Origin: Planctomycetia bacterium
GTDB lineage: Bacteria > Planctomycetota > GCA-002687715
Length of the DNA stretch: 64,000 bases
Direction: 5' to 3'
NCBI GenBank assembly: GCA_005790545.1
Contig: SXUL01000077.1
Location: 1 to 64,000, forward strand
Below, one piece after another: positions 1 to 64,000 of the stretch. Under the pieces are notes generated by a model, which saw only the letters and a list, made by a program, of their open reading frames with translations, did not search any database and was not told the DNA's origin. The first letter of the stretch is position 1, and every line of letters begins with the position of its first letter. The translations under genes and the position numbers were made by a program.

Positions 1-133
1 GACGTCGCCGCCGGCGCGCTGCCGCAGGTGTCGTGGATCGTCACCGCCGCGGACCTGTCCGAGCATCCCTCGGCCGAGCCGGCCAAGGGCGAGCATGTCT
101 GCGCCGGGCTGATCGAGGCGCTGGTCGACCAGT
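1..133 (+). CDS. Fragment of a phospholipase C-type phosphoesterase, both ends missing
   Basis: Reading frame 1 is open from base 1 and encodes LPQVSWIVTAADLSEHPS followed by a KGEH...LIEALVD segment. This resembles the core of bacterial phospholipase C / acid phosphatase (phosphoesterase family) enzymes, where an LPQVSW...SEHP stretch precedes a helix ending in ALVDNP. The similarity stops near base 131-134, where the sequence becomes rpoC in another frame. No start or stop is present. It has no relation to the rpoBC neighbourhood and is probably foreign sequence joined to this contig. The family call rests on one short motif-rich stretch recognised by eye. Confidence 0.55.
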
Positions 134-1481
134 GCGTACGTTCCACATCGGTGGCACGGCGTCGCGCGCGGTGCAGGAGAAGGAGATCGTGATCCGCAAG
201 GCCGGCGTTGTCAGCTGGCGCGGATTGCGCACGGTGGTGAACGAGCAGGGCCAGACCGTGGTGCTCAACCGCAACGGTCTCGTGGTGTTGCTCAACAACC
301 GTCAACGCGATCTCGATTCCTTCGAAGTGCCATTGGGCGCCACGATGCTCGTGCCGGAAGGCACCGAGATCGATGCGGCCGCGGCCAAGAAGGGTGTACG
401 GGTTTGCGAATGGGATCCGCACAACGTGCCGGTGCTCGCGGACGTGGATGGTGTCGTCGGCTTCGAGGACATCGTCGAAGGCGAGACCATGCGCTGGGAA
501 CTGGAGCCTGGATCCAAGAAGCGCCGCATGGCGGTGATGGAGCACAAGGGCGCCCTGCACCCGCAGATCGTGATCAAGGCTGAGGACGGCACGAAGATCC
601 AGCAGTACCACGTCCCCGAGCGTTCGAACATCGAAGTCCGCGAGGGCCAGATGATCCGCGCTGGAACAGTGCTCGCAAAGCGGGCCCGCGAAGTCGTCGG
701 TACCCAGGACATCACGGGCGGTCTGCCGCGCGTCACCGAGATCTTCGAAGCACGTACTCCGAAGGATCCCGCGGTGATCGCCGAAATCGACGGCACCGTG
801 GAACTGGGCGAGCGCAAGAAGGGCAAGCGCAGCATCATCGTGAAGGGCGAGGATGGAACCGAGCGTGCGCACCTCGTGCCGCACGGCAAGTACCTGCGCG
901 TGCACAAGGGCGACCGCGTGCATGCCGGCGATGCTCTCTGTGAAGGTCCGATGGTGCCGCACGACATCTTGCGCATCAGCGGCCTCGACGAGGTCTACAA
1001 CTACCTCCTGAACGAGGTGCAGACGGTTTACCGCAGTCAGGGTGTGACGATCGATGACAAGCACATCGAGATCATCATCTCCCAGATGCTGCGCAAGGTG
1101 CGTGTGGTGGATGCCGGCGACTCCGACTTCCTCCCGGGCATCGTGGTCGACCGTCACCGCTTCCGCGCGGAACACACGCGTGTTGCGCGTGCGGAAGGCA
1201 AGCCGCCCACCTTCGAGCAGCTGCTGCTCGGAATCACGAAGGCCGCGCTGCAGAGCGAGTCCTTCATCTCCGCCGCGTCGTTCCAAGAGACCACGAAGGT
1301 TCTCACCGAGGCCGCCATCGGCGGCAAGGTGGATACGCTCGTGGGCCTCAAGGAAAACGTCATCCTCGGACACCTCATCCCTGCGGGGACGGGCTTCCAG
1401 GACTACCACCGCACGCTGATCCTGCACCGCTTCGAAGAGGCGGAAATGGAGGCGCTCGGACAGGAGACTGCGGCCGGCTGA
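132..1481 (+). CDS. rpoC: DNA-directed RNA polymerase subunit beta', C-terminal part only
   Basis: This is the C-terminal third of the beta' subunit of RNA polymerase. RpoC similarity starts at the near-universal RTFHIGGTASR motif (135-167) in frame 3. It continues through the conserved SQMLRKVRVVDAGDSDFLPG region and the SFISAASFQETTKVLTEAAI segment, ending with the usual LIPAGTG motif. About 448 residues are present; a full RpoC has roughly 1,400. The 5' part is replaced by unrelated sequence, so no genuine start exists here. An apparent ATG at 33 lies inside the foreign fragment. The rpoC-rpsL order is the classical rpoBC-str arrangement. Confidence 0.95.
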   Translation: MRTFHIGGTASRAVQEKEIVIRKAGVVSWRGLRTVVNEQGQTVVLNRNGLVVLLNNRQRDLDSFEVPLGATMLVPEGTEIDAAAAKKGVRVCEWDPHNVPVLADVDGVVGFEDIVEGETMRWELEPGSKKRRMAVMEHKGALHPQIVIKAEDGTKIQQYHVPERSNIEVREGQMIRAGTVLAKRAREVVGTQDITGGLPRVTEIFEARTPKDPAVIAEIDGTVELGERKKGKRSIIVKGEDGTERAHLVPHGKYLRVHKGDRVHAGDALCEGPMVPHDILRISGLDEVYNYLLNEVQTVYRSQGVTIDDKHIEIIISQMLRKVRVVDAGDSDFLPGIVVDRHRFRAEHTRVARAEGKPPTFEQLLLGITKAALQSESFISAASFQETTKVLTEAAIGGKVDTLVGLKENVILGHLIPAGTGFQDYHRTLILHRFEEAEMEALGQETAAG

Positions 1482-1490
1482 ACCGGCCGC
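1470..1490 (+). repeat. Perfect 8-bp inverted repeat spanning the rpoC stop codon
   Basis: GCGGCCGG (1470-1477) and CCGGCCGC (1483-1490) flank a 5-nt loop that holds most of the rpoC TGA (1479-1481). No T tract follows, so it is not a textbook terminator alone, but it lies just upstream of a second hairpin. Confidence 0.5.
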
Positions 1491-1493
1491 GGA

Positions 1494-1525
1494 GTCGGCG
1501 CGTCTTGTGGGCGTGCCGACCTTTT
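1494..1525 (+). terminator. Candidate intrinsic terminator between rpoC and rpsL
   Basis: GTCGGC (1494-1499) pairs with GCCGAC (1515-1520). The stem extends inward by about three more pairs, including a G-T wobble, and CTTTT follows directly (1521-1525). It would end rpoBC transcription before the str operon. Confidence 0.45.
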
Positions 1526-1534
1526 CGCTAGGAT
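1505..1534 (+). promoter_or_regulatory. Candidate promoter for rpsL-rpsG-fusA
   Basis: A TAGGAT -10-like hexamer (1529-1534) lies 18 bp after TTGTGG (1505-1510). The same TAG(G/C)AT element recurs before several other transcription units in this window. The -35 overlaps the terminator stem, so both calls are tentative. Confidence 0.35.
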
Positions 1535-1579
1535 CAACGCCCTTCGGCCTCCGGCCGCGGGGCAAGGAAGAGCACAAGC

Positions 1580-1957
1580 ATGCCGACCATCAATCAACTT
1601 GTCCGGAAGGGCCGCGGCGAAAAGATCCGCCGCAGCAAGTCGCCCATTCTGGATAAGTGCCCCCAGAAGCGCGGGGTTTGCCAGCAAGTGAAGACCATGA
1701 CCCCGAAGAAGCCGAACTCGGCGTTGCGCAAGATTGCGCGCGTGCGCCTGAGCAACGGCAAGGAGACCACGGTCTACATTCCGGGCGAAGGCCACAACCT
1801 GCAGGAGCACTCGATCGTGCTCGTGCGTGGCGGCCGCGTGCGCGACCTTCCCGGCGTGCGCTACCACATCATCCGCGGCACCCTTGACGCAGCAGGCGTC
1901 GAAGATCGCCGTCGCAGTCGTTCGAAGTACGGTGCCAAGCGCCCGAAGGCCAAGTGA
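1580..1957 (+). CDS. rpsL: 30S ribosomal protein S12
   Basis: S12 sits at the decoding centre of the small subunit and governs accuracy. The 125-residue protein has the normal length and the conserved [12 protein letters not shown] and [19 protein letters not shown] segments. Lys43, whose mutation gives streptomycin resistance, is retained. Position 88 is arginine (codon 1841-1843, in RVRDLPG) where the common residue is lysine. An AAGGAAGAG ribosome binding site lies about 9 nt before the ATG. First gene of the str operon, 14 nt ahead of rpsG. Confidence 0.98.
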
Positions 1958-1971
1958 GCAGGAACTGACCG

Positions 1972-2445
1972 ATGCCACGCAAGTACATCTCCACCGAGCG
2001 CTTCCTGAAGCCCGATCCACGGACCGGCAGCCTGCTCGTTGCCAAGTTCATCAACACCCTCATGTACAGCGGCAAGAAGAACGCCGCGCGCAATGCCTTC
2101 TACGAATGCCTCGACATCATCGAGAAGAAAGTGACCGATCAGCCTTCGGCAGAGATCTTCACGGCTGCTGTGAACAACGTGAAGCCGCTGGTCGAAGTGC
2201 GCAGCAAGCGCGTGGGTGGTGCCAACTATCAGGTGCCCATTGAGGTGAAGCGCAATCGTCAGCAGGCGCTGGCTTTCCGCTGGATCCTCGAAGCCTGCCG
2301 CTCGCGCAGCGGTCGGCCCATGTCCCAGCGCCTCGCGGAGGAGATCATGGCCGCCGCGCGCAAGGAAGGCACAGCCATCACCAAGCGTGAGAACACGCAC
2401 AAGATGGCCGATGCGAACAAGATGAACGCGCACTTCGCCTGGTGA
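1972..2445 (+). CDS. rpsG: 30S ribosomal protein S7
   Basis: S7 nucleates assembly of the 30S head by binding 16S rRNA. The 157-residue product is full length, starting [15 protein letters not shown] and containing the conserved [12 protein letters not shown] loop and an intact C-terminal [16 protein letters not shown] helix. AGGAA lies 7 nt before the ATG. It follows rpsL closely and precedes fusA in the usual str order. Confidence 0.98.
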
Positions 2446-2554
2446 AGTTTCCGGTGGCGCATCCTGCGCCCACTGGAAGCTTCAGCGACGTTTGTGCAGC
2501 ACAAGGCGCCGTGGGCCGGAGCATCCGGCCGCGGCGTCTTTCAGGATCTGGACC

Positions 2555-4639
2555 ATGAAAGCGGTCAGCATCAGCGCCATTCGCAACATCGGGATCATCG
2601 CCCACATCGATGCGGGCAAGACCACGGTCTCGGAGCGAATCCTCTTCTACACGGGGCGCGAGCACCAGCTTGGTGAAGTGCATGAAGGCACGGCCACCAT
2701 GGACTATCTCGAAGAGGAGCAGCAGCGCGGCATCACCATCACTGCCGCCGCAACGACCTGCGAGTGGGACGGCCATCGCATCAATCTCATCGATACTCCC
2801 GGGCACGTGGATTTCACCGCTGAAGTCGAACGCAGTCTGCGTGTGCTCGACGGGGCTGTGGGGGTGTTCTGCGGCGTCGCAGGCGTGGAGGCGCAGAGTG
2901 AGACGGTGTGGCGCCAGGCCAGTCGGTATCGCATTCCCCGCGTCGCCTTCGTGAACAAGCTTGATCGCGTTGGCGCCGATTTCGCACGTGCGGTCGAAAG
3001 CATGCGCAAGCGTCTCCCGGGTTGCGTGCCGGTGCCGTTCACCCTGCCCATCGGCAGCGAGAAGGACTTCTGCGGTGTCTTTGACCTCGTTGCCATGGAG
3101 GCCGTGCACTGGGATGAAGCGAGCCAGGGCGTCGAGATGACGCGGCGCCCGCTCACAGAGGAAGAGGCGCTCGAAGCCGCAGACGCGCGGCAGCGCCTCG
3201 AAGAAGTTGCCTCCGATGGGGATGATGCGCTGACCGAGAAGTTCCTGAATGGTGTCGCGCTCACTCGCGAAGAACTCGTGGGGGGGCTCAGACGCAGTGT
3301 TCTCGCGCTGCGCATCACGCCGGTCTTGTGCGGCACGGCACTGCGCAACAAGGGTGTGCAACTGATTCTCGATGCCGTGGTGCGCTATCTCCCGTCGCCT
3401 GTTGACATGCCCGCTGTCGAAGCGCATGTCATCGGTGGCAAGGAAGACGGATCCATGTCGCCGGTGCAGGCTGACCCGAAGGGGCAGTTCGTCGGGCTTG
3501 CATTCAAGATCATCAGTGACAAGCACGGAGACCTCACGTTCGTGCGCGTCTATCAGGGGCGCCTCGAATCGGGGGCGCAGGTCTACAACGCGCGCACCCA
3601 GAAGGTAGAGCGTGTCTCGCATGTCTACCTGATGCACGCGGCAAGCCGCGAGGCGCAGGAGAGCGCCGACGCCGGCAACATCGTCGCCGTGGTGGGGCTC
3701 CGGACCGCAGTCACGGGCGACACGATTTGCGGCAAGGGCAAGCTGCTTTCCCTCGAGAGGCCCAGCTTTCCCGAGTGCGTCATTTCGCGGCGCATCGAGC
3801 CACGCACCGTGGCAGACAAGGACCGGCTCGCCGAGGTGCTTGCACGCATCGCACGCGAAGATCCGACGTTCCGCTTTCAGCAGGATGATGAAACCGGCCA
3901 GCTCGTGATCTACGGCATGGGCGAATTGCACCTTGAAGTGATCACGAATCGCATGACCCGCGATTTTGGCGTGAACGCGAGCGTCGGTCAGCCACGGGTC
4001 GCGTATCGCCAGCGCTTGAAGAGTGCGGCCACAGTGACGCATCGCTTCGCGCGCCAAACCGGCGGCAAGGGGCTCTTCGCTGAAGTGCAGTTGCGCGTCG
4101 AGCCGGGCAAGCCCGGCAGCGGTTTCACCTGGGCAAATCTCTCCGCTCAGGGCGTCATCCCGCGGGAGTTTCTCCCGTCGGTGGAGAGCGGTGTGCGCGG
4201 TGCGGCGCGCAGTGGACTCGACTACGGCTATGAAGTCATCGACGTGCGGGCGACGCTCTTGGGCGGCGCCTTTCACGATGTGGACAGCAACGAAGTGGCT
4301 TTCAACATCTGCGCATCCATGGCCTTTCAGGACGCAGCCAAGGCGGCCGGTGTGGAAGTGATCGAGCCGATCATGCGCCTCGAGGTCACCACCCCGCCGG
4401 AATACATGAGCGGTGTCATCGGGGACCTCAACGCGCGACGGGCCCAGATCCAGAATCTGGATACCAGCACGAACCCTTGCATCATCGAGGCCGATGTTCC
4501 TCTGGCGGAGGTCTTCGGGTACGCCACAGCTGTGCGCTCCATGTCGCAGGGTCGGGCGGCCTACAGCATGGAGCCGAGGCTTTACGCACCGGTCTCGGCA
4601 CAGGTCATGGCCCGCCTGGAAGCCGGCGAGATTCTTTGA
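2555..4639 (+). CDS. fusA: Translation elongation factor G
   Basis: GTPase that drives translocation and, with RRF, ribosome recycling. The start at 2555 gives 694 residues, normal for EF-G; an in-frame ATG at 2492 would add 21 non-conserved residues. G1 AHIDAGKTT (residues 16-24), G2 RGITITAA, G3 DTPGHVDF and G4 NKLD are intact, and the domain IV-V region ([17 protein letters not shown]) is complete. The [13 protein letters not shown] stretch is reminiscent of the spirochaete/planctomycete/mitochondrial-type EF-G group; that subgroup placement is inference. The ribosome binding site is weak. No tuf follows. Confidence 0.96.
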
Positions 4640-4657
4640 TCCTCCGCGGGACAGCGA

Positions 4658-4698
4658 GCGTTGGTGCGGCCAAACGGGGGGGTGGCCCCAGCCAACGC
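4658..4698 (+). terminator. Nested hairpin downstream of fusA, possible terminator
   Basis: GCGTTGG (4658-4664) pairs with CCAACGC (4692-4698), and an inner GGCC/GGCC pair continues the stem. It begins 18 nt after the fusA stop. No T tract follows, so it may be a Rho-associated or processing structure instead. Confidence 0.35.
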
Positions 4699-4979
4699 GG
4701 ACAATGTCATGGCGAAATACGCTATTACTCAATACGCCGCAAATAGTTATGTAGCATCATGGGGCCTGATCAACAGAGCCTGATGTGGGGTAGCGCGGGT
4801 GGAAAGTCTCACGCTGCGGGCCGTTTGGACCTCCCCAGCAGAGCCTCGCGGGCTGCAAAACTCCACGCGTACCCTTGAAACCCTCTCGAGTTCTGCCAAA
4901 TTCGCTCTCCCGAAACGCTCCCGGTGACCCCGGGGGCTTTGCAGACCCCGCGCTCGGCCAGGCCTGATCGAGCACCGGT

Positions 4980-5082
4980 GCAACCGCTTGCGGTTGCTGC
5001 AGCATCACGGAAACGAGGATGCCGCCACGGCAGGGGAGACACGCACTGCGGAGACCTCGGTCGCAAGACCGGTGAGTCCGCA
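4980..5082 (+). promoter_or_regulatory. Candidate structured 5' leader of the S10 operon
   Basis: Three stems are visible. GCAACCG/CGGTTGC with a CTTG loop spans 4980-4997. CGGTC/GACCG with a GCAA tetraloop spans 5058-5071. An outer TGCGGA (5047-5052)/TCCGCA (5077-5082) pair encloses the second, with a symmetric 5/5 internal loop. In other bacteria the S10 leader is where L4 or other r-proteins exert feedback. No known leader family was matched, so function is inferred from position and structure only. Confidence 0.35.
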
Positions 5083-5143
5083 ACCGTGAATGCAGAGTTG
5101 GTCGCGTTCGGGATCGTGTCGCGTGTGAATGAGCGAGGGGCCT

Positions 5144-5452
5144 ATGGCCGCTGAGAGCATCAAGATCCGTCTGGAATCCTACGACCACGAGGCGCTGGAT
5201 GCGTCCGCGCAGGAGATCGTGAACGTGGCCCGGCAGTCAGAAGCCGTGGTTGCGGGACCGGTTCCCTTGCCGACGCGTATCGAGCGCTTCACCGTGCTGC
5301 GCAGCCCGCACGTGGACAAGAAGTCGCGGGAGCAGTTCGAGATCCGTACCCACCGGCGCGTGATTTATCTCACGCATCCCACGAAGAAGACGGTGGATCT
5401 GCTCGCGAAGCTCAATCTCCCGGCAGGAGTGGACATCAGAATCAAGGCCTGA
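5144..5452 (+). CDS. rpsJ: 30S ribosomal protein S10
   Basis: S10 is part of the 30S head and partners NusB in antitermination. The start at 5144 gives 102 residues, the family norm, with the conserved [19 protein letters not shown] loop and a [10 protein letters not shown] end. A GAGGGG site 3-8 nt upstream supports this ATG over one five codons earlier. First gene of the S10-spc-alpha supercluster; 107 bp separate it from rplC. Confidence 0.97.
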
Positions 5453-5559
5453 GGCTTCGGCTTCAGGTCGGGAATCGCCTGCGGGCGGTTCCGGGACCGC
5501 GGTGGGTTGTTGCCCATCGCCTTTGGCGACCGGAAGCGGTTGCTGGAGAAGAGTGAGAT

Positions 5560-6213
5560 ATGGCTCATTTCATCCTCGGACGCAAAGGGCGCATGGCTCA
5601 GGTGTTCACCGACGACGGGCGCTGCCTGCCGGTGACCATCCTGGAAGCCGGTCCCTGCACGGTCACACAGGTCAAGACAGTCGAGAACGACGGCTACTGC
5701 GCCGTGCAACTCGCGTACGAGCCCGTACGCGAGAAGGTGCTCACCAAGCCTGAGCGCGGGCACTTCAAGAAAGCCGGCGTGGCCGCAAGCCGCTTCCTGC
5801 GCGAATCGCGCCTGGACGGTTCCGCAGGGCTGGCGCTTGGCGCTGAAGTGAAGTGCACGGTGTTCGAGAAGGGCCAGTTCGTTGACGTGGCCGGCATGAT
5901 CAAGGGCCGTGGCACGACAGGCGTCATGAAGCGCCATGGCTTCAAGGGCCGCCCCGCGACGCACGGACACATGTGCCAGCGCCGTCCGGGTTCGATCGGT
6001 ATGCACTCGGAGCCGGCGCGCGTGTTCCGCGGCAAGAAGATGGCTGGTCAATACGGCGCCACGCGCCAGACCATGCAGAACCTCGAGGTGCTCGGGGTGG
6101 ATGCAGAGCGCAATCTGATCTTCGTGAAGGGTGCCGTGCCCGGTCACGTGGGTGGCCTGGTGATGATTCGCAGCGCCAAGAAGAAGCCCGCCGTTGCGGG
6201 CAAGAAGGGATGA
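5560..6213 (+). CDS. rplC: 50S ribosomal protein L3
   Basis: L3 helps start 50S assembly and reaches the peptidyl transferase centre. The 217-residue protein starts MAHFILGRKGRMAQVF and holds the conserved KGRGTTGVMKRHGFKGRPATHGH loop region and the MAGQYGATRQTMQNL segment, with FVKGAVPGHVGG near the end. GGAGAAGAG precedes the ATG. The stop lies 5 nt before the rplD start. Confidence 0.97.
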   Translation: MAHFILGRKGRMAQVFTDDGRCLPVTILEAGPCTVTQVKTVENDGYCAVQLAYEPVREKVLTKPERGHFKKAGVAASRFLRESRLDGSAGLALGAEVKCTVFEKGQFVDVAGMIKGRGTTGVMKRHGFKGRPATHGHMCQRRPGSIGMHSEPARVFRGKKMAGQYGATRQTMQNLEVLGVDAERNLIFVKGAVPGHVGGLVMIRSAKKKPAVAGKKG

Positions 6214-6218
6214 GCGCC

Positions 6219-6839
6219 ATGCAGATTCCTGCCTGGAAATCCGGCGCCAAGAGCGAGACGAGCGTGGATGTCGCCTTCCTTGGCGACAAGGTGCTGAAGC
6301 GCACCATGCACGCGGCCGTCATCATGTACGAGGCGAACAAGCGCACGGGTACTCACTCGACGCTCACGCGCGCCTTCATCGCCCGCGCCAAGAAGCCGCT
6401 GTTCAGTCAGAAGGGCACAGGTCGCGCACGCGTCCGTCACCCGCAGGTTGTGCAGTGTCGTGGCGGTGGAACGGCGAAGGGGCCGCACCCGCGCGATTAC
6501 TCGTACCAGATGCCGAAGCAGGCCCTGCGGGTCGCTCTGCGCGGCGCGCTCGCATCCAAGTTTGCTGACGGCGAGGCGGTGTTCGCTGATTTGACAGCGC
6601 TTGCCAAGCCCTCGACGAAGGCGCTCAAGGCCGTGCTCGCGGGCATCGGTGCCGCGCGTACGTGCCTCATCGTGGATGCCGCGCCGACGCAAGCACTCAT
6701 TCTCAGTGCCCGCAACCTTCCCGGCGTGACCGTCACGGCTGCGAAGGACCTCAACGCCCGCGAAGTGCTGGCACACAAGACACTTCTCGTCACGGACGCA
6801 GGCCTTGCAGCGCTGCGCGAGGTGCACAGCCATGCTTGA
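6219..6839 (+). CDS. rplD: 50S ribosomal protein L4
   Basis: L4 lines the upper exit tunnel and in several bacteria represses the S10 operon. The extended-loop motif QKGTGRARVRHPQVVQCRGG followed by KGPHPRDYSY is clear. The start at 6219 has GAAGGG about 9 nt upstream and gives 206 residues; an ATG at 6210 overlapping the rplC stop would add three residues. The last codons overlap the rplW start by 8 nt. Confidence 0.95.
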   Translation: MQIPAWKSGAKSETSVDVAFLGDKVLKRTMHAAVIMYEANKRTGTHSTLTRAFIARAKKPLFSQKGTGRARVRHPQVVQCRGGGTAKGPHPRDYSYQMPKQALRVALRGALASKFADGEAVFADLTALAKPSTKALKAVLAGIGAARTCLIVDAAPTQALILSARNLPGVTVTAAKDLNAREVLAHKTLLVTDAGLAALREVHSHA

Positions 6840-7113
6840 TGCTCATCACGTCGTGCGTCGGCCCATCGTCACCGAGAAGAACATGCACCGCGCGGAAAAA
6901 CGCCGCGAGTACACGTTCGAAGTGGCCAAAGGTGCCAACAAGATCCAGATCCGCCAGGCGGTGGAGAAACTCTTCAACGTCAAGGTGATGGGCGTGAATA
7001 CCGCCGTGCTGAAGGGGCTTGTGAGCCGCCGCGGCACGCATGTCACGCAGAACAGCGACACCAAGAAGGCCATCGTCAAGCTGGCCGAGGGCTTCAAGAT
7101 CGATCTGATCTGA
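6832..7113 (+). CDS. rplW: 50S ribosomal protein L23
   Basis: L23 sits at the tunnel exit and docks trigger factor and SRP. The start at 6832, overlapping the rplD stop as ATGCTTGA, gives 93 residues beginning [17 protein letters not shown], with the usual [21 protein letters not shown] motif and VNTAVLKG. An ATG nine codons upstream would add unconserved residues. Confidence 0.96.
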
Positions 7114-7127
7114 GGACAACACCAGCC

Positions 7128-7961
7128 ATGGCCATCAGGAAATTCAGACCTACTTCGCCCGGACGACGCTTTGGAAGCGTGGTCATCTGGCGCAATGACC
7201 TCACCAAGTCCGAGCCCGAGAAGTCCCTGCTCGCTCCGAAGCGCGGCACTGGCGGGCGCAACAAGCATGGCCACATCACCTCGCGGCATCGCGGTGGTGG
7301 CGTCAAGCGCATGTACCGCGTCATCGACTTCCGTCGTGACAAGGATGGCATCGCAGGCGTCGTGGCGGGCATTGAATACGATCCGAATCGCTCGGCGAAC
7401 ATCGCCCTCCTGCACTACAAGGATGGCGAGAAGCGTTACATCCTTGCCCCGAACGGACTCCGGATGGGGCAGGAAGTCCTGTCCGGCCACGGTGTGGAGC
7501 CAGTGGTGGGCAATGCCCTGCCGCTCGGTGAAGTGCCGCTCGGCATGGAAATCCACAACATCGAATTGCGGCCTGGCAAGGGCGGTGCGATTGCACGCTC
7601 GGCCGGCATGGTGGCTCGTCTGCTCGCGCGCGAAGGCGAGTACGTCACCGTGGTGCTGCCGTCCGGCGAAACGCGCCGCGTGCTCGGGACGTGCCGTGCC
7701 ACCGTGGGAACGGTGGGCAACGCGGATCACCAGCACGTGAGCATCGGCAAGGCCGGTCGTAATCGACTGAAGGGCATTCGCCCGCAAAGCCGTGGTTCTG
7801 CCATGAACCCGGTCGCGCACCCGATGGGTGGCGGCGAAGGCCGTCGCTCGGGTGGTCGCCATCCGGTGAGCCCGTGGGGCAAGCCAGCCAAGGGTGGCAT
7901 CACGCGCAAGCCCAAGAACGTGAACAACAAGTTCATCATCCGCCGCCGCAAGAAGAGGTGA
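7128..7961 (+). CDS. rplB: 50S ribosomal protein L2
   Basis: L2 is needed for subunit association and peptidyl transfer. The 277-residue product is full length with [10 protein letters not shown] near the start, HKRAYRxIDF-type core ([10 protein letters not shown]), and the essential [20 protein letters not shown] region, whose histidine is implicated in activity. C-terminal RRRKKR is typical. A GAGG lies about 12 nt before the ATG. Confidence 0.98.
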
Positions 7962-7965
7962 TCCG

Positions 7966-8244
7966 ATGAGCCGTTCAACGAAAAAAGGTCCGTTTGTGGA
8001 CGCCAAGGTGCTCGCCAAGGTGAACAAGGCACGTGCGCGTGCCTCTGCGGAACCCATCAAGACCTGGGCCCGTTCGTGCACCATCACGCCTGACTTCGTC
8101 GGGCTCACCTTCAGTGTTCACAACGGCAAGGCCTTCATCAAAGTCTTCGTCACCGAGGAAATGGTGGGACACAAGCTGGGTGAGTTCACGCTCACGCGCA
8201 CGTTCCGCGGCCACGGACAGAACAAGGCCGTCACGGCCCCCTGA
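7966..8244 (+). CDS. rpsS: 30S ribosomal protein S19
   Basis: S19 forms the 30S head bridge with S13. The 92-residue protein has [12 protein letters not shown], the [22 protein letters not shown] core and the [19 protein letters not shown] signature. The ribosome binding site AGAGGTGAT lies across the rplB stop 4 bp upstream, indicating coupling. Confidence 0.98.
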
Positions 8245-8253
8245 GGAACCACC

Positions 8254-8652
8254 ATGGAATTCAAGGTTGTTCATCGCTACGCACCCATGTCAGCCAGCAA
8301 GGCTCGCGCGGTTGCTGCTCTCGTGCGCGGGATGCCCGTGAACGCGGCCCTCGAAACGCTCGAGTTCATTCCGCGTCGTGCGGCACCCATGCTCAAGAAA
8401 CTCATCCGCTCGGCAATCGCCAACGCGGGACAGGTCGGAGGCGTCGAAGCCTCTCAGTTGCGCGTCAAGACGGCGCTCGCTGATGGCGGCCCGCTGAAGC
8501 AGGGTCGCCTCCGCTGGCGTCCAGGTCCGCGCGGCCGCGCGTGTCCGATTCGCAAGCGTTCGTGTCATCTGACCGTGGTGCTCGAGACGGCGGAGGCCGC
8601 GCCGGAGCGGCGCCGCGAACGCCGTGCGCGCGCTGCAGGGAAGGAGTCCTGA
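8254..8652 (+). CDS. rplV: 50S ribosomal protein L22
   Basis: L22 extends a beta hairpin into the exit tunnel. The 132-residue protein contains the SASKARAVAALVRGMPVNAAL helix and the hairpin ending GRLRWRPGPRGRACPIRKRS with the HLTVVL strand, then an Arg-rich tail longer than in E. coli (110 residues). GAGGA lies 6 nt before the ATG. Confidence 0.97.
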   Translation: MEFKVVHRYAPMSASKARAVAALVRGMPVNAALETLEFIPRRAAPMLKKLIRSAIANAGQVGGVEASQLRVKTALADGGPLKQGRLRWRPGPRGRACPIRKRSCHLTVVLETAEAAPERRRERRARAAGKES

Positions 8653-8655
8653 TCC

Positions 8656-9357
8656 ATGGGACAGAAGATCCACCCACTCGGTTTCCGCATCGGTCTGACG
8701 GAGCGCTGGCGTTCGCGCTGGATGTGCCCCAAGAAGGATCGTGCTCAGTTGATCCGTGAGGATCAGCTCATCCGGAAGCACTTGAAGAAGGCTTACTTCT
8801 CGGCGGGCATCACGCGGCTTGACATCGAGCGTTCGGGCGACAGCACCAAGGTGATCATGTTCACCGCCCGCCCGGGCATTCTGCTCGGACGGAAAGGCCA
8901 GAAGCTTGACGAGATCCGCGCCGAGCTGCAGCAGATCCTGAAGGACGTGAACAAGAAGCTGGACGTGGTGATCCAGGAAGTGCAGCGCCCGGAACTCGAT
9001 GGGCAGTTGCTTTCCGAGTCCGTGCGGGAACAGATCGAAAAGCGTCAGCCGTTCCGCCGTGTTCTGAAGAAGGCGGTCCAGACGGCCATCTCCGCGGGTG
9101 CCCGCGGCGTGCGCGTCCGGTTGTCCGGCCGCTTGGGTGGTGCGGAGATTGCGAAGACCGAGCACCTCTCGAAGGGCTCGATTCCACTCACCACCATCAG
9201 CGCGGACATCAACTACGGATTCACTGAAGCCGTCACGCCGATGGGGCACATCGGCATCAAGTGCTGGATCTACCGTGGCCGGTACGGTGAGAAGTTGAAG
9301 GAACGCGAGCCTGGCGATGATCGCCAGCGTCGCACTGGATTCCGCCCCACGCGCTGA
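8656..9357 (+). CDS. rpsC: 30S ribosomal protein S3
   Basis: S3 lines the mRNA entry pore. It begins MGQKIHPLGFRIGLTE, has the KH domain GXXG-type loop (RPGILLGRKGQKLDEI) and the C-terminal GARGVRVRLSGRLGGAEIA segment. At 233 residues it is full length. AAGGAG in the rplV end provides the ribosome binding site. Confidence 0.98.
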   Translation: MGQKIHPLGFRIGLTERWRSRWMCPKKDRAQLIREDQLIRKHLKKAYFSAGITRLDIERSGDSTKVIMFTARPGILLGRKGQKLDEIRAELQQILKDVNKKLDVVIQEVQRPELDGQLLSESVREQIEKRQPFRRVLKKAVQTAISAGARGVRVRLSGRLGGAEIAKTEHLSKGSIPLTTISADINYGFTEAVTPMGHIGIKCWIYRGRYGEKLKEREPGDDRQRRTGFRPTR

Positions 9358-9372
9358 GCGAGGACTACGACC

Positions 9373-9789
9373 ATGTTGATGCCGAAAAGGGTCAAGTACA
9401 GGAAGCAGCACCGCGGCCGCGTGAAGGGCGAAGCCCAGAAGGGCAATTTCGTTGCCTTCGGCGACTACGGTTTGCAGTCCCTCGAACGTGCGTGGATCGA
9501 CGCGCGCCAGATCGAGGCGGGCCGTATTGCCTCCAGCCATGCGCTCGGCGGCAGCGGACGTCTCTTCATCCGCATTTTCCCGCACAAGTCGGTCACGGCG
9601 AAGCCGGCCGAAGTGCGCATGGGAACGGGCAAGGGCGAAATCGAATACTGGTGCGCCACGGTGAAGCCCGGAACCATGCTCTACGAAATCAGCGGTGTTA
9701 CTGAGGATGTCGCGCGTCGCGCCCTTCTCCGCACTGCCCACAAGATGCCGGTGCGCTGCCGCTTTGTCGCGCGCCGTCACAAGATCTGA
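9373..9789 (+). CDS. rplP: 50S ribosomal protein L16
   Basis: L16 contacts A-site tRNA. Conserved MLMPKRVKYRKQHRGR, GRLFIRIFPHKSVTAKPAEVRMG and KGEIEYWCA are present in 138 residues, the normal length. GAGG lies about 8 nt before the ATG. Followed within 12 bp by rpmC. Confidence 0.98.
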   Translation: MLMPKRVKYRKQHRGRVKGEAQKGNFVAFGDYGLQSLERAWIDARQIEAGRIASSHALGGSGRLFIRIFPHKSVTAKPAEVRMGTGKGEIEYWCATVKPGTMLYEISGVTEDVARRALLRTAHKMPVRCRFVARRHKI

Positions 9790-9801
9790 GGAGGCGCGGA
9801 C

Positions 9802-9999
9802 ATGAAGAGCGCCGAATTGAAGACGATCGACAGCGCGGACCTCACGGTGCGCGTGGACAAGCTCAAGGGAGAGCTGTTCGGGTTGACGGTGAAGAGTGCC
9901 ACCGAGGCACTGCAAAACCCTGCCCGCATCGGCCAGATCCGCCGCGAAATCGCGCGCCTGCTCACCGAGCAGTCGCGTCGCCGGCAGGAGGCGAAGTGA
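9802..9999 (+). CDS. rpmC: 50S ribosomal protein L29
   Basis: L29 binds beside L23 at the tunnel exit. The 65-residue protein is two helices with the usual KLKGELFGLTVKSATEALQNP and IRREIARLLTEQ segments. A strong GAGGAGG precedes the ATG. It ends 1 bp before rpsQ. Confidence 0.95.
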   Translation: MKSAELKTIDSADLTVRVDKLKGELFGLTVKSATEALQNPARIGQIRREIARLLTEQSRRRQEAK

Positions 10000-10000
10000 C

Positions 10001-10318
10001 ATGAGTGCAGACAAGCAGGAACGCAATGCGCGTCGTGCGCTGGTCGGAACGGTGACCGGCACGAAGAATGCGAAGACCATCAGCGTGCGCGTCGAGCGCA
10101 TGGTGATGCATCCGCTCTACAAGAAGTACATGAAGCGCAGTTCCATCTACAAGGCCCACGACGAGAACTCCGAGGCCGGACTTGGTGATCGCGTGGAGAT
10201 CGCAGAGACGCGGCGTCTGTCGAAGACCAAGTGCTTCCGCTTGGTGCGCATCGTCGCCAAGGCCCGCATCCCGGCCTCCACGCCGAGTGTTGCCGTGTTG
10301 CCCGAGGCGGAGGGCTGA
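10001..10318 (+). CDS. rpsQ: 30S ribosomal protein S17
   Basis: S17 is a primary 16S rRNA binder. The start at 10001 (AGGAGG about 9 nt upstream) gives 105 residues with LVGTVTGTKNAKTISVRVER and HPLYKKYMKRSS then GDRVEIAETRRLSKTKCFRLV. The longer open frame from 9896 runs inside rpmC and is not used. It has a C-terminal extension of about 15 residues beyond the OB fold. Confidence 0.96.
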   Translation: MSADKQERNARRALVGTVTGTKNAKTISVRVERMVMHPLYKKYMKRSSIYKAHDENSEAGLGDRVEIAETRRLSKTKCFRLVRIVAKARIPASTPSVAVLPEAEG

Positions 10319-10321
10319 TTC

Positions 10322-10690
10322 ATGATCCAGGAACAATCCCACCTTGCGGTGGCTGACAACACCGGCGCGAAGGATGTCATGTGCATCCGCGTGCTCGGCG
10401 GTTCAAAGCGTCGCTACGCGACCATCGGCGACATCATCGTCTGCGCGGTGAAGAAAGCCATTCCCAATGGCAGCGTGAAGCAGGGCGAAGTCGTGAAGGG
10501 TGTGATCGTGCGCACGAAGCGCCCTGTGCGCCGTGAGGACGGCTCATACGTCCGCTTCGACCGCAATGCGATCGTGCTCATCGACGCCGCCAACGAGCCG
10601 CGTGGCACACGCATCTTCGGCGCGGTTGCGCGCGAACTGCGCCAGAAGAACTTCATGAAGATCGTGTCCCTCGCCGCGGAGGTGGTGTGA
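10322..10690 (+). CDS. rplN: 50S ribosomal protein L14
   Basis: L14 sits at the subunit interface and is the docking site of silencing factor RsfS. The 122-residue protein shows [40 protein letters not shown] and [15 protein letters not shown], all canonical. GGAGGG precedes the ATG. Confidence 0.98.
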
Positions 10691-10691
10691 C

Positions 10692-11030
10692 ATGGCCAAA
10701 CGCATCTGCGTGAACGATGAAGTGGTGGTCATCTCCGGCAAGGACCGGGGCAAGCGCGGCCGCGTGCTGCGTGTACTGGCCGCCAAGGGCAAGGTGGTGG
10801 TGGAGGGCGTCAACGTCATCACCCGCCATCTCAAACGCAACCCGCGCAATCCCAACGAAGGTGGCCGCACCCAACGTCCCGCACCGTTCCCCGCATGCAA
10901 GGTCATGCCGTGGAGCGAGAAGGACGGCAAGGGTGTGCGCGTGAGCTTCAAGGGAGAGGGTCGCGAGAAGACCCGTGCGGCGCGGAAGAGCGGGCAGGTG
11001 CTCGCTCACACGCGTGGAGGCCGCCGCTGA
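10692..11030 (+). CDS. rplX: 50S ribosomal protein L24
   Basis: L24 is an assembly initiator with a KOW motif, here VVVISGKDRGKRGRVLRV at about residues 10-28, followed by VEGVNVITRHLK. 112 residues, near normal. The GGAGGTG site is at the rplN end; the genes are 1 bp apart. Confidence 0.97.
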   Translation: MAKRICVNDEVVVISGKDRGKRGRVLRVLAAKGKVVVEGVNVITRHLKRNPRNPNEGGRTQRPAPFPACKVMPWSEKDGKGVRVSFKGEGREKTRAARKSGQVLAHTRGGRR

Positions 11031-11049
11031 GCGGCCGGAGGACTGAACG

Positions 11050-11607
11050 ATGGTGACCACATCCGTCCAGCCGCGTTTGCGCCAGCGCTACGCGGAATCA
11101 CTGCGCCTGAAGTTGCGTGAGCACTTCAAGCTTCCGAACGTCCACCAGGTGCCGTGTCTGCGCAAGATCACGGTGAACATGGGCGTCGGCAAGGCGATCG
11201 AGAACAGAAAGCGTCTTGATCAGGCAATCGAGCACATCACCGCCATCACCGGCCAGAAGCCGAAGGTCACGGTGGCGCGTCGCTCGGAAGCGAATTTCAA
11301 GCTGCGCGAAGGCCAGGCCATCGGAGCCAAGGTCGATCTGCGCGGTGCGCGCATGTACGAATTCCTCGACCGTCTTGTTTCGGTGGTGATCCCTCGTATC
11401 CGCGACTTCCGCGGCATTCCGAGGAACTCCTTCGATGGACGGGGCAACTTCAGCATGGGGCTTGCGGAGCAGAGCCTCTTCCCGGAATTGCCGCTCGACA
11501 AAGTCGAGTTCACCCAGGGCATGGACATCACGATGGTGATTTCCGGTGGCAGCGACGAGATGTCTCTCGAGCTGCTGCAGGAACTCGGGATGCCCTTCAA
11601 ACGCTGA
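11050..11607 (+). CDS. rplE: 50S ribosomal protein L5
   Basis: L5 binds 5S rRNA in the central protuberance. The 185-residue protein shows [39 protein letters not shown] and [22 protein letters not shown], all family hallmarks. GGAGG lies 9 nt before the ATG. Confidence 0.98.
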
Positions 11608-11617
11608 GAGACTGCAC

Positions 11618-11803
11618 ATGGCAACCAAGGCCCAGGTAGAAAAGTCGAATCGAAAGCCCAAGTTCGCAACACGGCTCCGCCGTCGTTGCAGCGTGTGCGG
11701 TCGTCCCCGCGCGGTTTACAGCAACTTCATGCTGTGCCGCATTTGTTTCCGCAATCTCGCGCACAAGGGGGAACTCCCCGGCGTGCGCAAGGCCAGTTGG
11801 TGA
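11618..11803 (+). CDS. rpsN: 30S ribosomal protein S14, zinc-binding type
   Basis: The start at 11618 gives 61 residues, the size of the short C+ S14. CSVCGRPR (residues 24-31) and LCRICFR (about 39-45) supply the four zinc cysteines; [12 protein letters not shown] is the canonical C terminus. The frame opens upstream at 11546 inside rplE, which is not used. No cysteine-free paralogue is seen in this window. Confidence 0.97.
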
Positions 11804-11816
11804 GCGAGGCTGACCC

Positions 11817-12215
11817 ATGTCGATGAGCGATCCCATCGCGGACATGCTGACCCGCATCCGGAATGCCAACGCGATCCGGTTGGAGTCAGTGGATATTCCT
11901 GCGTCAAATCTGAAACGCGGCATTGCCGAGGTGCTGCACCGGAATGGTTACATCCGGGAGTGGCGCCTGCTCGAGGACGGCTGCAGGGGGACGCTCCGCG
12001 TCTTCTTGAAGTACGGCCCCGACGGTGAGCACGTCATTTCGCGCCTGCAGCGCGTTTCCCGTCCTGGACGCCGCGTCTATCGCGGTGTCGAGGACATGCC
12101 CAAGGTGCTGGACGGTCTCGGGACCGCCATTCTCAGCACCAGCCGCGGGATCCTCTCGGATCACGAGGCGCGCACACAGCGCGTGGGCGGTGAAGTCCTG
12201 GCCGAGGTCTGGTGA
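11817..12215 (+). CDS. rpsH: 30S ribosomal protein S8
   Basis: S8 binds the central domain of 16S rRNA and in E. coli also represses the spc operon. The 132-residue product has MSDPIADMLTRIRNANAI and the C-terminal LDGLGTAILSTSRGILSDHEAR signature. GAGG precedes the ATG by about 8 nt. Confidence 0.98.
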   Translation: MSMSDPIADMLTRIRNANAIRLESVDIPASNLKRGIAEVLHRNGYIREWRLLEDGCRGTLRVFLKYGPDGEHVISRLQRVSRPGRRVYRGVEDMPKVLDGLGTAILSTSRGILSDHEARTQRVGGEVLAEVW

Positions 12216-12230
12216 GGAGGAGACGCAGCC

Positions 12231-12779
12231 ATGTCACGACTCGGTAAAAAGAGCGTTGCGCTGCCAAAGGGCGTCACCGTCACGGTGACGGGCCGCAGCG
12301 TCAAGATCAAGGGCCCGAAGGGCGAGTGCGCGATGCCTCTCACTGATGGCATCGACGTGAGCGCAGCCGCTGACGCTGTCACGGTGTCGCGCGCCAGCGA
12401 AGCGCGCCCGGTGCGCGCCATGCACGGCACGACGCGGGCGAACATCGCTGCAGCGGTGGTTGGTGTGGCCGACGGCTACACCCGCACGCTGGAGATTGAA
12501 GGCGTGGGCTACAGCGCAGCGGCGCAAGGCCCGGGCAAGTTGGTGCTGAAGATCGGTTTCAACGCGGACCGCGTGATGCTTGCTCCGGCAGGCGTGACGG
12601 TGGCGACCCCCAAGAACACCATCATCAACATCCAGGGTGTGGACAAGCAGAAAGTGGGCCAGTTTGCCGCGGAAGTGCGGGCCGTGAGGCCGCCGGAGCC
12701 CTACCAGGGCAAGGGCATCCGCTACGCCGGCGAACGCATCATCCGCAAGGTCGGCAAGGCCGTCGGCGGCAAGGCCTGA
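12231..12779 (+). CDS. rplF: 50S ribosomal protein L6
   Basis: L6 lies near the sarcin-ricin loop. [17 protein letters not shown], the duplicated alpha-beta domains and the C-terminal IRPPEPYKGKGIRY-type motif (here [16 protein letters not shown]) are intact in 182 residues. GAGGAGGAG precedes the ATG. Confidence 0.98.
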
Positions 12780-12789
12780 GGAGAACGCC

Positions 12790-13161
12790 ATGGCTAAGAA
12801 CATGCAGAAGCTCAAGGCTGTGCGGCGTCTTCGCAGGAAGCGCCACATCCGCCACAGCGTTGCGGGTTCCGCGGAACGTCCGCGGCTCTCCGTCTACCGC
12901 AGTCTCGCGCAGATCTACGCGCAGCTCATCAATGACGACACGGGCCGGACGCTCGCTGCCGCGGGATCGCTCGATCGCGATCTGCGCACGCAGGAAGAGG
13001 GCGGCAAGTGTGGCGATGCCGAGCGCGTTGGGCGCATGCTCGCTGAGCGCGCGAAGGCCGCCGGCATCACCAAGGCTGTCTTTGATCGCAACGGATTCCG
13101 TTTCCATGGCCGCGTGAAGGCGCTGGCCGAGGCCGCCCGCAAGGCCGGGCTGGAGTGCTGA
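12790..13161 (+). CDS. rplR: 50S ribosomal protein L18
   Basis: L18 brings 5S rRNA to the 50S. The 123-residue protein has the basic N terminus, [20 protein letters not shown] core and the C-terminal [24 protein letters not shown] motif. GAGGAG lies 5 nt upstream. rpsE starts 1 bp after its stop. Confidence 0.97.
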
Positions 13162-13162
13162 A

Positions 13163-13684
13163 ATGCAGCAAAGACCCACGAGGAACACACAGGGTGGCGG
13201 AGGCTTCGGCGGCCGTGATGACGGACTTGCCGAGGTCACCGTGCACATCAACCGCAATTGCAAGGTGGTGAAGGGCGGCAAGCGCTTCTCCTTCTCCGCC
13301 TTGGTGGTGGTGGGAGATCGTGCCGGCCGCGCCGGTGTCGGCTTCGCCAAAGCGAACGACGTCCCGTCGGCCGTGGACAAGGCCAACAAGGAAGCGCGCA
13401 AGAACATGTTCACCATTCCCATGGTGGGCGCGACCATCCCGCACAAGGTGCGCGGTCGCTTCGGTGCAGGTCACATCGTGATCCTGCCCGCGCCTCCCGG
13501 AACCGGCGTCATCGCTGGCGCCGTTGCGCGCGCTGTGTTGACCTGCGCTGGTGTGGGTGACGTGCTGACGAAGAGCTTCGGCAGCGGCAATCCCGTCAAC
13601 CTGATCAAGGCCACTCTCGATGCGCTTCATCAGTTGCGCACGCGCGAGCAGGTCGAGGCCCTGCGCGGAGTGACGCTGCCCTGA
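13163..13684 (+). CDS. rpsE: 30S ribosomal protein S5
   Basis: S5 controls fidelity and mRNA unwinding. The double-stranded-RNA-like N domain (KGGKRFSFSALVVVGDRAGRAGVGFAKAND) and C domain (PGTGVIAGAVARAVLTCAGVGDVLTKSFGSGNPVN) are complete in 173 residues. In most bacteria rpmD (L30) follows; here rplO starts 22 bp downstream. Confidence 0.98.
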   Translation: MQQRPTRNTQGGGGFGGRDDGLAEVTVHINRNCKVVKGGKRFSFSALVVVGDRAGRAGVGFAKANDVPSAVDKANKEARKNMFTIPMVGATIPHKVRGRFGAGHIVILPAPPGTGVIAGAVARAVLTCAGVGDVLTKSFGSGNPVNLIKATLDALHQLRTREQVEALRGVTLP

Positions 13685-13706
13685 GGGCATGCGGCAAGGA
13701 ACCAAC

Positions 13707-14162
13707 ATGAACCTGCACGACGTGAGAAAGGCCGCGATCCCGAGGAAGCACCGCCTGCGCAGCGGGGGCGGCATCGGCTCCTGCAAGGGCAAGACCGCGG
13801 GCAAGGGCACCAAGGGCCAGCAGTCACGCTCCGGCTACAGCGCCAAGCGCGGCCATGAAGGCGGCCAGACTCCGCTCTATCGCCGCCTTCCGAAGCGTGG
13901 ATTCTCCAACGCCAAATTCAGGACCGACTACGACGTCATCAACCTCTCGGTGCTCGCAAACTTCGACGCCGGAAGCACGGTTGATCTCGCGGCCCTGAAG
14001 GAGCGGGGACTCATCACCAAGGGCGCGAAGCTCCTGAAGGTCCTCGCCAATGGTTCCGTGGATCGGGCCGTCACGGTCAAGGCGCACGCGTTCTCGGCGA
14101 AGGCCATGGAAGCCATCACGGCTGCCGGCGGCTCGGCCGAGAAGCTCGGGAGCAAGGTCTGA
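13707..14162 (+). CDS. rplO: 50S ribosomal protein L15
   Basis: Late-assembly 50S protein. The start at 13707, with AAGGAA 6 nt upstream, gives 151 residues with MNLHDVRKA, the Gly-rich GKTAGKGTKGQQSRSGYSAK tail region and GGQTPLYRRLPKRGF. An ATG at 13689 would add six residues without support. Its stop overlaps the secY start by one base. Confidence 0.97.
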   Translation: MNLHDVRKAAIPRKHRLRSGGGIGSCKGKTAGKGTKGQQSRSGYSAKRGHEGGQTPLYRRLPKRGFSNAKFRTDYDVINLSVLANFDAGSTVDLAALKERGLITKGAKLLKVLANGSVDRAVTVKAHAFSAKAMEAITAAGGSAEKLGSKV

Positions 14163-15487
14163 TGCTGCGCCAGCTCAGCAACCTGTTCCGGGTCGAGTCA
14201 CTGAGGTCGCGGATCCTGGTCACCCTGGGTCTGCTCTTCGTGTACCGCTTCGGCAATCAGCTCCTGCTGCCAGGTGTGAATCACGCCGCGCTGCAGGGTT
14301 GGTTGGAGAAGCAGACCGACAGCGGCGTGACGCCGTTCGTCGGTCTCATGAACGCGTTGGCGGGAGCCAACGTGAACATGCCCGTGTTCATGTCGCTGGG
14401 CATCCTGCCCTACATCACGTCCTCAATCATCTTCTCGTTGCTCGTGAAGGTGTTGCCGAGTCTGGAAGCGCTCTCGAAGGAGGGCGCGGCAGGACAGAGA
14501 AAGATCAACCAGTACTCACGCCTCTTCACGGTGCCGATCTGCGTGGCCCAGGCACTCGCGATCACCTTCAGCTTCTTCCGCGGCATCGCAAATGAAGCCG
14601 ATGGTGTGATTCCGGAGTGGGGCTTCGGGTTCATCTTCACCACGGTCGTCGGCATCACTGCCGGGACCATCTTCCTGATGTGGATCGGTGAGCAGATTAC
14701 TGCTCACGGTATCGGCAACGGCGTTTCGCTCATCATCACGGCGAACATTGTCTCCGACATCCCGACCGCCTTCTTCCGCATCCTCGATCAGGCCGGCAAG
14801 GACCGCACCTACATTCTCACGGCCTCTGTCCTCGCTGTGGTCTACTTCGCCGTTGTCATCGGCGTGATCTACATGACCAAGGCGCAGCGGCGCGTGCCGA
14901 TCCAACAGGCCAAGCAGATGCGTGGCAATCGCATGGTGGGTGGCGGCAAGCAGTTCCTGCCGATCAAACTCAACCAGGCCAATGTGATGCCCGTGATCTT
15001 CGCCTCGGCGGTGCTCACGTTGCCCACGACCATCTCCACCGCAGTCAGCGGCGGCAGCTTCGACTTCATTGCGTACGGCGGTTGGTGGTGGATCACGATC
15101 GAGCTCCTGCTCATCGTGTTCTTCGCCTACTTCTGGACATCGTTGATGTTCCAACCGGCCGAGATGGCGAAGAATCTCCAGGAGTACGGGGTGTTCGTCC
15201 CGGGGCAGCGCCCGGGCAAGCAGACCGCGGACTTCCTGAATCGCATCATGATTCACGTGACGCTCGTCGGTGCCGCATTCCTCGCGGCTCTCGCGGTCAT
15301 TCCGACCGTCGCGAGTCAGGGTATGGGCGTCGATCGCTTCGTCGCGCAGTTCCTCGGTGGCACGGGCATCCTCATTGTCGTGGGCGTGACTCTCGACCTT
15401 GTGGATCAGCTCAACGCGGGGCTGCTCTCGCGTCAGTATGAGGGCTTCATGTCCGCGGCGAGTTCGCGGAGAGGGGCGAGGGGTTGA
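14162..15487 (+). CDS. secY: Protein translocase subunit SecY
   Basis: Channel subunit of the Sec translocon in the inner membrane. The 441-residue protein predicts about ten transmembrane helices; it contains the NIMPYI-type segment (SLGILPYITSSIIFSLLV), the QYSRLFTV loop, ITAHGIGNGVSLIITANI, the cytoplasmic RRVPIQQAKQM loop and PAEMAKNLQEYGVFVPGQRPG. Start overlaps rplO (TGATG); stop overlaps adk (TTGA), so the three are probably translationally coupled. Confidence 0.98.
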   Translation: MLRQLSNLFRVESLRSRILVTLGLLFVYRFGNQLLLPGVNHAALQGWLEKQTDSGVTPFVGLMNALAGANVNMPVFMSLGILPYITSSIIFSLLVKVLPSLEALSKEGAAGQRKINQYSRLFTVPICVAQALAITFSFFRGIANEADGVIPEWGFGFIFTTVVGITAGTIFLMWIGEQITAHGIGNGVSLIITANIVSDIPTAFFRILDQAGKDRTYILTASVLAVVYFAVVIGVIYMTKAQRRVPIQQAKQMRGNRMVGGGKQFLPIKLNQANVMPVIFASAVLTLPTTISTAVSGGSFDFIAYGGWWWITIELLLIVFFAYFWTSLMFQPAEMAKNLQEYGVFVPGQRPGKQTADFLNRIMIHVTLVGAAFLAALAVIPTVASQGMGVDRFVAQFLGGTGILIVVGVTLDLVDQLNAGLLSRQYEGFMSAASSRRGARG

Positions 15488-16155
15488 GCCGAACGCTCGA
15501 CATCCTTCTCTTCGGACCCCCGGGTGCCGGCAAGGGCACGCAGGCGGCCGCACTGGCGGCGCGTCACGGGATTCCGCACGTCAGCACAGGCGATCTGTTC
15601 CGCAAGAACCTGAAGGAGCAGACGCCAGTGGGGCTCGTGGCCCGAGGCTTCATGGATCGCGGGCTGCTGGTGCCCGATGAAATCGTTTGCGACATGGTCC
15701 GGCTTCGCCTCGAAGAGGATGAGGCTGCGGCTGGCTCGCTGCTCGATGGTTTCCCGCGCACTCTTCCCCAGGCGGATGCTCTCGAAGGCATGCTGCGCCG
15801 TCTCGGACGCCGCATCGATCACGTGCTTTTCTTCGACGCCGAGGACGAAGTGCTCGTCGAGCGCATCGCCGGCAGGCTCAGTTGCTCGGGATGTGGCGCT
15901 GCGTTCCACAGGACCTTCGCTCCACCGCGTACCCAGGGTGTTTGCGATCACTGCGGCCGCAACGGACTCAGTGTGCGCAGCGACGACAACGCGGAGACGG
16001 TGGGTGCGCGCCTTCTCGAGTATCGCGCCAAGACCACACCGTTGCTCGCACGTTGGCAGGGCTCTGACACGTTGCATGTCATCAATGCGGGGCGTCCCAT
16101 CGCCGAGGTCGAGCGCGCGCTGGCGCTCGCGGTCCCTGCAAGGGCGGAGGCCTGA
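15484..16155 (+). CDS. adk: Adenylate kinase, zinc-binding LID form
   Basis: Converts ATP + AMP to 2 ADP. P-loop GPPGAGKGTQ (residues 10-19), AMP-binding STGDLFR and DGFPRTLPQA are intact. The LID holds two CxxC pairs (CSGC and CDHC), the zinc-stabilised form. The start is TTG at 15484, overlapping the secY TGA; it gives 223 residues and places the P-loop at the expected distance from the N terminus. Confidence 0.97.
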   Translation: MSRTLDILLFGPPGAGKGTQAAALAARHGIPHVSTGDLFRKNLKEQTPVGLVARGFMDRGLLVPDEIVCDMVRLRLEEDEAAAGSLLDGFPRTLPQADALEGMLRRLGRRIDHVLFFDAEDEVLVERIAGRLSCSGCGAAFHRTFAPPRTQGVCDHCGRNGLSVRSDDNAETVGARLLEYRAKTTPLLARWQGSDTLHVINAGRPIAEVERALALAVPARAEA

Positions 16156-16158
16156 GCG

Positions 16159-16959
16159 ATGGTGACCTTCAAGTCTAAGGGTGAAATCGCCAAGATGCGC
16201 GCCGCGGGCGACGTCATCGTGCGCATTTTCGAACTCTGCGAGCGCATCGTGAAGCCCGGTGTGTCCACGGGCGAAGTGGATGCGCAGGTGGACACCCTCA
16301 TCCGCGACAGCGGCAATCGCGCGAGCTTCAAGGGTTACATGGGCTATCCCGCGAGCATCTGCGCCTCGGTCAACGAGGAAGTGGTGCACGGCATCCCGAG
16401 CGAGCGCGTGCTGCGCGATGGTGATCTGCTCACGGTGGACGTCGGGGTCATCCATCAGGGCTGGCACGCGGATGCTGCGCGCAGCTACGCCGTTGGAGCA
16501 CTCAACACCGAGCGCACGGAACTGGCGCAGGCCACCGCGGACGGCCTCGATGCGGGCATCAATGCCTGCCAGGTCGGTCACCGGCTCTCGCATATCGCGC
16601 GCGCCGTCGAAGCCGAGGGTCGCCGCCGTCAATACGGCGTCGTCGAACAATATGTCGGACACGGCATCGGCACGGCATTGCACGAGGAACCTCAGGTTCC
16701 GAATCTCGTGACGCCAGCGCTGTTGCGGAACGACATGGTCCTGCGTCCAGGACTCGTGATCGCCATTGAACCCATGTTCAATCTGGGCACGGCGGAAACG
16801 CGCACGAAGTCCGATGGCTGGACCGTGGTGACAAAGGATGGTCGCTGCAGCGCGCATTTCGAGGACACCGTCGCCATCACGGATGACGGCCCCGAAGTGC
16901 TCACGCGCCGCAACGCCAAAGACCGCATCTGGAACGTGACTCCGAGGAGCACATCATGA
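16159..16959 (+). CDS. map: Methionine aminopeptidase type I
   Basis: Removes N-terminal Met from nascent proteins. The 266-residue protein follows the type I pattern: [13 protein letters not shown] near the N terminus, then [11 protein letters not shown], the metal ligands in [35 protein letters not shown] and IEPMF. 3 bp after adk; its stop overlaps rpmJ (ATGA). The usual infA between map and rpmJ is absent. Confidence 0.97.
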
Positions 16960-17072
16960 AAGTCCGGGCTTCCGTCAAGAAGATCTGCGCGGAGTGCAAG
17001 TTGATCCGTCGCAGTGGTGTTTTGCGGGTGATCTGCAAAGCCGATCCCCGTCACAAGCAGCGTCAGGGCTGA
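16956..17072 (+). CDS. rpmJ: 50S ribosomal protein L36
   Basis: A 38-codon gene, [20 protein letters not shown]..., ending DPRHKQRQG. The zinc ligands C11, C14, C27 and H33 are present. The family usually has 37 residues; one extra residue lies between the last Cys and His (CKADPRH against CxNPRH). GGAG lies upstream and the ATG overlaps the map stop as ATGA. C+ form. Confidence 0.96.
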
Positions 17073-17084
17073 AAGGGCACGCGC

Positions 17085-17468
17085 ATGGCACGCATTTCCG
17101 GTGTGGACCTTCCACAGAACAAGATGGCGAAGATCTCGCTGCGCTACCTCTTCGGCATCGGCCCGAAGCTGGCGCTCGACATCCTGGCCGAGGCCGGCAT
17201 CTCGCCTGAAAAGAAGATGAAGGAATTTACGGAAGAAGAAGTGGCGCGCATCAACGCCCTCATCGACCGCAAATACGTCGTCGAAGGTGGTCTGCGTCGG
17301 CAGATCATGCAGAACATTCAGCGGCTGAAGAACACGCGCTCGTACAGAGGCATCCGCCACATCAAGGGGCTGCCGGTGCGTGGTCAGCAGACGCAGAGCA
17401 ACGCGCGCACGCGCAAGGGCAAGAAGAAAACCGTCGCCGGCAAGAAGTCGGTGAAGGCGATGCGCTGA
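17085..17468 (+). CDS. rpsM: 30S ribosomal protein S13
   Basis: S13 forms intersubunit bridges in the 30S head. 127 residues with MARISGVDLPQNK, LRYLFGIGPKLALDIL and the C-terminal RGIRHIKGLPVRGQQTQSNART motif that enters the P site. First of rpsM-rpsK-rpsD-rpoA-rplQ. Confidence 0.98.
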   Translation: MARISGVDLPQNKMAKISLRYLFGIGPKLALDILAEAGISPEKKMKEFTEEEVARINALIDRKYVVEGGLRRQIMQNIQRLKNTRSYRGIRHIKGLPVRGQQTQSNARTRKGKKKTVAGKKSVKAMR

Positions 17469-17477
17469 GGTGAACCC

Positions 17478-17909
<432 letters not shown>

Positions 17910-17935
17910 GGTTGGATCGAGGAACAGGAAATCCG

Positions 17936-17952
17936 GGCGGATGCAATCCGCC
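17936..17952 (+). promoter_or_regulatory. Hairpin in the rpsK-rpsD gap, possible r-protein feedback site
   Basis: GGCGGAT (17936-17942) and ATCCGCC (17946-17952) form a perfect 7-bp stem with a 3-nt loop, just before the rpsD ribosome binding site GAGGAGTGAGG. S4 represses its own operon in several bacteria; a role for this stem is inference from position. Confidence 0.3.
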
Positions 17953-17965
17953 AGAGGAGTGAGGA

Positions 17966-18604
17966 ATGGCTCGCAACATCGGACCGAAATGCAGGCTCTG
18001 CCGCCGGGAAGGCATCAAGCTCTTCCTGAAGGGTGGACGCTGCCATGGCGCCAAGTGCGCGATCTCGCGCCGCGGTGACACGCAACCGCCCGGAATCCAG
18101 GGCACCAAGCGCGCGAAGAAAATGTCGGAATACGGCATGCAGCTGCGCGAGAAGCAGCGCCTCAAGCGCATGGCGGGCCTCCTTGAGCGCCAGTTCCGTG
18201 TGGTCTTCGCGCGGGCCCAGCGCCAGCGCGGCAACACGGGCACGGTGCTCATCGACCTCGTGCAACGTCGGCTCGATCACGTGTTGCGCGTGGCCGGCTT
18301 CGGCCATGGCCCTGCGAGCTCGCGTCAGATCATCGTGCACGGCCTCGTGATGCTCAACGGGCATCGCGCCGACCGGCCGAGCATGCTGGTGAACGCAGGT
18401 GATGTGATCACCTTCACGCAGCGCGAGAAGGCACGCACGCTCATCAAAAATGTGCTCGAAACCACCAAGGGTTACCAGCAGGTGCCCGGTTGGCTCGAGC
18501 GGGACGAAACGAACCTGGCGGTGAAGGTGCTGAACCTGCCCGCACGCGACGAGTATCCCTTCGACATCCGCGCTCAGCTGATCGTCGAAGGTGCATCGAA
18601 GTAA
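17966..18604 (+). CDS. rpsD: 30S ribosomal protein S4, zinc-binding type
   Basis: Primary 16S rRNA binder and accuracy factor. MARNIGPKCRLCRREG with GGRCHGAKCAISRR gives four N-terminal cysteines (C9, C12, C26, C31), the C+ form. The S4 RNA-binding domain (RLDHVLRVAGFG...SRQIIVHGLVMLNG) follows. 212 residues. A strong GAGGAGTGAGG site precedes the ATG. Confidence 0.97.
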   Translation: MARNIGPKCRLCRREGIKLFLKGGRCHGAKCAISRRGDTQPPGIQGTKRAKKMSEYGMQLREKQRLKRMAGLLERQFRVVFARAQRQRGNTGTVLIDLVQRRLDHVLRVAGFGHGPASSRQIIVHGLVMLNGHRADRPSMLVNAGDVITFTQREKARTLIKNVLETTKGYQQVPGWLERDETNLAVKVLNLPARDEYPFDIRAQLIVEGASK

Positions 18605-18623
18605 ACCTGGAGGAGAGCGACCC

Positions 18624-19637
18624 ATGCGCATCCGCTGGAGGAATCTGGAACTGCCGAGCCGCGTCATCGTGGATCGGGAGTCGTTGAGTCCGACGTTCGG
18701 CCGCTTCACCGTGGAGCCGTTCGAGCGCGGTTTTGGACACACCATCGGCAACGGCCTGCGCCGCGTGCTGCTCTCGAGCATCGAGGGTACAGCGGTGAGG
18801 TGGTTCCGCTTGAATGGTGCGGTCCACGAATTCCAGGCTGTTGACGGCGTCATCGAAGACGTTGTGGACATCGTCCTGCAGGTGAAGCAGATCCTCGTGC
18901 GCATCCCCGGGGATGGCACGGTGAAGATGCAGATCCGCAAGAAGACGAAGGGACCTGTGACGGCTGGCGACATCATCTGCGACGGTGGTGCCGAGATCGT
19001 GAACCCTGACCTGCACATTTGCACGCTCGTCAAGGGCATGGACTTCGAGATGGAACTCGAAGCCTGTCGTGGTCGCGGCTACAGCACCGCCGAGGAAAAC
19101 GAGGCCGGTGGTGGTCGCCACTCGGACGCCGGCGCCCGCAAGGGCGTGAAGGACGTCGAACAGGAGATCGGCAAGGTCTGGGTCGACAGCGATTTCAGCC
19201 CTGTGAAGCGCGTGAAGTACGCCATCCAGGACACCCGCGTGGGCAAGCTCACGGACTACGACAAGTTGGTCCTTGAGGTCACCACCGACGGTACGCTGCG
19301 TCCCGAGGATGCGCTGGCGGAAGCCAGCAAGATCTACCGCAAGTTCCTCAATCCGTTGTGCAGCTACGGTGCTCTTGGCGCCGAAGTCCCCGCGACGGAG
19401 TCGAACGAGTCTTCGGGAACGGCACTGGATGCAAGCCTGCTCGTGAGGCCCATCGCCGAGCTCGGACTCAGCAACCGTGCCAGCAACTGTCTGGAGTCGG
19501 AGAAGGTGCTGACGGTCGGCGACCTTCTCGACAAGTCGGAGCAGGAGTTGCTTGAGGTGCGCAACCTCGGGCGGACGAGCCTCACCGAGATCCAGGCAAA
19601 GCTGGCAAGTCTGGGCCTGAGCCTGAAGACTGTGTGA
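18624..19637 (+). CDS. rpoA: DNA-directed RNA polymerase subunit alpha
   Basis: Start at 18624 (AGGAGAG upstream) gives 337 residues. The N-terminal assembly domain has the FTVEPFERGFGHTIGNGLRRVLLSS signature; the C-terminal UP-element/activator domain has LGLSNRASNCLESEKVLTVGDL and NLGRTSLTEIQAKLASLGLSL. The second half of the N domain carries a Gly/Asp/Lys-rich insertion at about residues 155-190, longer than in E. coli. An upstream ATG at 18591 overlaps rpsD and lacks support. Confidence 0.97.
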   Translation: MRIRWRNLELPSRVIVDRESLSPTFGRFTVEPFERGFGHTIGNGLRRVLLSSIEGTAVRWFRLNGAVHEFQAVDGVIEDVVDIVLQVKQILVRIPGDGTVKMQIRKKTKGPVTAGDIICDGGAEIVNPDLHICTLVKGMDFEMELEACRGRGYSTAEENEAGGGRHSDAGARKGVKDVEQEIGKVWVDSDFSPVKRVKYAIQDTRVGKLTDYDKLVLEVTTDGTLRPEDALAEASKIYRKFLNPLCSYGALGAEVPATESNESSGTALDASLLVRPIAELGLSNRASNCLESEKVLTVGDLLDKSEQELLEVRNLGRTSLTEIQAKLASLGLSLKTV

Positions 19638-19669
19638 ATCTGGCGCCGCAAGGCGCAAGGAATGAAGCC

Positions 19670-20071
19670 ATGAGACACAGGAAACTTGGTCGCAAGCTCA
19701 ACCGGGATACCGCGCACCGCGAGGCGTTGCGTCGCAATCTCGCGCTCGCGCTCTTCACCAACCACCGCATCGTCACCACCGCCGAGAAGGCGAAGTTCGC
19801 GAAGCCGTTCGCCGAGAAGCTCATCACGATCGCACGCGAGAACACACAGGCGCATCAGCGTCTGGTGCTTTCGCGCTTGCCGCACAAGACAACCGTGAAG
19901 AAGCTCTTTGACGTGATCGGGCCGCACTTCAAGGACAGGAAGGGCGGCTACACGCGCATCGTGCGGCTCGCGAAGAATCGTCTCGGGGATGACGCTTCAC
20001 AGGCAATCCTTGAGCTCGTTGATCTTCCGCGTCCTGCGGCGGTTGCCGCCGAGGAGCCCGCGAAGGATTGA
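19670..20071 (+). CDS. rplQ: 50S ribosomal protein L17
   Basis: Last gene of the alpha operon. Start at 19670, after AAGGAATGAAG, gives 133 residues with MRHRKLGRKLNRDTAHREALRRNL and the HFKDRKGGYTRIVRLAKNRLGDDA end motif. The frame is open to 19634 across the rpoA stop, but the conserved MRH(R/K) start is unambiguous. Confidence 0.97.
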   Translation: MRHRKLGRKLNRDTAHREALRRNLALALFTNHRIVTTAEKAKFAKPFAEKLITIARENTQAHQRLVLSRLPHKTTVKKLFDVIGPHFKDRKGGYTRIVRLAKNRLGDDASQAILELVDLPRPAAVAAEEPAKD

Positions 20072-20097
20072 TCTTTTCCGGCCTCCAGGCCCATCGA

Positions 20098-20131
20098 CGA
20101 CCCGGTCCCTGCGGCCGGGTCGCTTCGTTGA
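20098..20131 (+). terminator. Candidate terminator of the ribosomal supercluster
   Basis: CGACCCGG (20098-20105) and CCGGGTCG (20115-20122) form a perfect 8-bp stem with a 9-nt loop, followed by CTTCGTTGA, only moderately T-rich. It lies 27 bp after the rplQ stop and ahead of the convergent dnaE. Confidence 0.6.
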
Positions 20132-20187
20132 CACAGACAGCGTCACGCTGCTCCGCACGAGGCGTACCCGCGCTGCAGGTGTGTTGA

Positions 20188-23100
20188 TCAGCCGAAGCGC
20201 ACGGCGTCCGGACCGAGGAGACGCACCAGCGCCTGGCGGAGCTCGTCCGACAGGGCCACGCGGAACTCATCGCCGGCTTGCACGGTGACTAGACCAGCCG
20301 GGGTCCGCAGCGCAAAGAACACCGTGACGGAGCCGTGGTTGCGGCGCAGGATCTGGTGCAGCGCCGGGATGGACATATCCATGTCGCCTTCGCCGTCGAG
20401 TTCGAGCGTGATGCGGCGGGCCAGCTTGAGCGGTGCATCTTCGAAGGTGATCACGTCATCGACCCGCAGCGACGGCTTCTCGCGACGCCGGTCCACGGTG
20501 CCCCGGAAAAAGAGGATCTTGTCCACGGAAACGAGATTGATGAGCTTCAGATACTGATCTGCGAACAGTGAGCATTCCACGCTGCCGCTCAGGTCTTCGA
20601 AGCGGACGATGGCGAATTTGGAGCCGGCTTTCGGGCCTTGCCTCAGTGTCCGCACTTCAATGCCCTGCACGATCCCGCCCAGTACCGCTGGAACGCGGTC
20701 TTCCAACCGCGCGAGTTCGCTGACACTGGTACTCGAGAAGCGCTTGAGCTCCCTCTGCACCCGCGTGAGGGGATGGCCCGTGAGATAGAAACCGAGCACG
20801 CCTTTCTCGCGTTGCAGGCGCTCCTGATCCGGAAACTCGGGCAACGCAGGCATCGCCTGAGCCGTTGCGGGCGCGGCGCGCTCGAGATCGTCGCCGCCGA
20901 AAAGGGCGCACTGCCCGCTCAGGCGGTCGCGCTCGGCGGCACTCCCGGCGGCGAGTGCTTCATCGAGCATGGCGGATTTCTGGGCCCGGTTGCCGGGGAG
21001 CGCATCCATGGCTCCTGCATCGACGAGGGCTTGCAGCACGCCGCGATTGACCAGCCGTGTGTCGGTGCGGTCGCAGAAGTCATGCAGGGACTGGAAGGGC
21101 TTGCCGCGTGCGGCCGCCTCGATGGACGCAGACGCCGCCGCGCCGACACCTTTCAGAGCGGCCAGCGCGTAACGCACACTGCCTGCTTCGGGGAGGAAGC
21201 GCGGCCCTGAACGATTCACGTCAGGCGGCAGTACGGAAAGCCCCAGTTTCCTGCACTCCTCGACGTACTCGACGGTCTTCTCGATGTCCGCCATTTCGCA
21301 GGTGAGCAGCGCGGCCATGAATTCGAGCGGATGATTGGCCTTGAACCAGGCCGTCTGGAAGGTGATGAGTGCGTAGGCCGCCGAGTGCGACTTGTTGAAT
21401 CCGTAGCCTGCGAACTTCTCGATCTTGTCGAAGATGTCCGTCGCATCGGCGACAGCAACACCGTTTGCTGCTGCGCCGTCCGTGAAGCGCTGTTTGAACT
21501 TGGCGAGGATCTCGGGCTTCTTCTTGCCCATGGCCTTGCGCAGGTTGTCGGCCTCATTGAGCGAGAAGCCGGCCAGCACGTTGGCGATGCGCATGACCTG
21601 TTCTTGATAGAGGATCACGCCCAGACTGTCGTCCAGCATGCCCTTCAGCTTCGGATGCAGATCGGAGACCGGCTCCTTGCCGCGCTTGCGATTCACATAC
21701 AGATCCACCATGCCGGATTCGAGCGGGCCGGGCCGGTAGAGCGCAAGGAGCGCAATCAGATCCTCGAAGCGATCGGGCTTCACCCGTTGGAGCAGCCCGA
21801 TCATGCCTTCCGATTCAAGCTGGAACACGCCGCTCGCCTTGCCCGCGGCAAGCAGCTCGAAGGTCGCGCGATCGTCCAGCGGCAACTGGTCGAGATCCAC
21901 GGACTGGCCCTTGGTGAGCTGCACGTTGCGGCGCGCCTCTTCGAGAATGGTGAGCGTGCGCAACCCGAGGAAGTCCATCTTCAGGAGGCCGACATCCTCG
22001 AGAGCATCCATGCTCCACTGCGTGGTGATGTCTTCATCCGACTTGTAGAGCGGTACGCGTTCGGCGAGCGGGCGATCAGAGATGACGACGCCTGCTGCGT
22101 GGATGGACGCATGTCGCGCAGCACCTTCAAGTTTCAGCGCGAGCTCGAAGAGGCGTTGTGTGGAGTCGTTTTCGGCGCGTAGCGCCTGCACCTCGGCGTC
22201 GCGTTCGAGAGTCTCTGCGAGGCTGTCCTTCGGGCCGTTCGGGATCTTCGCCGCAATGCGGTCGATGAGCGCGAGAGGCAGGTCGAGCGCACGCCCTACG
22301 TCGCGGATCACACCGCGCGCCTTCATGGTGCCGAAGGAGATGATCTGCGCGACGCGATCGCGCCCGTATTTCTGCTGGACATAGGCGAGCACATCGGCGC
22401 GACGATCCCTGCAGAAGTCGATATCGATGTCCGGCATGGACACGCGTTCGCTGTTCAGAAAGCGCTCGAACAGGAGGTCGTATCGCAGCGGGTCGATGCG
22501 CGTGATGCCGAGGGAGTAGGAGACGATCGAGCCGGCGGCAGATCCTCGTCCGGGGCCGACGGGAATGCCCTGTTCGCGTGCGTGACGAATGAAGTCCCAC
22601 ACGATAAGGAAGTAGTCGATGAACCCCATGCGCTCGATGACATCCATCTCCATCTCGAGACGCGCCGTGATGGCCGGAGTCATGGCAGGGTAGAGCCGGG
22701 CGACGCCTTCGTTGCACAGGCGACGGAACAGATCCCGCTGCGTGCAACCATCCTGCACGGGGAAGCTCGGCAAGTGTCGCCCGCCAAGCTTCATCTCGAA
22801 GTTGCAGCGGTCCGCGATTTCGCGCGTGGCTGCGATGGCTTCCGGCATGTCCTGGAAGAGCTCCGCCATGGCGGCCCCGTCCTTGAAATGCAGTTGGTGC
22901 GTGGCCATGCGGAAGCGATCGGGGTCGGATTCCGTGCTGCGCGTGCCGATACAGAGCGCGATGTCCTGCGCTCTCCAATCATCCGCGCGGACATAGTGGA
23001 CATCATTGGTGGCGACGAGTCTGGCCCCGGTGTTGCCTGCGAGAACCTTCAGTGCTGCGCGCGAACGATCCTCCATCTCCATGCCGTGATTCATGACCTC

Positions 23101-23640
23101 AAGGTAGTAGTTCTCGCTGCCAAAGATCTCCTGATACTCGCGGATGATGCGCTCGGCGTCCTCCATGCGGCCTGCGAGAATCTGCCGGTTCACTTCTCCG
23201 GCGAGGCAGCCCGAGAGGCACACGAGTCCGCGCGAGAACTCCTTCATGCAGTCGCGGTCGATGCGCGGCTTGTAGTAGAAACCGTCCACATAAGCCGTGG
23301 ACGCAAGCCGCACGAGGTTGGCGAAGCCTTCTTCGTCGCGTGCGATCAACGTGGCGTGGTAGGTGTTCTTCCTGTGGCCGTCCTCCGTCAGGATGCGCTT
23401 CTTCTCCCGTCGGCTGCCTTCCGCGATGTAGGCCTCCATGCCGAGCAGCGGCTTGATGCCGCGTTCGCGCGCCGCCTTGAAGAAATGCACGGCCCCGAAC
23501 ATGTTGCCGTGGTCTGTGAGTGCGAGGGCGTTCATGCCCGCGGCGCGCGTCGTGTCGAGGAGATCCTCGAGTTGACAGTTGCCGTCCAGAAGCGAGTAGT
23601 GCGTGTGCACGTGCAGATGAACGAAGTCGCTGGACTGCAT
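20188..23640 (-). CDS. dnaE: DNA polymerase III subunit alpha
   Basis: Replicative polymerase catalytic subunit. The 1,150-residue protein has an N-terminal PHP domain with HLHVHTHYSLLDG (residues 8-20) and TDHGN, which keeps more metal-ligand histidines than E. coli DnaE. Catalytic aspartates are in MPDIDIDFC (about 402-410) and MDFLGLRTLT. KSHSAAYALITFQTAWFKANHP, a helix-hairpin-helix region and a C-terminal OB fold follow. Start ATG at 23640 has GGGGAAGAG just upstream. Convergent with the rplQ operon, divergent from the lipoprotein gene at 23807. Confidence 0.97.
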   Translation of the reverse strand: MQSSDFVHLHVHTHYSLLDGNCQLEDLLDTTRAAGMNALALTDHGNMFGAVHFFKAARERGIKPLLGMEAYIAEGSRREKKRILTEDGHRKNTYHATLIARDEEGFANLVRLASTAYVDGFYYKPRIDRDCMKEFSRGLVCLSGCLAGEVNRQILAGRMEDAERIIREYQEIFGSENYYLEVMNHGMEMEDRSRAALKVLAGNTGARLVATNDVHYVRADDWRAQDIALCIGTRSTESDPDRFRMATHQLHFKDGAAMAELFQDMPEAIAATREIADRCNFEMKLGGRHLPSFPVQDGCTQRDLFRRLCNEGVARLYPAMTPAITARLEMEMDVIERMGFIDYFLIVWDFIRHAREQGIPVGPGRGSAAGSIVSYSLGITRIDPLRYDLLFERFLNSERVSMPDIDIDFCRDRRADVLAYVQQKYGRDRVAQIISFGTMKARGVIRDVGRALDLPLALIDRIAAKIPNGPKDSLAETLERDAEVQALRAENDSTQRLFELALKLEGAARHASIHAAGVVISDRPLAERVPLYKSDEDITTQWSMDALEDVGLLKMDFLGLRTLTILEEARRNVQLTKGQSVDLDQLPLDDRATFELLAAGKASGVFQLESEGMIGLLQRVKPDRFEDLIALLALYRPGPLESGMVDLYVNRKRGKEPVSDLHPKLKGMLDDSLGVILYQEQVMRIANVLAGFSLNEADNLRKAMGKKKPEILAKFKQRFTDGAAANGVAVADATDIFDKIEKFAGYGFNKSHSAAYALITFQTAWFKANHPLEFMAALLTCEMADIEKTVEYVEECRKLGLSVLPPDVNRSGPRFLPEAGSVRYALAALKGVGAAASASIEAAARGKPFQSLHDFCDRTDTRLVNRGVLQALVDAGAMDALPGNRAQKSAMLDEALAAGSAAERDRLSGQCALFGGDDLERAAPATAQAMPALPEFPDQERLQREKGVLGFYLTGHPLTRVQRELKRFSSTSVSELARLEDRVPAVLGGIVQGIEVRTLRQGPKAGSKFAIVRFEDLSGSVECSLFADQYLKLINLVSVDKILFFRGTVDRRREKPSLRVDDVITFEDAPLKLARRITLELDGEGDMDMSIPALHQILRRNHGSVTVFFALRTPAGLVTVQAGDEFRVALSDELRQALVRLLGPDAVRFG

Positions 23641-23757
23641 GCTCTTCCCCGGACGCTTGGCCGCGCGCAGCGTGGCTGCCGCCAGCCGCCATCAGGCAGC
23701 CTTTGCCACGCGCGGCGACGATACCGGCCTTCTGCTTGTCGCGTCAACGGCGGCGCG

Positions 23758-23785
23758 TTGGACGCGCTCTCGCGCGGGTGATAGT
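23758..23785 (+). promoter_or_regulatory. Candidate promoter for the HEAT-like lipoprotein operon
   Basis: TTGGAC (23758-23763), 16-bp spacer, GATAGT (23780-23785), 21 nt before the ATG at 23807. It lies in the 166-bp dnaE/lipoprotein divergent gap. Hexamer matches are partial. Confidence 0.35.
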
Positions 23786-23806
23786 TTGGCGTCCCGGCCG
23801 AGGCGG

Positions 23807-24751
23807 ATGATGTCGCGCGCTTTCCTGATGAGTTCTGTTTGTGCGGTGTTGCTTGTCGGCTCCTGCGCCGAGGCAGGGGAGAGGGATCGTCCCGTGGCGG
23901 TTCCGTCATCCACAGGCTCGAGTCTTTTCGACCAACTCGAAGCGGCGCGCGGCAAGCACGCGCGTGAAGCGGCTGACAAGCCCGAAGCTGTGGCGCCCTC
24001 CGCAGAGATGCGTGAACTGGGCGCGCTCTGGAAGTCGTTCCTCGAGCAGCAAGCTGGCTGGCCGGAACGGCGCGAGGAATGGTGTCGCCGCGGCCCTGCG
24101 GCCAGGGCGCTTCTCGTCGAGAACCTGATCCGGACGATGATGCGCGCCCGCGATGCCGGTGAAGGCTCTCTGTTTCACCGCTGCCGGAAGGAACTCCTCG
24201 AGCATCGCGAGCCTGCCACAGCTCTCTTTGTAGAGGCGCTCGCGAGTCATCGGGGCGATCAGGTGCTGCGCAATCTCGCCGCGGAGACCCTCGCTTTCTT
24301 CGGACCGGCGAGTGCTGCACCGCTCATCAACGCAGCGCGCGGAGCGGACGAGCCAGGTCAGCGAGCCATTCTGGGGGCGCTCAAGCTCCTGGATGCTGCC
24401 GAAGCGCGTGTGTTCTTGGAGGAGGTGGCGGCAGGAGAGTCCTCCTTCGCCGTCCGCATCGAAGCGCTCGACGGACTGGCGCGCATCGCGGCTGCCGAAT
24501 CTGCTGCGGTTTGCCGGGCCTGTCTTCAGGATCGCGATCCATCTGTCCGCCGTTTCGCGTTCAAGCTCGCGGGTCAGCTCAAGTCCTCAGCCGCAGTGCT
24601 GCTGCCGCATGTGTTGGATGCATGGCAGCGATCCTTGCTGGCGGGTGAGATGGAGCTTTCTCGCGCTGGTCACTGGTCCGCGCGCCAACTGGCCGGGCGT
24701 GATCACGGAGCTGATCCCGCGCGCTGGCCGCGCGGAAAGGAAGCGCCATGA
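23807..24751 (+). CDS. Lipoprotein with HEAT-like repeats, function unknown
   Basis: Starting at 23807 the protein has 314 residues with a lipoprotein signal, SSVCAVLLVGSC, the Cys being the expected lipidation site. The mature part is Ala/Leu/Arg-rich and helical. From about residue 140 it has tandem approximately 30-residue units of HEAT type (DQVLRNLAAETLAFFGPASA; GQRAILGALKLLDAAEAR; FAVRIEALDGLARIA; PSVRRFAFKLAGQL), which usually bind other proteins. The frame is open further upstream but those residues lack signal features. Its stop overlaps the next start (ATGA). Confidence 0.7.
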   Translation: MMSRAFLMSSVCAVLLVGSCAEAGERDRPVAVPSSTGSSLFDQLEAARGKHAREAADKPEAVAPSAEMRELGALWKSFLEQQAGWPERREEWCRRGPAARALLVENLIRTMMRARDAGEGSLFHRCRKELLEHREPATALFVEALASHRGDQVLRNLAAETLAFFGPASAAPLINAARGADEPGQRAILGALKLLDAAEARVFLEEVAAGESSFAVRIEALDGLARIAAAESAAVCRACLQDRDPSVRRFAFKLAGQLKSSAAVLLPHVLDAWQRSLLAGEMELSRAGHWSARQLAGRDHGADPARWPRGKEAP

Positions 24752-25278
24752 CGACGGAGTGGGAGCGTCTGCTCAAACGTGCCGAGGAATGCTGCTCCGG
24801 CTGCGGCAAGGGGCTGCGCAACGGCGATGTTGTCACCACGCTCGAACTGGGAGCGGAGTCCTTCACGCGCAGGGAGTGGTGTGCTCCGTGTTTTGAAGAG
24901 CGCGAACCACCTGCGTTCTCGTTCTGGAAGCGCACCCTGGCGAAGGGGCAATCGCGTCGCCGTCTCGATCTTGCCTATCTCGCGGAACTTTTTCGCCGTC
25001 TCGACGGGCGCGACGATGCTATGGCCAAGCGCCTGCGCTGGATCGCGGCGTTGTTGCTGCTGCGGAAGAAACTCCTCGAAGAAAAGGGCCGCAGTTCCGT
25101 GGATGGCCGCGAGCAATTACATCTCGCATTCCGCCGCGAGGAACGCGAGTGGTGTGTCGAGGATCCGGGGCTCGATGCGGACTCGTTTCAGTCCATCGAG
25201 GCCGATCTCGGGCGCATCTTCGATCTCGAAGGTGACGCCGCGAAGGATGGAAGCGCTCAACCTCCGCGCACGCCGTAG
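24748..25278 (+). CDS. Cysteine-motif protein of unknown function
   Basis: A 176-residue soluble protein coupled to the upstream lipoprotein by ATGA. CCSGCGK (from residue 15) and WCAPCFEE (about 44-51) resemble a treble-clef-like zinc ribbon. A helical region with WIAALLLLRKKLLEEKGRSS follows, then an acidic tail. I do not recognise the family; an anonymous zinc-ribbon protein is the most that can be said. Its last 22 bp overlap the 3' end of upp on the other strand. Confidence 0.6.
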   Translation: MTTEWERLLKRAEECCSGCGKGLRNGDVVTTLELGAESFTRREWCAPCFEEREPPAFSFWKRTLAKGQSRRRLDLAYLAELFRRLDGRDDAMAKRLRWIAALLLLRKKLLEEKGRSSVDGREQLHLAFRREEREWCVEDPGLDADSFQSIEADLGRIFDLEGDAAKDGSAQPPRTP

Positions 25279-25991
25279 CTGAGATCGCCGGCGTCGCCGA
25301 GGCCCGGGACGATGTAGCCGCGTTCATCGAGCGTGTCGTCCGCAGCTGCGGACCAGACGTCCGCGCCCAATTCACGTTCGAGCTTCGCGAGGGTGGGGCG
25401 CCAGGCAATCACGCCCGCGACGATCACGCGCCGAGGTGCTCCTGAATGCGCGAGCAAGCTGCGATGCAGATGCAGCAGCGTCGAACCGGTGGCAAGCATG
25501 GGATCAGCCCAGATGAGCGTGCGCCCCTGCACGGGCATCCACGAGGCATAGCCGCAGTCGATCGGGAGTGATCCATCCGCAGCGCGTGCGGCGCCTTCCT
25601 TGCGTGCAGCGCCGAAGAACATCGAGTCGGCGTGAGGCAGCACCTCAAGCATGCCCTCGAAAAAAGGCAGGCCTGCGCGCAGCACGGTGGCGAGAACGGG
25701 AGCCTCCGTGAAGACGAGTTCCTCGGCTTGACCGAGCGGCGTCGTGATCGCACGGCGCGCGGCAGGTAGCGTTGCGCCAACGCTCTGGCCCACCAATCTT
25801 CCGAGCTCGTGCAGCGTGTTGCGAAAGCCGGCGCGATCGCGCTGAACGTCACGATCCCTGAGTCGCGCCAGAAGAGTGCCGGTCCAGGGATGCCCCGCTT
25901 CATTGAGGATGTGGATCACGGGGCGGGATGTACCGGATAGGGCGCAGTTGAACCAGATGCTGACATGCTCGGACAGATGTACGTACGCCAT
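25257..25991 (-). CDS. upp: Uracil phosphoribosyltransferase
   Basis: Pyrimidine salvage: uracil + PRPP to UMP. The PRPP loop is IWADPMLATGSTL (about residues 150-162) and the C-terminal uracil-binding motif is GYIVPGLGDAGDLSYG. ATVLRAGLPFFEGM is the other conserved block. At 244 residues it is longer than E. coli Upp (208) owing to an N-terminal extension; homology begins at about residue 22. Convergent overlap of 22 bp with the preceding gene. Confidence 0.92.
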   Translation of the reverse strand: MAYVHLSEHVSIWFNCALSGTSRPVIHILNEAGHPWTGTLLARLRDRDVQRDRAGFRNTLHELGRLVGQSVGATLPAARRAITTPLGQAEELVFTEAPVLATVLRAGLPFFEGMLEVLPHADSMFFGAARKEGAARAADGSLPIDCGYASWMPVQGRTLIWADPMLATGSTLLHLHRSLLAHSGAPRRVIVAGVIAWRPTLAKLERELGADVWSAAADDTLDERGYIVPGLGDAGDLSYGVRGG

Positions 25992-26036
25992 ATCTGTGCT
26001 CTGTAGCGCAAGGGGTTCCGCCTGCTGCAGCTTTCG

Positions 26037-26085
26037 AAAAAAAATGAGATTCCGTGTGGACGGCGCGCTGTGGCGGGCTTATAAG
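26037..26085 (+). promoter_or_regulatory. Candidate mraZ (dcw) promoter with upstream A-tract
   Basis: TATAAG at 26080-26085 fits a -10; GTGGAC (26056-26061) at 18-bp spacing is a weak -35. An eight-A run at 26037-26044 lies where a UP element would be. Transcription would start just inside or after the GTGGGG repeats described next. Confidence 0.4.
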
Positions 26086-26086
26086 A

Positions 26087-26102
26087 GTGGGGCCAAGTGG
26101 GG
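26087..26102 (+). promoter_or_regulatory. MraZ box: paired GTGGGG repeats
   Basis: GTGGGG occurs at 26087-26092 and 26097-26102, a 10-bp period. MraZ in E. coli binds GTGGG-type repeats with that helical spacing upstream of its own gene and represses dcw transcription. The site begins 1 bp after the -10-like TATAAG and about 70 bp before the mraZ ATG, consistent with autorepression. Confidence 0.65.
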
Positions 26103-26170
26103 ATGTTTCCCACCGGATGGCTCCAACGTTGAATCCAAGCCCTGCCGCAGGGCATCTCCGAAGCTCCCCG

Positions 26171-26680
26171 ATGTTTCAAGGTCGCTGGCCCAATGTCCTC
26201 ACCGTGGACGCCAAGAACCGCTTGGCGTTGCCTGCTCCATTCCGCCTGCAGAGCACCGGTGAAGTCGGCGATTTCATGATCGGGAGCATTGAGGACCCGT
26301 GCATCTACGTGCACACCGCGGCGCAGCATCAGGCGTTCCTGGACAGACTCGGTGGACTTGGCGAAACGCGCCAATCTCGCCGCGTGAGGAACTTCGTTCT
26401 TGGGCGTTTCGAGCCGGTGACGGCCGACGCACAAGGGCGCATCACCATCCCTTCCGAGATGCTCGCTCAAGTGGAGATCCAGCGCGAGGTGCGCCTGATC
26501 TCCCAGGCAGCGCGGCTCGAGATCTGGGCGAACGAAGTGTTCGCGCGGGTGTCGGCAGAGGTCCAGGCGTCCGGCATTGCCGACGCGCTGGAGGCTGTGT
26601 TCGCGGAAGAGGAACAGGAACTGAGATTGCAACGCCGGGCCGCAAGCCTGGCGCGAGAGGGCAACAGTCCCACCAAGTGA
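26171..26680 (+). CDS. mraZ: Transcriptional regulator MraZ
   Basis: First gene of the dcw cluster; a ring-forming DNA-binding repressor. Starting at 26171 the protein has 169 residues with two AbrB-like swapped-hairpin motifs, VDAKNRLALPAPFR (Asn in place of the usual Gly) and ADAQGRITIPSEM. The open frame extends to 26054, but the family starts at MFQG-type sequence. No clear Shine-Dalgarno precedes this ATG. A MraZ box lies upstream. Confidence 0.92.
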   Translation: MFQGRWPNVLTVDAKNRLALPAPFRLQSTGEVGDFMIGSIEDPCIYVHTAAQHQAFLDRLGGLGETRQSRRVRNFVLGRFEPVTADAQGRITIPSEMLAQVEIQREVRLISQAARLEIWANEVFARVSAEVQASGIADALEAVFAEEEQELRLQRRAASLAREGNSPTK

Positions 26681-26751
26681 TCCCTCGGTGGGCACCGGAT
26701 GGCCGCGCACAAGGCGATCCGGTTGGGGACGGGGTCAGGGCGGAACGAGCG

Positions 26752-27669
26752 GTGGCTATTTCCCGGGTTCACGAACCGGTGCTGGTGGACGAGGTGCTGG
26801 GGCACCTCGCCCCCGCGTCAGGGGAAACCATTCTCGATCTCACGGTTGGCGCCGGTGGGCATGCGGAACGGGTGTTGGGGACACTCGGGCCGGAGGGAAG
26901 GCTCATCGGTTGTGACCGTGATCCCGCCATCTTGCGGGTCGCACGGGAAGTTCTCGCTCCGTACGGCGCGCGCGCGATATTGCGTGCGTGCCGGAGTGAT
27001 TCTTTCCGTGCGATGCTGCAGGAACTCGGGGTTCCGGCGGTTCATGGCGTGCTCATGGACCTCGGAGTCTCTTCGCTGCAACTCGACGAAGCAGCACGCG
27101 GGTTTTCCTTCAGGGCTTCCGGGCCTCTCGACATGCGCATGACACCCGGAGACGGACTGACCGCCCGGGAGCTCATCCAGCGCACGGCGGAGCCGGATCT
27201 CGCGCGCATCTTCTTCCGCTATGGAGAAGAGCCGCAGGCGCGGCGCATCGCGCACGCCTTGAAGGCCCTGCCGCGGAATGGAGTGCCGAAGACCACCGGT
27301 GAGCTCGCGGAGTTCATCGCGGAGCTGGCACCGGCGCGCCAGCTCGGGCGTGCGCCCATCCATCCGGCGACGCGGGTCTTTCAGGCCCTGCGCATTGCCG
27401 TCAATGACGAACTCGGCGTGCTTGAACGCACGCTGCCTCTGGCCACAGAGGCGCTCCACGCTGGCGGGCGCATGGTGGTCATCAGCTTTCATTCGCTCGA
27501 GGACCGCATCGTGAAGGACTGGTTCCGCGCGCAGCACCGCGAGGGGGTCTTTGCACACGTTGCGAAGAAACCCGAGGTCGCCAGCGAGGCAGAAGTTCAG
27601 CGCAATCCCCGGGCACGCAGCGCCAAGCTGAGATTTGCGGTCAAGGCTGATCTGGAGCGGGCGGCATGA
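26752..27669 (+). CDS. rsmH: 16S rRNA m4C1402 methyltransferase RsmH
   Basis: SAM-dependent N4-methylation of C1402. HEPVLVDEVL, LDLTVGAGGHAERVL (SAM loop), GVLMDLGVSSLQLDEAARGFSFR, PATRVFQALRIAVNDEL and VVISFHSLEDRIVK are all canonical. The start is uncertain: GTG at 26752 gives 305 residues, close to the norm, while an in-frame GTG at 26677 overlapping the mraZ stop would give 330. Stop overlaps the next start. Confidence 0.95.
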   Translation: MAISRVHEPVLVDEVLGHLAPASGETILDLTVGAGGHAERVLGTLGPEGRLIGCDRDPAILRVAREVLAPYGARAILRACRSDSFRAMLQELGVPAVHGVLMDLGVSSLQLDEAARGFSFRASGPLDMRMTPGDGLTARELIQRTAEPDLARIFFRYGEEPQARRIAHALKALPRNGVPKTTGELAEFIAELAPARQLGRAPIHPATRVFQALRIAVNDELGVLERTLPLATEALHAGGRMVVISFHSLEDRIVKDWFRAQHREGVFAHVAKKPEVASEAEVQRNPRARSAKLRFAVKADLERAA

Positions 27670-27980
27670 ACCTCGGCAGTCTCGGCAGGCATCCGGTCGG
27701 GCGCGTCATGGCGCTGCTGCTCGTCTTCATCCTCGCGCTGATCACGCTGGTGCGCAGGAACGAGTCACTGCGTTCCAGTTACGCGGCTCGTCAGCACCTC
27801 GAGAGGGTTGCGCGTCTCGAGAACGAGGTGCGCTGGATGGAGGCGCGTCGCGAGCAGGCCTTCTCGGCCAGCGGGTTGCTTGAGCGCAGTGCAACCCGTG
27901 GCCGCAAGGCTCCGGGTCATGGTGGACATGTGGAACGCGTCGCGCCTGCGACGGACGGGGCAGGCCCCTTGGGCAACTGA
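27666..27980 (+). CDS. ftsL: FtsL-like small bitopic membrane protein
   Basis: A 104-residue protein between rsmH and ftsI, the standard ftsL slot. A short cytoplasmic part is followed by one membrane helix (about residues 14-30, MALLLVFILALITLVRR) and a heptad-like stretch (HLERVARLENEVRWMEARRE), the usual FtsL coiled-coil layout. Sequence conservation of FtsL is low, so the name rests on position, size and topology. Overlaps rsmH (ATGA) and abuts ftsI. Confidence 0.6.
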   Translation: MNLGSLGRHPVGRVMALLLVFILALITLVRRNESLRSSYAARQHLERVARLENEVRWMEARREQAFSASGLLERSATRGRKAPGHGGHVERVAPATDGAGPLGN

Positions 27981-29836
27981 TGCAAAGCGCTCCAGAGACC
28001 TTTGGCGGGGACCGCCGCAGCGCGACGCTGCTCGTGCTCATCATCGCGGCGATGTTCTCCGTGTTGCTCGTGCGCTTGTTCATGGTGCAACTCCGGCCCG
28101 CGGAGAAGCTCGAAGAGCGCGGTGAGCGGCAGCGCTTCCGTGCAAAAGAGCGTGTGGGCACGGCGCTCCCCGAAGTCCCGGTGCGCGCCGAAGTGCGCGA
28201 TCGCGAGGGGCGTCTGCTTGCGTCCACCTGGTTCGACTTTGATCTGGTCGTGGACGCCGTCGAACTCCTGCGGGGTGCGAAGACTCCTGCCGAGCAGGCC
28301 GCACGCTGCACGGCGCTGGCCGGCACCGTTGCGAGCACCTTGCAGGGAACCCGGAAGAACCTGACAGCGAAAGCGCTGCTCATGACGCTCTCGAAAGGGG
28401 CGCTGAAGAAGCAGCCGACCCGCTGGTTGCCTTTGGTGCGCGGGCTCAACCCCACCGAGCAGCGCACGCTGGAAAAGGCGCTCGTGGGTGTGAAGGGCGT
28501 CCGCTTCGAGCATCACGAACGGCGTTCGTTCCCCTACGGTGCTGTGACAGCGCAGGTGGTGGGCTTGGTGGGCGAACACCCGAAAGATCGCCCCGGGCGT
28601 GTGGCCGGGCGGACGGGCATCGAGTTCCAGTTGGATCGCCTGTTGTCAGGCACCTCCGGCGCACTGCCGGTGGAAAAGGATGCAGCGGGGCGCGAGTTTC
28701 TGCCGCGCTGGGTCGAAGAGGCAACGCCCGTTCCCGGTGGGCAAGTCGAGCTCACACTCGATGCAGAGATTCAGCGCATCTGCATGGATGTTCTGGCGCA
28801 TTCCGTCCCTGCCTGCAAGGCGGAGAAGGGCAGCGCGGTGGTTCTTTCCGCGCGCACCGGTGAGGTGCTGGCGGCCTGCACCTGGCCCAGTGCTGATCCT
28901 CTGACCATCGGCCCCAAGGACTCGACCAAGCTCAATCTGGGAGCGTTCCTCGATCTCTACGAACCGGGCTCGACCATCAAGCCGCTCTTTGTGGCGTGGG
29001 CCTTGCAGCAGGGCCTCGTCAAGATGGACACGCGCTTCGATTGCGGCGGCGCCGACGGCGTGCACAACTTCGGCCCGCGTCTCGTGCGCGAGTACCACGC
29101 GAATCCCGCGCCGCTCACGGTGCGCGACATTCTCGTCAAGTCGAGCAATGTGGGTGCGGTCCGCATCGGCTACGAGAAGCTCGGGCTCGACGGCGAACTG
29201 GCCGCACTCAAGGCCTTTCACATGTCCGGGCGCATCAAGCTCGGATTTCCTTCCATGCCGAACAACCGGCATACAGAGAAGGCCAAGGCTCACGCGCTCT
29301 ACACACCCACGTCCTTCCCGCAGGGTTACGAGATGATGATGTCGCCCCTGATGATGGCGCGCGCCTTCCTCGTCTTTGCGCGCGGCGGCGAGTACATCGA
29401 GCCCACGCTCGTGCGCGCCATCCATCCGCATGGCGAACGCGTGCTCATGGACCTCGATGAGAGTTCGCGGCATGTGCGCGTGCTGGATCGCGAGGTGGCT
29501 CTCGCGGTTCGCAGCGCCCTTGAAGAAGTCATGGAGTCCGGCACGGGCAAGTCGGCACGCAGTGCGAAGTACGCCATCGCTGCCAAGACCGGGACGCCCA
29601 AGATCGGTCAGAGCGAGCTCTACAACCCGCTCATCTGCACCATGGCTCCGGTCGGCCCGCAGGACCCCGAGATCGTGGTGGTGGTGCTGCACCACCATGT
29701 GAAGAACCGCGGTCCCGGAACCTACACGGGTGGAACCGTCAGCGGCCCACCCGCACGTGACATCATCGAACGCACGCTCGACTACCTCCGCATTCCGGCG
29801 GACGCAGGGCGCAGCGCCAAGGCGGCCAAGCCATGA
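27980..29836 (+). CDS. ftsI: Class B penicillin-binding protein (FtsI/PBP3 type)
   Basis: Peptidoglycan transpeptidase of the divisome. 618 residues: membrane anchor about 15-35, pedestal with RAEVRDREGRLLA and GRTGIEFQLD, then the transpeptidase domain with active-site S331 in STIK, SSN at 388-390 and KTGT at 536-539. All catalytic motifs are intact, so cross-linking activity is expected. It would pair with the SEDS protein at 32404. Start overlaps the ftsL stop by one base; stop overlaps the MurE-like start (ATGA). Confidence 0.95.
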   Translation: MQSAPETFGGDRRSATLLVLIIAAMFSVLLVRLFMVQLRPAEKLEERGERQRFRAKERVGTALPEVPVRAEVRDREGRLLASTWFDFDLVVDAVELLRGAKTPAEQAARCTALAGTVASTLQGTRKNLTAKALLMTLSKGALKKQPTRWLPLVRGLNPTEQRTLEKALVGVKGVRFEHHERRSFPYGAVTAQVVGLVGEHPKDRPGRVAGRTGIEFQLDRLLSGTSGALPVEKDAAGREFLPRWVEEATPVPGGQVELTLDAEIQRICMDVLAHSVPACKAEKGSAVVLSARTGEVLAACTWPSADPLTIGPKDSTKLNLGAFLDLYEPGSTIKPLFVAWALQQGLVKMDTRFDCGGADGVHNFGPRLVREYHANPAPLTVRDILVKSSNVGAVRIGYEKLGLDGELAALKAFHMSGRIKLGFPSMPNNRHTEKAKAHALYTPTSFPQGYEMMMSPLMMARAFLVFARGGEYIEPTLVRAIHPHGERVLMDLDESSRHVRVLDREVALAVRSALEEVMESGTGKSARSAKYAIAAKTGTPKIGQSELYNPLICTMAPVGPQDPEIVVVVLHHHVKNRGPGTYTGGTVSGPPARDIIERTLDYLRIPADAGRSAKAAKP

Positions 29837-31065
29837 AAGCTTGTCGCATCGCGGCGCCAGCCACGCTGACCCTGAATGAACTTGCACCGCTGCTGCCGGC
29901 CGGGGAATTGAGTCTGAGTGGTGTCACGGCCCGTCTGGCATCCGTGCGGCGGGGCATGCTCTTCGTCGCCACGGACGGTGGCGCGGCGGTCGTGGAAGAA
30001 GCCATTTCCCGCGGCGCCGCGGCCATCGCGAGCGAGGAGCAGTCGCCGGATTCATGCACAGTGCCTTGGTTCCGCGTGCAGGATGCGCTGCGGCTTCTCG
30101 GCCATCTGGCGAGCCGGTTCGCGGCGGAGCCCTCACGGAAGATCGCCGTGACGGTGACAGCGGGAGGTCCCGGGCGTCGCGCTTTGCAGCAGGCCATCGC
30201 GCGTGTGGAGACGGACGCGGCTGCGGGTGTCGTTGCCGAGAAGCTCGCCAGTGTGCGCAGTCCCGGCTCCGAAAGCCTGCAGCGTCGCCTGCTTGCGCAT
30301 ATCCGCTCGGCGCGCAGGAGCGTTGTGCTCGAATGTCGTGCCGAAGACCTCCGCCGTGGTCGACTTGAAGGCATCCGCATTGCCTCACTCGTGGTCGCTG
30401 CGGGGACGATCCCGGCGAGCGAAGAACAGGCGACGCTCCTGGCACTGCTCACACGCTTGCCCGAGGAAGCGGTGGTGGTCATGGATGCGGATGACCCGGC
30501 AACCCTGGAGTGCGCGCAGTCCACGCGGGCGCTTGTGGTGACGGCAGGACAGAGCGCGACGGCCGACATCACCTGGCGCGTGCTGCGGCGTGACCGTCAG
30601 GGACAGACGCTGGAATGCGTATCCCCGCTCGGTCGTGCAACCTTTGCGCTCTCGACCATCGATCATGGCTCCGCAGCCGTCGCCGCACTGGCGTTCGCGC
30701 ATGCGGTCGTGCATGGAACGGCACCCGCTGCGGCAGCGGCTGCCCTCGCCGACAAGGTGAGCGGCCCGGAAGCGCTCTGGCGTCTCGCGCTGCCCGGGGC
30801 CTTCGATGTCTGGCAAGGGCGCGGTCGCCGACGGGAATCACTCGCGCGTGCACTGGTCGAAATCCAGCCCTTCACGAAGGGACGCGTGCTCTTGGTGAGC
30901 ACGCAGCGCGGGCTTGCTGGCGACTCACGCCGCGAGGCGCTGTGCGAAGCGTTGTCGGAGGCGCGTCCCGGAGATGCGTTGCTCGTGATGAGCGGCGAGG
31001 AGCACGCGGCGGACCGCGCAGCGATCCAGGAGTGGTTCCTCAGCGGGCTCACAGGCGCAGCATGA
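29833..31065 (+). CDS. MurE-like protein without catalytic motifs
   Basis: 410 residues in the murE slot, coupled to ftsI and murF by ATGA at both ends. The Mur-ligase layout can be followed. An N-terminal domain has GMLFVATDGG and ISRGAAAIA. LLGHLASRFAAEPSRKIAVT leads to where the P-loop should be, but GTNGKTT is replaced by TAGGPGR. VVLECRAEDLRRGRLEGI stands where EVSSH...RV is expected, and NLSRDHLDYH is gone. MDADDP keeps a trace of NADD. At the C terminus DYAHTPDAL becomes DVWQGRGRRRES, no DNPR is found, and the end is about 80 residues short. Catalysis is not expected. Assignment is from synteny plus weak alignment by eye. Confidence 0.65.
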   Translation: MKACRIAAPATLTLNELAPLLPAGELSLSGVTARLASVRRGMLFVATDGGAAVVEEAISRGAAAIASEEQSPDSCTVPWFRVQDALRLLGHLASRFAAEPSRKIAVTVTAGGPGRRALQQAIARVETDAAAGVVAEKLASVRSPGSESLQRRLLAHIRSARRSVVLECRAEDLRRGRLEGIRIASLVVAAGTIPASEEQATLLALLTRLPEEAVVVMDADDPATLECAQSTRALVVTAGQSATADITWRVLRRDRQGQTLECVSPLGRATFALSTIDHGSAAVAALAFAHAVVHGTAPAAAAAALADKVSGPEALWRLALPGAFDVWQGRGRRRESLARALVEIQPFTKGRVLLVSTQRGLAGDSRREALCEALSEARPGDALLVMSGEEHAADRAAIQEWFLSGLTGAA

Positions 31066-32411
31066 GCACAGCCACGATGACACACCTGACCACGGCGGAT
31101 GTGCGCTCGCTCTTGGGCCTTCCTGCGGGTGAGTGCGAGACTGTGTTGCACTGGACGACGGACAGTCGCGCTGTGCGACCGGGCAGTGCCTTTGTCGCGC
31201 TGTCGGGGTCGCAGCATGACGGCGCCACCTTCGCCATGCAGGCTGTTGCCGCGGGGGCCGTGCTGGTTGTCGCCGGGCCCGCAGCTCTGGAGCACCTGCG
31301 CATCCTGCGCGTGGCGAATCCTCTGGATGCGCTGGGTCGCATCGCCGGCCTCGCGCGCCTGCGTTTCGAGGGGCCGGTGCTGGGGATCACGGGCTCCGCG
31401 GGCAAGACCACGCTCAAGGAATTCCTGCGCACGCTCATCCCGGCAGATTGGAACGCCACCTTCCCGGAGGCTTCGCACAATAACGCCGAGGGATTGCCCC
31501 GGACGATTCTCGGAGCACACCCGGACGCGCGCTGCATGGTGCTGGAACTCGGCACCAACGCCCGCGGCGAAATCGCGGCGCTCTCAGCCATCGCGCGTCC
31601 GACGCTCGCGGCGCTCACTGCGATCGGGCCGGCGCATCTCCAAGGCCTCGGCAGTGTCGAAGGCGTCCTGAACGAGAAGCTCGACCTGGTGCGGGCCTTG
31701 CCCGCGGGTGCGACGGTTTTCGTGAATGCGGATGACGAACGCCTCTGTGCAGCGGAGCTGCCGCACGGGTTCCACATCGTGCGCACGGGCATGGTCAGTG
31801 CAAGCGCCGAGCACCGGCCCGGGCCGGGGAGTGACGCGCAGAGTTTCGTCCTCGAGGACGGGACGCGCATCGCGCACAACCTCGAAACGGCTGTGTTGCA
31901 GAGGGCACTCTGGATGGCGCTCCGGATCGCGCTGCATCTCGGCGTGCCCGCAGAGCACCTCGCTGCGGCAGCGCCGCGCGTGCGCGCGCACAAGCTGCGC
32001 GGCGAAATGCGTCAGGTCGGAGAAACCTCTCTCATTCTTGACTGCTACAACGCGAACCCGCTCTCCATGGGAGCAGCGCTCGCGGATCTCGCGCGCCGTC
32101 CTCTGCCGCGCCGCGCAGTGCTCGGAGACATGCGCGAACTGGGTGCCGGTGCGGAGGCTGCCCATCGCGTACTCGGTGTGCAGCTTGCGGCAGCTTCCGT
32201 CGAAGAAGCGCTCCTCATCGGAGCTTTCGCGCCCATCGTCGCGGAGAGTGCACATGCGGCCGGCCTCCCTGCGCGTGCCATCACCATCTGTCCGGATACA
32301 GCCAGCGCGGCCAGTGCGTTCCGGATGCTCGTTGCACGCGGCGGAACCGTGCTCTTGAAGGCATCCCGTGGTATGGCTCTCGAACGTCTGCTGGAAGGAC
32401 TCCATGACTGA
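31062..32411 (+). CDS. murF: UDP-N-acetylmuramoyl-tripeptide--D-alanyl-D-alanine ligase
   Basis: Adds D-Ala-D-Ala to the UDP-MurNAc peptide. Starting at 31062 (ATGA overlap) it has 449 residues: N-terminal DSR (34-36) with RPGSAFVAL, ATP loop GITGSAGKTTLKEF (about 109-122), HNNAEGLP, VLELGTNARGEI, the VNADDE motif and the C-terminal LILDCYNANPLSM. All Mur-ligase signatures are intact, in contrast to its upstream neighbour. A longer frame from 30615 is not used. Confidence 0.95.
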   Translation: MSTATMTHLTTADVRSLLGLPAGECETVLHWTTDSRAVRPGSAFVALSGSQHDGATFAMQAVAAGAVLVVAGPAALEHLRILRVANPLDALGRIAGLARLRFEGPVLGITGSAGKTTLKEFLRTLIPADWNATFPEASHNNAEGLPRTILGAHPDARCMVLELGTNARGEIAALSAIARPTLAALTAIGPAHLQGLGSVEGVLNEKLDLVRALPAGATVFVNADDERLCAAELPHGFHIVRTGMVSASAEHRPGPGSDAQSFVLEDGTRIAHNLETAVLQRALWMALRIALHLGVPAEHLAAAAPRVRAHKLRGEMRQVGETSLILDCYNANPLSMGAALADLARRPLPRRAVLGDMRELGAGAEAAHRVLGVQLAAASVEEALLIGAFAPIVAESAHAAGLPARAITICPDTASAASAFRMLVARGGTVLLKASRGMALERLLEGLHD

Positions 32412-33534
32412 GCCCACTCGCGCACAGCACGACGCACGCATGGCGACGCTCGTGCTCTCGGCATTGGCACTCGCCATCATCGGCGTGCTCATTCAGGTGG
32501 CGGTGGATTCGCCGCGGGCGCCCGTCGCATTTCAGCGTGCGCTGCGCCAGGTCGTCTACGTGGTTGCCGCAGGAGGGTTGGCCTGGGGTGCGTACTGGTA
32601 TGGCCACAAGCGCGCCATCCGGCTCGCACCTTGGGGCCTCTACGCGACCTGGATCCTGCTCGCGGTTCTGCTCATTCCCGGCATGCCCAAGCGCGGTGGT
32701 GCGACGCGCTGGATCGATCTCGGGCCAGTGAACATGCAACCGAGCGAACTGGCCAAGCTGGCGCTCGTGCTCTTCGTGACGCACTTTGCCGAGAAGAAGG
32801 GGCAGACCTTCGGAACGGTGCGTCAGGGCCTCATGCCGGCGCTCGGGTACGTCGCGGTTACTTGCGGACTCGTGTTGCTCGAACCGGACCTCGGCCAGAC
32901 GGTGCTGCTCCTGGCGCTCGCGTCCGTGATGATGGTCATCAACGGTGCCGCCATCAGGAACTTCATGGTTCTGATCGGGATCGGCATACCGCTGCTCGTC
33001 GCATTCATGGGCAGCAAGTGGGAGTACGTGCGCGGGCGTATCGAGAGTTATCTCGGCGAGGGCAGCTACCAGGTCCAGCAGGGCCTGATCTTTTTCTCCG
33101 AAGGTGGTGCACTCGGTACGGGCATCGGGCAGGGGAGAAGCCAGCTCTTCGTGCCCGAGATCCACAACGACTTCGCCATGGTGGCTGTGGCGGAACAGAC
33201 CGGATTCTTCGGGGCGCTCTGCGTCATCGGCCTCTTTCTCGCGCTGAGCTGGAGTGGATTCCGCATCGCGCTCGCAGCGAAGGAGCGCGGGAGTTTCAGT
33301 GTGGCCTTCGGGGCCACCTTCATGATCGCGCTGCAGGCCTGCATCAACATCAGCGTGGTCACCGGGTCTATTCCGCCGAAGGGCATGAGCATCCCTTTCC
33401 TTTCGTTTGGCGGCTCGTCACTGCTGATGCTCGGTCTCGCCATCGGGCTCATTCTTTCGGTGGCGCGCGAGAACGCACTCGCCGCAAGTCCGGTCAATGC
33501 AACAGGCGCGCTCCCTGAAGGAGCGGCCGCGTGA
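32404..33534 (+). CDS. ftsW: SEDS-family glycosyltransferase FtsW/RodA
   Basis: Lipid II polymerase of the division or elongation machinery, multi-spanning inner-membrane protein. 376 residues from 32404 (8-bp overlap with murF). Conserved blocks: GGATRWIDLGPVNMQPSELAKLA, LLEPDLGQTVLLL, GEGSYQVQQGLIFFSEGG, the periplasmic VPEIHNDFAMVAVAEQTGFFG and PPKGMSIPFLSFGGSSLL. The dcw position and nearby ftsI favour FtsW over RodA. mraY and murD, which usually separate murF and ftsW, are absent. Confidence 0.92.
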   Translation: MTEPTRAQHDARMATLVLSALALAIIGVLIQVAVDSPRAPVAFQRALRQVVYVVAAGGLAWGAYWYGHKRAIRLAPWGLYATWILLAVLLIPGMPKRGGATRWIDLGPVNMQPSELAKLALVLFVTHFAEKKGQTFGTVRQGLMPALGYVAVTCGLVLLEPDLGQTVLLLALASVMMVINGAAIRNFMVLIGIGIPLLVAFMGSKWEYVRGRIESYLGEGSYQVQQGLIFFSEGGALGTGIGQGRSQLFVPEIHNDFAMVAVAEQTGFFGALCVIGLFLALSWSGFRIALAAKERGSFSVAFGATFMIALQACINISVVTGSIPPKGMSIPFLSFGGSSLLMLGLAIGLILSVARENALAASPVNATGALPEGAAA

Positions 33535-33688
33535 ATCACACACAGGATGTCCTTCCGGGCCGCGGGGTCACGTCGATCTCGCACTCCATTCACATCGCGC
33601 ACGTCGGCTCTTGCCGACGAACCAACTCCAGTCCGCCCCGGGTCCGGAAGGAAACCTGCTCACTCACAAGACGAAGGAGACTCCGCTC

Positions 33689-34369
33689 ATGACACATGAA
33701 AAAATCGCGGTCCTGGTGGTCACTGTCGTGATCGCCGTGCTGCTTTCCCTGACCCTGCTTTCGAGCCCCGGAACACCGGTGGTGGAAACCGCCGAACTGA
33801 AGACGCCGGACCCGGCGACGACAGATCCACTCGATCCGAACGGCGCGGCACCGTTTGGCATGCAGGATGTGCTGGATGGGAAGACGGCCACGCAACTCCA
33901 GATGCCGCCCAAGCCCGCCAGCGCGGAAGTGGTGGGGCCCACGCTCGACATGGCCGCACCGCTTTCCCATCGCATCGCGAACGGCGAAACGCTCGACGTG
34001 ATCGCGAAGCGCCTCTACGGCCGCGCCTCGGCCGCTTCCGAGATCCTCGCGGCGAACCCGGGGCTGAACCCCCGGCGCATGAAGGTCGGCACCGAACTGA
34101 AGCTGCCGCGTCCGCCCACGCTCAAGAGCAAGGCGACGACGGAAGCGGCCGCAGTGTCGAGACCAAGCAGTGTCTCCAGTGGCACGGGGGCCGTGGCGCC
34201 AGTCAGCAGCGCCGCGGTGCATGTGGTGCGCTCCAAGGACAGCCTCGGTTCCATCGCCCGCTCGCGCTACGGCTCGGAGAATGCGTGGCGCAAGATCTAC
34301 GACGCCAACCGCGACAAGCTGAAGAGCCCCGACAAGTTGGTCGTGGGCATGAAGCTCCGCCTGCCCTGA
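33689..34369 (+). CDS. Membrane-anchored protein with two LysM domains
   Basis: 226 residues from 33689 (AAGGAGA 8-9 nt upstream). A single N-terminal membrane helix (IAVLVVTVVIAVLLSLTLL) is followed by a Pro/Thr-rich linker. LysM 1 is at about residues 90-130 (HRIANGETLDVIAKRLYGR...ILAANPGLNPRRMKVGTELKLP) and LysM 2 at about 180-226 (HVVRSKDSLGSIARSRYGS...KLVVGMKLRLP). LysM binds N-acetylglucosamine in peptidoglycan. Placement between ftsW and murB suggests a wall-binding partner of the division machinery. No catalytic domain is present. Confidence 0.85.
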   Translation: MTHEKIAVLVVTVVIAVLLSLTLLSSPGTPVVETAELKTPDPATTDPLDPNGAAPFGMQDVLDGKTATQLQMPPKPASAEVVGPTLDMAAPLSHRIANGETLDVIAKRLYGRASAASEILAANPGLNPRRMKVGTELKLPRPPTLKSKATTEAAAVSRPSSVSSGTGAVAPVSSAAVHVVRSKDSLGSIARSRYGSENAWRKIYDANRDKLKSPDKLVVGMKLRLP

Positions 34370-34380
34370 CGGGGTCGGAG

Positions 34381-35292
34381 GTGGCTGAGCCGGTGGTGGA
34401 TCCAGACTGGGTTCAGGAATACGCCGCGGAGCGGGGGACCTCGCTCCGCGACCTCACCACCGTGCATGTGGGAGGGGTCGCGCGCTGGCTTGTCCGGCCG
34501 CGCGACGCGGACTCCACTGCGCGACTCCTGCGGGATCTGGCTGCCGCTGCGACTTCCTGGCGCATTCTTGGTGGTGGCAGCAATCTCCTCGTTGCGGACG
34601 GGGAGGTCGGGCCTGTGGTGGTGCATATGTCCGGCCTGCAGACCGTCGCGATGCTCGGGGACGAGTTGATCTTCGGGGCGGGCGTCGCCTTGCAACGGGC
34701 AGTGAATCATGCGACTGACGAGGGGCTCGCCGGTGCCGAGGTGCTCACGGGCATCCCCGGGCAGATCGGCGGTGCCCTCGCCATGAATGCGGGCGGCCGC
34801 TACGGCGCCATGGCGGATGTCGTTAGTTGGGTGGAAGTGGCGTTGCCATCTGGAGATCTGGCACGACTCTCGAATGGGGACCTGCACTTTGCCTACCGCA
34901 CGACGTGCCTGCCCGAGGGTGCGGCCGTGACGCGCGTGGCCTGGCGGTTGAAGCCCAGCGCAGATCGTGCGGCCTTGAAGCGGAGAGCGGGCAGCATCCT
35001 CAAGGAGAAAAACGCTGCGCAACCGACGCAAGCATGGAACTTCGGCTGCATGTTCAAGAACCCGGTGGGCCAGTCAGCCGGAAAGCTCATCGAGGCGGCT
35101 GGCCTGAAGGGGCGTCAGGAAGGCATGGCCCGCATCTCTCCGAGGCACGGAAACTTCATCGAGAACCTCGGCGAGGCGCGGGCGCTGGACATTCTCAAGC
35201 TGATGGAACTCTGCGAAGCCGAGGTCGCGCGTGGAGCCGGCATCCGCCTTGAGCGTGAGGTCCGGGTCTGGCCCGGATTGACGTTCCCCTGA
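34381..35292 (+). CDS. murB: UDP-N-acetylenolpyruvoylglucosamine reductase
   Basis: Second committed step of peptidoglycan synthesis, FAD-dependent. TTVHVGGVARWLV, ILGGGSNLLVAD, GIPGQIGGALAMNAGGRYG, HFAYRTTCLPEG (Tyr-Arg pair), NFGCMFKNPVGQSAGKLIEAAGLKG and RHGNFIENLGEA are canonical; the Ser that protonates the intermediate lies in GCMFKNP (Cys in the usual Ser region), type II-like. Start is uncertain: GTG at 34381 gives 303 residues, but GTG at 34393 has better spacing from GGAGG. Confidence 0.93.
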   Translation: MAEPVVDPDWVQEYAAERGTSLRDLTTVHVGGVARWLVRPRDADSTARLLRDLAAAATSWRILGGGSNLLVADGEVGPVVVHMSGLQTVAMLGDELIFGAGVALQRAVNHATDEGLAGAEVLTGIPGQIGGALAMNAGGRYGAMADVVSWVEVALPSGDLARLSNGDLHFAYRTTCLPEGAAVTRVAWRLKPSADRAALKRRAGSILKEKNAAQPTQAWNFGCMFKNPVGQSAGKLIEAAGLKGRQEGMARISPRHGNFIENLGEARALDILKLMELCEAEVARGAGIRLEREVRVWPGLTFP

Positions 35293-35403
35293 CGGACGCA
35301 ACGCCTCATCTGGGGGCGCTGGTGAATCCGTCCCCCATTCCTTGTTGCATGTGCGGAACCACAGCCATAGACTCCGCGCGGACGGTCGCGAAGGAGAGTC
35401 GGT

Positions 35404-35709
35404 GTGGCACCGGCCTCCATCGCGCGCGAGTGCGCGCTCCTTCGGGAGCTGGAGGGTTCCAAGATGGACATGGGCAAGTTCGTGGATCGTCGGCTGCATG
35501 CAGTGCGCGTTACGGTGAATCTCTTGAATCATGAGCTCGAGTTGGCGCGCAACGACAGCTCGGTGACGCTCGATCGTGAACAACTGAAGAGCATGGTCGA
35601 GACCTTCGGCATGTTCATCGAGGATTTCGATGTGAGCTGGCGCGCGGTGAAGGAGCAGAACCAGAAGAAGTTCGCTCAAGCTCCGCAAGGCCAGACCAAG
35701 GTCGGCTGA
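35404..35709 (+). CDS. Small helical protein of unknown function
   Basis: 101 residues from GTG 35404, which has AAGGAG 7 nt upstream. An ATG at 35464 also has GGAGGG 7 nt upstream and would give 81 residues, so both starts are credible. The core (RRLHAVRVTVNLLNHELELA...LDREQLKSMVETFGMFIEDF) is amphipathic helix, suggesting a coiled-coil or adaptor. No family recognised. It lies between murB and the ftsQ-like gene. Confidence 0.5.
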   Translation: MAPASIARECALLRELEGSKMDMGKFVDRRLHAVRVTVNLLNHELELARNDSSVTLDREQLKSMVETFGMFIEDFDVSWRAVKEQNQKKFAQAPQGQTKVG

Positions 35710-35725
35710 ACCGGGCAAGGCTCTG

Positions 35726-36571
35726 GTGAATCGTCGCCCATCCACGGACGCTTGGCAGCGTCGCGTTGCGGCGCCGCTCATGGTGTTTGTCGCGTTGCTG
35801 GGGCTCACCTTGCTCACGACGAACGCCGCCGGGCGGTCGGAGCGCTATCGCGTCAATTCTGCCGCCATCGCAGTGGCAGCGGTGCCGGCGTGGATTCCCG
35901 GCGGCGTCCGGAGCACCGGACTCGACCGGCCTCTCGCGCTGGAAGCGCGGAGCGTATTTGACAACGAGCTCCCGCTCTCTGCGGCGGAGCGCGCATTGCG
36001 CAATCCGTGGGTGCGTTCGGTGGTGAAGATCGAGCGCGGATTCCCGAATGCGATCCGCCTCGATCTCGAGATGCGCATGCCGGTCGCGTTGCTGGAACAG
36101 GGCAGAAACCGCATCGCGGTCGATGCTGAGTGTGTGGTGCTCGAGCAGAACTCGAAGTTGCCAGAGAGTTCGCTGCCTCTGGTGCAGGCTTCGGCAGCTC
36201 CTGCGCCCGCGCCAGGCGTGCGTCTCGATCCTGTGCGTCACGCGGCCTGGTGTGAGGCTGTGGATCTCATCACGACGCTCCGTGCCGCGGGCGATCACCC
36301 GGCCCTCGAGACCTTGCGCGTGCGCTCCGTGAAAGTCGGAGGCGCGGGGGCCCGGAAACCAGGCTCAGCGGATCTCACGCTCGTCACGGATCTGGCCATT
36401 CCGATCCGCTGGGGCATCGCCCCGGGACGTGATGCAGCGGCTCCGCCAGACGAAGTGCGCCACAAACTGGACCAGCTCCGCCTCGCCATGCAGCGCTGGC
36501 CTGGCTTGGTCGGGCTTTCCACTGTGGATCTCACCTATCCCGGCGGCGTGGACGTGCAGGTTCGCCGCTGA
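35726..36571 (+). CDS. ftsQ: FtsQ/DivIB-like division protein
   Basis: 281 residues from GTG 35726. One membrane helix near residues 15-32 is followed by an extracytoplasmic part. ERALRNPWVRSVVKIERGFPNAI with LDLEMRMPVALLE reads as a POTRA-type segment. The C-terminal DQLRLAMQRWPGLVGLSTVDLTYPGGVDVQVRR matches the FtsQ beta-domain end, where a DLRYPNG-like strand follows the helix. Synteny after murB supports FtsQ. Homology is weak, so the call is moderate. Confidence 0.6.
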   Translation: MNRRPSTDAWQRRVAAPLMVFVALLGLTLLTTNAAGRSERYRVNSAAIAVAAVPAWIPGGVRSTGLDRPLALEARSVFDNELPLSAAERALRNPWVRSVVKIERGFPNAIRLDLEMRMPVALLEQGRNRIAVDAECVVLEQNSKLPESSLPLVQASAAPAPAPGVRLDPVRHAAWCEAVDLITTLRAAGDHPALETLRVRSVKVGGAGARKPGSADLTLVTDLAIPIRWGIAPGRDAAAPPDEVRHKLDQLRLAMQRWPGLVGLSTVDLTYPGGVDVQVRR

Positions 36572-36582
36572 GTTGCGCCCGC

Positions 36583-36596
36583 TAGCATCGTCATCA
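36583..36596 (+). promoter_or_regulatory. -10-like TAGCAT placed for a leaderless transcript
   Basis: TAGCAT (36583-36588) ends exactly 7 nt before the ATG at 36596, where transcription would begin at the start codon. No Shine-Dalgarno is visible before that ATG. No convincing -35 is seen. Confidence 0.4.
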
Positions 36597-38665
36597 TGAA
36601 CCGCGTCATCACGCGCTGGATCGTCGCATTTGCTGCGCTGTCCACAGCGTTGATGCTCACGCTTGTCATCACGCGGGACGATGGCAGGGCGCTGCTCGAG
36701 ATCCTCCCGCGCGAGCGAGCCCTGTTCGCCTTCGCGACCTTGCTGCTCTTGTTCCCGCTCTTCGTACTGCCGGGCGTGCTGGCTCGCGGGGAACCCGAAG
36801 CACGCAGCGTCGCTCTCTGGCTGCTCATCGACTCGCTGCTCTTCGCAGCGGTGCCGCTGGTCTTTTCCGCCTACATCTCCGCGGTTTCCGCCTCTGGGCT
36901 TCTGCGTCTCGGGCTCCTCATCGCTACCGTCACGGCTCTCCCGCTCGCATTCCAGCGCCTCGGGGTTGGCACACGCGGTGTGCGCGGGCTGGCGACGAGT
37001 CTCTGCGGATTGTTGTTGATGCTGCCGGTGTTGGGGCTTCTTGCCACGGCCGCAAGAGCAGACCGGTTCGCGGCCGTACTCGCGACAGTCTCGCCTCTCG
37101 ATTGGGTGGCGCGCATCGCGTTGCGCCGCGAAGTTCCGGAACTGGTGCCCTTCGCATTGGCTGCGGCTTCTGTCTGGGCCGTTGCGATTCTTCCACGCCG
37201 GGTCGCTCGGCCCACGCTGTTGGCTTGCGCGTGCGCCCTGATGGTGCTGCCCGCGAGCGAGCCTTTCACATGGCGACAGCTTGGCTCGTTTCCCGTGCGC
37301 GCCGGTGTGCGCGTGGCCGTTGAAGTCGTGGCGCCACGCGGTGAATCCGCCTGGATTCTGAACACGGGCGGCTCGGCGGTCAGCATTCCGGCGGATGGCG
37401 TGAGTCACCAGCTTCTCGTCACGGTGACCGATCCAAGTGCATGGGGGCGTGTCACTCATGCGGGTGCAACGGAAGATCTGGCTCCTCCTTGGCGGGTGCA
37501 GGATGCGCGCCAGCCAGTGCGCGTGCGTGTCGCGGAAACCCCGGTCGAAGGTGCGTGGGTGGATCAGCGCGCCCTTGCACTCGGACCTGCAGCGCTCGAA
37601 GCGCCGGACGTGGTGGTTCTCAGCGAGTCATGCTTCGGAAGACTTGGCCAGCGTGCGCAGGCTGCTCTGCAAACGGCTGCGGCCTGTGGTGCCTTGGTCA
37701 TCATCGAAGACGCCGTGCGTGCGGAGGAGAAATGGACCGGAACCGGCGGCATCCTCCGTGTGCAGGGGCCGGCAACTGCTCTGCCCGTGTTCTACTCTTG
37801 GAAGAAGCCCGAGTTCAGCATCGCTGACCGCGAGTTCCTCGGAACGGTGGCACCGCTCGGCTGGCAGGAACTCGATCTCAGTGCCGTGCTCTGGTTCACG
37901 CTCGCATACCACGCGGCCTTCCTCGCGGCGTTTCTGTTGCCGCTGCTGCTCGACGCGCACAAGGCTCCGCGCGTCTACCTCGCCAGCGTGACCTTCGTCG
38001 TGCTGGTCGTCGCCTTCGGCGGCTACCGCGTTCTGAAGTCCATCTTTCTCCGCGACAATCAGGTCTACACACAGTCGACCGGGCTCATGCTGGGAGAGGC
38101 ACGTGCCGGTGCGGAAGTGTTGCTCCGGCGTTTCGTGGCCTATGCGTCCATGAGCGCAGAAGAAAGGCTCGTGGTCTTCCCGGATGCGAGCGAGCCCATG
38201 CTGGTCTCGGCAGCCTCCAGTCATGGCGCGGCTCTCCGTGAAGACATGCACCGCGCAGCATGGTGGCTGAAACTCGACCGGCATGAGGGCAAGACTCTCG
38301 CGCGCCTTGACGATGTCCTTTCCGCGCCGTGGTCCGTCGTCGCAGAAGGCAGGGGATTCCGTTGCCAGCGCAACGCGGGGGAGGGCCTCTTTGCGGAGGC
38401 GCGCATCACAGGGGCCTTGCTGGTGGAGGGAGGGCAGGTCGTCGCCCGCTTTGCGCCTGCTGGCGAGATGCTCCTGCCGACATCAGAGCTGGAGCTCTTT
38501 CCACCGGGTGTTGAGGGGGCTTTCCGCAAGTTGCAGGGGCGCTATGGCCGGGAGATGCCGCGGCACCTCTTGCTCGCGCTCAACGGCATGCAGCGGGGGG
38601 ATGTCCCTGAAGACTGGCTCGTGGAACGGGATGCCGGGTGCTATTGGATGGTCCCGCTGCCCTGA
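36596..38665 (+). CDS. Large multi-pass membrane protein of unknown function
   Basis: 689 residues. About seven hydrophobic helices occupy residues 1-230. A long extramembrane section follows (about 240-430), with a Rossmann-like run (VVVLSESCFGRLGQRAQAALQTAAACGALVIIEDAV) that resembles a glutamine-amidotransferase-like or CARF-like fold in outline only. One or two helices lie near 440-490 (FTLAYHAAFLAAFLLPLLL; VYLASVTFVVLVVAFGGY), then a C-terminal soluble region. Architecture recalls planctomycete membrane proteins with an inserted DUF4350/GATase1-like domain, but I cannot name a family. Likely leaderless. Confidence 0.6.
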   Translation: MNRVITRWIVAFAALSTALMLTLVITRDDGRALLEILPRERALFAFATLLLLFPLFVLPGVLARGEPEARSVALWLLIDSLLFAAVPLVFSAYISAVSASGLLRLGLLIATVTALPLAFQRLGVGTRGVRGLATSLCGLLLMLPVLGLLATAARADRFAAVLATVSPLDWVARIALRREVPELVPFALAAASVWAVAILPRRVARPTLLACACALMVLPASEPFTWRQLGSFPVRAGVRVAVEVVAPRGESAWILNTGGSAVSIPADGVSHQLLVTVTDPSAWGRVTHAGATEDLAPPWRVQDARQPVRVRVAETPVEGAWVDQRALALGPAALEAPDVVVLSESCFGRLGQRAQAALQTAAACGALVIIEDAVRAEEKWTGTGGILRVQGPATALPVFYSWKKPEFSIADREFLGTVAPLGWQELDLSAVLWFTLAYHAAFLAAFLLPLLLDAHKAPRVYLASVTFVVLVVAFGGYRVLKSIFLRDNQVYTQSTGLMLGEARAGAEVLLRRFVAYASMSAEERLVVFPDASEPMLVSAASSHGAALREDMHRAAWWLKLDRHEGKTLARLDDVLSAPWSVVAEGRGFRCQRNAGEGLFAEARITGALLVEGGQVVARFAPAGEMLLPTSELELFPPGVEGAFRKLQGRYGREMPRHLLLALNGMQRGDVPEDWLVERDAGCYWMVPLP

Positions 38666-38789
38666 ACGGGCATTTTGTGGGGTTTCTGGAGAGGGATTTG
38701 AGGGGCCGACGCGCATTGATACAGTGCGCCTCCTCCGGCTCCACGGTCACCGCACCCCGCGACCCCGCGAGCCACTTCTGGACCTCGTC

Positions 38790-39224
38790 ATGAACTGCAC
38801 GACTCACGCCAACGCTGCCACCGCGGATCGCAAGTGGTTGCACATCAGCGCCAAGGATCAGGTCCTTGGGCGCCTCGCCGCTCGCGTTGCCCAAATCCTC
38901 ATGGGCAAGCACAAGCCGACCTACACCCCCCACGTGGACACCGGCGACTTCGTCGTGATCACGGAGGCGAGTCTGGTGAAGGTGACCGGCCGCAAGGCTG
39001 AACAGAAGGAATACATCCACCACACCACCTGGATCGGCGGCCTCGTGCGCCGGCCCTACAAGGAGGTGCAGGCCAAGCATCCCACGGAGATCATCGAGCT
39101 CGCCGTGCGGCGCATGCTGCCGAAGACCAAACTCGGCCGTGCGATGTTTTCGAAACTGAAGGTGTACGCCGCGACGGATCATCCGCACGGGGCGCAGCAG
39201 CCAGTGACCATCACGCTCTCCTGA
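38790..39224 (+). CDS. rplM: 50S ribosomal protein L13
   Basis: Early 50S assembly protein. Start at 38790 gives 144 residues: RKWLHISAKDQVLGRLAARVAQIL, KHKPTYTPHVDTGDFVVI, GRKAEQKEYIHHTTWIGG, AVRRMLPKTKLGRAMFSKLKVY and PHGAQQP are canonical. Followed 13 bp later by rpsI as usual. A 124-bp gap upstream probably holds its promoter; GATACA at 38718 is a possible -10. Confidence 0.97.
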   Translation: MNCTTHANAATADRKWLHISAKDQVLGRLAARVAQILMGKHKPTYTPHVDTGDFVVITEASLVKVTGRKAEQKEYIHHTTWIGGLVRRPYKEVQAKHPTEIIELAVRRMLPKTKLGRAMFSKLKVYAATDHPHGAQQPVTITLS

Positions 39225-39237
39225 ACGAGAATCTCCC

Positions 39238-39633
39238 TTGAGCACCACCTACACCACCGCCACCGGCCGCCGCAAAACTTCCGTTGCGCAAGTGCGCATC
39301 CGTCCGGGCAAGGGCGTGTTCCTCGTCAATGAACGCGAAGTGGGCGAGTACTTCCCCTCCGAGGAGTGGCGCCGCAAGGCGGAATCGCCGCTCGTGGTGG
39401 TGGACAAGCGCAACACTTTCGATGTGCACGTCAACGTGAAGGGCGGCGGACTCACCGGTCAGGCCGGCGCGGTTGCCATGGGCATCGCGCGCGCTTTGGT
39501 CGTGCTCGACCTCGATGCCCACAAGCCTGCCATGCGCAGCAACGGGCTGCTCACGCGCGACGCACGCATGAAGGAACGCAAGAAGTACGGTCGCCGCGGC
39601 GCCCGTCGCGCGTTCCAGTTCAGCAAGCGCTGA
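39238..39633 (+). CDS. rpsI: 30S ribosomal protein S9
   Basis: S9 contacts P-site tRNA through its C-terminal tail. 131 residues from a TTG start: YTTATGRRKTSVAQVRIRPGKG, VKGGGLTGQAGAVAMGIARAL, and RDARMKERKKYGRRGARRAFQFSKR, the typical KR end. No ATG is available near the conserved N terminus, so TTG is well supported. Confidence 0.96.
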   Translation: MSTTYTTATGRRKTSVAQVRIRPGKGVFLVNEREVGEYFPSEEWRRKAESPLVVVDKRNTFDVHVNVKGGGLTGQAGAVAMGIARALVVLDLDAHKPAMRSNGLLTRDARMKERKKYGRRGARRAFQFSKR

Positions 39634-39653
39634 TCTCGAGCTTCGCTTCACAC

Positions 39654-41342
39654 TTACGGCGCGGACGGCTGCGGAAAGATCCGCGGCGATCCGCGCCGTG
39701 CGCATTGCAGGGGAACCCCAGCGGCCGCCGCCAGAGTTGCGGCCGCAAGGCGCGCGGGGTTGCCCCGCCAGAGCAATGCGTCCGCGCCGGATGCGATGGC
39801 TTGCTCACACGCGGCCGTGTTCTGGATCAGGCGCACGAGAGTGCGTTGTTGCAGAGATCCGGAAACGAGTTCATGCACGTTGGCTCCACGGAGCAGAGCG
39901 CGGTGGATTTCATGCGCATGCCCCGAGAGCACCTCGCCTGCCGTTCCGTCTGCCAGCACGAGCAAGGGAGGAGTGCTCTTCACCAGGACGAGCCGTGGCC
40001 CCGGAGCGGGCTGAGCCAGCAGCGCTCCGTGGATGACCACCGTGGCGGCGAGCAGACTCGGCCATCCGCGTCCGCACAGGAAGCAGGCGAGTGCGACCGC
40101 AATGAGAGACCACGTGCAGGCGGACGGTGGCGCGACGGACAACGCTGAGGCTGGCACCGTGGCGAGCCATTCGAGCAGCCAAGTGGTGAACGCGACCACC
40201 GTTTCCAGCAACTCTGGAAGGAAAGGCAAGCCGGGGCACACCATCTTCAGGAGCCCTCCCGCCAACAAGACGAAGATGCCGGGGGCGAGGAGCATGGTGC
40301 CGAGGATGGAACCCGGTGTGATCTGATGGAAACACACGGCGAGCACTGGTGCACTGGCGGTGCTCGCGGCGATGGAGAGCCGAAGGTCGGAGAGGAGGTG
40401 CGCGTGGATGCGCGCCGAGAGCGTGTGGCCGGGCGGCCGCGTGTTGCGCGGAATGGCGCCGAAAAGGATGCCGCCTGTCGCGGCAAAGGTGAGCCAGAAG
40501 CCCGGATGCCGGGCACTCTCCGGCCAGAAGAGCAGAACGGCCGCGAGGGCGAGCACGAAATTCCGTGGCGCTCGCGCAGCGCGACCGGTGAGCGGTGCCG
40601 CGAGCACCAGACAGCTAGTGATCATCGCCCGCTGCAAGGGCGGGCCGAGTCCGCACAGCAGCGCATAGCCGATGACGACCGGCAGCAGCAGGAGAGGGCG
40701 TGGTCCCGTCAGGAAGCGCAGCATCCCGAGCAGAATGACGAGGTGCATGCCGCTGATCGCGACAAGGTGCCAGGTGCCGGTCTGTCTCCAGAGCTCCTGG
40801 AAATCCCGGTCCATCCGGCCTTCGCCGAGAAGCAGAGCGCCGAGAAGCGCCTGCGTGTGCGCTGACTGACCGCGGCCGATCCGTTCAGCGAGTGCCGAAC
40901 GCCAGCGCGGAGCAGAAGCCACCTCTGCGCCGTGCGCCTGTGGATCCGAGAGCAGGTGGATGCGTCGGCCGGTGCCGTCCAGTCTGCCGCGCACGATGAC
41001 TTCGCTGCCGGCGGGAGGAGCCGGTGCATGGCTGCTCCATGCGAGTTCCGGGCCATCTTCGACGCGCACATGGCTGCCGAAGAGATCGATCTCGGCCGGT
41101 GCCGAGCCGATGAAGCCGTGCAGCGCCACGGGGAAGGGTTCCGCATCCTCCGCCAGCGGGACCGGCACCGGAACGGCCGAGGCCAGTGCCACCCCGAGGG
41201 TGGCGCTGAGGGCATGCCGCCACGGGAGAAAGAGGGCCGCGAGCGGTGCGCAGGCCAGCAGGAAGGGCGTCACGACGAGCGGAGGGAGCAGCGCGTCGAG
41301 GGCGCGGCAGGCGATGAGACCCAGTGCGAGAGCGAGGAGCAT
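39654..41342 (-). CDS. ComEC/Rec2-like membrane channel, lacking the metallo-beta-lactamase domain
   Basis: 562 residues with many hydrophobic helices. An OB-like N-terminal region precedes the competence-domain signature GTWHLVAISGMHLVILLGML and the following helices. Full ComEC proteins (about 750-800 residues) end with a metallo-beta-lactamase-like domain containing HxHxDH; none is seen, although a residual Ala-rich region of about 100 residues follows the last helix (LLVLADGTAGEVLSGHAHEI). ComEC moves single-stranded DNA into the cytoplasm during transformation. Convergent with rpsI; 69 bp downstream of the kinase. Confidence 0.8.
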   Translation of the reverse strand: MLLALALGLIACRALDALLPPLVVTPFLLACAPLAALFLPWRHALSATLGVALASAVPVPVPLAEDAEPFPVALHGFIGSAPAEIDLFGSHVRVEDGPELAWSSHAPAPPAGSEVIVRGRLDGTGRRIHLLSDPQAHGAEVASAPRWRSALAERIGRGQSAHTQALLGALLLGEGRMDRDFQELWRQTGTWHLVAISGMHLVILLGMLRFLTGPRPLLLLPVVIGYALLCGLGPPLQRAMITSCLVLAAPLTGRAARAPRNFVLALAAVLLFWPESARHPGFWLTFAATGGILFGAIPRNTRPPGHTLSARIHAHLLSDLRLSIAASTASAPVLAVCFHQITPGSILGTMLLAPGIFVLLAGGLLKMVCPGLPFLPELLETVVAFTTWLLEWLATVPASALSVAPPSACTWSLIAVALACFLCGRGWPSLLAATVVIHGALLAQPAPGPRLVLVKSTPPLLVLADGTAGEVLSGHAHEIHRALLRGANVHELVSGSLQQRTLVRLIQNTAACEQAIASGADALLWRGNPARLAAATLAAAAGVPLQCARRGSPRIFPQPSAP

Positions 41343-41411
41343 GTCCCCCGGAGCACAGGGGCGTTGCGTTCGTTCCGGCGCGCCGCCCTGGCGCAGGAGT
41401 GAAAAACGGAC

Positions 41412-43382
41412 TCAGGATGCGAGGGGGAGCTCGATCTCGAACGTGGCCCCTGCGCCTTCCGTGCTCGTGCAGCGGATGGTGCCGCCGTGGTCTTCGACGA
41501 TGCGTCGGCAGAGCGCGAGTCCGAGGCCGGTGCCACCCGAGCGCGTGGAAAAATAGGGTTCGAAGAGTCGGGCGCGCACGGACTCATCCATACCCATGCC
41601 TGAATCCGCGACGGTGATGTGGGCCATGGAACCTTCACGCCACGCCTTGACACGCACGGTTCCGGCGCGCGGGCCGATGGCTTCGAGTGCGTTGTTCATG
41701 AGGTTCAAGAACAGGCGCCGGATTTCACGCACTTCGACAAGCGCTGTCGTCTGCGCCGGGAGCTCGCTCACAAAGGTGCAGGTGATCGCTCCCGTGCGTC
41801 CGCCGAGATAAGGCTGAATGGTGCTCGTGAGAACCTCCGCGAGGTCCTCGCGCGTCACAGCGCGGCGGGCCGCGCCGGCAAAGGCACCGAAATCCGCCGC
41901 AATGCGCCGGAGGTGTTCGCACTGATCGAGAATGGCCGCGACGTTCGACTGCACGAGGGCTTCGAGCTGCGGATGCCGGTCCTTCACCGCCTGCCCGAGT
42001 TGCTGGGCGCCGAGTTGGATGGGCGTGAGCGGGTTCTTGATCTCGTGAGCCACCTGACGGGCCATCTCGCGCCAAGCAGCGCTCTTCTCCGCCTCGACCA
42101 ACTGCACGCGCGACCGTTCAAGATCCGCTGTCATGCGATTGAAGGCAGTCGCAAGTTGCGCGAGTTCATCCTTGCGGCGGAGTTCGATGGACGCCGCGAG
42201 ATCACCCGCGGCAATGCGCTGCGTGTGGGCCACGAGCTGCCGGATGGGCTCGATGATGCGATGAGAGAACACGGCCGCCATGACGAGCACGAGCGTGGCT
42301 GTGGCGGCCGCCATGAGCAGCAGGAAAGATCCGAGGCTGTTCACCTCGCGAAAGATCTCCTTGTTGTCGATGCCCACGCCCACGATCCAGCCGAAGCCGC
42401 CGGACTCAGGCCCTTTCAGGTGCGCGTAGCCGGAGATCTTCTCCGTGCCCTTCGGGTATTCGTACGCGAAGAACCCGGCGCGGCCGCGGCCGACGGCTTC
42501 CTTGAGCTCGGGGAGGTTGTGGTTGCTGATCAGGCTGGTGCCGAGATTGCTCCTGTTCTGGTGCGCAATGATGGTCTCGCGATCCGCGGCGAACATGAAC
42601 GGGTAGGACGTGCTGTAGCGCGGGGCGTTGCCACCCGCATCCGATTCGGTCAGCCGTCGCTTCACGGCGTCCAGCGTCCCCTGGATGCGGCCCCAGCCGA
42701 AGATGGCCACCAGCGCACCGGCCGTTTGTGCGCGATCCTCGGCCAGCACGGAGCCTGCGAAGCCGAGCTGGCAGTCTTCCACGCGTGGCGGTTTCGGAAC
42801 GGAGCCCGAGACTTCGCGCGCGGCGCGGATGAGCGGGGAGTGATGCCAATCGTGGCGCGAGAGGGGCACCTGCGGAGCTGCGAGTGCTTGCGGAGTGGGG
42901 CTGAGTGCGCGTTCGATCCAGCCGCGTTCATCAGGCGCGAGGAACTCCGCGAGTTTCCGCCCCACGAGGCGCCGGTTTGAATCCTGCGCGCCGCCCGGCA
43001 GCGTGCTGCTTTGCGCGAGCACCGTTCCATCCGGTGTGACGAGGAGTAGAGCCTCCACGTCGTTGCGGCCGCGGCGGCGGTTGTCGAGGAAGCGGCGCAA
43101 GCGCAGTCGGGCATCTTCGGACGTGGCGGCTCGCGCGAGTTCCTCCGGTAGCGAGTCATCGTCCGACCACGAGCGCACGAGGCTGCGCATTTCCTCCACC
43201 TGTGCGTCGAGGATTTCTGCAGTGTCCTTGGCCGTGCGCAGCAACCAGTAACTGACCGCAGTCTCTGTCATGTCCGCGCGCGTGCGCTGCCACGTGACGA
43301 TGCTCACGACCGCGAGCGGCACGAGGCCCACCAGCAGGAAGATGCCGAGGAGCTTCGCGAACAACCCGCGGGGGAGTGCCAT
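41412..43382 (-). CDS. Membrane sensor histidine kinase, NtrY-like
   Basis: 656 residues from ATG 43382, 1 bp after metG. Transmembrane helix 1 spans about residues 8-28. A long periplasmic Cache-like sensor follows, with YSTSYPFMFAADRETIIAHQN and GFGWIVGVGIDNKEIF. Helix 2 is near 325-348, then HAMP (RIIEPIRQLVAHTQRIAAGDL). HisKA shows WREMARQVAHEIKNPLTPIQLG with the phospho-accepting His; the ATPase has NLMNNALEAI, DSGMGM and GGTGLGLALC. The AWREMARxVAHEIKNPLTPIQL pattern is typical of NtrY kinases. No response regulator is adjacent. An upstream in-frame ATG at 43463 lies inside metG. Confidence 0.93.
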   Translation of the reverse strand: MALPRGLFAKLLGIFLLVGLVPLAVVSIVTWQRTRADMTETAVSYWLLRTAKDTAEILDAQVEEMRSLVRSWSDDDSLPEELARAATSEDARLRLRRFLDNRRRGRNDVEALLLVTPDGTVLAQSSTLPGGAQDSNRRLVGRKLAEFLAPDERGWIERALSPTPQALAAPQVPLSRHDWHHSPLIRAAREVSGSVPKPPRVEDCQLGFAGSVLAEDRAQTAGALVAIFGWGRIQGTLDAVKRRLTESDAGGNAPRYSTSYPFMFAADRETIIAHQNRSNLGTSLISNHNLPELKEAVGRGRAGFFAYEYPKGTEKISGYAHLKGPESGGFGWIVGVGIDNKEIFREVNSLGSFLLLMAAATATLVLVMAAVFSHRIIEPIRQLVAHTQRIAAGDLAASIELRRKDELAQLATAFNRMTADLERSRVQLVEAEKSAAWREMARQVAHEIKNPLTPIQLGAQQLGQAVKDRHPQLEALVQSNVAAILDQCEHLRRIAADFGAFAGAARRAVTREDLAEVLTSTIQPYLGGRTGAITCTFVSELPAQTTALVEVREIRRLFLNLMNNALEAIGPRAGTVRVKAWREGSMAHITVADSGMGMDESVRARLFEPYFSTRSGGTGLGLALCRRIVEDHGGTIRCTSTEGAGATFEIELPLAS

Positions 43383-43383
43383 T

Positions 43384-44937
43384 TCAGTTCGCCGGCGGCT
43401 CGATGCGCGGGAAGAGCGGGGGCATCTTCTGCAGCACGCGTCCGGCCGGGATGCGGGCTCCACGCGCGGTGCGGATCATGCTGGCCGGGTCCACCTCGCT
43501 GCCTGTGAGCAGGAGGTGCAACTCGTTCATCTTGGCGGGCAGGAAGGGCGCGTGCAGTCGGCACGCGATGAGCACCGCGTTCGCGAGTTCCGCGAGCACG
43601 GCATCCAGTTCCGCGGCGCGAGCCGGGTCCTTCGCCATGGCGAAGGGCTGCGTCCTGTCCACGTGTGCGTTGGCATCCTGCACCACGGCGGCGGCCACCG
43701 CGGTGGCGCCCTTCAAATCGAGCGCCTGCATGCAGGCGCAGTACGCATCCACAGCGGCGTCGCAGCGGCGGAGGAATTCCGAGTCCGGGGCTGCGGCCAC
43801 GCGCCCTTCGCGCCAGCGTGTGAGCATGCCCGTTGTGCGCGCAGCGAGGTTCCCGAGACCGTTCGCAAGGTCCGTGTTGGTGCGTGCGATGAAGCGCTCC
43901 TCGGACCAGTCCAGATCGCCACCGAATACGGCTTCAGCGCACACATACCAGCGCAGGGAGCCCGCCCCGAAACGCTCCGCGAGTTCCACCGGATCGGTGG
44001 TTCTGCCGGCATCCTTGCTCATGCGTCCGCCGGACATGTTCACGAAGCCGTGCCCGAAAACGGTCTTGGGCAGAGGCAGGCCGGCGCTCATGAGCATGGC
44101 TGGCCACACCACGCCGTGAAAGCGCGTGATGTCCTTGCCGATGAGGTGGAGATTGGCCGGCCACCACGCAGCATGGCGCGCTGGATCGCCCGGGAATCCC
44201 GTGGCGGATACGTAATTGATGAGTGCATCGAACCAGACGTAGACCACCACCGAGGGATCAAAGGGAAAGGGAATGCCCCAGTCCGTGCCCTGCCTGCTGA
44301 CGGAGATGTCCTCGAGTCCGCGCTCCAGCAGTGCGAGGAGTTCGTTCTTGCGTGTTTCCGGTTGCACGAAGCCCGGGTGTGCGGCGTAGTGGTCCTTCAA
44401 CGCTTCCGTCCAGCGTGAGAGCTTGAAGAACCAGTTCTTCTCCTTCAGCCACTCGGGTTTGCGTGCTGGATGCTCGATACAGAGCCCGTCTTGCAGGTCT
44501 TCGGCGCGCTTGAAGGCTTCGCAGCCGACGCAGTACCAGCCTTCGTAGGTGCCTTCATAGAAATCGCCGTTGTCGCGGATGCGCTGGGCCATCTCCTGCA
44601 CGGCCGCGCGATGTCGCGGTTCGGACGTGCGGATGAAGTCGTCCGGAACGATTTCGAGGGCGCGCCATGCGGACTGGAACACCTCCGCCATCTGGTCGCA
44701 CCAGGCACTGGGCGTCAGACCCGCTTTCCGCCCGGCGGCCGCCACCTTCTGGCTGTGCTCGTCGTTGCCCATGAGAAACAGCACCTCGTGGCCCAAGCCG
44801 CGCTGAAAGCGCGCGATCACATCAGCGGTGATCTTTTCATAGGCCGTCCCGAGATGCGGACGTGAGTTCACGTAATCGATGGCGGTGGTGATGTAGTATC
44901 GCACGCGGTCCCCGGAACCAGTGGCGTCGAGCGTCAC
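43384..44937 (-). CDS. metG: Methionyl-tRNA synthetase
   Basis: Charges initiator and elongator tRNA-Met. 517 residues from a GTG start. YYITTAIDYVNSRPHLGTAYEK holds the HIGH-type motif (HLGT); the KMSKS-type loop is GGRMSKDAGRTT, with Arg and Asp replacing the outer Lys and Ser. Knob-domain cysteines are reduced (CVGCEAFKRAEDL...CIEHP). The anticodon-binding domain ends without the C-terminal EMAP/Arc1-like tRNA-binding extension. GTG lies 6 nt after a TAAGAT hexamer. Confidence 0.95.
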   Translation of the reverse strand: MTLDATGSGDRVRYYITTAIDYVNSRPHLGTAYEKITADVIARFQRGLGHEVLFLMGNDEHSQKVAAAGRKAGLTPSAWCDQMAEVFQSAWRALEIVPDDFIRTSEPRHRAAVQEMAQRIRDNGDFYEGTYEGWYCVGCEAFKRAEDLQDGLCIEHPARKPEWLKEKNWFFKLSRWTEALKDHYAAHPGFVQPETRKNELLALLERGLEDISVSRQGTDWGIPFPFDPSVVVYVWFDALINYVSATGFPGDPARHAAWWPANLHLIGKDITRFHGVVWPAMLMSAGLPLPKTVFGHGFVNMSGGRMSKDAGRTTDPVELAERFGAGSLRWYVCAEAVFGGDLDWSEERFIARTNTDLANGLGNLAARTTGMLTRWREGRVAAAPDSEFLRRCDAAVDAYCACMQALDLKGATAVAAAVVQDANAHVDRTQPFAMAKDPARAAELDAVLAELANAVLIACRLHAPFLPAKMNELHLLLTGSEVDPASMIRTARGARIPAGRVLQKMPPLFPRIEPPAN

Positions 44938-44949
44938 GGCGCGATCTTA
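44938..44949 (-). promoter_or_regulatory. -10-like TAAGAT directly upstream of metG
   Basis: On the minus strand TAAGAT (44949-44944) lies 6 nt before the GTG start of metG (44937), again consistent with a leaderless transcript; no Shine-Dalgarno is visible. Confidence 0.4.
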
Positions 44950-44975
44950 GCCACGCCAGCGGAGTCCGCACCTCC

Positions 44976-45470
44976 ATGCGACAAGGCGCCTGCTTCATCG
45001 GATCATTCGATCCCCCGACCATCGGGCATCTGGATCTCGTCGCGCGGTCAGCGCGGATCTTCGGGCACATCGTGGTCGGTGTCGGCCGGAATGCCGGCAA
45101 GACCCCTCTGTTCACACCCGAGGAGCGTGTCGCGTTCCTGCGGCTTGCGCTCGAACCCTTCGGCAGCGCCGTTGAAGTTGCGATCTGCGATGGCCTCGCG
45201 ACCGATTTCTGCCGCCGCCAGGGCCTGCGCGTGCTTGTGCGCGGGGTACGCAATGTCGCGGACTTCGAGGGCGAATCCGACATGGCAGCCACCAACCGCG
45301 AACTCGCTCCGGACATCGACACGGTGGTCCTCTATCCGGCGCGCGCTCACGCGCATGTGTCCAGCCGCTTGATGCGCGAGATCGCCCTCGCGGGCGGAGA
45401 TCTGTCGCGCTGGCTGACGCCCGCAGTGGCGGCCGCATTGGTGCAGAAACTGAAGGCGGGGGGCGCATGA
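44976..45470 (+). CDS. coaD: Phosphopantetheine adenylyltransferase
   Basis: Penultimate step of coenzyme A synthesis. 164 residues: GSFDPPTIGHLDLVARSARIF (TxGH nucleotidyltransferase motif), VGVGRNAGKTPLFTPEERVAFL, LVRGVRNVADFEGESDMAATNREL and the SSRLMREIALAGGD motif (ISSTxVR equivalent). Divergent from metG by 38 bp; stop overlaps the RidA-family start (ATGA). Confidence 0.94.
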   Translation: MRQGACFIGSFDPPTIGHLDLVARSARIFGHIVVGVGRNAGKTPLFTPEERVAFLRLALEPFGSAVEVAICDGLATDFCRRQGLRVLVRGVRNVADFEGESDMAATNRELAPDIDTVVLYPARAHAHVSSRLMREIALAGGDLSRWLTPAVAAALVQKLKAGGA

Positions 45471-45853
45471 CGAAGTTGCAAGCAGTCTCGACGGACAAGG
45501 CACCCAAGGCCATCGGGCCCTACTCGCAGGCGCTGATCGCAGGCCATGAAGTCTGGACCAGCGGTCAGATCGGGCTTGATCCGGTGACCGGTGAACTTGT
45601 CGCCGGTGGCACGGAAGCGGAAACGCGACGCGTGCTCGCAAACCTCGATGCGGTGCTCTCGGCCGCTGGTGTCACGCGTGCGGACGTGATCCGGTGCACG
45701 GTCTACGTGGTGGATCTCAAGGACTTCGGCCTCGTGAACGGGCTCTATGGCGAGTTCTTCGGAGAACACCGACCGGCTCGAAGCACCGTGCAGGTGGCGG
45801 CGCTGCCGAAGGGCGCAAGAGTGGAAATCGACGCGGTCGCGCGGCACTCCTGA
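45467..45853 (+). CDS. RidA family deaminase (YjgF/YER057c/UK114)
   Basis: 128 residues with KAPKAIGPYSQALIAGHEVWTSGQIGLDP, ETRRVLANLDAVLSAAG, VIRCTVYVVDLKDFGLVN and PARSTVQVAALPKGARVEIDAVA. RidA hydrolyses reactive enamine/imine intermediates from PLP enzymes; the catalytic Arg lies in PARSTVQV. Coupled to coaD by ATGA. Confidence 0.93.
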   Translation: MTKLQAVSTDKAPKAIGPYSQALIAGHEVWTSGQIGLDPVTGELVAGGTEAETRRVLANLDAVLSAAGVTRADVIRCTVYVVDLKDFGLVNGLYGEFFGEHRPARSTVQVAALPKGARVEIDAVARHS

Positions 45854-45866
45854 ACGCGGGCCGCGC

Positions 45867-47951
45867 TCAGCGCGCGCGCAGCATCCGGCGTTCAGATTCG
45901 AGTCCGCTGCGTTCCTTTTTGTCCGTCGTCCAGCGGATGCGCTCGTCCAACCAGCGGAGCGCTTCGTCGTGGCGGCCCAGAAGCGTTGTGACTTGCCGCA
46001 GGGCATCAAGGCGTTGCACGCGGGAATCTGCGCGCGGGTTCGCGTTGGCGTCGAGGAGTTCGTCGTGTATGCGTTGGAGGAGCGCCTTCGCGGCACCATG
46101 TTCGCCGAGGCGCGCGAGAATGCTCGCGCTGGCTGCCGCCGCAGCGGCCCGCGCGAGCGGGGCACGTGCGCGGCGCAAGGCCTCCTCGGCATGAACGCGC
46201 GCTGCAGAGGGGTCCCATTCCTGGAGCACCCTTGCCAACGCGAGGGACGGCAGGGGATCGAACGGACGCTGCGCTGCGAGGCCGTGCAGCGCCGCAGAGG
46301 TCTCCCGGATCTGTCGTTGCCTGGCTGAATGATCTGCAGCGGGCACGAGGCTCAGCCACCACTCGAGGGCTTGCGTATCTGCGGGGGCCAACTCGAGCGC
46401 ACGTGCGAAGGCGGTGCGGGCTTCCGCAGGGCGTTGCTCTTCCGCGAGGATTTCACCCAACACCGCATGAGCGTGGGCCAGATCCGGTTCTGCCGCGAGG
46501 ACTTCTCGCACCAGTGCTTCAGCCCGGGCGAGCTCTACTGGGCGCGCCGGAGGAGCGAATTGTGCTGCAGCCTGTTTGATCAGTTTGGCGAGGTCCAGCG
46601 TGGTTTCCCGATCGAACGGGACGCGTGCGTGGGCTGTTTCGAGGTGCGCGGTCGCCGAGCGCAGGAAATGTGTTGAAGTCTCAACATCCGCGCCGAGGAG
46701 CACGGTCTCACGGCGCTCGATGTAGGCCCGGCGACGTGCAATGGAGGCTTCGGAGGCACCTTGTTCGGACATGGCCTCGACCAGTGCCGCTTCGCTCCGC
46801 CACGCAAAGGCCTGTCGCAGAGCGAGAGGAGCTTGCATGAGGATCAGCAGCAGGGGCAGGGCGAGCTGCCAGCGCCGCGTCGTGGCTCGCGGCACCAACA
46901 GCAATGCAGCTCCGGCGAGAGGAAGCGCGAGGAACCGTTCGGCAAAGGTCTCGCCGGTGCGGGTGAAGAGATTGAGGACAGGGAGCAGGGGCAACAGAAA
47001 GAGCAGGGCCGCCAGTCGGTGCGCATCCGAGCGGCGGGTCGCCCGCAGCAGCAGTTTGAGAGTGAACACTGCTGCCAACAGGGAGAGAAAGAGCGGTTCC
47101 GGTGCCGGTGGGTCGTAGTCGTTGTTGAGGCGGAAGGGCCACAGCACCAGCGCGCCATAGTCGCCGAGCCACTGGAAGGCGAAGAGCGCGCGCTCGACGA
47201 GTCCATGTTCGCGCAAGACACACAGCACCCCCGCAGGCCCGAAAGCACCGAGCACGTGCCAACGCAGGGCGAGGCAGAGTCCAGCCACCGCCAGAGCAAA
47301 CCCCGTGCGGATGAGTTTCTCCCGTCGCGATCCGGGGAGGAACCAGAGGAGCAGCGGGAGCATGAAACCCTGCTCCTTCGCGAGGATGCAGAGCGCCGTT
47401 CCCAGTCCGGCTGCGCCAACGGAGCACCAGAGCCGCGTGGAGCGTGCGCTCGCCACGAGCGTGGTCAGGGCTGCGACCACCAGCAGGCACTCCGCGCGTC
47501 CGCTGATCCAGCACACGGACTCCGCGCGCACGGCCGCAACCGCGAAGAACGTGCCCGCGACGGAGGCTTCGAGGCGCGACCATCCGAGGCTCTTCGCAAG
47601 TTCTGCGAGGAGCAGCGCGGCGAGCGCAACAAGCAGGAGATTCGTGATGTGCGGCACGAGCGGGTCGGGAATCTCCCGGCCGAGCATGGCGGCGAGGCAC
47701 TGGTCCGCGCGGAGCGAGAGTGTGGTCAAGGGGCGCCACAGACCGAGGTCGGCCTGCGCAGGGAAAGACCCCAGCAGTACTTCCGCGATGGGCGTCGGCG
47801 ACACCACCGCCGGGTTCTCGACAACGTAGGGGATGTCGTCGCGGATGAACCCCCCGGAGAGGCATGGCCACCACACCACCCAGACGGCGAGTGCGGGCAT
47901 GGCCAACAGGAGTGCGGTGCGGAAGCTCGTTCTCTTCACGGTCCGCAGCAT
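45867..47951 (-). CDS. Multi-pass membrane protein with C-terminal TPR repeats (TMTC-like)
   Basis: From ATG 47951 the protein has 694 residues. About eleven membrane helices fill residues 10-400. GGFIRDDIPYVVENP and LWRPLTTLSLRADQCL resemble the GT-C-type TMTC/O-mannosyltransferase-like membrane module (Asp after the first helix, WRPL segment). Tetratricopeptide units follow (LAHAHAVLGEILAEEQRPAEARTAFARALELAPAD, GRHDEALRWLDERI). A GTG four codons in (47939) would sit close to the predicted transcription start and cannot be excluded; an ATG at 47963 overlaps the divergent gene. Confidence 0.7.
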   Translation of the reverse strand: MLRTVKRTSFRTALLLAMPALAVWVVWWPCLSGGFIRDDIPYVVENPAVVSPTPIAEVLLGSFPAQADLGLWRPLTTLSLRADQCLAAMLGREIPDPLVPHITNLLLVALAALLLAELAKSLGWSRLEASVAGTFFAVAAVRAESVCWISGRAECLLVVAALTTLVASARSTRLWCSVGAAGLGTALCILAKEQGFMLPLLLWFLPGSRREKLIRTGFALAVAGLCLALRWHVLGAFGPAGVLCVLREHGLVERALFAFQWLGDYGALVLWPFRLNNDYDPPAPEPLFLSLLAAVFTLKLLLRATRRSDAHRLAALLFLLPLLPVLNLFTRTGETFAERFLALPLAGAALLLVPRATTRRWQLALPLLLILMQAPLALRQAFAWRSEAALVEAMSEQGASEASIARRRAYIERRETVLLGADVETSTHFLRSATAHLETAHARVPFDRETTLDLAKLIKQAAAQFAPPARPVELARAEALVREVLAAEPDLAHAHAVLGEILAEEQRPAEARTAFARALELAPADTQALEWWLSLVPAADHSARQRQIRETSAALHGLAAQRPFDPLPSLALARVLQEWDPSAARVHAEEALRRARAPLARAAAAAASASILARLGEHGAAKALLQRIHDELLDANANPRADSRVQRLDALRQVTTLLGRHDEALRWLDERIRWTTDKKERSGLESERRMLRAR

Positions 47952-47955
47952 AATG
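47949..47955. promoter_or_regulatory. Nearly palindromic shared -10 for two divergent genes
   Basis: CATAAT (plus, 47949-47954) ends 7 nt before ATG 47962. Read on the minus strand the same bases give CATTAT (47955-47950), which would start transcription near 47942, about 3 nt before GTG 47939. The two start codons in use are only about 10-25 bp apart, so the signals must overlap. Confidence 0.4.
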
Positions 47956-47961
47956 GGGGCC

Positions 47962-48969
47962 ATGCGGCGTTGTCCGAAGTGTGCGGCAGATCTTCGTCGC
48001 GAAGCACGACGCTGTCCGCTGTGCGGCACGGCTCTGGCCGTGGCTGCGCTCATCCCCGCAGCGCACCCGCAGCCGATCCTCGACCCCGAACTCGAACTCT
48101 TTGAGCGCGACGACGGGCTGTTGACCTGCCTGTCCTGTTTGCGCGAGCACCGCGAGGATGCACGGCGCTGCCGCCTCTGTGCCAGCCCCCTCGTGCGCAT
48201 GTCGCGGGCTCGCTGGCGACTCGCTCTGGAATGCGAGCCGGTGGCGGATCTCAGGCGCCAGCTTCAAGAAGGCCTGCCGCGCCTGCCTGCAAGTCTCGAG
48301 TGTCTCGGAGAATTCATGGATCCGTTCGCGGCGGAGGCGGCGCAACGCGAGCTTCTGAACTTCGGCGTGCAAGCGTTCATCGGACACGATGCCATCGATC
48401 CTGCGGGGCCGCCCTTCATCACGCGTCTGTGGTCGCGCCCTGGAGATGCCGCGACGGCCCGTTATCTCACTGGCCCTCTGGAGCGCGGTGACCCGGCTTC
48501 ACCTGCAGCCGATGACGAAGGTCGCGCGCGCAGTTTTCTCAGGCACGGCAAGTGGCGGGATGCGCTGGCTCTCGCGACGCGCGAGCCGCGCCGTGAGGCT
48601 CTTGCGCCCATCGCGGCGGAGGCGCTCTTGAAGCTCGGGCGCCCTGCCGAAGCGGCGCGTGCGCTCGCGGCCGACATCCCGGGAGCAGGTGCCGCCGTGC
48701 AGGCTGAGCGCTATTTCCAGCGTGCGCTTCACCATGCGCTCAGCGGTGCCGCGGCTCTGGCTCTCGCCGATCTCCATGCGGCGGCAGCTCTCGCGCCATA
48801 CCGGCTGGCGATAGCTCAGGCGCGCGTCGAGTTGTTGCGGGAACGCGGTTCAAGCGAAGATCTCCGCGCCGCGCTGGCCGTCATGAAGGCCATCTCTCCG
48901 GCGGCGCTCGGTGGGGGCGGGCCCTTTGCCGCGCTGGAGCGCAAGCTCACCGGCGGCGAGGCTCGTTAG
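47962..48969 (+). CDS. Double zinc-ribbon protein of unknown function
   Basis: 335 residues from ATG 47962. MRRCPKCAADLRREARRCPLCGTAL and a second unit LTCLSCLREHREDARRCRLCASPL each supply four cysteines, typical rubredoxin-like zinc ribbons. The central region (CEPVADLRRQLQEGL...DPFAAEAAQRELLNFGVQAFI) resembles the DUF2007-type signal-transducing domain (an LxxEGIxAxI module) in outline. The C terminus is TPR-like helix (GKWRDALALATREP...LKLGRPAEAARALAAD). Function unknown. Stop overlaps the last bases of the downstream convergent ABC gene. Confidence 0.6.
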   Translation: MRRCPKCAADLRREARRCPLCGTALAVAALIPAAHPQPILDPELELFERDDGLLTCLSCLREHREDARRCRLCASPLVRMSRARWRLALECEPVADLRRQLQEGLPRLPASLECLGEFMDPFAAEAAQRELLNFGVQAFIGHDAIDPAGPPFITRLWSRPGDAATARYLTGPLERGDPASPAADDEGRARSFLRHGKWRDALALATREPRREALAPIAAEALLKLGRPAEAARALAADIPGAGAAVQAERYFQRALHHALSGAAALALADLHAAAALAPYRLAIAQARVELLRERGSSEDLRAALAVMKAISPAALGGGGPFAALERKLTGGEAR

Positions 48970-49892
48970 ACGAGAAAACACGCAGCCGAGCGCTCAGCGC
49001 GCGTCGTGAGCAGAGGCACGCTCGCTCTGCAAGCGGCAACGGCGACCGAGCAACGCGTTGCATAGGCGCAGCCGCTGCTGGCGAGAGGTTCCTCGTGCGG
49101 GATGCTCTGCACGGCCGCGCGTGCGGCACGTGGCTCAGGTGGCAACACGCGCGAGAGAAGTTCCCGGGCATAGGGGTGGAGCGGGCCTTCGAAAAACAGA
49201 TCTGCTGGTGAGTCTTCAACGATGCGTCCCTGCAGCAGCACGATGATGCGGTGAGCCAGCGTGCGCGCCACAGCGAGATCGTGTGTGACGAAGGCGAGCG
49301 CGATGCCGCGTTGGCGCTGCATCGCGAGCAGGAGCCCGAGCACCTGTGCGCGCAACGACACGTCGAGTGCGGAGACCGCTTCATCCAGCAGCAGCAACTC
49401 TGGTCCCGTGATGAAGGCCCGCGCGAGCGCCGCGCGCTGGCGCTGTCCGCCACTCAGTTCGTGCGGCCGGCGCGCGAGGAGCTCCGGCGCGAGGCCGACT
49501 TCGCGGAAGGCGGACTCGAGCACCCCGGTGGTCGCGGGCTTGCCCTGGAGGCGGAGCGGTTCGCTCAAGGCCGCACCGAAGTCCAGCCGCGGATCGAAGG
49601 CAGCGAGCGCATCCTGGAACACCATGCCGAAGTGTCGGCGCTGTGCGCGGACCAGCGCTGGAGAGGCGCGGGCAGGTTCGAACGAGGGTTGCTCGAAGTG
49701 CCACAGGAGAGTGCCGCTGTCCAACGGTTGCAGAGCGGAGAGCGTGCGCAGCAGCGTGGATTTCCCTGAACCGGACTCGCCCACCAGCAGGAGGGCTTCG
49801 CCCGGACGCACTTCATAATCCACCTCACGCAAGGCCTGGACACCTGTCGCGAAACGGACACTTGCGCGTTGCAGTGTGAGCAGCGCACTCAT
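48966..49892 (-). CDS. Oligopeptide ABC transporter ATPase, OppF/DppF type
   Basis: 308 residues: Walker A GESGSGKST (about 38-46), signature LSGGQRQRAALARA, Walker B ELLLLDEAVSALD, H-loop FVTHDL, and a C-terminal oligo_HPY-like region (EGPLHPYARELLSRVLPPEP) with CAYATRCSVAVAAC. Last gene of the minus-strand peptide operon; start overlaps the stop of the OppD-type gene (ATGA). Confidence 0.92.
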   Translation of the reverse strand: MSALLTLQRASVRFATGVQALREVDYEVRPGEALLLVGESGSGKSTLLRTLSALQPLDSGTLLWHFEQPSFEPARASPALVRAQRRHFGMVFQDALAAFDPRLDFGAALSEPLRLQGKPATTGVLESAFREVGLAPELLARRPHELSGGQRQRAALARAFITGPELLLLDEAVSALDVSLRAQVLGLLLAMQRQRGIALAFVTHDLAVARTLAHRIIVLLQGRIVEDSPADLFFEGPLHPYARELLSRVLPPEPRAARAAVQSIPHEEPLASSGCAYATRCSVAVAACRASVPLLTTRAERSAACFLV

Positions 49893-50857
49893 GTATCACG
49901 CTCCGTGACCGGACATGCGGCACTCCATCCTCGGCTGCATTCCGAGAGCACAGGTTCGGCCCGGGAACATGTGTCGATAGCGCGCGGGCAGCGCGGGTGG
50001 AACGGGCAACCGGGCGGCAAGGCTCCGGCCAGTGGTGGTTGTCCTGGAATGCAACCCGGCGCGGTGCGTGGTGGAGCAGTGACGCGCGGCACCGCCGTTC
50101 GCAGCGCTCTCGTATACGGGTGGCGCGGGGATTGCAGCACCGCCTCGACCGGGCCTTCCTCCACTACGCGGCCCGCATACATCACCGCCACCCGATCAGC
50201 AGCTGCCGCCACGACGCCGAGATCGTGGGAGATGAGCAGCAGTCCGAGGCCGCGCGTCCGGCAGAGTTCGCGGAGCAGCGCGAGCACCTTGGCTTGCACG
50301 GTCACATCGAGGGCCGTGGTGGGCTCGTCGGCGATGAGGAGCTTCGGGTCCGCGGCCAGAGCCAGCGCGATGGCTACGCGCTGGCGCAGTCCGCCGGAAA
50401 GTTCATGTGGAAAGGCCCGCGCACGGCGCGGCGCGTCATCGAGGCCCACCTCGGCGAAGAGCTCAAGGCTGCGCTGCTCCGCCTCCTTCCGGGTACAGCG
50501 CCGGTGATGCCGCACCACGGCGGCCACAGCCGCACCCACGCGCGTCGCGGGATGCAGCGCACTTTGCGGATCCTGAAAGACCATGCCCGCACGCGAGCCC
50601 CGGATGTGCGTCGCTCCGCGCCCGCCATCTGCGAGCACGTCCATGCCGTCGATGAGGACACGGCCTTCCACACGCGCGCGCGGTGTGAGGCCGAGACAGG
50701 CGAGGGCTGTCATGGATTTCCCGCTGCCGGATTCACCCACGAGTGCGAGGGTGCTGGCAGGTTCGAGAAAGAGACTGACGCCGCGTACGACCGTCAAAGG
50801 CCCGCGTGCGCCGAGCAGTGTCACCTGCAGGTCCGCGACGTCGAGGAGTGCGCTCAT
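49889..50857 (-). CDS. Oligopeptide ABC transporter ATPase, OppD/DppD type
   Basis: 322 residues: Walker A GESGSGKSM, signature HELSGGLRQRVAIALALA, Walker B KLLIADEPTTALDVTVQ, H-loop ISHDL. The C-terminal oligo_HPY domain (SPRHPYTRALRTAVPR) and the cysteine set CPFHPRCPRAIDTC of iron-sulfur-bearing OppD/DppD are complete. Coupled both ways by ATGA overlaps. Confidence 0.93.
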   Translation of the reverse strand: MSALLDVADLQVTLLGARGPLTVVRGVSLFLEPASTLALVGESGSGKSMTALACLGLTPRARVEGRVLIDGMDVLADGGRGATHIRGSRAGMVFQDPQSALHPATRVGAAVAAVVRHHRRCTRKEAEQRSLELFAEVGLDDAPRRARAFPHELSGGLRQRVAIALALAADPKLLIADEPTTALDVTVQAKVLALLRELCRTRGLGLLLISHDLGVVAAAADRVAVMYAGRVVEEGPVEAVLQSPRHPYTRALRTAVPRVTAPPRTAPGCIPGQPPLAGALPPGCPFHPRCPRAIDTCSRAEPVLSECSRGWSAACPVTERDT

Positions 50858-51780
50858 GCCGTCTCTCCCTGACGTGGGGCGAGGCGTTTCCTCAGGGCTT
50901 CACCGGCGTGGTTGAAGAAGAGCAGTGTGCCCGTGAGCGCGAGAGCGGGAACGAGAATGAGCCACCAGCTCATGTGCACGGCGGTGAGCGCATCGTGTCC
51001 CTGACGCAGCAGGACGCCCCAGCTCACCCCCGGCGCTTCGACGCCGAGTCCGAGGAACGAGAGAAAAGACTCCAGCATCAGCACGCGCGGGACAGTCAGG
51101 GTCCACGCCGAGATGGCAACGGGCAGGCTGTTCGGGACGATGTGCACCCGCAGGATCGTGCTTTCGCGCGCACCGGCGAGGCGCGCAGCTTCCACGAAGG
51201 TCGCACCGCGGAGTCGCAGGACATCGGCGCGCACAATGCGTGCTGCAGGAATCCATGAAACAGCGGCGGTGATGCCGAGCAGAGCAAGCGACGGGTCGAG
51301 CAGCGTGTCGGGATGCGCGGTCCGCCATGTGCGCAGCAAGCCCACGGCGAAGATCACCATGAAGATGAGAGGGAGTGCGCCGAAGATGTCGGTGCCGCGC
51401 ATGAGCAGCATGTCCACGCGGCCACCGAGGAAGCCGGCGCTCGATCCCACGAGGACTCCGATGCAAAGCGCCGCGACGCTGGCCACGAGGGCGACAAGGA
51501 GCGATTCTTGGGCGCCGAAGAGGGTGCGCGACAGCACGCAGCGACCGAGGGCGTCACGGCCACAGAGGGGTGACAGTTCGCGTGCACCGAAGATCGTCGC
51601 GCGCAGGCGCGCGGCAAACCCCACCGCCGCGAGTGCGCTTCCCTCATGGAACAGAGGCGTGACGGAAGGCGCTTCAAGGGCGAGTTCGGGATGTACGCGT
51701 GCAGGATCGGCCAGCGGCAGAAGAGGAACCGCCACGGTGCCGAGGCAGAGCAGAGCGGCGAGGGTCGCGGCAAGTTTCAA
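50854..51780 (-). CDS. Oligopeptide ABC transporter permease, OppC/DppC type
   Basis: 308 residues with an N-terminal helix, the LCGRDALGRCVLSRTLFGAQESLLVALVA entry segment of OppC-type proteins, about five more helices and the EAA loop (FVEAARLAGARESTILRVHIVPN). C-terminal helix WWLILVPALALTGTLLFFN. ATGA overlap with both neighbours. Confidence 0.92.
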   Translation of the reverse strand: MKLAATLAALLCLGTVAVPLLPLADPARVHPELALEAPSVTPLFHEGSALAAVGFAARLRATIFGARELSPLCGRDALGRCVLSRTLFGAQESLLVALVASVAALCIGVLVGSSAGFLGGRVDMLLMRGTDIFGALPLIFMVIFAVGLLRTWRTAHPDTLLDPSLALLGITAAVSWIPAARIVRADVLRLRGATFVEAARLAGARESTILRVHIVPNSLPVAISAWTLTVPRVLMLESFLSFLGLGVEAPGVSWGVLLRQGHDALTAVHMSWWLILVPALALTGTLLFFNHAGEALRKRLAPRQGETA

Positions 51781-52781
51781 GTGCCCTCCGTTCTCGGGTC
51801 AAGCAAGGGCAGGACGAGGTCCGCCGCCCAATTGCAGAGTGCGGCCATGGCCGTGTAGAGCGTGACGAGTCCGAGTGCGAGTGTGAAGTCGCGGTTGAGG
51901 GCGCTCTCGACGAAGTGCGCACCGAGGCCCGGAATGGCGAACATCTGCTCGATCACGAGCGAGCCGGTAAGCACGCCGGCGGCGGCCTGACCAAGGAAGG
52001 CCACGACCGGCACGAGGGCGAGCCGCAGTGCGCTCCTCAGAATCAATCGCTCGGGCAGACCGGCTGCGCGCAGCGTGCGCGGCCATTCAGAGGCGAGCGC
52101 TTCCAGCATGGCCGTGCGCACGAGGCGCGCGACTTGCGCGGCGAAAGGCAGGCCGAGGGCGAGGGATGGCAACAGCAAGGCTGCTGGCGTCTCAAGGCCT
52201 GCCGCAGGAAGGAGCTTCCACCAGAGAACGAAAGGGAGCAGCAGCAAGGCTGCCAGCACGAACCCCGGCAGGGCTTGGATCAGTGCGATCAGGATGCCGA
52301 GCCCGCGATCCACGCATCCGCCCGCGCGCGCGGCGGCGAGGACACCGAGAGGCACACCAAGCAGCAGCATCCAGAAGATGGCGGTGGCTCCGAGGAGGAG
52401 CGAGGCCGGCAGACCTTCCTGGATCACATCTGCGACGCTGTGATCACGATGCGCCAGGGAGGGCCCGAAGTCGCAGCGTGCGAGCCCGGCCACGGCCGCG
52501 ACCCACTGCCGGGCGAGAGGCTGGTCGAGTCCGAAGCGCGCTTCGAGTGCCTGGCGCGTCGCGGGCGCGAGCGGGCGTTCAGCATCAAAGGGGCCGCCCG
52601 GCACGGCATGCACCAGCAGGAAGGCGAGCCCATGCACCGTGAGCACGATGAGCGGCAACCAGGCCACCCGTCGCAGGGCTGCAGCGCTGCGCCGCGAGCC
52701 CTTGCGTGTGGCCCGTCCTGCCGCAACGAAAAGTGCCACAGGCAGCAGCACGAAGAGGAAGAGCGCCGACAGAATGTCCAT
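51777..52781 (-). CDS. Oligopeptide ABC transporter permease, OppB/DppB type
   Basis: 334 residues. It shows TM1, LEARFGLDQPLARQWVAAVAGLARCDFGPSLAHRDHSVADVIQEGLPASL, the typical periplasmic link of normal length, then helices and the EAA loop (MLEALASEWPRTLRAAGLPERLILRSALR). LVIEQMFAIPGLGAHFVESALNRD is the conserved C-terminal motif. Start overlaps the stop of the binding protein by one base. Confidence 0.92.
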   Translation of the reverse strand: MDILSALFLFVLLPVALFVAAGRATRKGSRRSAAALRRVAWLPLIVLTVHGLAFLLVHAVPGGPFDAERPLAPATRQALEARFGLDQPLARQWVAAVAGLARCDFGPSLAHRDHSVADVIQEGLPASLLLGATAIFWMLLLGVPLGVLAAARAGGCVDRGLGILIALIQALPGFVLAALLLLPFVLWWKLLPAAGLETPAALLLPSLALGLPFAAQVARLVRTAMLEALASEWPRTLRAAGLPERLILRSALRLALVPVVAFLGQAAAGVLTGSLVIEQMFAIPGLGAHFVESALNRDFTLALGLVTLYTAMAALCNWAADLVLPLLDPRTEGT

Positions 52782-54361
52782 CAGCGCTGCACCTCAAGAT
52801 GCGCGGGGTTCATCCATTCGAGAGGGTTCTCAGAGAAACCGCGCACGCGCGGATTCACAAGCGTCCTGCTCACGAGATGAAAGAGCGGGATCAGCGGGCT
52901 CTCTGCGAGCAGCAAGCTCTCCGCCGCGTGCAATTCCAGCGCACGCTCTTCATCCGTGGTGGCGCTGCGCGCGGCGGCGAGATGACTGTCGTAGGCCGCG
53001 AGCTTCCAGCCCGTGCGATTGGCCGTGGCCTCGCCAGCGAAGACTTCGAGGAAGTTGGATGCGTCGTCGAAATCGGCAATCCACGTGCTGCGAGCGAGGG
53101 TGTATTCCCCGCTGGTCATGCGTGCACGCAGGCTCTGGCCGTCGAGAGCGAGGATGCGGACCGCGAGTCCGAAATGGCGGAAGCGCTGTTGCAGCCAGTC
53201 TGCCACGACTCCGTCGAGAGGATCGGTGGAGACAAGCAGCTCAAGCAGCGGCAGTTCCTTGCGGCCGAGGGCCGCCAGTCCTTGCTGGAGCAACGCGAGG
53301 ATCTCCTCCTCGGTCGCCGCCGGAAGTTCGGGCCCCTTGAAGGTCAGAGCTCCGCAGTGCACGCCGGGCGGGGTGAAATCAGGCGCGGGGATTTCGCCGC
53401 CGCGGAGCACGGCGGCGGTCAATTCGTTGCGATCCACCATCAGGCTCAGGGCGCGCCGCACGCGGGCATCCTCGAAACCCGGAGCGCGCACATTCAGGCG
53501 CAGGAAATAGCCGGCTAGTCGCGGCGCGCGCCGCAATTCGGATCCGGGTGGCAGTTCCGGGTGCGCAAGCAGCGTTGGCACGCTGGAGAGCGGCACATCC
53601 ATGCTGATGTCAATGGCATCCGCCATGTAGAGGTTGAGCAGGGTGGCGGGGTTGGAGAGCGCGAGCCAGTCGATGCGTTCCGAGCGGACGCGGGCGGCGC
53701 CATGCCAGCGCGGGTTTCTGCACACGCGCACGCGGTCCTTCAGACGACGCTCCTCGAGCACGAAGGGACCGTTGCTCACGAAATGTCTGGCGGAGGTCCA
53801 GGCGCTGCCGTGACGCTCCACGACGTGGCGCGGTACCGGGTAGAGAGGGAATTGGGCGAGCTGCTGCAGGAAGCAGGGGTCGTTGGATTCCAGTTCGAAG
53901 CTGAGCGTCGTCGCGTTGTCGGCGCTGATGGCGACGGCTGAGAGGGGCAGCGCGCCACGCCGCGCCGCGCGGGCTCCGCGCACGCTATCCAGGAAATCCC
54001 CGAGCGGCGCCCCGGTCGCCGGGTCGAGGTAGCGCAAGAGGCTCCAGCGCAGATCCTCCGCGGTGAGCGCTCGTCCATCACTCCAGACAAGACCGGCGCG
54101 GAGGAAGAAGCGCCAACTGAGCCCGACGCGCTCCCAGCGTTCCGCCATGCCCGGGGCCGGGATTCCCCGTTCCGGATCGGGTGTCACGAGCCCTTCGAAG
54201 AGCGACGCGAGCACGCGCGCGTCCGAGACGGCTTGTGCGAGGGCGGGGTCGAGGCTCTTCAGGTCCGGGCCGTTGCCGACCACCACGTCAGCACGAGGAC
54301 TGCGCGCGCACGCGACGAGCGCGAGAAGGAGGAGAGGTGAAAGTCGGCGCGCTCCCGTCAT
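52781..54361 (-). CDS. Peptide ABC transporter substrate-binding lipoprotein
   Basis: 526 residues, family 5 solute-binding protein. Lipoprotein signal RRLSPLLLLALVACARS with Cys18. GPDLKSLDPALAQAVSDARVLASLFEGLVTPDPERG is the SBP_bac_5 N terminus; ARSTWIADFDDASNFLEVF is a typical late motif. First gene of the minus-strand operon SBP-B-C-D-F. Divergent from a second binding-protein gene across about 120 bp. Confidence 0.92.
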   Translation of the reverse strand: MTGARRLSPLLLLALVACARSPRADVVVGNGPDLKSLDPALAQAVSDARVLASLFEGLVTPDPERGIPAPGMAERWERVGLSWRFFLRAGLVWSDGRALTAEDLRWSLLRYLDPATGAPLGDFLDSVRGARAARRGALPLSAVAISADNATTLSFELESNDPCFLQQLAQFPLYPVPRHVVERHGSAWTSARHFVSNGPFVLEERRLKDRVRVCRNPRWHGAARVRSERIDWLALSNPATLLNLYMADAIDISMDVPLSSVPTLLAHPELPPGSELRRAPRLAGYFLRLNVRAPGFEDARVRRALSLMVDRNELTAAVLRGGEIPAPDFTPPGVHCGALTFKGPELPAATEEEILALLQQGLAALGRKELPLLELLVSTDPLDGVVADWLQQRFRHFGLAVRILALDGQSLRARMTSGEYTLARSTWIADFDDASNFLEVFAGEATANRTGWKLAAYDSHLAAARSATTDEERALELHAAESLLLAESPLIPLFHLVSRTLVNPRVRGFSENPLEWMNPAHLEVQR

Positions 54362-54457
54362 CGTTGGCTGCGCGCTTGCCGCAAGGGCGCGGGCTCATGT
54401 TCGCGGCGCACGGCGATGGTACAGCGCGGGAGCATCGGCCGCGACGGTGCCCATGGT

Positions 54458-54463
54458 GATAAG
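54458..54463 (+). promoter_or_regulatory. Candidate -10 for the second peptide ABC operon
   Basis: GATAAG at 54458-54463 lies 19 nt before ATG 54483 and downstream of an alternative ATG at 54453, which argues for the 54483 start. No clear -35. Confidence 0.3.
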
Positions 54464-54482
54464 CTCGCGCGCATCATCCTCC

Positions 54483-56237
54483 ATGCGCGCCATCGTGCCC
54501 GGGGCATCCACTTTCATCTGCCTAGCGGCGCTCGCATTGCTCAGCGCTTGCAGCCCCGACGCGCCAACTGCGAAGCCGCAGCAGGCGCCCGCTGCTCACG
54601 ACGCGGCCAATCCGGATCGTGACCGATTCGTCGAATTGCGATTGCGCGCCTTCGAGCCGGCCTGGGTGGGTGGCCACCTCGTCATCGGACGCACGCGCGC
54701 GCCCACGACGCTCTGCAACCTGACCTGGAGTTCCGAGGAGGATCGGGCGCTGCACAAGTTCTTCCTCGTGCCGTTCCTCCTGCAGGAGACGGCCGATCGC
54801 GTGGACGGCGCGCTGGGCGTCGAGCCCTGCGCTGCGGAGTCATTGCCCGTGCGGGTCGAGGGAGGACGAGGCTGGCGCTTCACGCTGCGCGCCGACCTCA
54901 CGTGGGAAGGTGGAGAGCCACTCACGGCTCGCGACTACGAGAAGAGCTTCGAGACCATCCGCAATCCCGAAGTGCGCGCGGACACGCGGCGTGCCCAACT
55001 GGATGGCGTGACCGACGTGCGAGCCGTGAATGAGCGCGTATTGGAAGTCCAGTTCAGCGAGGACACGGCGCTGGCGCCCCTGCATTTCGGCTTGCAGTTC
55101 ACGGTCATGCCCGCAGCGGAGATCCCGGCCGACGCGGCAGCGCTGAACACGCTGCGCCAGCATTCGAGCATGGGGCCCTACCGCGTCGCCGAGTGGACCA
55201 CTGAGAAGCTCGTGCTCGAACTCCGGCAGGAGTACAGGACGCGTGCTCATCCGACGGGCCCGCAGTATGTCGAGCGCGTGGAGTTCCGTTACCTCCCGGA
55301 GGAAGCACGCCGCCTTGCACTCATGCGTGGCACAATCGACATCGATACGGTGCGCGCGGAACACTTCGAGCAGTTCTCGGCCGCCGCGGAGTTGCAGCAG
55401 CATCACTGGCTCACCTTCTACTTTCTGCCCAATCAGGCCATGGTGCTCTGGAATCTCCGTGACGCTACTGCGCATGAGAAGGCGCATCCCATTCTCGGCA
55501 AGGTGGAGATGCGGCGCGCCCTGAGCCGACTTTTCGCGCGCGAGCATCTCGTGCGCACCATCTGCGCCGGCAAGGGCCAGCCTGTGAGCGGCCCCATGTG
55601 GGTGACGGACTCGGATTACGATCACAGCGTTCCGGTCGTGGCCTTCGACCCGCAGCGCGCGCGTTCCGAGTTGCTCGCCGCTGGCTGCCGCGAGGGTCGT
55701 GACGGTTGGCTCGAATTCGAGGGCCGACGCGCCGGGCTCACGCTCATTTATCCACAGGGCGCAGCTTGGGCAGAGGCCCCAGCCATGGATTTCGCCGAGG
55801 CGGCGCGCGGCATCGGCTTTGAGGTGCGCCTCAGAAAGATCGCGTTCGGCACGCTGGTGGAGGAGGTGCAAGCGAAGCGCCATGAGGCCGCACTGTTCCT
55901 GAACTCGCTGCGCCCGCCGGTGGAGTACGACTTCACAGCGGACTTCCACTCGCGCGTGGCGGACACGCCTGCGGCCAACCTCTCCGGCCTCGTGGACGCC
56001 GAGGTAGACAAGCTGCTGGAGCGCGCCCGCTCGGCTCCGACGCGATCCGAGCGTGGTCTCGCCCGGCGGGGACTCCATCGCCGTCTCGCGGAACTCGAAC
56101 CCTGCGCGTTCCTCTACACGTCGGCTTCATGTGTCGCGGTGCCGCGACGCTTCGCCAATGTGAAGGTGCACGATCTCGGCATCTGGTACCGGGATTTCGT
56201 GTTGCGCACTCTCTTCGAGAAGTCGCCGCCGCGATGA
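54483..56237 (+). CDS. Second peptide-type ABC substrate-binding lipoprotein
   Basis: 584 residues from ATG 54483; signal ICLAALALLSACSPD with the lipobox Cys about residue 23. SBP_bac_5 features: WRFTLRADLTWEGGEPLTARDYEKSFETI, SSMGPYRVAEW, ALSRLFAREHLVRTICAGKGQPVSGPMW and a late FLNSLRPPVEYDFTADFHS stretch. It differs strongly from the minus-strand binding protein and is longer. First gene of SBP-B'-C'-D'-F', all joined by ATGA overlaps. Confidence 0.88.
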   Translation: MRAIVPGASTFICLAALALLSACSPDAPTAKPQQAPAAHDAANPDRDRFVELRLRAFEPAWVGGHLVIGRTRAPTTLCNLTWSSEEDRALHKFFLVPFLLQETADRVDGALGVEPCAAESLPVRVEGGRGWRFTLRADLTWEGGEPLTARDYEKSFETIRNPEVRADTRRAQLDGVTDVRAVNERVLEVQFSEDTALAPLHFGLQFTVMPAAEIPADAAALNTLRQHSSMGPYRVAEWTTEKLVLELRQEYRTRAHPTGPQYVERVEFRYLPEEARRLALMRGTIDIDTVRAEHFEQFSAAAELQQHHWLTFYFLPNQAMVLWNLRDATAHEKAHPILGKVEMRRALSRLFAREHLVRTICAGKGQPVSGPMWVTDSDYDHSVPVVAFDPQRARSELLAAGCREGRDGWLEFEGRRAGLTLIYPQGAAWAEAPAMDFAEAARGIGFEVRLRKIAFGTLVEEVQAKRHEAALFLNSLRPPVEYDFTADFHSRVADTPAANLSGLVDAEVDKLLERARSAPTRSERGLARRGLHRRLAELEPCAFLYTSASCVAVPRRFANVKVHDLGIWYRDFVLRTLFEKSPPR

Positions 56238-57778
56238 AGGCGCCTGCGCGGTTGCTCGTGCGCTTTCTCGCTGCCGTGACGGTGCTGTTGCTGGTTGTCG
56301 TGCTGGCCTTCGCAGCGCTCGGGTCCCTCGCGCAATCCAGTGTGGAGGATGGACCGCTGGTGCTGCGACGGGCCAACTGGACGACGGAGGACCAGCAGCT
56401 TGTGAGCGAGTCTCTTGGTCTGGATCGCCCGTTGCTCTTTGCCGACGACCCTCCGACGGCGGAGCGCACAGTGCGTCGTGCTTGGCAGCGGCTTGCCGCT
56501 GAACTCGAGCGCAGGCCGGGGCGCGCTGATCCCGCAGCGACGATCGCGTTGATGCAAAGGGTTGTGGAAGGCGAACCCATCGCACCCACAGCGGAGGACG
56601 TCGGACTGGTGCAGGCCCTGCGCTCCGTCGGGATGCTTGGTGCTCTGGGGCTGGAGCAGTCCTCGTTGGAGCTTGCTGGATCGCCCCAAGTGTTGAGCGT
56701 GTGCAGCGCCCTGCGTCTGAGGCAGCGCGAGGCCTTGCGCTCCGTGGGCGTTGCAGATGATCTGTCTCTCCGCCGCGAACAGGTGCGTGGTGCAGCCGAC
56801 GCCCTTGCGGCCGACAGCGTGACTGAATCGCAGTTGTTGCTGCTCCGGGCGGCCGGTGCAGCCAGTCTCGCGCCCCTTGCCGCTGCCGCATCTCAATCCA
56901 CGGCGCGCAATCGGGCAGCCAACTGGACGCTCGCGAGCGAACTCGCAGCAGTGCACCCGCCGCGCGGAACCGAGCGCGTGGCCTTCATGGAGCGCTGGTG
57001 GCGGCGACACGGAGACGAGTTCACGGAGGCCGACACGTGGGCGCAGTTCTTGCGCGGCGTGAGCGGGAGCCGCTGCGGAGCATGGCTCCTGGCTGCGTGG
57101 CGTGGGGACCTGGGTGATTCAACGCGTCACCATCGCCCAGTGGCTGAGGTGCTCCGTGAGCGCCTGCCTGCCAGCTTGCGTACGGGCGCGCTGGCTCTCG
57201 TGCTGATCGTCACCTTGGCGCTCCCGCTTGCTTTCCTCGGACTGCGTGGTGGGCGCGGCATGCGTTGCGCACTGGACGGAGTCACGGCCCTCGCGCTCGC
57301 GCTTCCGGAAACCGTGCTCGCCGTGCTTGCGCTTGCAATGCTCGATCCGGCCCGGGGCAGCGAGATGCTCGCGGCTCTGGTGCTCGCCACTGGCGGAGTC
57401 TTCTATTTCGCGGCGCACCTGCGCGTGCGCCTCGCGGAAGTCTTCGCCGAGCCATGGGTGTTCGCGCTGCGCATGCGGGGTGTGCGTGGCTTCAGACTCT
57501 TCACGGCGCATCTGCTCTTGCCGGCGCTCGGACCGGTGGTCACGCTGACAGCTTCGGCGCTGCCTCTCCTCGTGAGCGGCAGTCTCGTGGTGGAGAGCAT
57601 GTTCGGCGTTCAGGGCATGGGAGCGGCGGCTGCGGATGCCACTTTGCGCGGTGATTTGCCGCTCGCCATGGCTTCCATCACGCTCGGCAGCGCGGCGACA
57701 CTGGCGAGTTGGTGGCTCGCGGAGTTGCTGCTCCTCGTCCTCAATCCACGGCGCAATGCCGGGGGAGTGGGTGCATGA
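56234..57778 (+). CDS. OppB-type permease with a 220-residue periplasmic insertion
   Basis: 514 residues from ATG 56234 against about 306-335 for the family. TM1 is at about 8-30. ANWTTEDQQLVSESLGLDRPL (about 48-67) matches the OppB post-TM1 motif; GDLGDSTRHHRPVAEVLRERLPASL (291-315) matches the segment that normally follows within 20-30 residues. Between them about 220 extra residues form a predicted all-helical region with Ala/Leu-rich units and ERVAFMERWWRRHGDEF. TM2-6, the EAA loop (VFALRMRGVRGFRLFTAHLLLPAL) and VVESMFGVQGMG are intact. Confidence 0.85.
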   Translation: MKAPARLLVRFLAAVTVLLLVVVLAFAALGSLAQSSVEDGPLVLRRANWTTEDQQLVSESLGLDRPLLFADDPPTAERTVRRAWQRLAAELERRPGRADPAATIALMQRVVEGEPIAPTAEDVGLVQALRSVGMLGALGLEQSSLELAGSPQVLSVCSALRLRQREALRSVGVADDLSLRREQVRGAADALAADSVTESQLLLLRAAGAASLAPLAAAASQSTARNRAANWTLASELAAVHPPRGTERVAFMERWWRRHGDEFTEADTWAQFLRGVSGSRCGAWLLAAWRGDLGDSTRHHRPVAEVLRERLPASLRTGALALVLIVTLALPLAFLGLRGGRGMRCALDGVTALALALPETVLAVLALAMLDPARGSEMLAALVLATGGVFYFAAHLRVRLAEVFAEPWVFALRMRGVRGFRLFTAHLLLPALGPVVTLTASALPLLVSGSLVVESMFGVQGMGAAAADATLRGDLPLAMASITLGSAATLASWWLAELLLLVLNPRRNAGGVGA

Positions 57779-58809
57779 AACCGCGCCGCTCGTCGCCAAC
57801 GCTGTTGCTGCTGGCTGGGGTCTTGCTTCCCGTGGCTTGCGCGCCGCTGCTCTGCAATGAGCTGCCGCTCTTCGCGCGGGGCGAGGCTCCGCTCATGCCC
57901 GCACTGGTCGCAGCGAGTCCGCGCGACTTTCTCGGCCTCGCGCTCTGGCTGGCTCTGCTCCTCGCCGGATTCCGGCGCTGGAAAGGCGCGCTGCTCGCCA
58001 TTTTTGTTGGCGTGCTCGCTGCGCTTGTTGCTCCGGAAGAACATGTCGCAGCTGTGGCCGATGCGGACGTGGTGCTGGGGGCCTTTGCACCATTCTCACC
58101 CCAGAGCGTCGAGCGCAGCTTCGGTGAGTCTCAGCTGGCACGCCATGTTCTCGGTGTGGATCGCCACGGGCGGGATCTCTTCGCTCTGCTGCTGCACGGC
58201 ACACGCGACAGTCTTTTGTGTGCGGCGCTGGTCACTCTCGCCGCCACCCTTCTGGGCGCATTCACTGGCGCGGCGGCCGCCCTCGTCCGCAATCCGGTCT
58301 CGGCCATGCTCAGCAGTGCGTTGCAGGCTCTCGATGCCTTTCCCGCGTTGCTCGCTGTGCTGGTCTTGCAGAGCCTCTTCTTTCCCTCCTTCGTCTTCGT
58401 GCTCGTCCTGCTGGTCCTGTTTCGCTGGCCTGCGGTGCACAGAATCGTGCTTGGCGAGGTCGAGCGTTTGCAGCGTGAACCCTGGTGTGCCGCGGCGCGC
58501 GCTGACGGCGCGTCGTGGTGGTGGCTCTTTCTCGAGGAAATGCTCCCGCATCTTCACGGACTATTGGCGGCGCAGGCGGCGCTCGGCATCGCTATCGTCA
58601 TAGCCATTGAGAGCGGGCTCGCATGGTTGGGATTCGGTGTCCCGGCACCGGCGCTCTCGCTCGGAGCGCTGCTTCGTCTCGGTCAGGAAGACCTGCCGTT
58701 CGTGACTCCATTGCTGGTGCTCAGCATCGTGCTCATCACTGGCATCAGCGGCGTGGCCCTGCTCAGCGCGCGCAGGTTGCAGCACGCGCCGCAGGAGGAT
58801 GCCGCATGA
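57775..58809 (+). CDS. OppC-type permease of the second peptide ABC operon
   Basis: 344 residues from ATG 57775 (ATGA overlap). N-terminal helices, then ERSFGESQLARHVLGVDRHGRDLFALLLHGTRDSL, the OppC pre-TM2 motif, five more helices and an EAA-like loop (QREPWCAAARADGASWWWLFLEEMLPHL). Divergent from the minus-strand OppC but intact. Confidence 0.87.
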   Translation: MKPRRSSPTLLLLAGVLLPVACAPLLCNELPLFARGEAPLMPALVAASPRDFLGLALWLALLLAGFRRWKGALLAIFVGVLAALVAPEEHVAAVADADVVLGAFAPFSPQSVERSFGESQLARHVLGVDRHGRDLFALLLHGTRDSLLCAALVTLAATLLGAFTGAAAALVRNPVSAMLSSALQALDAFPALLAVLVLQSLFFPSFVFVLVLLVLFRWPAVHRIVLGEVERLQREPWCAAARADGASWWWLFLEEMLPHLHGLLAAQAALGIAIVIAIESGLAWLGFGVPAPALSLGALLRLGQEDLPFVTPLLVLSIVLITGISGVALLSARRLQHAPQEDAA

Positions 58810-59534
58810 CCGCACCGTTGCGCATCAGTGGTCTTGCGGCCGCCGTGCGGATTCCCGGGCGCGCACCGCGGCGCCTGCTGGACAGTGTCGAGCTCGAACT
58901 CAAACCCGGAACCGTGTCACTCGTGTTGGGCGCCTCGGGTTCCGGGAAGACCACACTCTTGCATGCGCTGATGAACGAAGCGCCCCCGGGTGGCGTGGTT
59001 TTTTCCGGAACGGCAAGGCTGCCGTTGGCACCTCCTGGTCAGGCCGTGCTGCTGCCACAGGACCCGGCGGCAAGCATGGATCCGCGTCAGCGAGCCATCG
59101 ATCTCGTGCGCGAGGTTCTTCCTCGGCGCGCCTCACGCAGCGCGGAAGCGCTGCTCGAGGCATTCGCCGTCCCCACAACGTTCTGGGGTGCACGCGCGGG
59201 GGCGCTTTCGGTCGGACTTGCTCAGCGTGTGCAACTTGCGGCGGTGGTGGGCATGGAACCGGCGTGGTTGCTGCTCGACGAGCCCACCAGTGCGCAGGAC
59301 CGCCTGCGCGCGCGCGGTGTCGCAGCGGAACTGAAGGCACTCGCTGCGCGCGGCAGCGGCGTCATCGTGGCCACTCATGATCTCTTCTTCGCCCGGGCGC
59401 TCGGGGGCTGTGCGCATTTCTTGAACGAGGGCGGCGTGGTCGAGTCGGCTGAACTCGAAGAGCTGCTCTTGCAGCCGAGGCACCCGGCCACGGCGGTATT
59501 TGTGGCCGCAGACTGCAAGGGAGGATTGCCATGA
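58806..59534 (+). CDS. OppD-type ABC ATPase with degenerate signature
   Basis: 242 residues from ATG 58806. Walker A GASGSGKTTLL and Walker B WLLLDEPTSAQD are intact and the H-loop THDLFF is present. The ABC signature reads LSVGLAQRVQL instead of LSGGQ(R)QRV, losing one signature Gly and the Gln. The C-terminal oligo_HPY domain and cysteines of the minus-strand OppD are missing. Paired with the ATPase that follows, so it may form the weak site of a heterodimer. Confidence 0.85.
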   Translation: MTAPLRISGLAAAVRIPGRAPRRLLDSVELELKPGTVSLVLGASGSGKTTLLHALMNEAPPGGVVFSGTARLPLAPPGQAVLLPQDPAASMDPRQRAIDLVREVLPRRASRSAEALLEAFAVPTTFWGARAGALSVGLAQRVQLAAVVGMEPAWLLLDEPTSAQDRLRARGVAAELKALAARGSGVIVATHDLFFARALGGCAHFLNEGGVVESAELEELLLQPRHPATAVFVAADCKGGLP

Positions 59535-60238
59535 GTCTGCTCGTTCTGGATGGAGTGAGCGTCGTGTTCGGCGCGCGACATGTGCTCAGCGGCGTTTCCT
59601 TCCGTGTGGAAGCCGGGGAGGTGCTCGTCGTGCTCGGGCCCTCCGGAATCGGCAAAACGACGCTGCTCCGGGTCATGGAAGGAAGTCTCGCGCCTTCCAC
59701 TGGCGCGGTGCACAGGGAGAGCATGTTGGCGGCATCCGGGCGCATCCGGCGCGTGTGGCAGGATGCCCGCGGTGCGTTGAATCCGTTGCGACCCGTGGTC
59801 GAGAGCGTGGCAGCGGCACGTCAACATCTGCTGGGTGATGCGCCGGAATTGGCGCGTGGCGTGGCCGAGCGACGCCTCCAAGATGTGGGGCTCGCGCTCA
59901 CGAGTGCGCTGACTCTGCCGGGAGCGTTGAGCGCGGGACAGCGGCAGCGCGCGGCCCTCGCACGGGCGCTTGTGACAGACCCCATGCTCCTGCTCGCCGA
60001 CGAACCGACGGCTGCCCTCGACCCCAGCGCCCAGCGGGACATGCTCGCGATCGTGCGGGCGGAGTGCGGGAGGCGTGGCATGGCCGCTGTGTTGGTGCTG
60101 CACGACCCCGGTCCAGTCCCCGCCTTCGCCGACCGCTATCTTGTGCTGGGCGAAGCGGGGGTGCTGAGCGCAGGGCGCGGGCGCGCATTTCCGCAGGACA
60201 AACATCCAGCCACGCGCGCGGTCCGCGGGGAGGCTTGA
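59531..60238 (+). CDS. OppF-type ABC ATPase of the second peptide ABC operon
   Basis: 235 residues: Walker A GPSGIGKTTLL, signature ALSAGQRQRAALARALV, Walker B LLADEPTAALD, H-loop replaced by LHDPG. It is shorter than the minus-strand OppF. Start overlaps the preceding gene (ATGA). A hairpin spans its stop codon. Confidence 0.86.
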   Translation: MSLLVLDGVSVVFGARHVLSGVSFRVEAGEVLVVLGPSGIGKTTLLRVMEGSLAPSTGAVHRESMLAASGRIRRVWQDARGALNPLRPVVESVAAARQHLLGDAPELARGVAERRLQDVGLALTSALTLPGALSAGQRQRAALARALVTDPMLLLADEPTAALDPSAQRDMLAIVRAECGRRGMAAVLVLHDPGPVPAFADRYLVLGEAGVLSAGRGRAFPQDKHPATRAVRGEA

Positions 60239-60245
60239 GCCTCCC
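60228..60245 (+). terminator. Hairpin over the stop codon of the last ABC gene
   Basis: GGGAGGC (60228-60234), TTGA loop containing part of the TGA stop, GCCTCCC (60239-60245): a perfect 7-bp stem. No T tract follows, so its role in termination is uncertain. Confidence 0.35.
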
Positions 60246-60267
60246 GGGCCTTGCGGGCTCCGCGCAG

Positions 60268-60273
60268 TAGGAT
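60268..60273 (+). promoter_or_regulatory. -10-like TAGGAT before the repeat lipoprotein
   Basis: TAGGAT (60268-60273) lies 34 nt before ATG 60308, with a GGGAGAG ribosome binding site in between. The hexamer is identical to the one before rpsL. Confidence 0.35.
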
Positions 60274-60307
60274 GCGCCGGCGATTGGCCCACGGGAGAGT
60301 GCATCTC

Positions 60308-62173
60308 ATGCGAACGCTGCGTTTGTCCATGTTCTGTGGCTTGCTGTTGACCCTTGCTGCGTGTGGTGGAGAAGCTTCCCCCGGCCGCATCGAGTTCACG
60401 CTCTCGCTCACGGGGCTGCCGCCATTGCCGACGCGCATGGGTGCGTACGAAGGCTGGGCCATCGTGAATGGGCTGCCCGTCAGCGTGGGCCGCTTCAACA
60501 TCGATGCCAGCACCGCACCAGCGACCGTGCGTCTTCTGTCGGGCGCCGCGCTCGGCCCGGTGACAGGGGCCACTTTTGGTCCGGCGAGCACCGGCCTCGG
60601 CGGTGCCTTTCCGCTGATCACGACGGCCAGCGGTTTTTTCATCACCATCGAGGCGCCCGATGCTGTCCGCGGCGTGCCCACCAATTGTGTGGTGATGGCG
60701 GGCGATTTCACCGGTCCTGCTTGTGCACTCACCATGGCGGGCATTGCCCATGGCGGCACCAACTGGACGCTTGGAGCACATCAGGCAGCGTCCGCTGCGG
60801 TGCTGAAGGCGAGTCCGAGCGATGGCAACGCGCATCCCGAGCAGGGGCTCTGGTTCGTCGGCGATGTCGCGGGAGCGACGCCGGGTCTCGCCGACCTGCC
60901 TCTGCGCCAGGACGGCTGGCGCTATGAAGCGTGGACGACGGACGGTGCGCCAGGCGCACCCGCGTTGGCCGGGCGGAGCCTCGGGACGTTTGCAGGCGCG
61001 GTCGGCCGGGATGCCGATGCGCTCGCCTCGCCGACTCGTGGCGTGGCGAACCCTGGCTTCGCCTTCCCGGGCGCGGATTTCATCACGGCATTCAGCGCCG
61101 TCGGGAATCCCGTCTCTCTGTCTGATGGCGCACACGAAGTGTTCGTCACCATCGAGCCTGCGGAGGACAATGCCGAGGGACCATTCCCGCTCACCATTCT
61201 GAGCACGGCCATTCCTGCGTCTGCCGTCGTTGGCGGGGTGACGGCTGCGGACATCAACCTCGTGCAGGTGGCGCTGCCCTCACTTGCTTTGGCGGCAACC
61301 GCTGCTGACGTGACCCTCAGTGGCGACGGGTTTCGCGAGCAGGGCGGCGCGCAGCGCGGCGAGTATGTGCTGTGGGCCGCACTGCCGCCGCTGAGCGAGC
61401 CTGTGCTGGTGGCGCGCCTTGTCCGTGATGCCGGCGTGATGCGCTCGGTCGCGACCGGGTTGATCGTGGGCGCTCCAGGCAATGTTGTGCTCACGGCATT
61501 CAACACCGGTCTCGGAGCCGCCTTCCCGGATCTCGGCAGTGCCACCACAGCCTTCATCACGTTCGAGGCTCAGGGGGGACCGGCTTTCGGTTTGCCCAAT
61601 GGTGCGCCGCTGTACGCCGGTGCCGTCAGTGCGGGCAGCGCGAACCTCACCGTCCAAGGCACGGCCGGTCTCGGCCTCGCAAACTTCGGCGCTGCGGCGG
61701 GCACCTGCATTCTCGCGGCTCCGACGCGGCTGGCAGGCACGCCCGGCGACGACAGCTACGGGCTCTGGTTCGTGGACCGCGCCACGCGCTTGCCCTCGCT
61801 CACGTTGCCGGAACTCCCGTTCAACTGGAAGTACGAAGGCTGGGTGCGCAACACCGTGACCGGGGTCACCACGAGCACCGGCAAGTTCCGTGCTGCACTC
61901 GCGGCAGATGAAGACAGGCATTCCGCTCCCGGTCACGATCTGGGCCTCGGCTATGCGGCCCCGGGTGCGGATTTCTTGCTGGTCTGGCAACGCACTGTGC
62001 CCGCAAGTGTGGCGGCCAACGTGCTTGTGACCTTGGTGCCACAGGGTTGGAGCCGCCTCCATCAGCCGTCGCCGTTCGCGCTCTTCTTCGGCGCTGCTCC
62101 GGCGACAGCCGGAAGCATGAGCACACTGGCGAACCTCGCGAGCTCGTGGCCTTCAGCCAACGTCAGCTACTGA
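60308..62173 (+). CDS. Lipoprotein with alternating A-B-A-B repeats
   Basis: 621 residues. Signal LRLSMFCGLLLTLAACGG with lipobox Cys19. The mature part alternates two modules. A-type at about residues 30-170 and 350-490 share the run YEGWAIVNGLPVSVGRF / YVLWAALPPLSEPVLVARL, followed by GAAFPLITTASGFFITIEA / GAAFPDLGSATTAFITFEA. B-type at about 190-330 and 500-610 share GLWFVGDVAGATPGLADLPL / GLWFVDRATRLPSLTLPELP, WRYEAWTT / WKYEGWVR and PGADF. The YEGW(V) units resemble the anti-sigma-K-factor-like/YEGW lipoprotein domains found in many Gram-negatives. Function unknown; surface or periplasmic. Overlaps the convergent gene by 21 bp. Confidence 0.75.
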   Translation: MRTLRLSMFCGLLLTLAACGGEASPGRIEFTLSLTGLPPLPTRMGAYEGWAIVNGLPVSVGRFNIDASTAPATVRLLSGAALGPVTGATFGPASTGLGGAFPLITTASGFFITIEAPDAVRGVPTNCVVMAGDFTGPACALTMAGIAHGGTNWTLGAHQAASAAVLKASPSDGNAHPEQGLWFVGDVAGATPGLADLPLRQDGWRYEAWTTDGAPGAPALAGRSLGTFAGAVGRDADALASPTRGVANPGFAFPGADFITAFSAVGNPVSLSDGAHEVFVTIEPAEDNAEGPFPLTILSTAIPASAVVGGVTAADINLVQVALPSLALAATAADVTLSGDGFREQGGAQRGEYVLWAALPPLSEPVLVARLVRDAGVMRSVATGLIVGAPGNVVLTAFNTGLGAAFPDLGSATTAFITFEAQGGPAFGLPNGAPLYAGAVSAGSANLTVQGTAGLGLANFGAAAGTCILAAPTRLAGTPGDDSYGLWFVDRATRLPSLTLPELPFNWKYEGWVRNTVTGVTTSTGKFRAALAADEDRHSAPGHDLGLGYAAPGADFLLVWQRTVPASVAANVLVTLVPQGWSRLHQPSPFALFFGAAPATAGSMSTLANLASSWPSANVSY

Positions 62174-62866
62174 ACGCGAGGGACGAGTTCCCAAAGCCGC
62201 AGCGCACGTGACGAGGAACTCCGGGGTCCGCGCTGCGAGCGCGGATCTGCGCGGCGTCAGTGTCAGCGGCAGCGCGCTGCAACGGACGCCGCGGAGGAGC
62301 GCCCGCACGAACATGACACCGCGTCCCGCAGAAGACGACGCTTCGACGAGGCTGGCGCGAAAATCGGCTTGGCGCCAGGCACGCGGTCCGGCACCGACAC
62401 ATGCGTCCGCAGGCAGCAACGCGCGCGTGCGCCAGCGCAGGATCTGTCGGTTCACACGGTCGAGGATGCGCTGCGTGAGGCTCAACGGGACGGAGTGTTG
62501 TGCCGCGACCGCCAGACCGACCTCATCACCAAGGGCCCGTACGAGGCGCACGAGGTCCGCCGCCGGGCAGGCGCAGGACGGGTCGAGCACGAGCACGATG
62601 TCCCCCGCGATGAGCGCTGCAGACTCCCGCAAGATCTCGGCGAAGTTACCCGGCGTGTCGAGGGCGATGAGCCGTGCTGGCACGGACGCGCGTTCACACC
62701 AGGCAATGGCGAGAGGCACAGTGCCATCGTTGCTGCCGCCATCCACGAGCAGCAGTTCCGGGAAGTGTTCCGGCGCGAGCAGCCCGGCGAGAGAGGCCAG
62801 TTCCTCCATCAAGCGCGGAAGAGAGTCTGCATCGTTGCGGCAGGGAATGAGCACCGTCACCAGCAT
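62153..62866 (-). CDS. Glycosyltransferase family 2
   Basis: 237 residues. VTVLIPCRNDADSLPRLMEEL and LLLVDGGSNDGTVPLA are the GT-A nucleotide-sugar motifs. The usual DxD region reads VLVLDPSCACPAADLV, with only one of the expected acids, and no membrane helix is present. Substrate unknown. Its 3' end overlaps the lipoprotein gene by 21 bp. GAGG lies about 9 nt upstream of the start. Confidence 0.82.
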   Translation of the reverse strand: MLVTVLIPCRNDADSLPRLMEELASLAGLLAPEHFPELLLVDGGSNDGTVPLAIAWCERASVPARLIALDTPGNFAEILRESAALIAGDIVLVLDPSCACPAADLVRLVRALGDEVGLAVAAQHSVPLSLTQRILDRVNRQILRWRTRALLPADACVGAGPRAWRQADFRASLVEASSSAGRGVMFVRALLRGVRCSALPLTLTPRRSALAARTPEFLVTCAAALGTRPSRSVADVG

Positions 62867-62890
62867 GGCCGCTCGCCTCGTCGGGCGCCG

Positions 62891-62900
62891 AGGCTAGCAT
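62891..62900. promoter_or_regulatory. Overlapping divergent -10 elements around GCTAGC
   Basis: Plus strand TAGCAT (62895-62900) ends 7 nt before ATG 62908. On the minus strand TAGCCT (62896-62891) is placed to start transcription near 62883, ahead of the glycosyltransferase at 62866. The two overlap on one GCTAGC palindrome. Confidence 0.35.
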
Positions 62901-62907
62901 CGCGGTC

Positions 62908-63027
62908 ATGCTGCAGGTTCTGTCGGAATCGTCCGGATCACGCGCGACTGAGTGGGGCCCCGGGCCGCGCTGCGCTGGACCTGACGCATTGGCAAGCTTC
63001 CCGGCTGTTGCAGTGAGGGCGTCGTGA
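62908..63027 (+). CDS. 39-codon ORF ahead of the uracil-DNA glycosylase
   Basis: ATG 62908 to TGA 63025-63027, encoding MLQVLSESSGSRATEWGPG... ending VAVRAS. Its stop overlaps the GTG start of the next gene (GTGA), and the ATG sits exactly 7 nt after TAGCAT. It may be a leader peptide translated from a leaderless mRNA. The composition is not distinctive and no homologue is recognised. Confidence 0.35.
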   Translation: MLQVLSESSGSRATEWGPGPRCAGPDALASFPAVAVRAS

Positions 63028-63743
63028 ATTCGGAGCGTCCGCCATGGCTCGATGCCGCGCTGCTGGATGCTGAGGCGTTCGGCCTCGATTTCCCGCGGGG
63101 AACGAGGGGCGCCGCGGCGCGGGAGATTCCGCGCGGGGCAGCGGAGCCTGCCGCCAATCCCGTGACGACTCCGAGGGCTGCTGAGGCGGCACTGGACGCC
63201 ATCGCACGCGAGGTGGAGGCGTGTCGCGCCTGCAGCCTCGGCGCCTGCAGGACGCGCTCCGTTCCGGGACAGGGCAGTGCGCAAGCGCGGCTCTTCTTCG
63301 TGGGCGAGGCGCCCGGCGCAGAAGAAGACAGCCAGGGGCTTCCTTTTGTCGGAGCGGCCGGGCAGTTGCTGACGAAGATGATCGCCGCCATTGGCCTCGC
63401 GCGTGAGCAGGTGTTCATCGCCAATGTGCTCAAGTGCCGTCCGCCAGAGAATCGCGATCCTGCACCAGCGGAAATGGCCGCTTGCCGCGCGTTTCTGATG
63501 CGCCAGATCGAGAGCGTGGATCCCGACGTGATCGTGACGCTCGGTGCCCATGCAACGCGCAGTTTGCTGCAGCGCGAAGGCCCGCTCGCCCGCATGCGTG
63601 GCGAACGTCACCGCTGCGGGCGCGCGGAGCTGGTGGTCACGTATCACCCGGCCTATCTGCTCCGCAGTCCGGACATGAAGCGCGCCGCGTGGGAAGACCT
63701 CAAACGAGCGAAGTCTCTGCTCGACGCGCCTTCGCGCGCTTGA
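63024..63743 (+). CDS. Uracil-DNA glycosylase, family 4 type
   Basis: 239 residues from GTG 63024. CRACSLGACRTRSVPGQG, FFVGEAPGAEEDSQGLPFVGAAGQLLTKM (family 4 active-site motif GEAPGxxED), IANVLKCRPPENRDP and VVTYHPAYLLRSPDMKR. The four cysteines spaced for a 4Fe-4S cluster (CxxC early, C in NVLKC, and C in AACRAF) match family 4. An N-terminal extension of about 55 residues precedes the enzyme core. Removes uracil from DNA. Another GC hairpin spans its stop codon. Confidence 0.9.
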   Translation: MNSERPPWLDAALLDAEAFGLDFPRGTRGAAAREIPRGAAEPAANPVTTPRAAEAALDAIAREVEACRACSLGACRTRSVPGQGSAQARLFFVGEAPGAEEDSQGLPFVGAAGQLLTKMIAAIGLAREQVFIANVLKCRPPENRDPAPAEMAACRAFLMRQIESVDPDVIVTLGAHATRSLLQREGPLARMRGERHRCGRAELVVTYHPAYLLRSPDMKRAAWEDLKRAKSLLDAPSRA

Positions 63744-63758
63744 CCCTCGGCGCGCGCG
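63733..63758 (+). terminator. GC hairpin spanning the glycosylase stop codon
   Basis: CGCGCGC (63733-63739) can pair with GCGCGCG (63752-63758), enclosing the TGA at 63741-63743. Because the arms are simple CG repeats, pairing could be coincidence; no T tract follows. Confidence 0.25.
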
Positions 63759-63801
63759 CCCCATAACATCGGTCCCGCAGCACGCTCGTCGTCTGCGCCG
63801 C

Positions 63802-64000
63802 ATGCAGCATCCCATCTGGGGCATCGATGTCACCTCGGTCGCACTTCGCGGAGTGCGGCTTGCGCTGGATGCTGATGGTGTCCCGCGCATCGTTGCGTGG
63901 GACGCGCTCGACTTCACCACGGATGTGGAGAATGTCGCCTCCAGTGCGCGGCTTGCGCCCATGCAGAGGGCTTTGGCGCAGTTCGCGCACGGCAAGGAAT
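63802..64000 (+). CDS. pilM: PilM-like type IV pilus assembly ATPase-fold protein, 5' end
   Basis: Open from ATG 63802 to the window end (66 codons). MQHPIWGIDVTSVALRGVRL matches the PilM/actin-like N terminus, in which WGIDxGSSSVKxVxL starts the first phosphate-binding strand; DADGVPRIVAWDALDF continues the usual pattern. PilM is the cytoplasmic ring component that recruits PilN. CATAAC (63762-63767) upstream is a weak -10. Only the first strand region is visible, so the call is moderate. Confidence 0.6.
   Translation, partial: MQHPIWGIDVTSVALRGVRLALDADGVPRIVAWDALDFTTDVENVASSARLAPMQRALAQFAHGKE

Follow-up and report, generated by a model that had tools for sequence, protein, structure and literature searches.

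The window, the whole 64,000-nucleotide stretch of Planctomycetia bacterium DNA analysed here, comes from a MAG of 2.87 Mb that is 91% complete. It contains a division and cell-wall cluster with the order mraZ, rsmH, a small frame in the ftsL position, ftsI, the gene of interest (here X), murF, ftsW, a gene for a LysM protein, murB, a small conserved gene, and an ftsQ-like gene. X is a single intact frame of 410 codons with no internal stops. As the initial annotation had stated, it occupies the murE slot between ftsI and murF and is joined to both neighbours by ATGA overlaps:

27980-29836, plus strand: ftsI, a class B PBP with intact SxxK, SxN and KTG motifs (PF00905, 146 bits)
29833-29836, plus strand: ATGA overlap of the X start with the ftsI stop, read directly in the sequence
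29833-31065, plus strand: X, a pseudo-MurE of 410 amino acids by open reading frame, profile scores and alignment
31062-31065, plus strand: ATGA overlap of the murF start with the X stop, read directly in the sequence
31062-32411, plus strand: murF, with intact P-loop and YNAN motif (TIGR01143, 288.4 bits)
32368-33534, plus strand: ftsW by profile match (frame as listed; the real start is probably a few codons further in)
34285-35292, plus strand: murB by profile match

Two conserved genes at 24748-25278 and 36596-38665 of the window border the cluster in most relatives, with 61-62% and 46% identity in the congeners.

X scores 38.6 bits against the MurE family model TIGR01085, short of the curated cut-off of 257.3, and as a single sequence it also stays under the Pfam cut-off for the middle domain. 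Comparison of profiles is far more sensitive to its origin: a profile of three congeneric X orthologues aligns with one of eight canonical MurEs over 393 columns in hhalign (probability 99.5%, E 1.2e-22), and the match to MurF is clearly weaker (94%, E 1e-7). A PDB search with the profile of the three congeneric copies alone likewise returned MurE and chains of the plant MurE-like protein PAP11. AlphaFold models of X were poor, whether built from the three X rows only (pLDDT 44.6) or with MurF rows added (pLDDT 58.3). Foldseek nevertheless ranked PAP11/MurE first for both low-confidence models (E 2.6e-16 and 4.9e-11), the second value belonging to the model that included neither MurE nor MurF rows, for which PAP11 and MurE came out on top. 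Because of the low global TM-scores (0.33-0.45), these matches support the identity of the fold only and not the arrangement of domains. Within that limit the models point to a Mur ligase fold, and on the profile alignments X is a true MurE homologue over nearly its whole length. The initial annotation had recognised a Mur-ligase pattern over about 330 residues; the homology is real, but it spans nearly the whole protein and is broken by the loss of about 50 residues inside the C-terminal domain.

In the alignment, the P-loop, TTP, EVSSH, DHLDYH, carbamylated-lysine, DYAH, DNPR and KGHE signatures are all gone from X. The corresponding sites are:

30160-30183, plus strand: remnant of the ATP P-loop, AGGPGRRA in place of TGTNGKTT (residues 110-117)
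30331-30372, plus strand: remnant of EVSSHALxxxRxxG, ECRAEDLRRGRLEG (residues 167-180), with E, R and G retained
30805-30843, plus strand: remnant of DYAHTPDAL, DVWQGRGRRRESL (residues 325-337)
30898-30930, plus strand: site of the deletion of about 50 residues in the C-terminal domain that took out GCGGxRD...DNPR

TTP has become RSP, EVSSH has become ECRAE, and the carbamylated lysine is a leucine; DHLDYH and the DNPR amino-acid-binding loop are deleted, and KGHE is replaced by SGEEHA. The initial annotation was correct that the signatures it named are absent, though in the EVSSH...RxxG region three residues, E167, R177 and G180, remain. The internal deletion is common to genus g1, to which X belongs, and leaves the last strand and helix of the C-terminal domain in place. 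Among 28 canonical MurEs of the phylum Planctomycetota, 89 columns are conserved at 90% or more; X covers 65 of these and retains 24 of the 65, the other 24 being gapped. The retained columns are mostly G, A, P and L, together with the Arg of the RxxG motif. The same division is seen in the pseudo-MurEs of two families (that of X and a second, f3), in nearly all of which the structural G, A, P and L columns persist, whereas TT, SSH, the H and D of DHLD, the H of DYAH, the DN of DNPR and the K of KGHE have disappeared or been altered. Judged by its alignment, X is a MurE-derived pseudoenzyme.

Orthologues of X lie in the ftsI-murF slot in all six genomes of its family of uncultured Planctomycetota, and the X-like proteins of these six species share conserved residues at about 30-45% identity to X. 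All genomes compared are MAGs. The two congeners are the Planctomycetota MAGs SIAO01000003.1 (Baikal-deep-G176) and CAMDTN010000031.1, which were the only matches in an alignment-based scan of genome contigs with X; a scan with the single protein gave no match. The orthologues form a graded series of decay. Those of G004 and G005, from other genera, are full length and retain the P-loop lysine (TIGR01085, 219 and 202 bits), with the carbamylated-lysine position also retained in G004; that of G003 is more decayed (75 bits), and those of genus g1 are the most decayed (31-39 bits). The sister family f2 has only one murE, which is canonical and occupies the ftsI-murF slot. In f3 the same slot holds a truncated, motif-less MurE-like protein without the N-terminal domain (L077-L079). 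The X proteins of the family form a clade in the tree (support 99/96, rising to 100/100 when fewer rows are used). A clade of all nine proteins, the six X and the f3 forms, has support of 63/94, and the f3 form may or may not share the origin of X. A search of 392 Planctomycetota genomes found the X clade in none outside the family: the six family copies matched at 1e-42 or better, the next matches reached at best 1e-32, and the 14 best of these that were checked were all canonical, which speaks against a wider spread of the clade among these genomes. The f3 MAGs G007, G009 and G011 contain ftsI, murF, ftsW and murB. Canonical murE, murD and mraY were not found in these three, through MAG gaps or real loss, and only G011 has a murG match above 200 bits.

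The initial annotation proposed looking elsewhere for a canonical murE, and one is present on contig C7 of the same genome, complete with all motifs (503.8 bits) and followed by murD. The GC content of C7 is 66.2%, compared with 65.6% in the window, and both congeners repeat the flippase-murE-murD order, with 59-73% identity, a divergence similar to that of the flanking cluster genes. This recurrence, together with a tetranucleotide correlation of 0.975 between C7 and the window, rules out that C7 is a contaminant. A separate murE-murD-murC cluster, and thus a canonical murE, is found in four of the five family relatives (G001, G002, G004 and G005); neither was found in the MAG G003. The suggestion that this lineage adds the third peptide residue with a different ligase consequently falls, since the canonical murE in the same genome makes no such ligase necessary. 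The second murE may have come by duplication or by transfer; a single clade of the family copies was not rejected (p-AU 0.39). The source genome also encodes a MurC-like ligase (L046; G000:C92:21180-22512) that scores 270.7 bits against a cut-off of 335, and 95.8 as Mpl; relatives of L046 occur in the congeners alongside the murC that belongs to the murE-murD-murC cluster.

Selection on X was estimated from one congener pair, G001 and G002, with ratios calculated from dN and dS values. The dN/dS of X is 0.195 (NG86) or 0.151 (YN00), compared with 0.160 and 0.186 for murF and 0.187 and 0.146 for canonical murE; dS is saturated (above 1.1), so all these figures are rough. X diverges faster than ftsI, for which the ratio is 0.063. 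Third positions of X have changed almost three times as much as second positions (0.541 versus 0.188), and no stop is seen, although neutral drift that produced this much third-position divergence would be expected to introduce about 10. By these measures X is under purifying selection, with a dN/dS equal to that of murF and canonical murE. Neither stops nor frameshifts were seen in the orthologues of the six family genomes, and with dN/dS not near 1 this speaks strongly against a pseudogene. The earlier reading of X as a pseudoenzyme preserved by selection is borne out by intact orthologues in six genomes, ratios of about 0.15-0.20 and a fold search that, on low-confidence models, returns MurE and not an unrelated fold.

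Two features of X are conserved in its orthologues and rare or absent in canonical MurEs:

30079-30117, plus strand: helix with Q83, R87, H91 and R95 at every fourth residue, a candidate contact face that X orthologues conserve and MurEs rarely have
31033-31041, plus strand: C-terminal W401-F402-L403, conserved in X, with the W and F in none of 27 MurEs by column comparison

X has 29 such specific conserved columns and a control group of related canonical MurEs has 16-25, so the Q83/R87/H91/R95 face is a hint rather than proof and may partly reflect ancestry.

We propose, and put the chance at about even, that X, a pseudoenzyme descended from MurE, has been retained to serve MurF or FtsI as a non-catalytic scaffold or regulator; put more broadly, the machinery that builds the wall probably has in X a structural or regulatory partner. 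The ancestral murE of the division and cell-wall cluster would have lost catalysis, with the second murE, in the murE-murD-murC cluster elsewhere, carrying out the reaction. The old copy would have been retained as a folded, non-catalytic protein that is translationally coupled with FtsI and MurF. It would act by protein contact, taking the position of MurE in a complex with MurF, and via MurF it could reach MurG or the FtsI/FtsW synthase. X may thereby hold MurF near the wall-building machinery or tune MurF activity, in either case with no turnover of ATP or substrate. Such a contact role is plausible by analogy, given that Bordetella MurE-MurF binds MurG (PMC6420597) and that in plants a homologue of MurE forms a peripheral subunit of the plastid RNA polymerase (PMC12681378), and it is consistent with the operon position of X, the helix face and W401/F402.

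The retention of Arg177, which is invariant in the 28 MurEs, and of E167 in the X genus would also suit a regulatory sensor: the old cleft would still bind a ligand (a nucleotide, UDP-MurNAc-peptide or lipid intermediate), and X would adjust MurF or FtsI to the precursor level. The P-loop lysine of G004 and G005 and the carbamylated-lysine position of G004 fit this too, but the P-loop lysine is gone from genus g1 and G003, neither TTP nor SSH survives, and all six family members have a degraded N-terminal DSR motif; a sensor seems to us unlikely. X could instead have been recruited to a role outside peptidoglycan, for which the recruitment of plant MurE (PAP11) to the plastid RNA polymerase is a precedent and which agrees with the X profile and models matching PAP11 nearly as well as MurE; given that X lies in a wall and division operon in every family genome, we consider this quite improbable.

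Strong conservation of the X-only residues R152, D172, E179, R252 and D254 might indicate an enzyme with new chemistry or a new substrate that leaves the Mur ATP site unused. Most of the invariant active-site columns have gone, however, as has the core of the domain that binds the incoming amino acid, and no alternative nucleotide motif was seen in X, all of which makes continued catalysis very improbable. It is also very improbable that X is a gene in decay, or a spacer whose sole use is to let ribosomes pass from ftsI to murF: the ATGA overlaps at both ends, the divergence faster than that of ftsI and the catalytic and C-terminal losses would be expected of one, but amino-acid constraint near the level of murF, residues conserved across six species at such low identity and the lack of stops in any orthologue stand against it, and purifying selection has already largely refuted it.

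FtsZ (TIGR00065) was found in none of the 12 genomes of the order, with 13 of 14 control genomes positive, and the lack of FtsZ in the order means that division is probably organised otherwise. The source genome also has a frame of 1359 amino acids (L152; G000:C72:620-4696, minus strand) comprising MurG with both GT28 domains, a linker that is FHA-like by eye, the lipid II flippase MurJ and HEAT repeats; it is followed by mraY at the contig end. Long frames like L152 (1082-1479 amino acids) lie behind the murG match in G002, G003, G004, G005, G006, G008 and G011. A dead MurE might be a dedicated non-catalytic subunit of wall synthesis in this FtsZ-less order, shaped separately in two families by loss of the C-terminal core in one and of the N-terminal domain in the other, and connecting FtsI/FtsW with the supply of precursors (MurF and the MurG-MurJ fusion). 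We offer this wider idea tentatively, as possible but doubtful.

In the open-access literature searched we found no report of a bacterial Mur-ligase pseudoenzyme. With living intermediates that range from almost full length to heavily shortened, X shows stepwise what a Mur ligase retains once catalysis is unneeded. For the structural role that Mur ligases are suspected of playing in wall-synthesis complexes it is a natural separation-of-function probe, and it bears on how Planctomycetota divide without FtsZ.

X resembles MurE, the UDP-MurNAc-tripeptide synthetase (TIGR01085), in descent, in the order of its three domains and in its place between ftsI and murF; it differs in having lost the catalytic and substrate signatures, in missing about 50 residues of the C-terminal domain and in not reaching the family cut-off. 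The f3 proteins share its slot and the loss of catalytic motifs, but they lack the N-terminal domain whereas X lacks the C-terminal core. PAP11 is likewise derived from MurE and is reported as a structural subunit that does not act in wall synthesis; it is a partner of RNA polymerase in the plant plastid, whereas X is bacterial, more decayed and encoded in a wall operon. In the Bordetella MurE-MurF fusion, the two proteins are physically linked and bind MurG. X resembles this fusion in the pairing of MurE with MurF, which for X is a pairing of neighbouring genes, but in Bordetella each half is part of a bifunctional ligase, whereas X is a separate, dead protein and of the two neighbours just MurF is intact.
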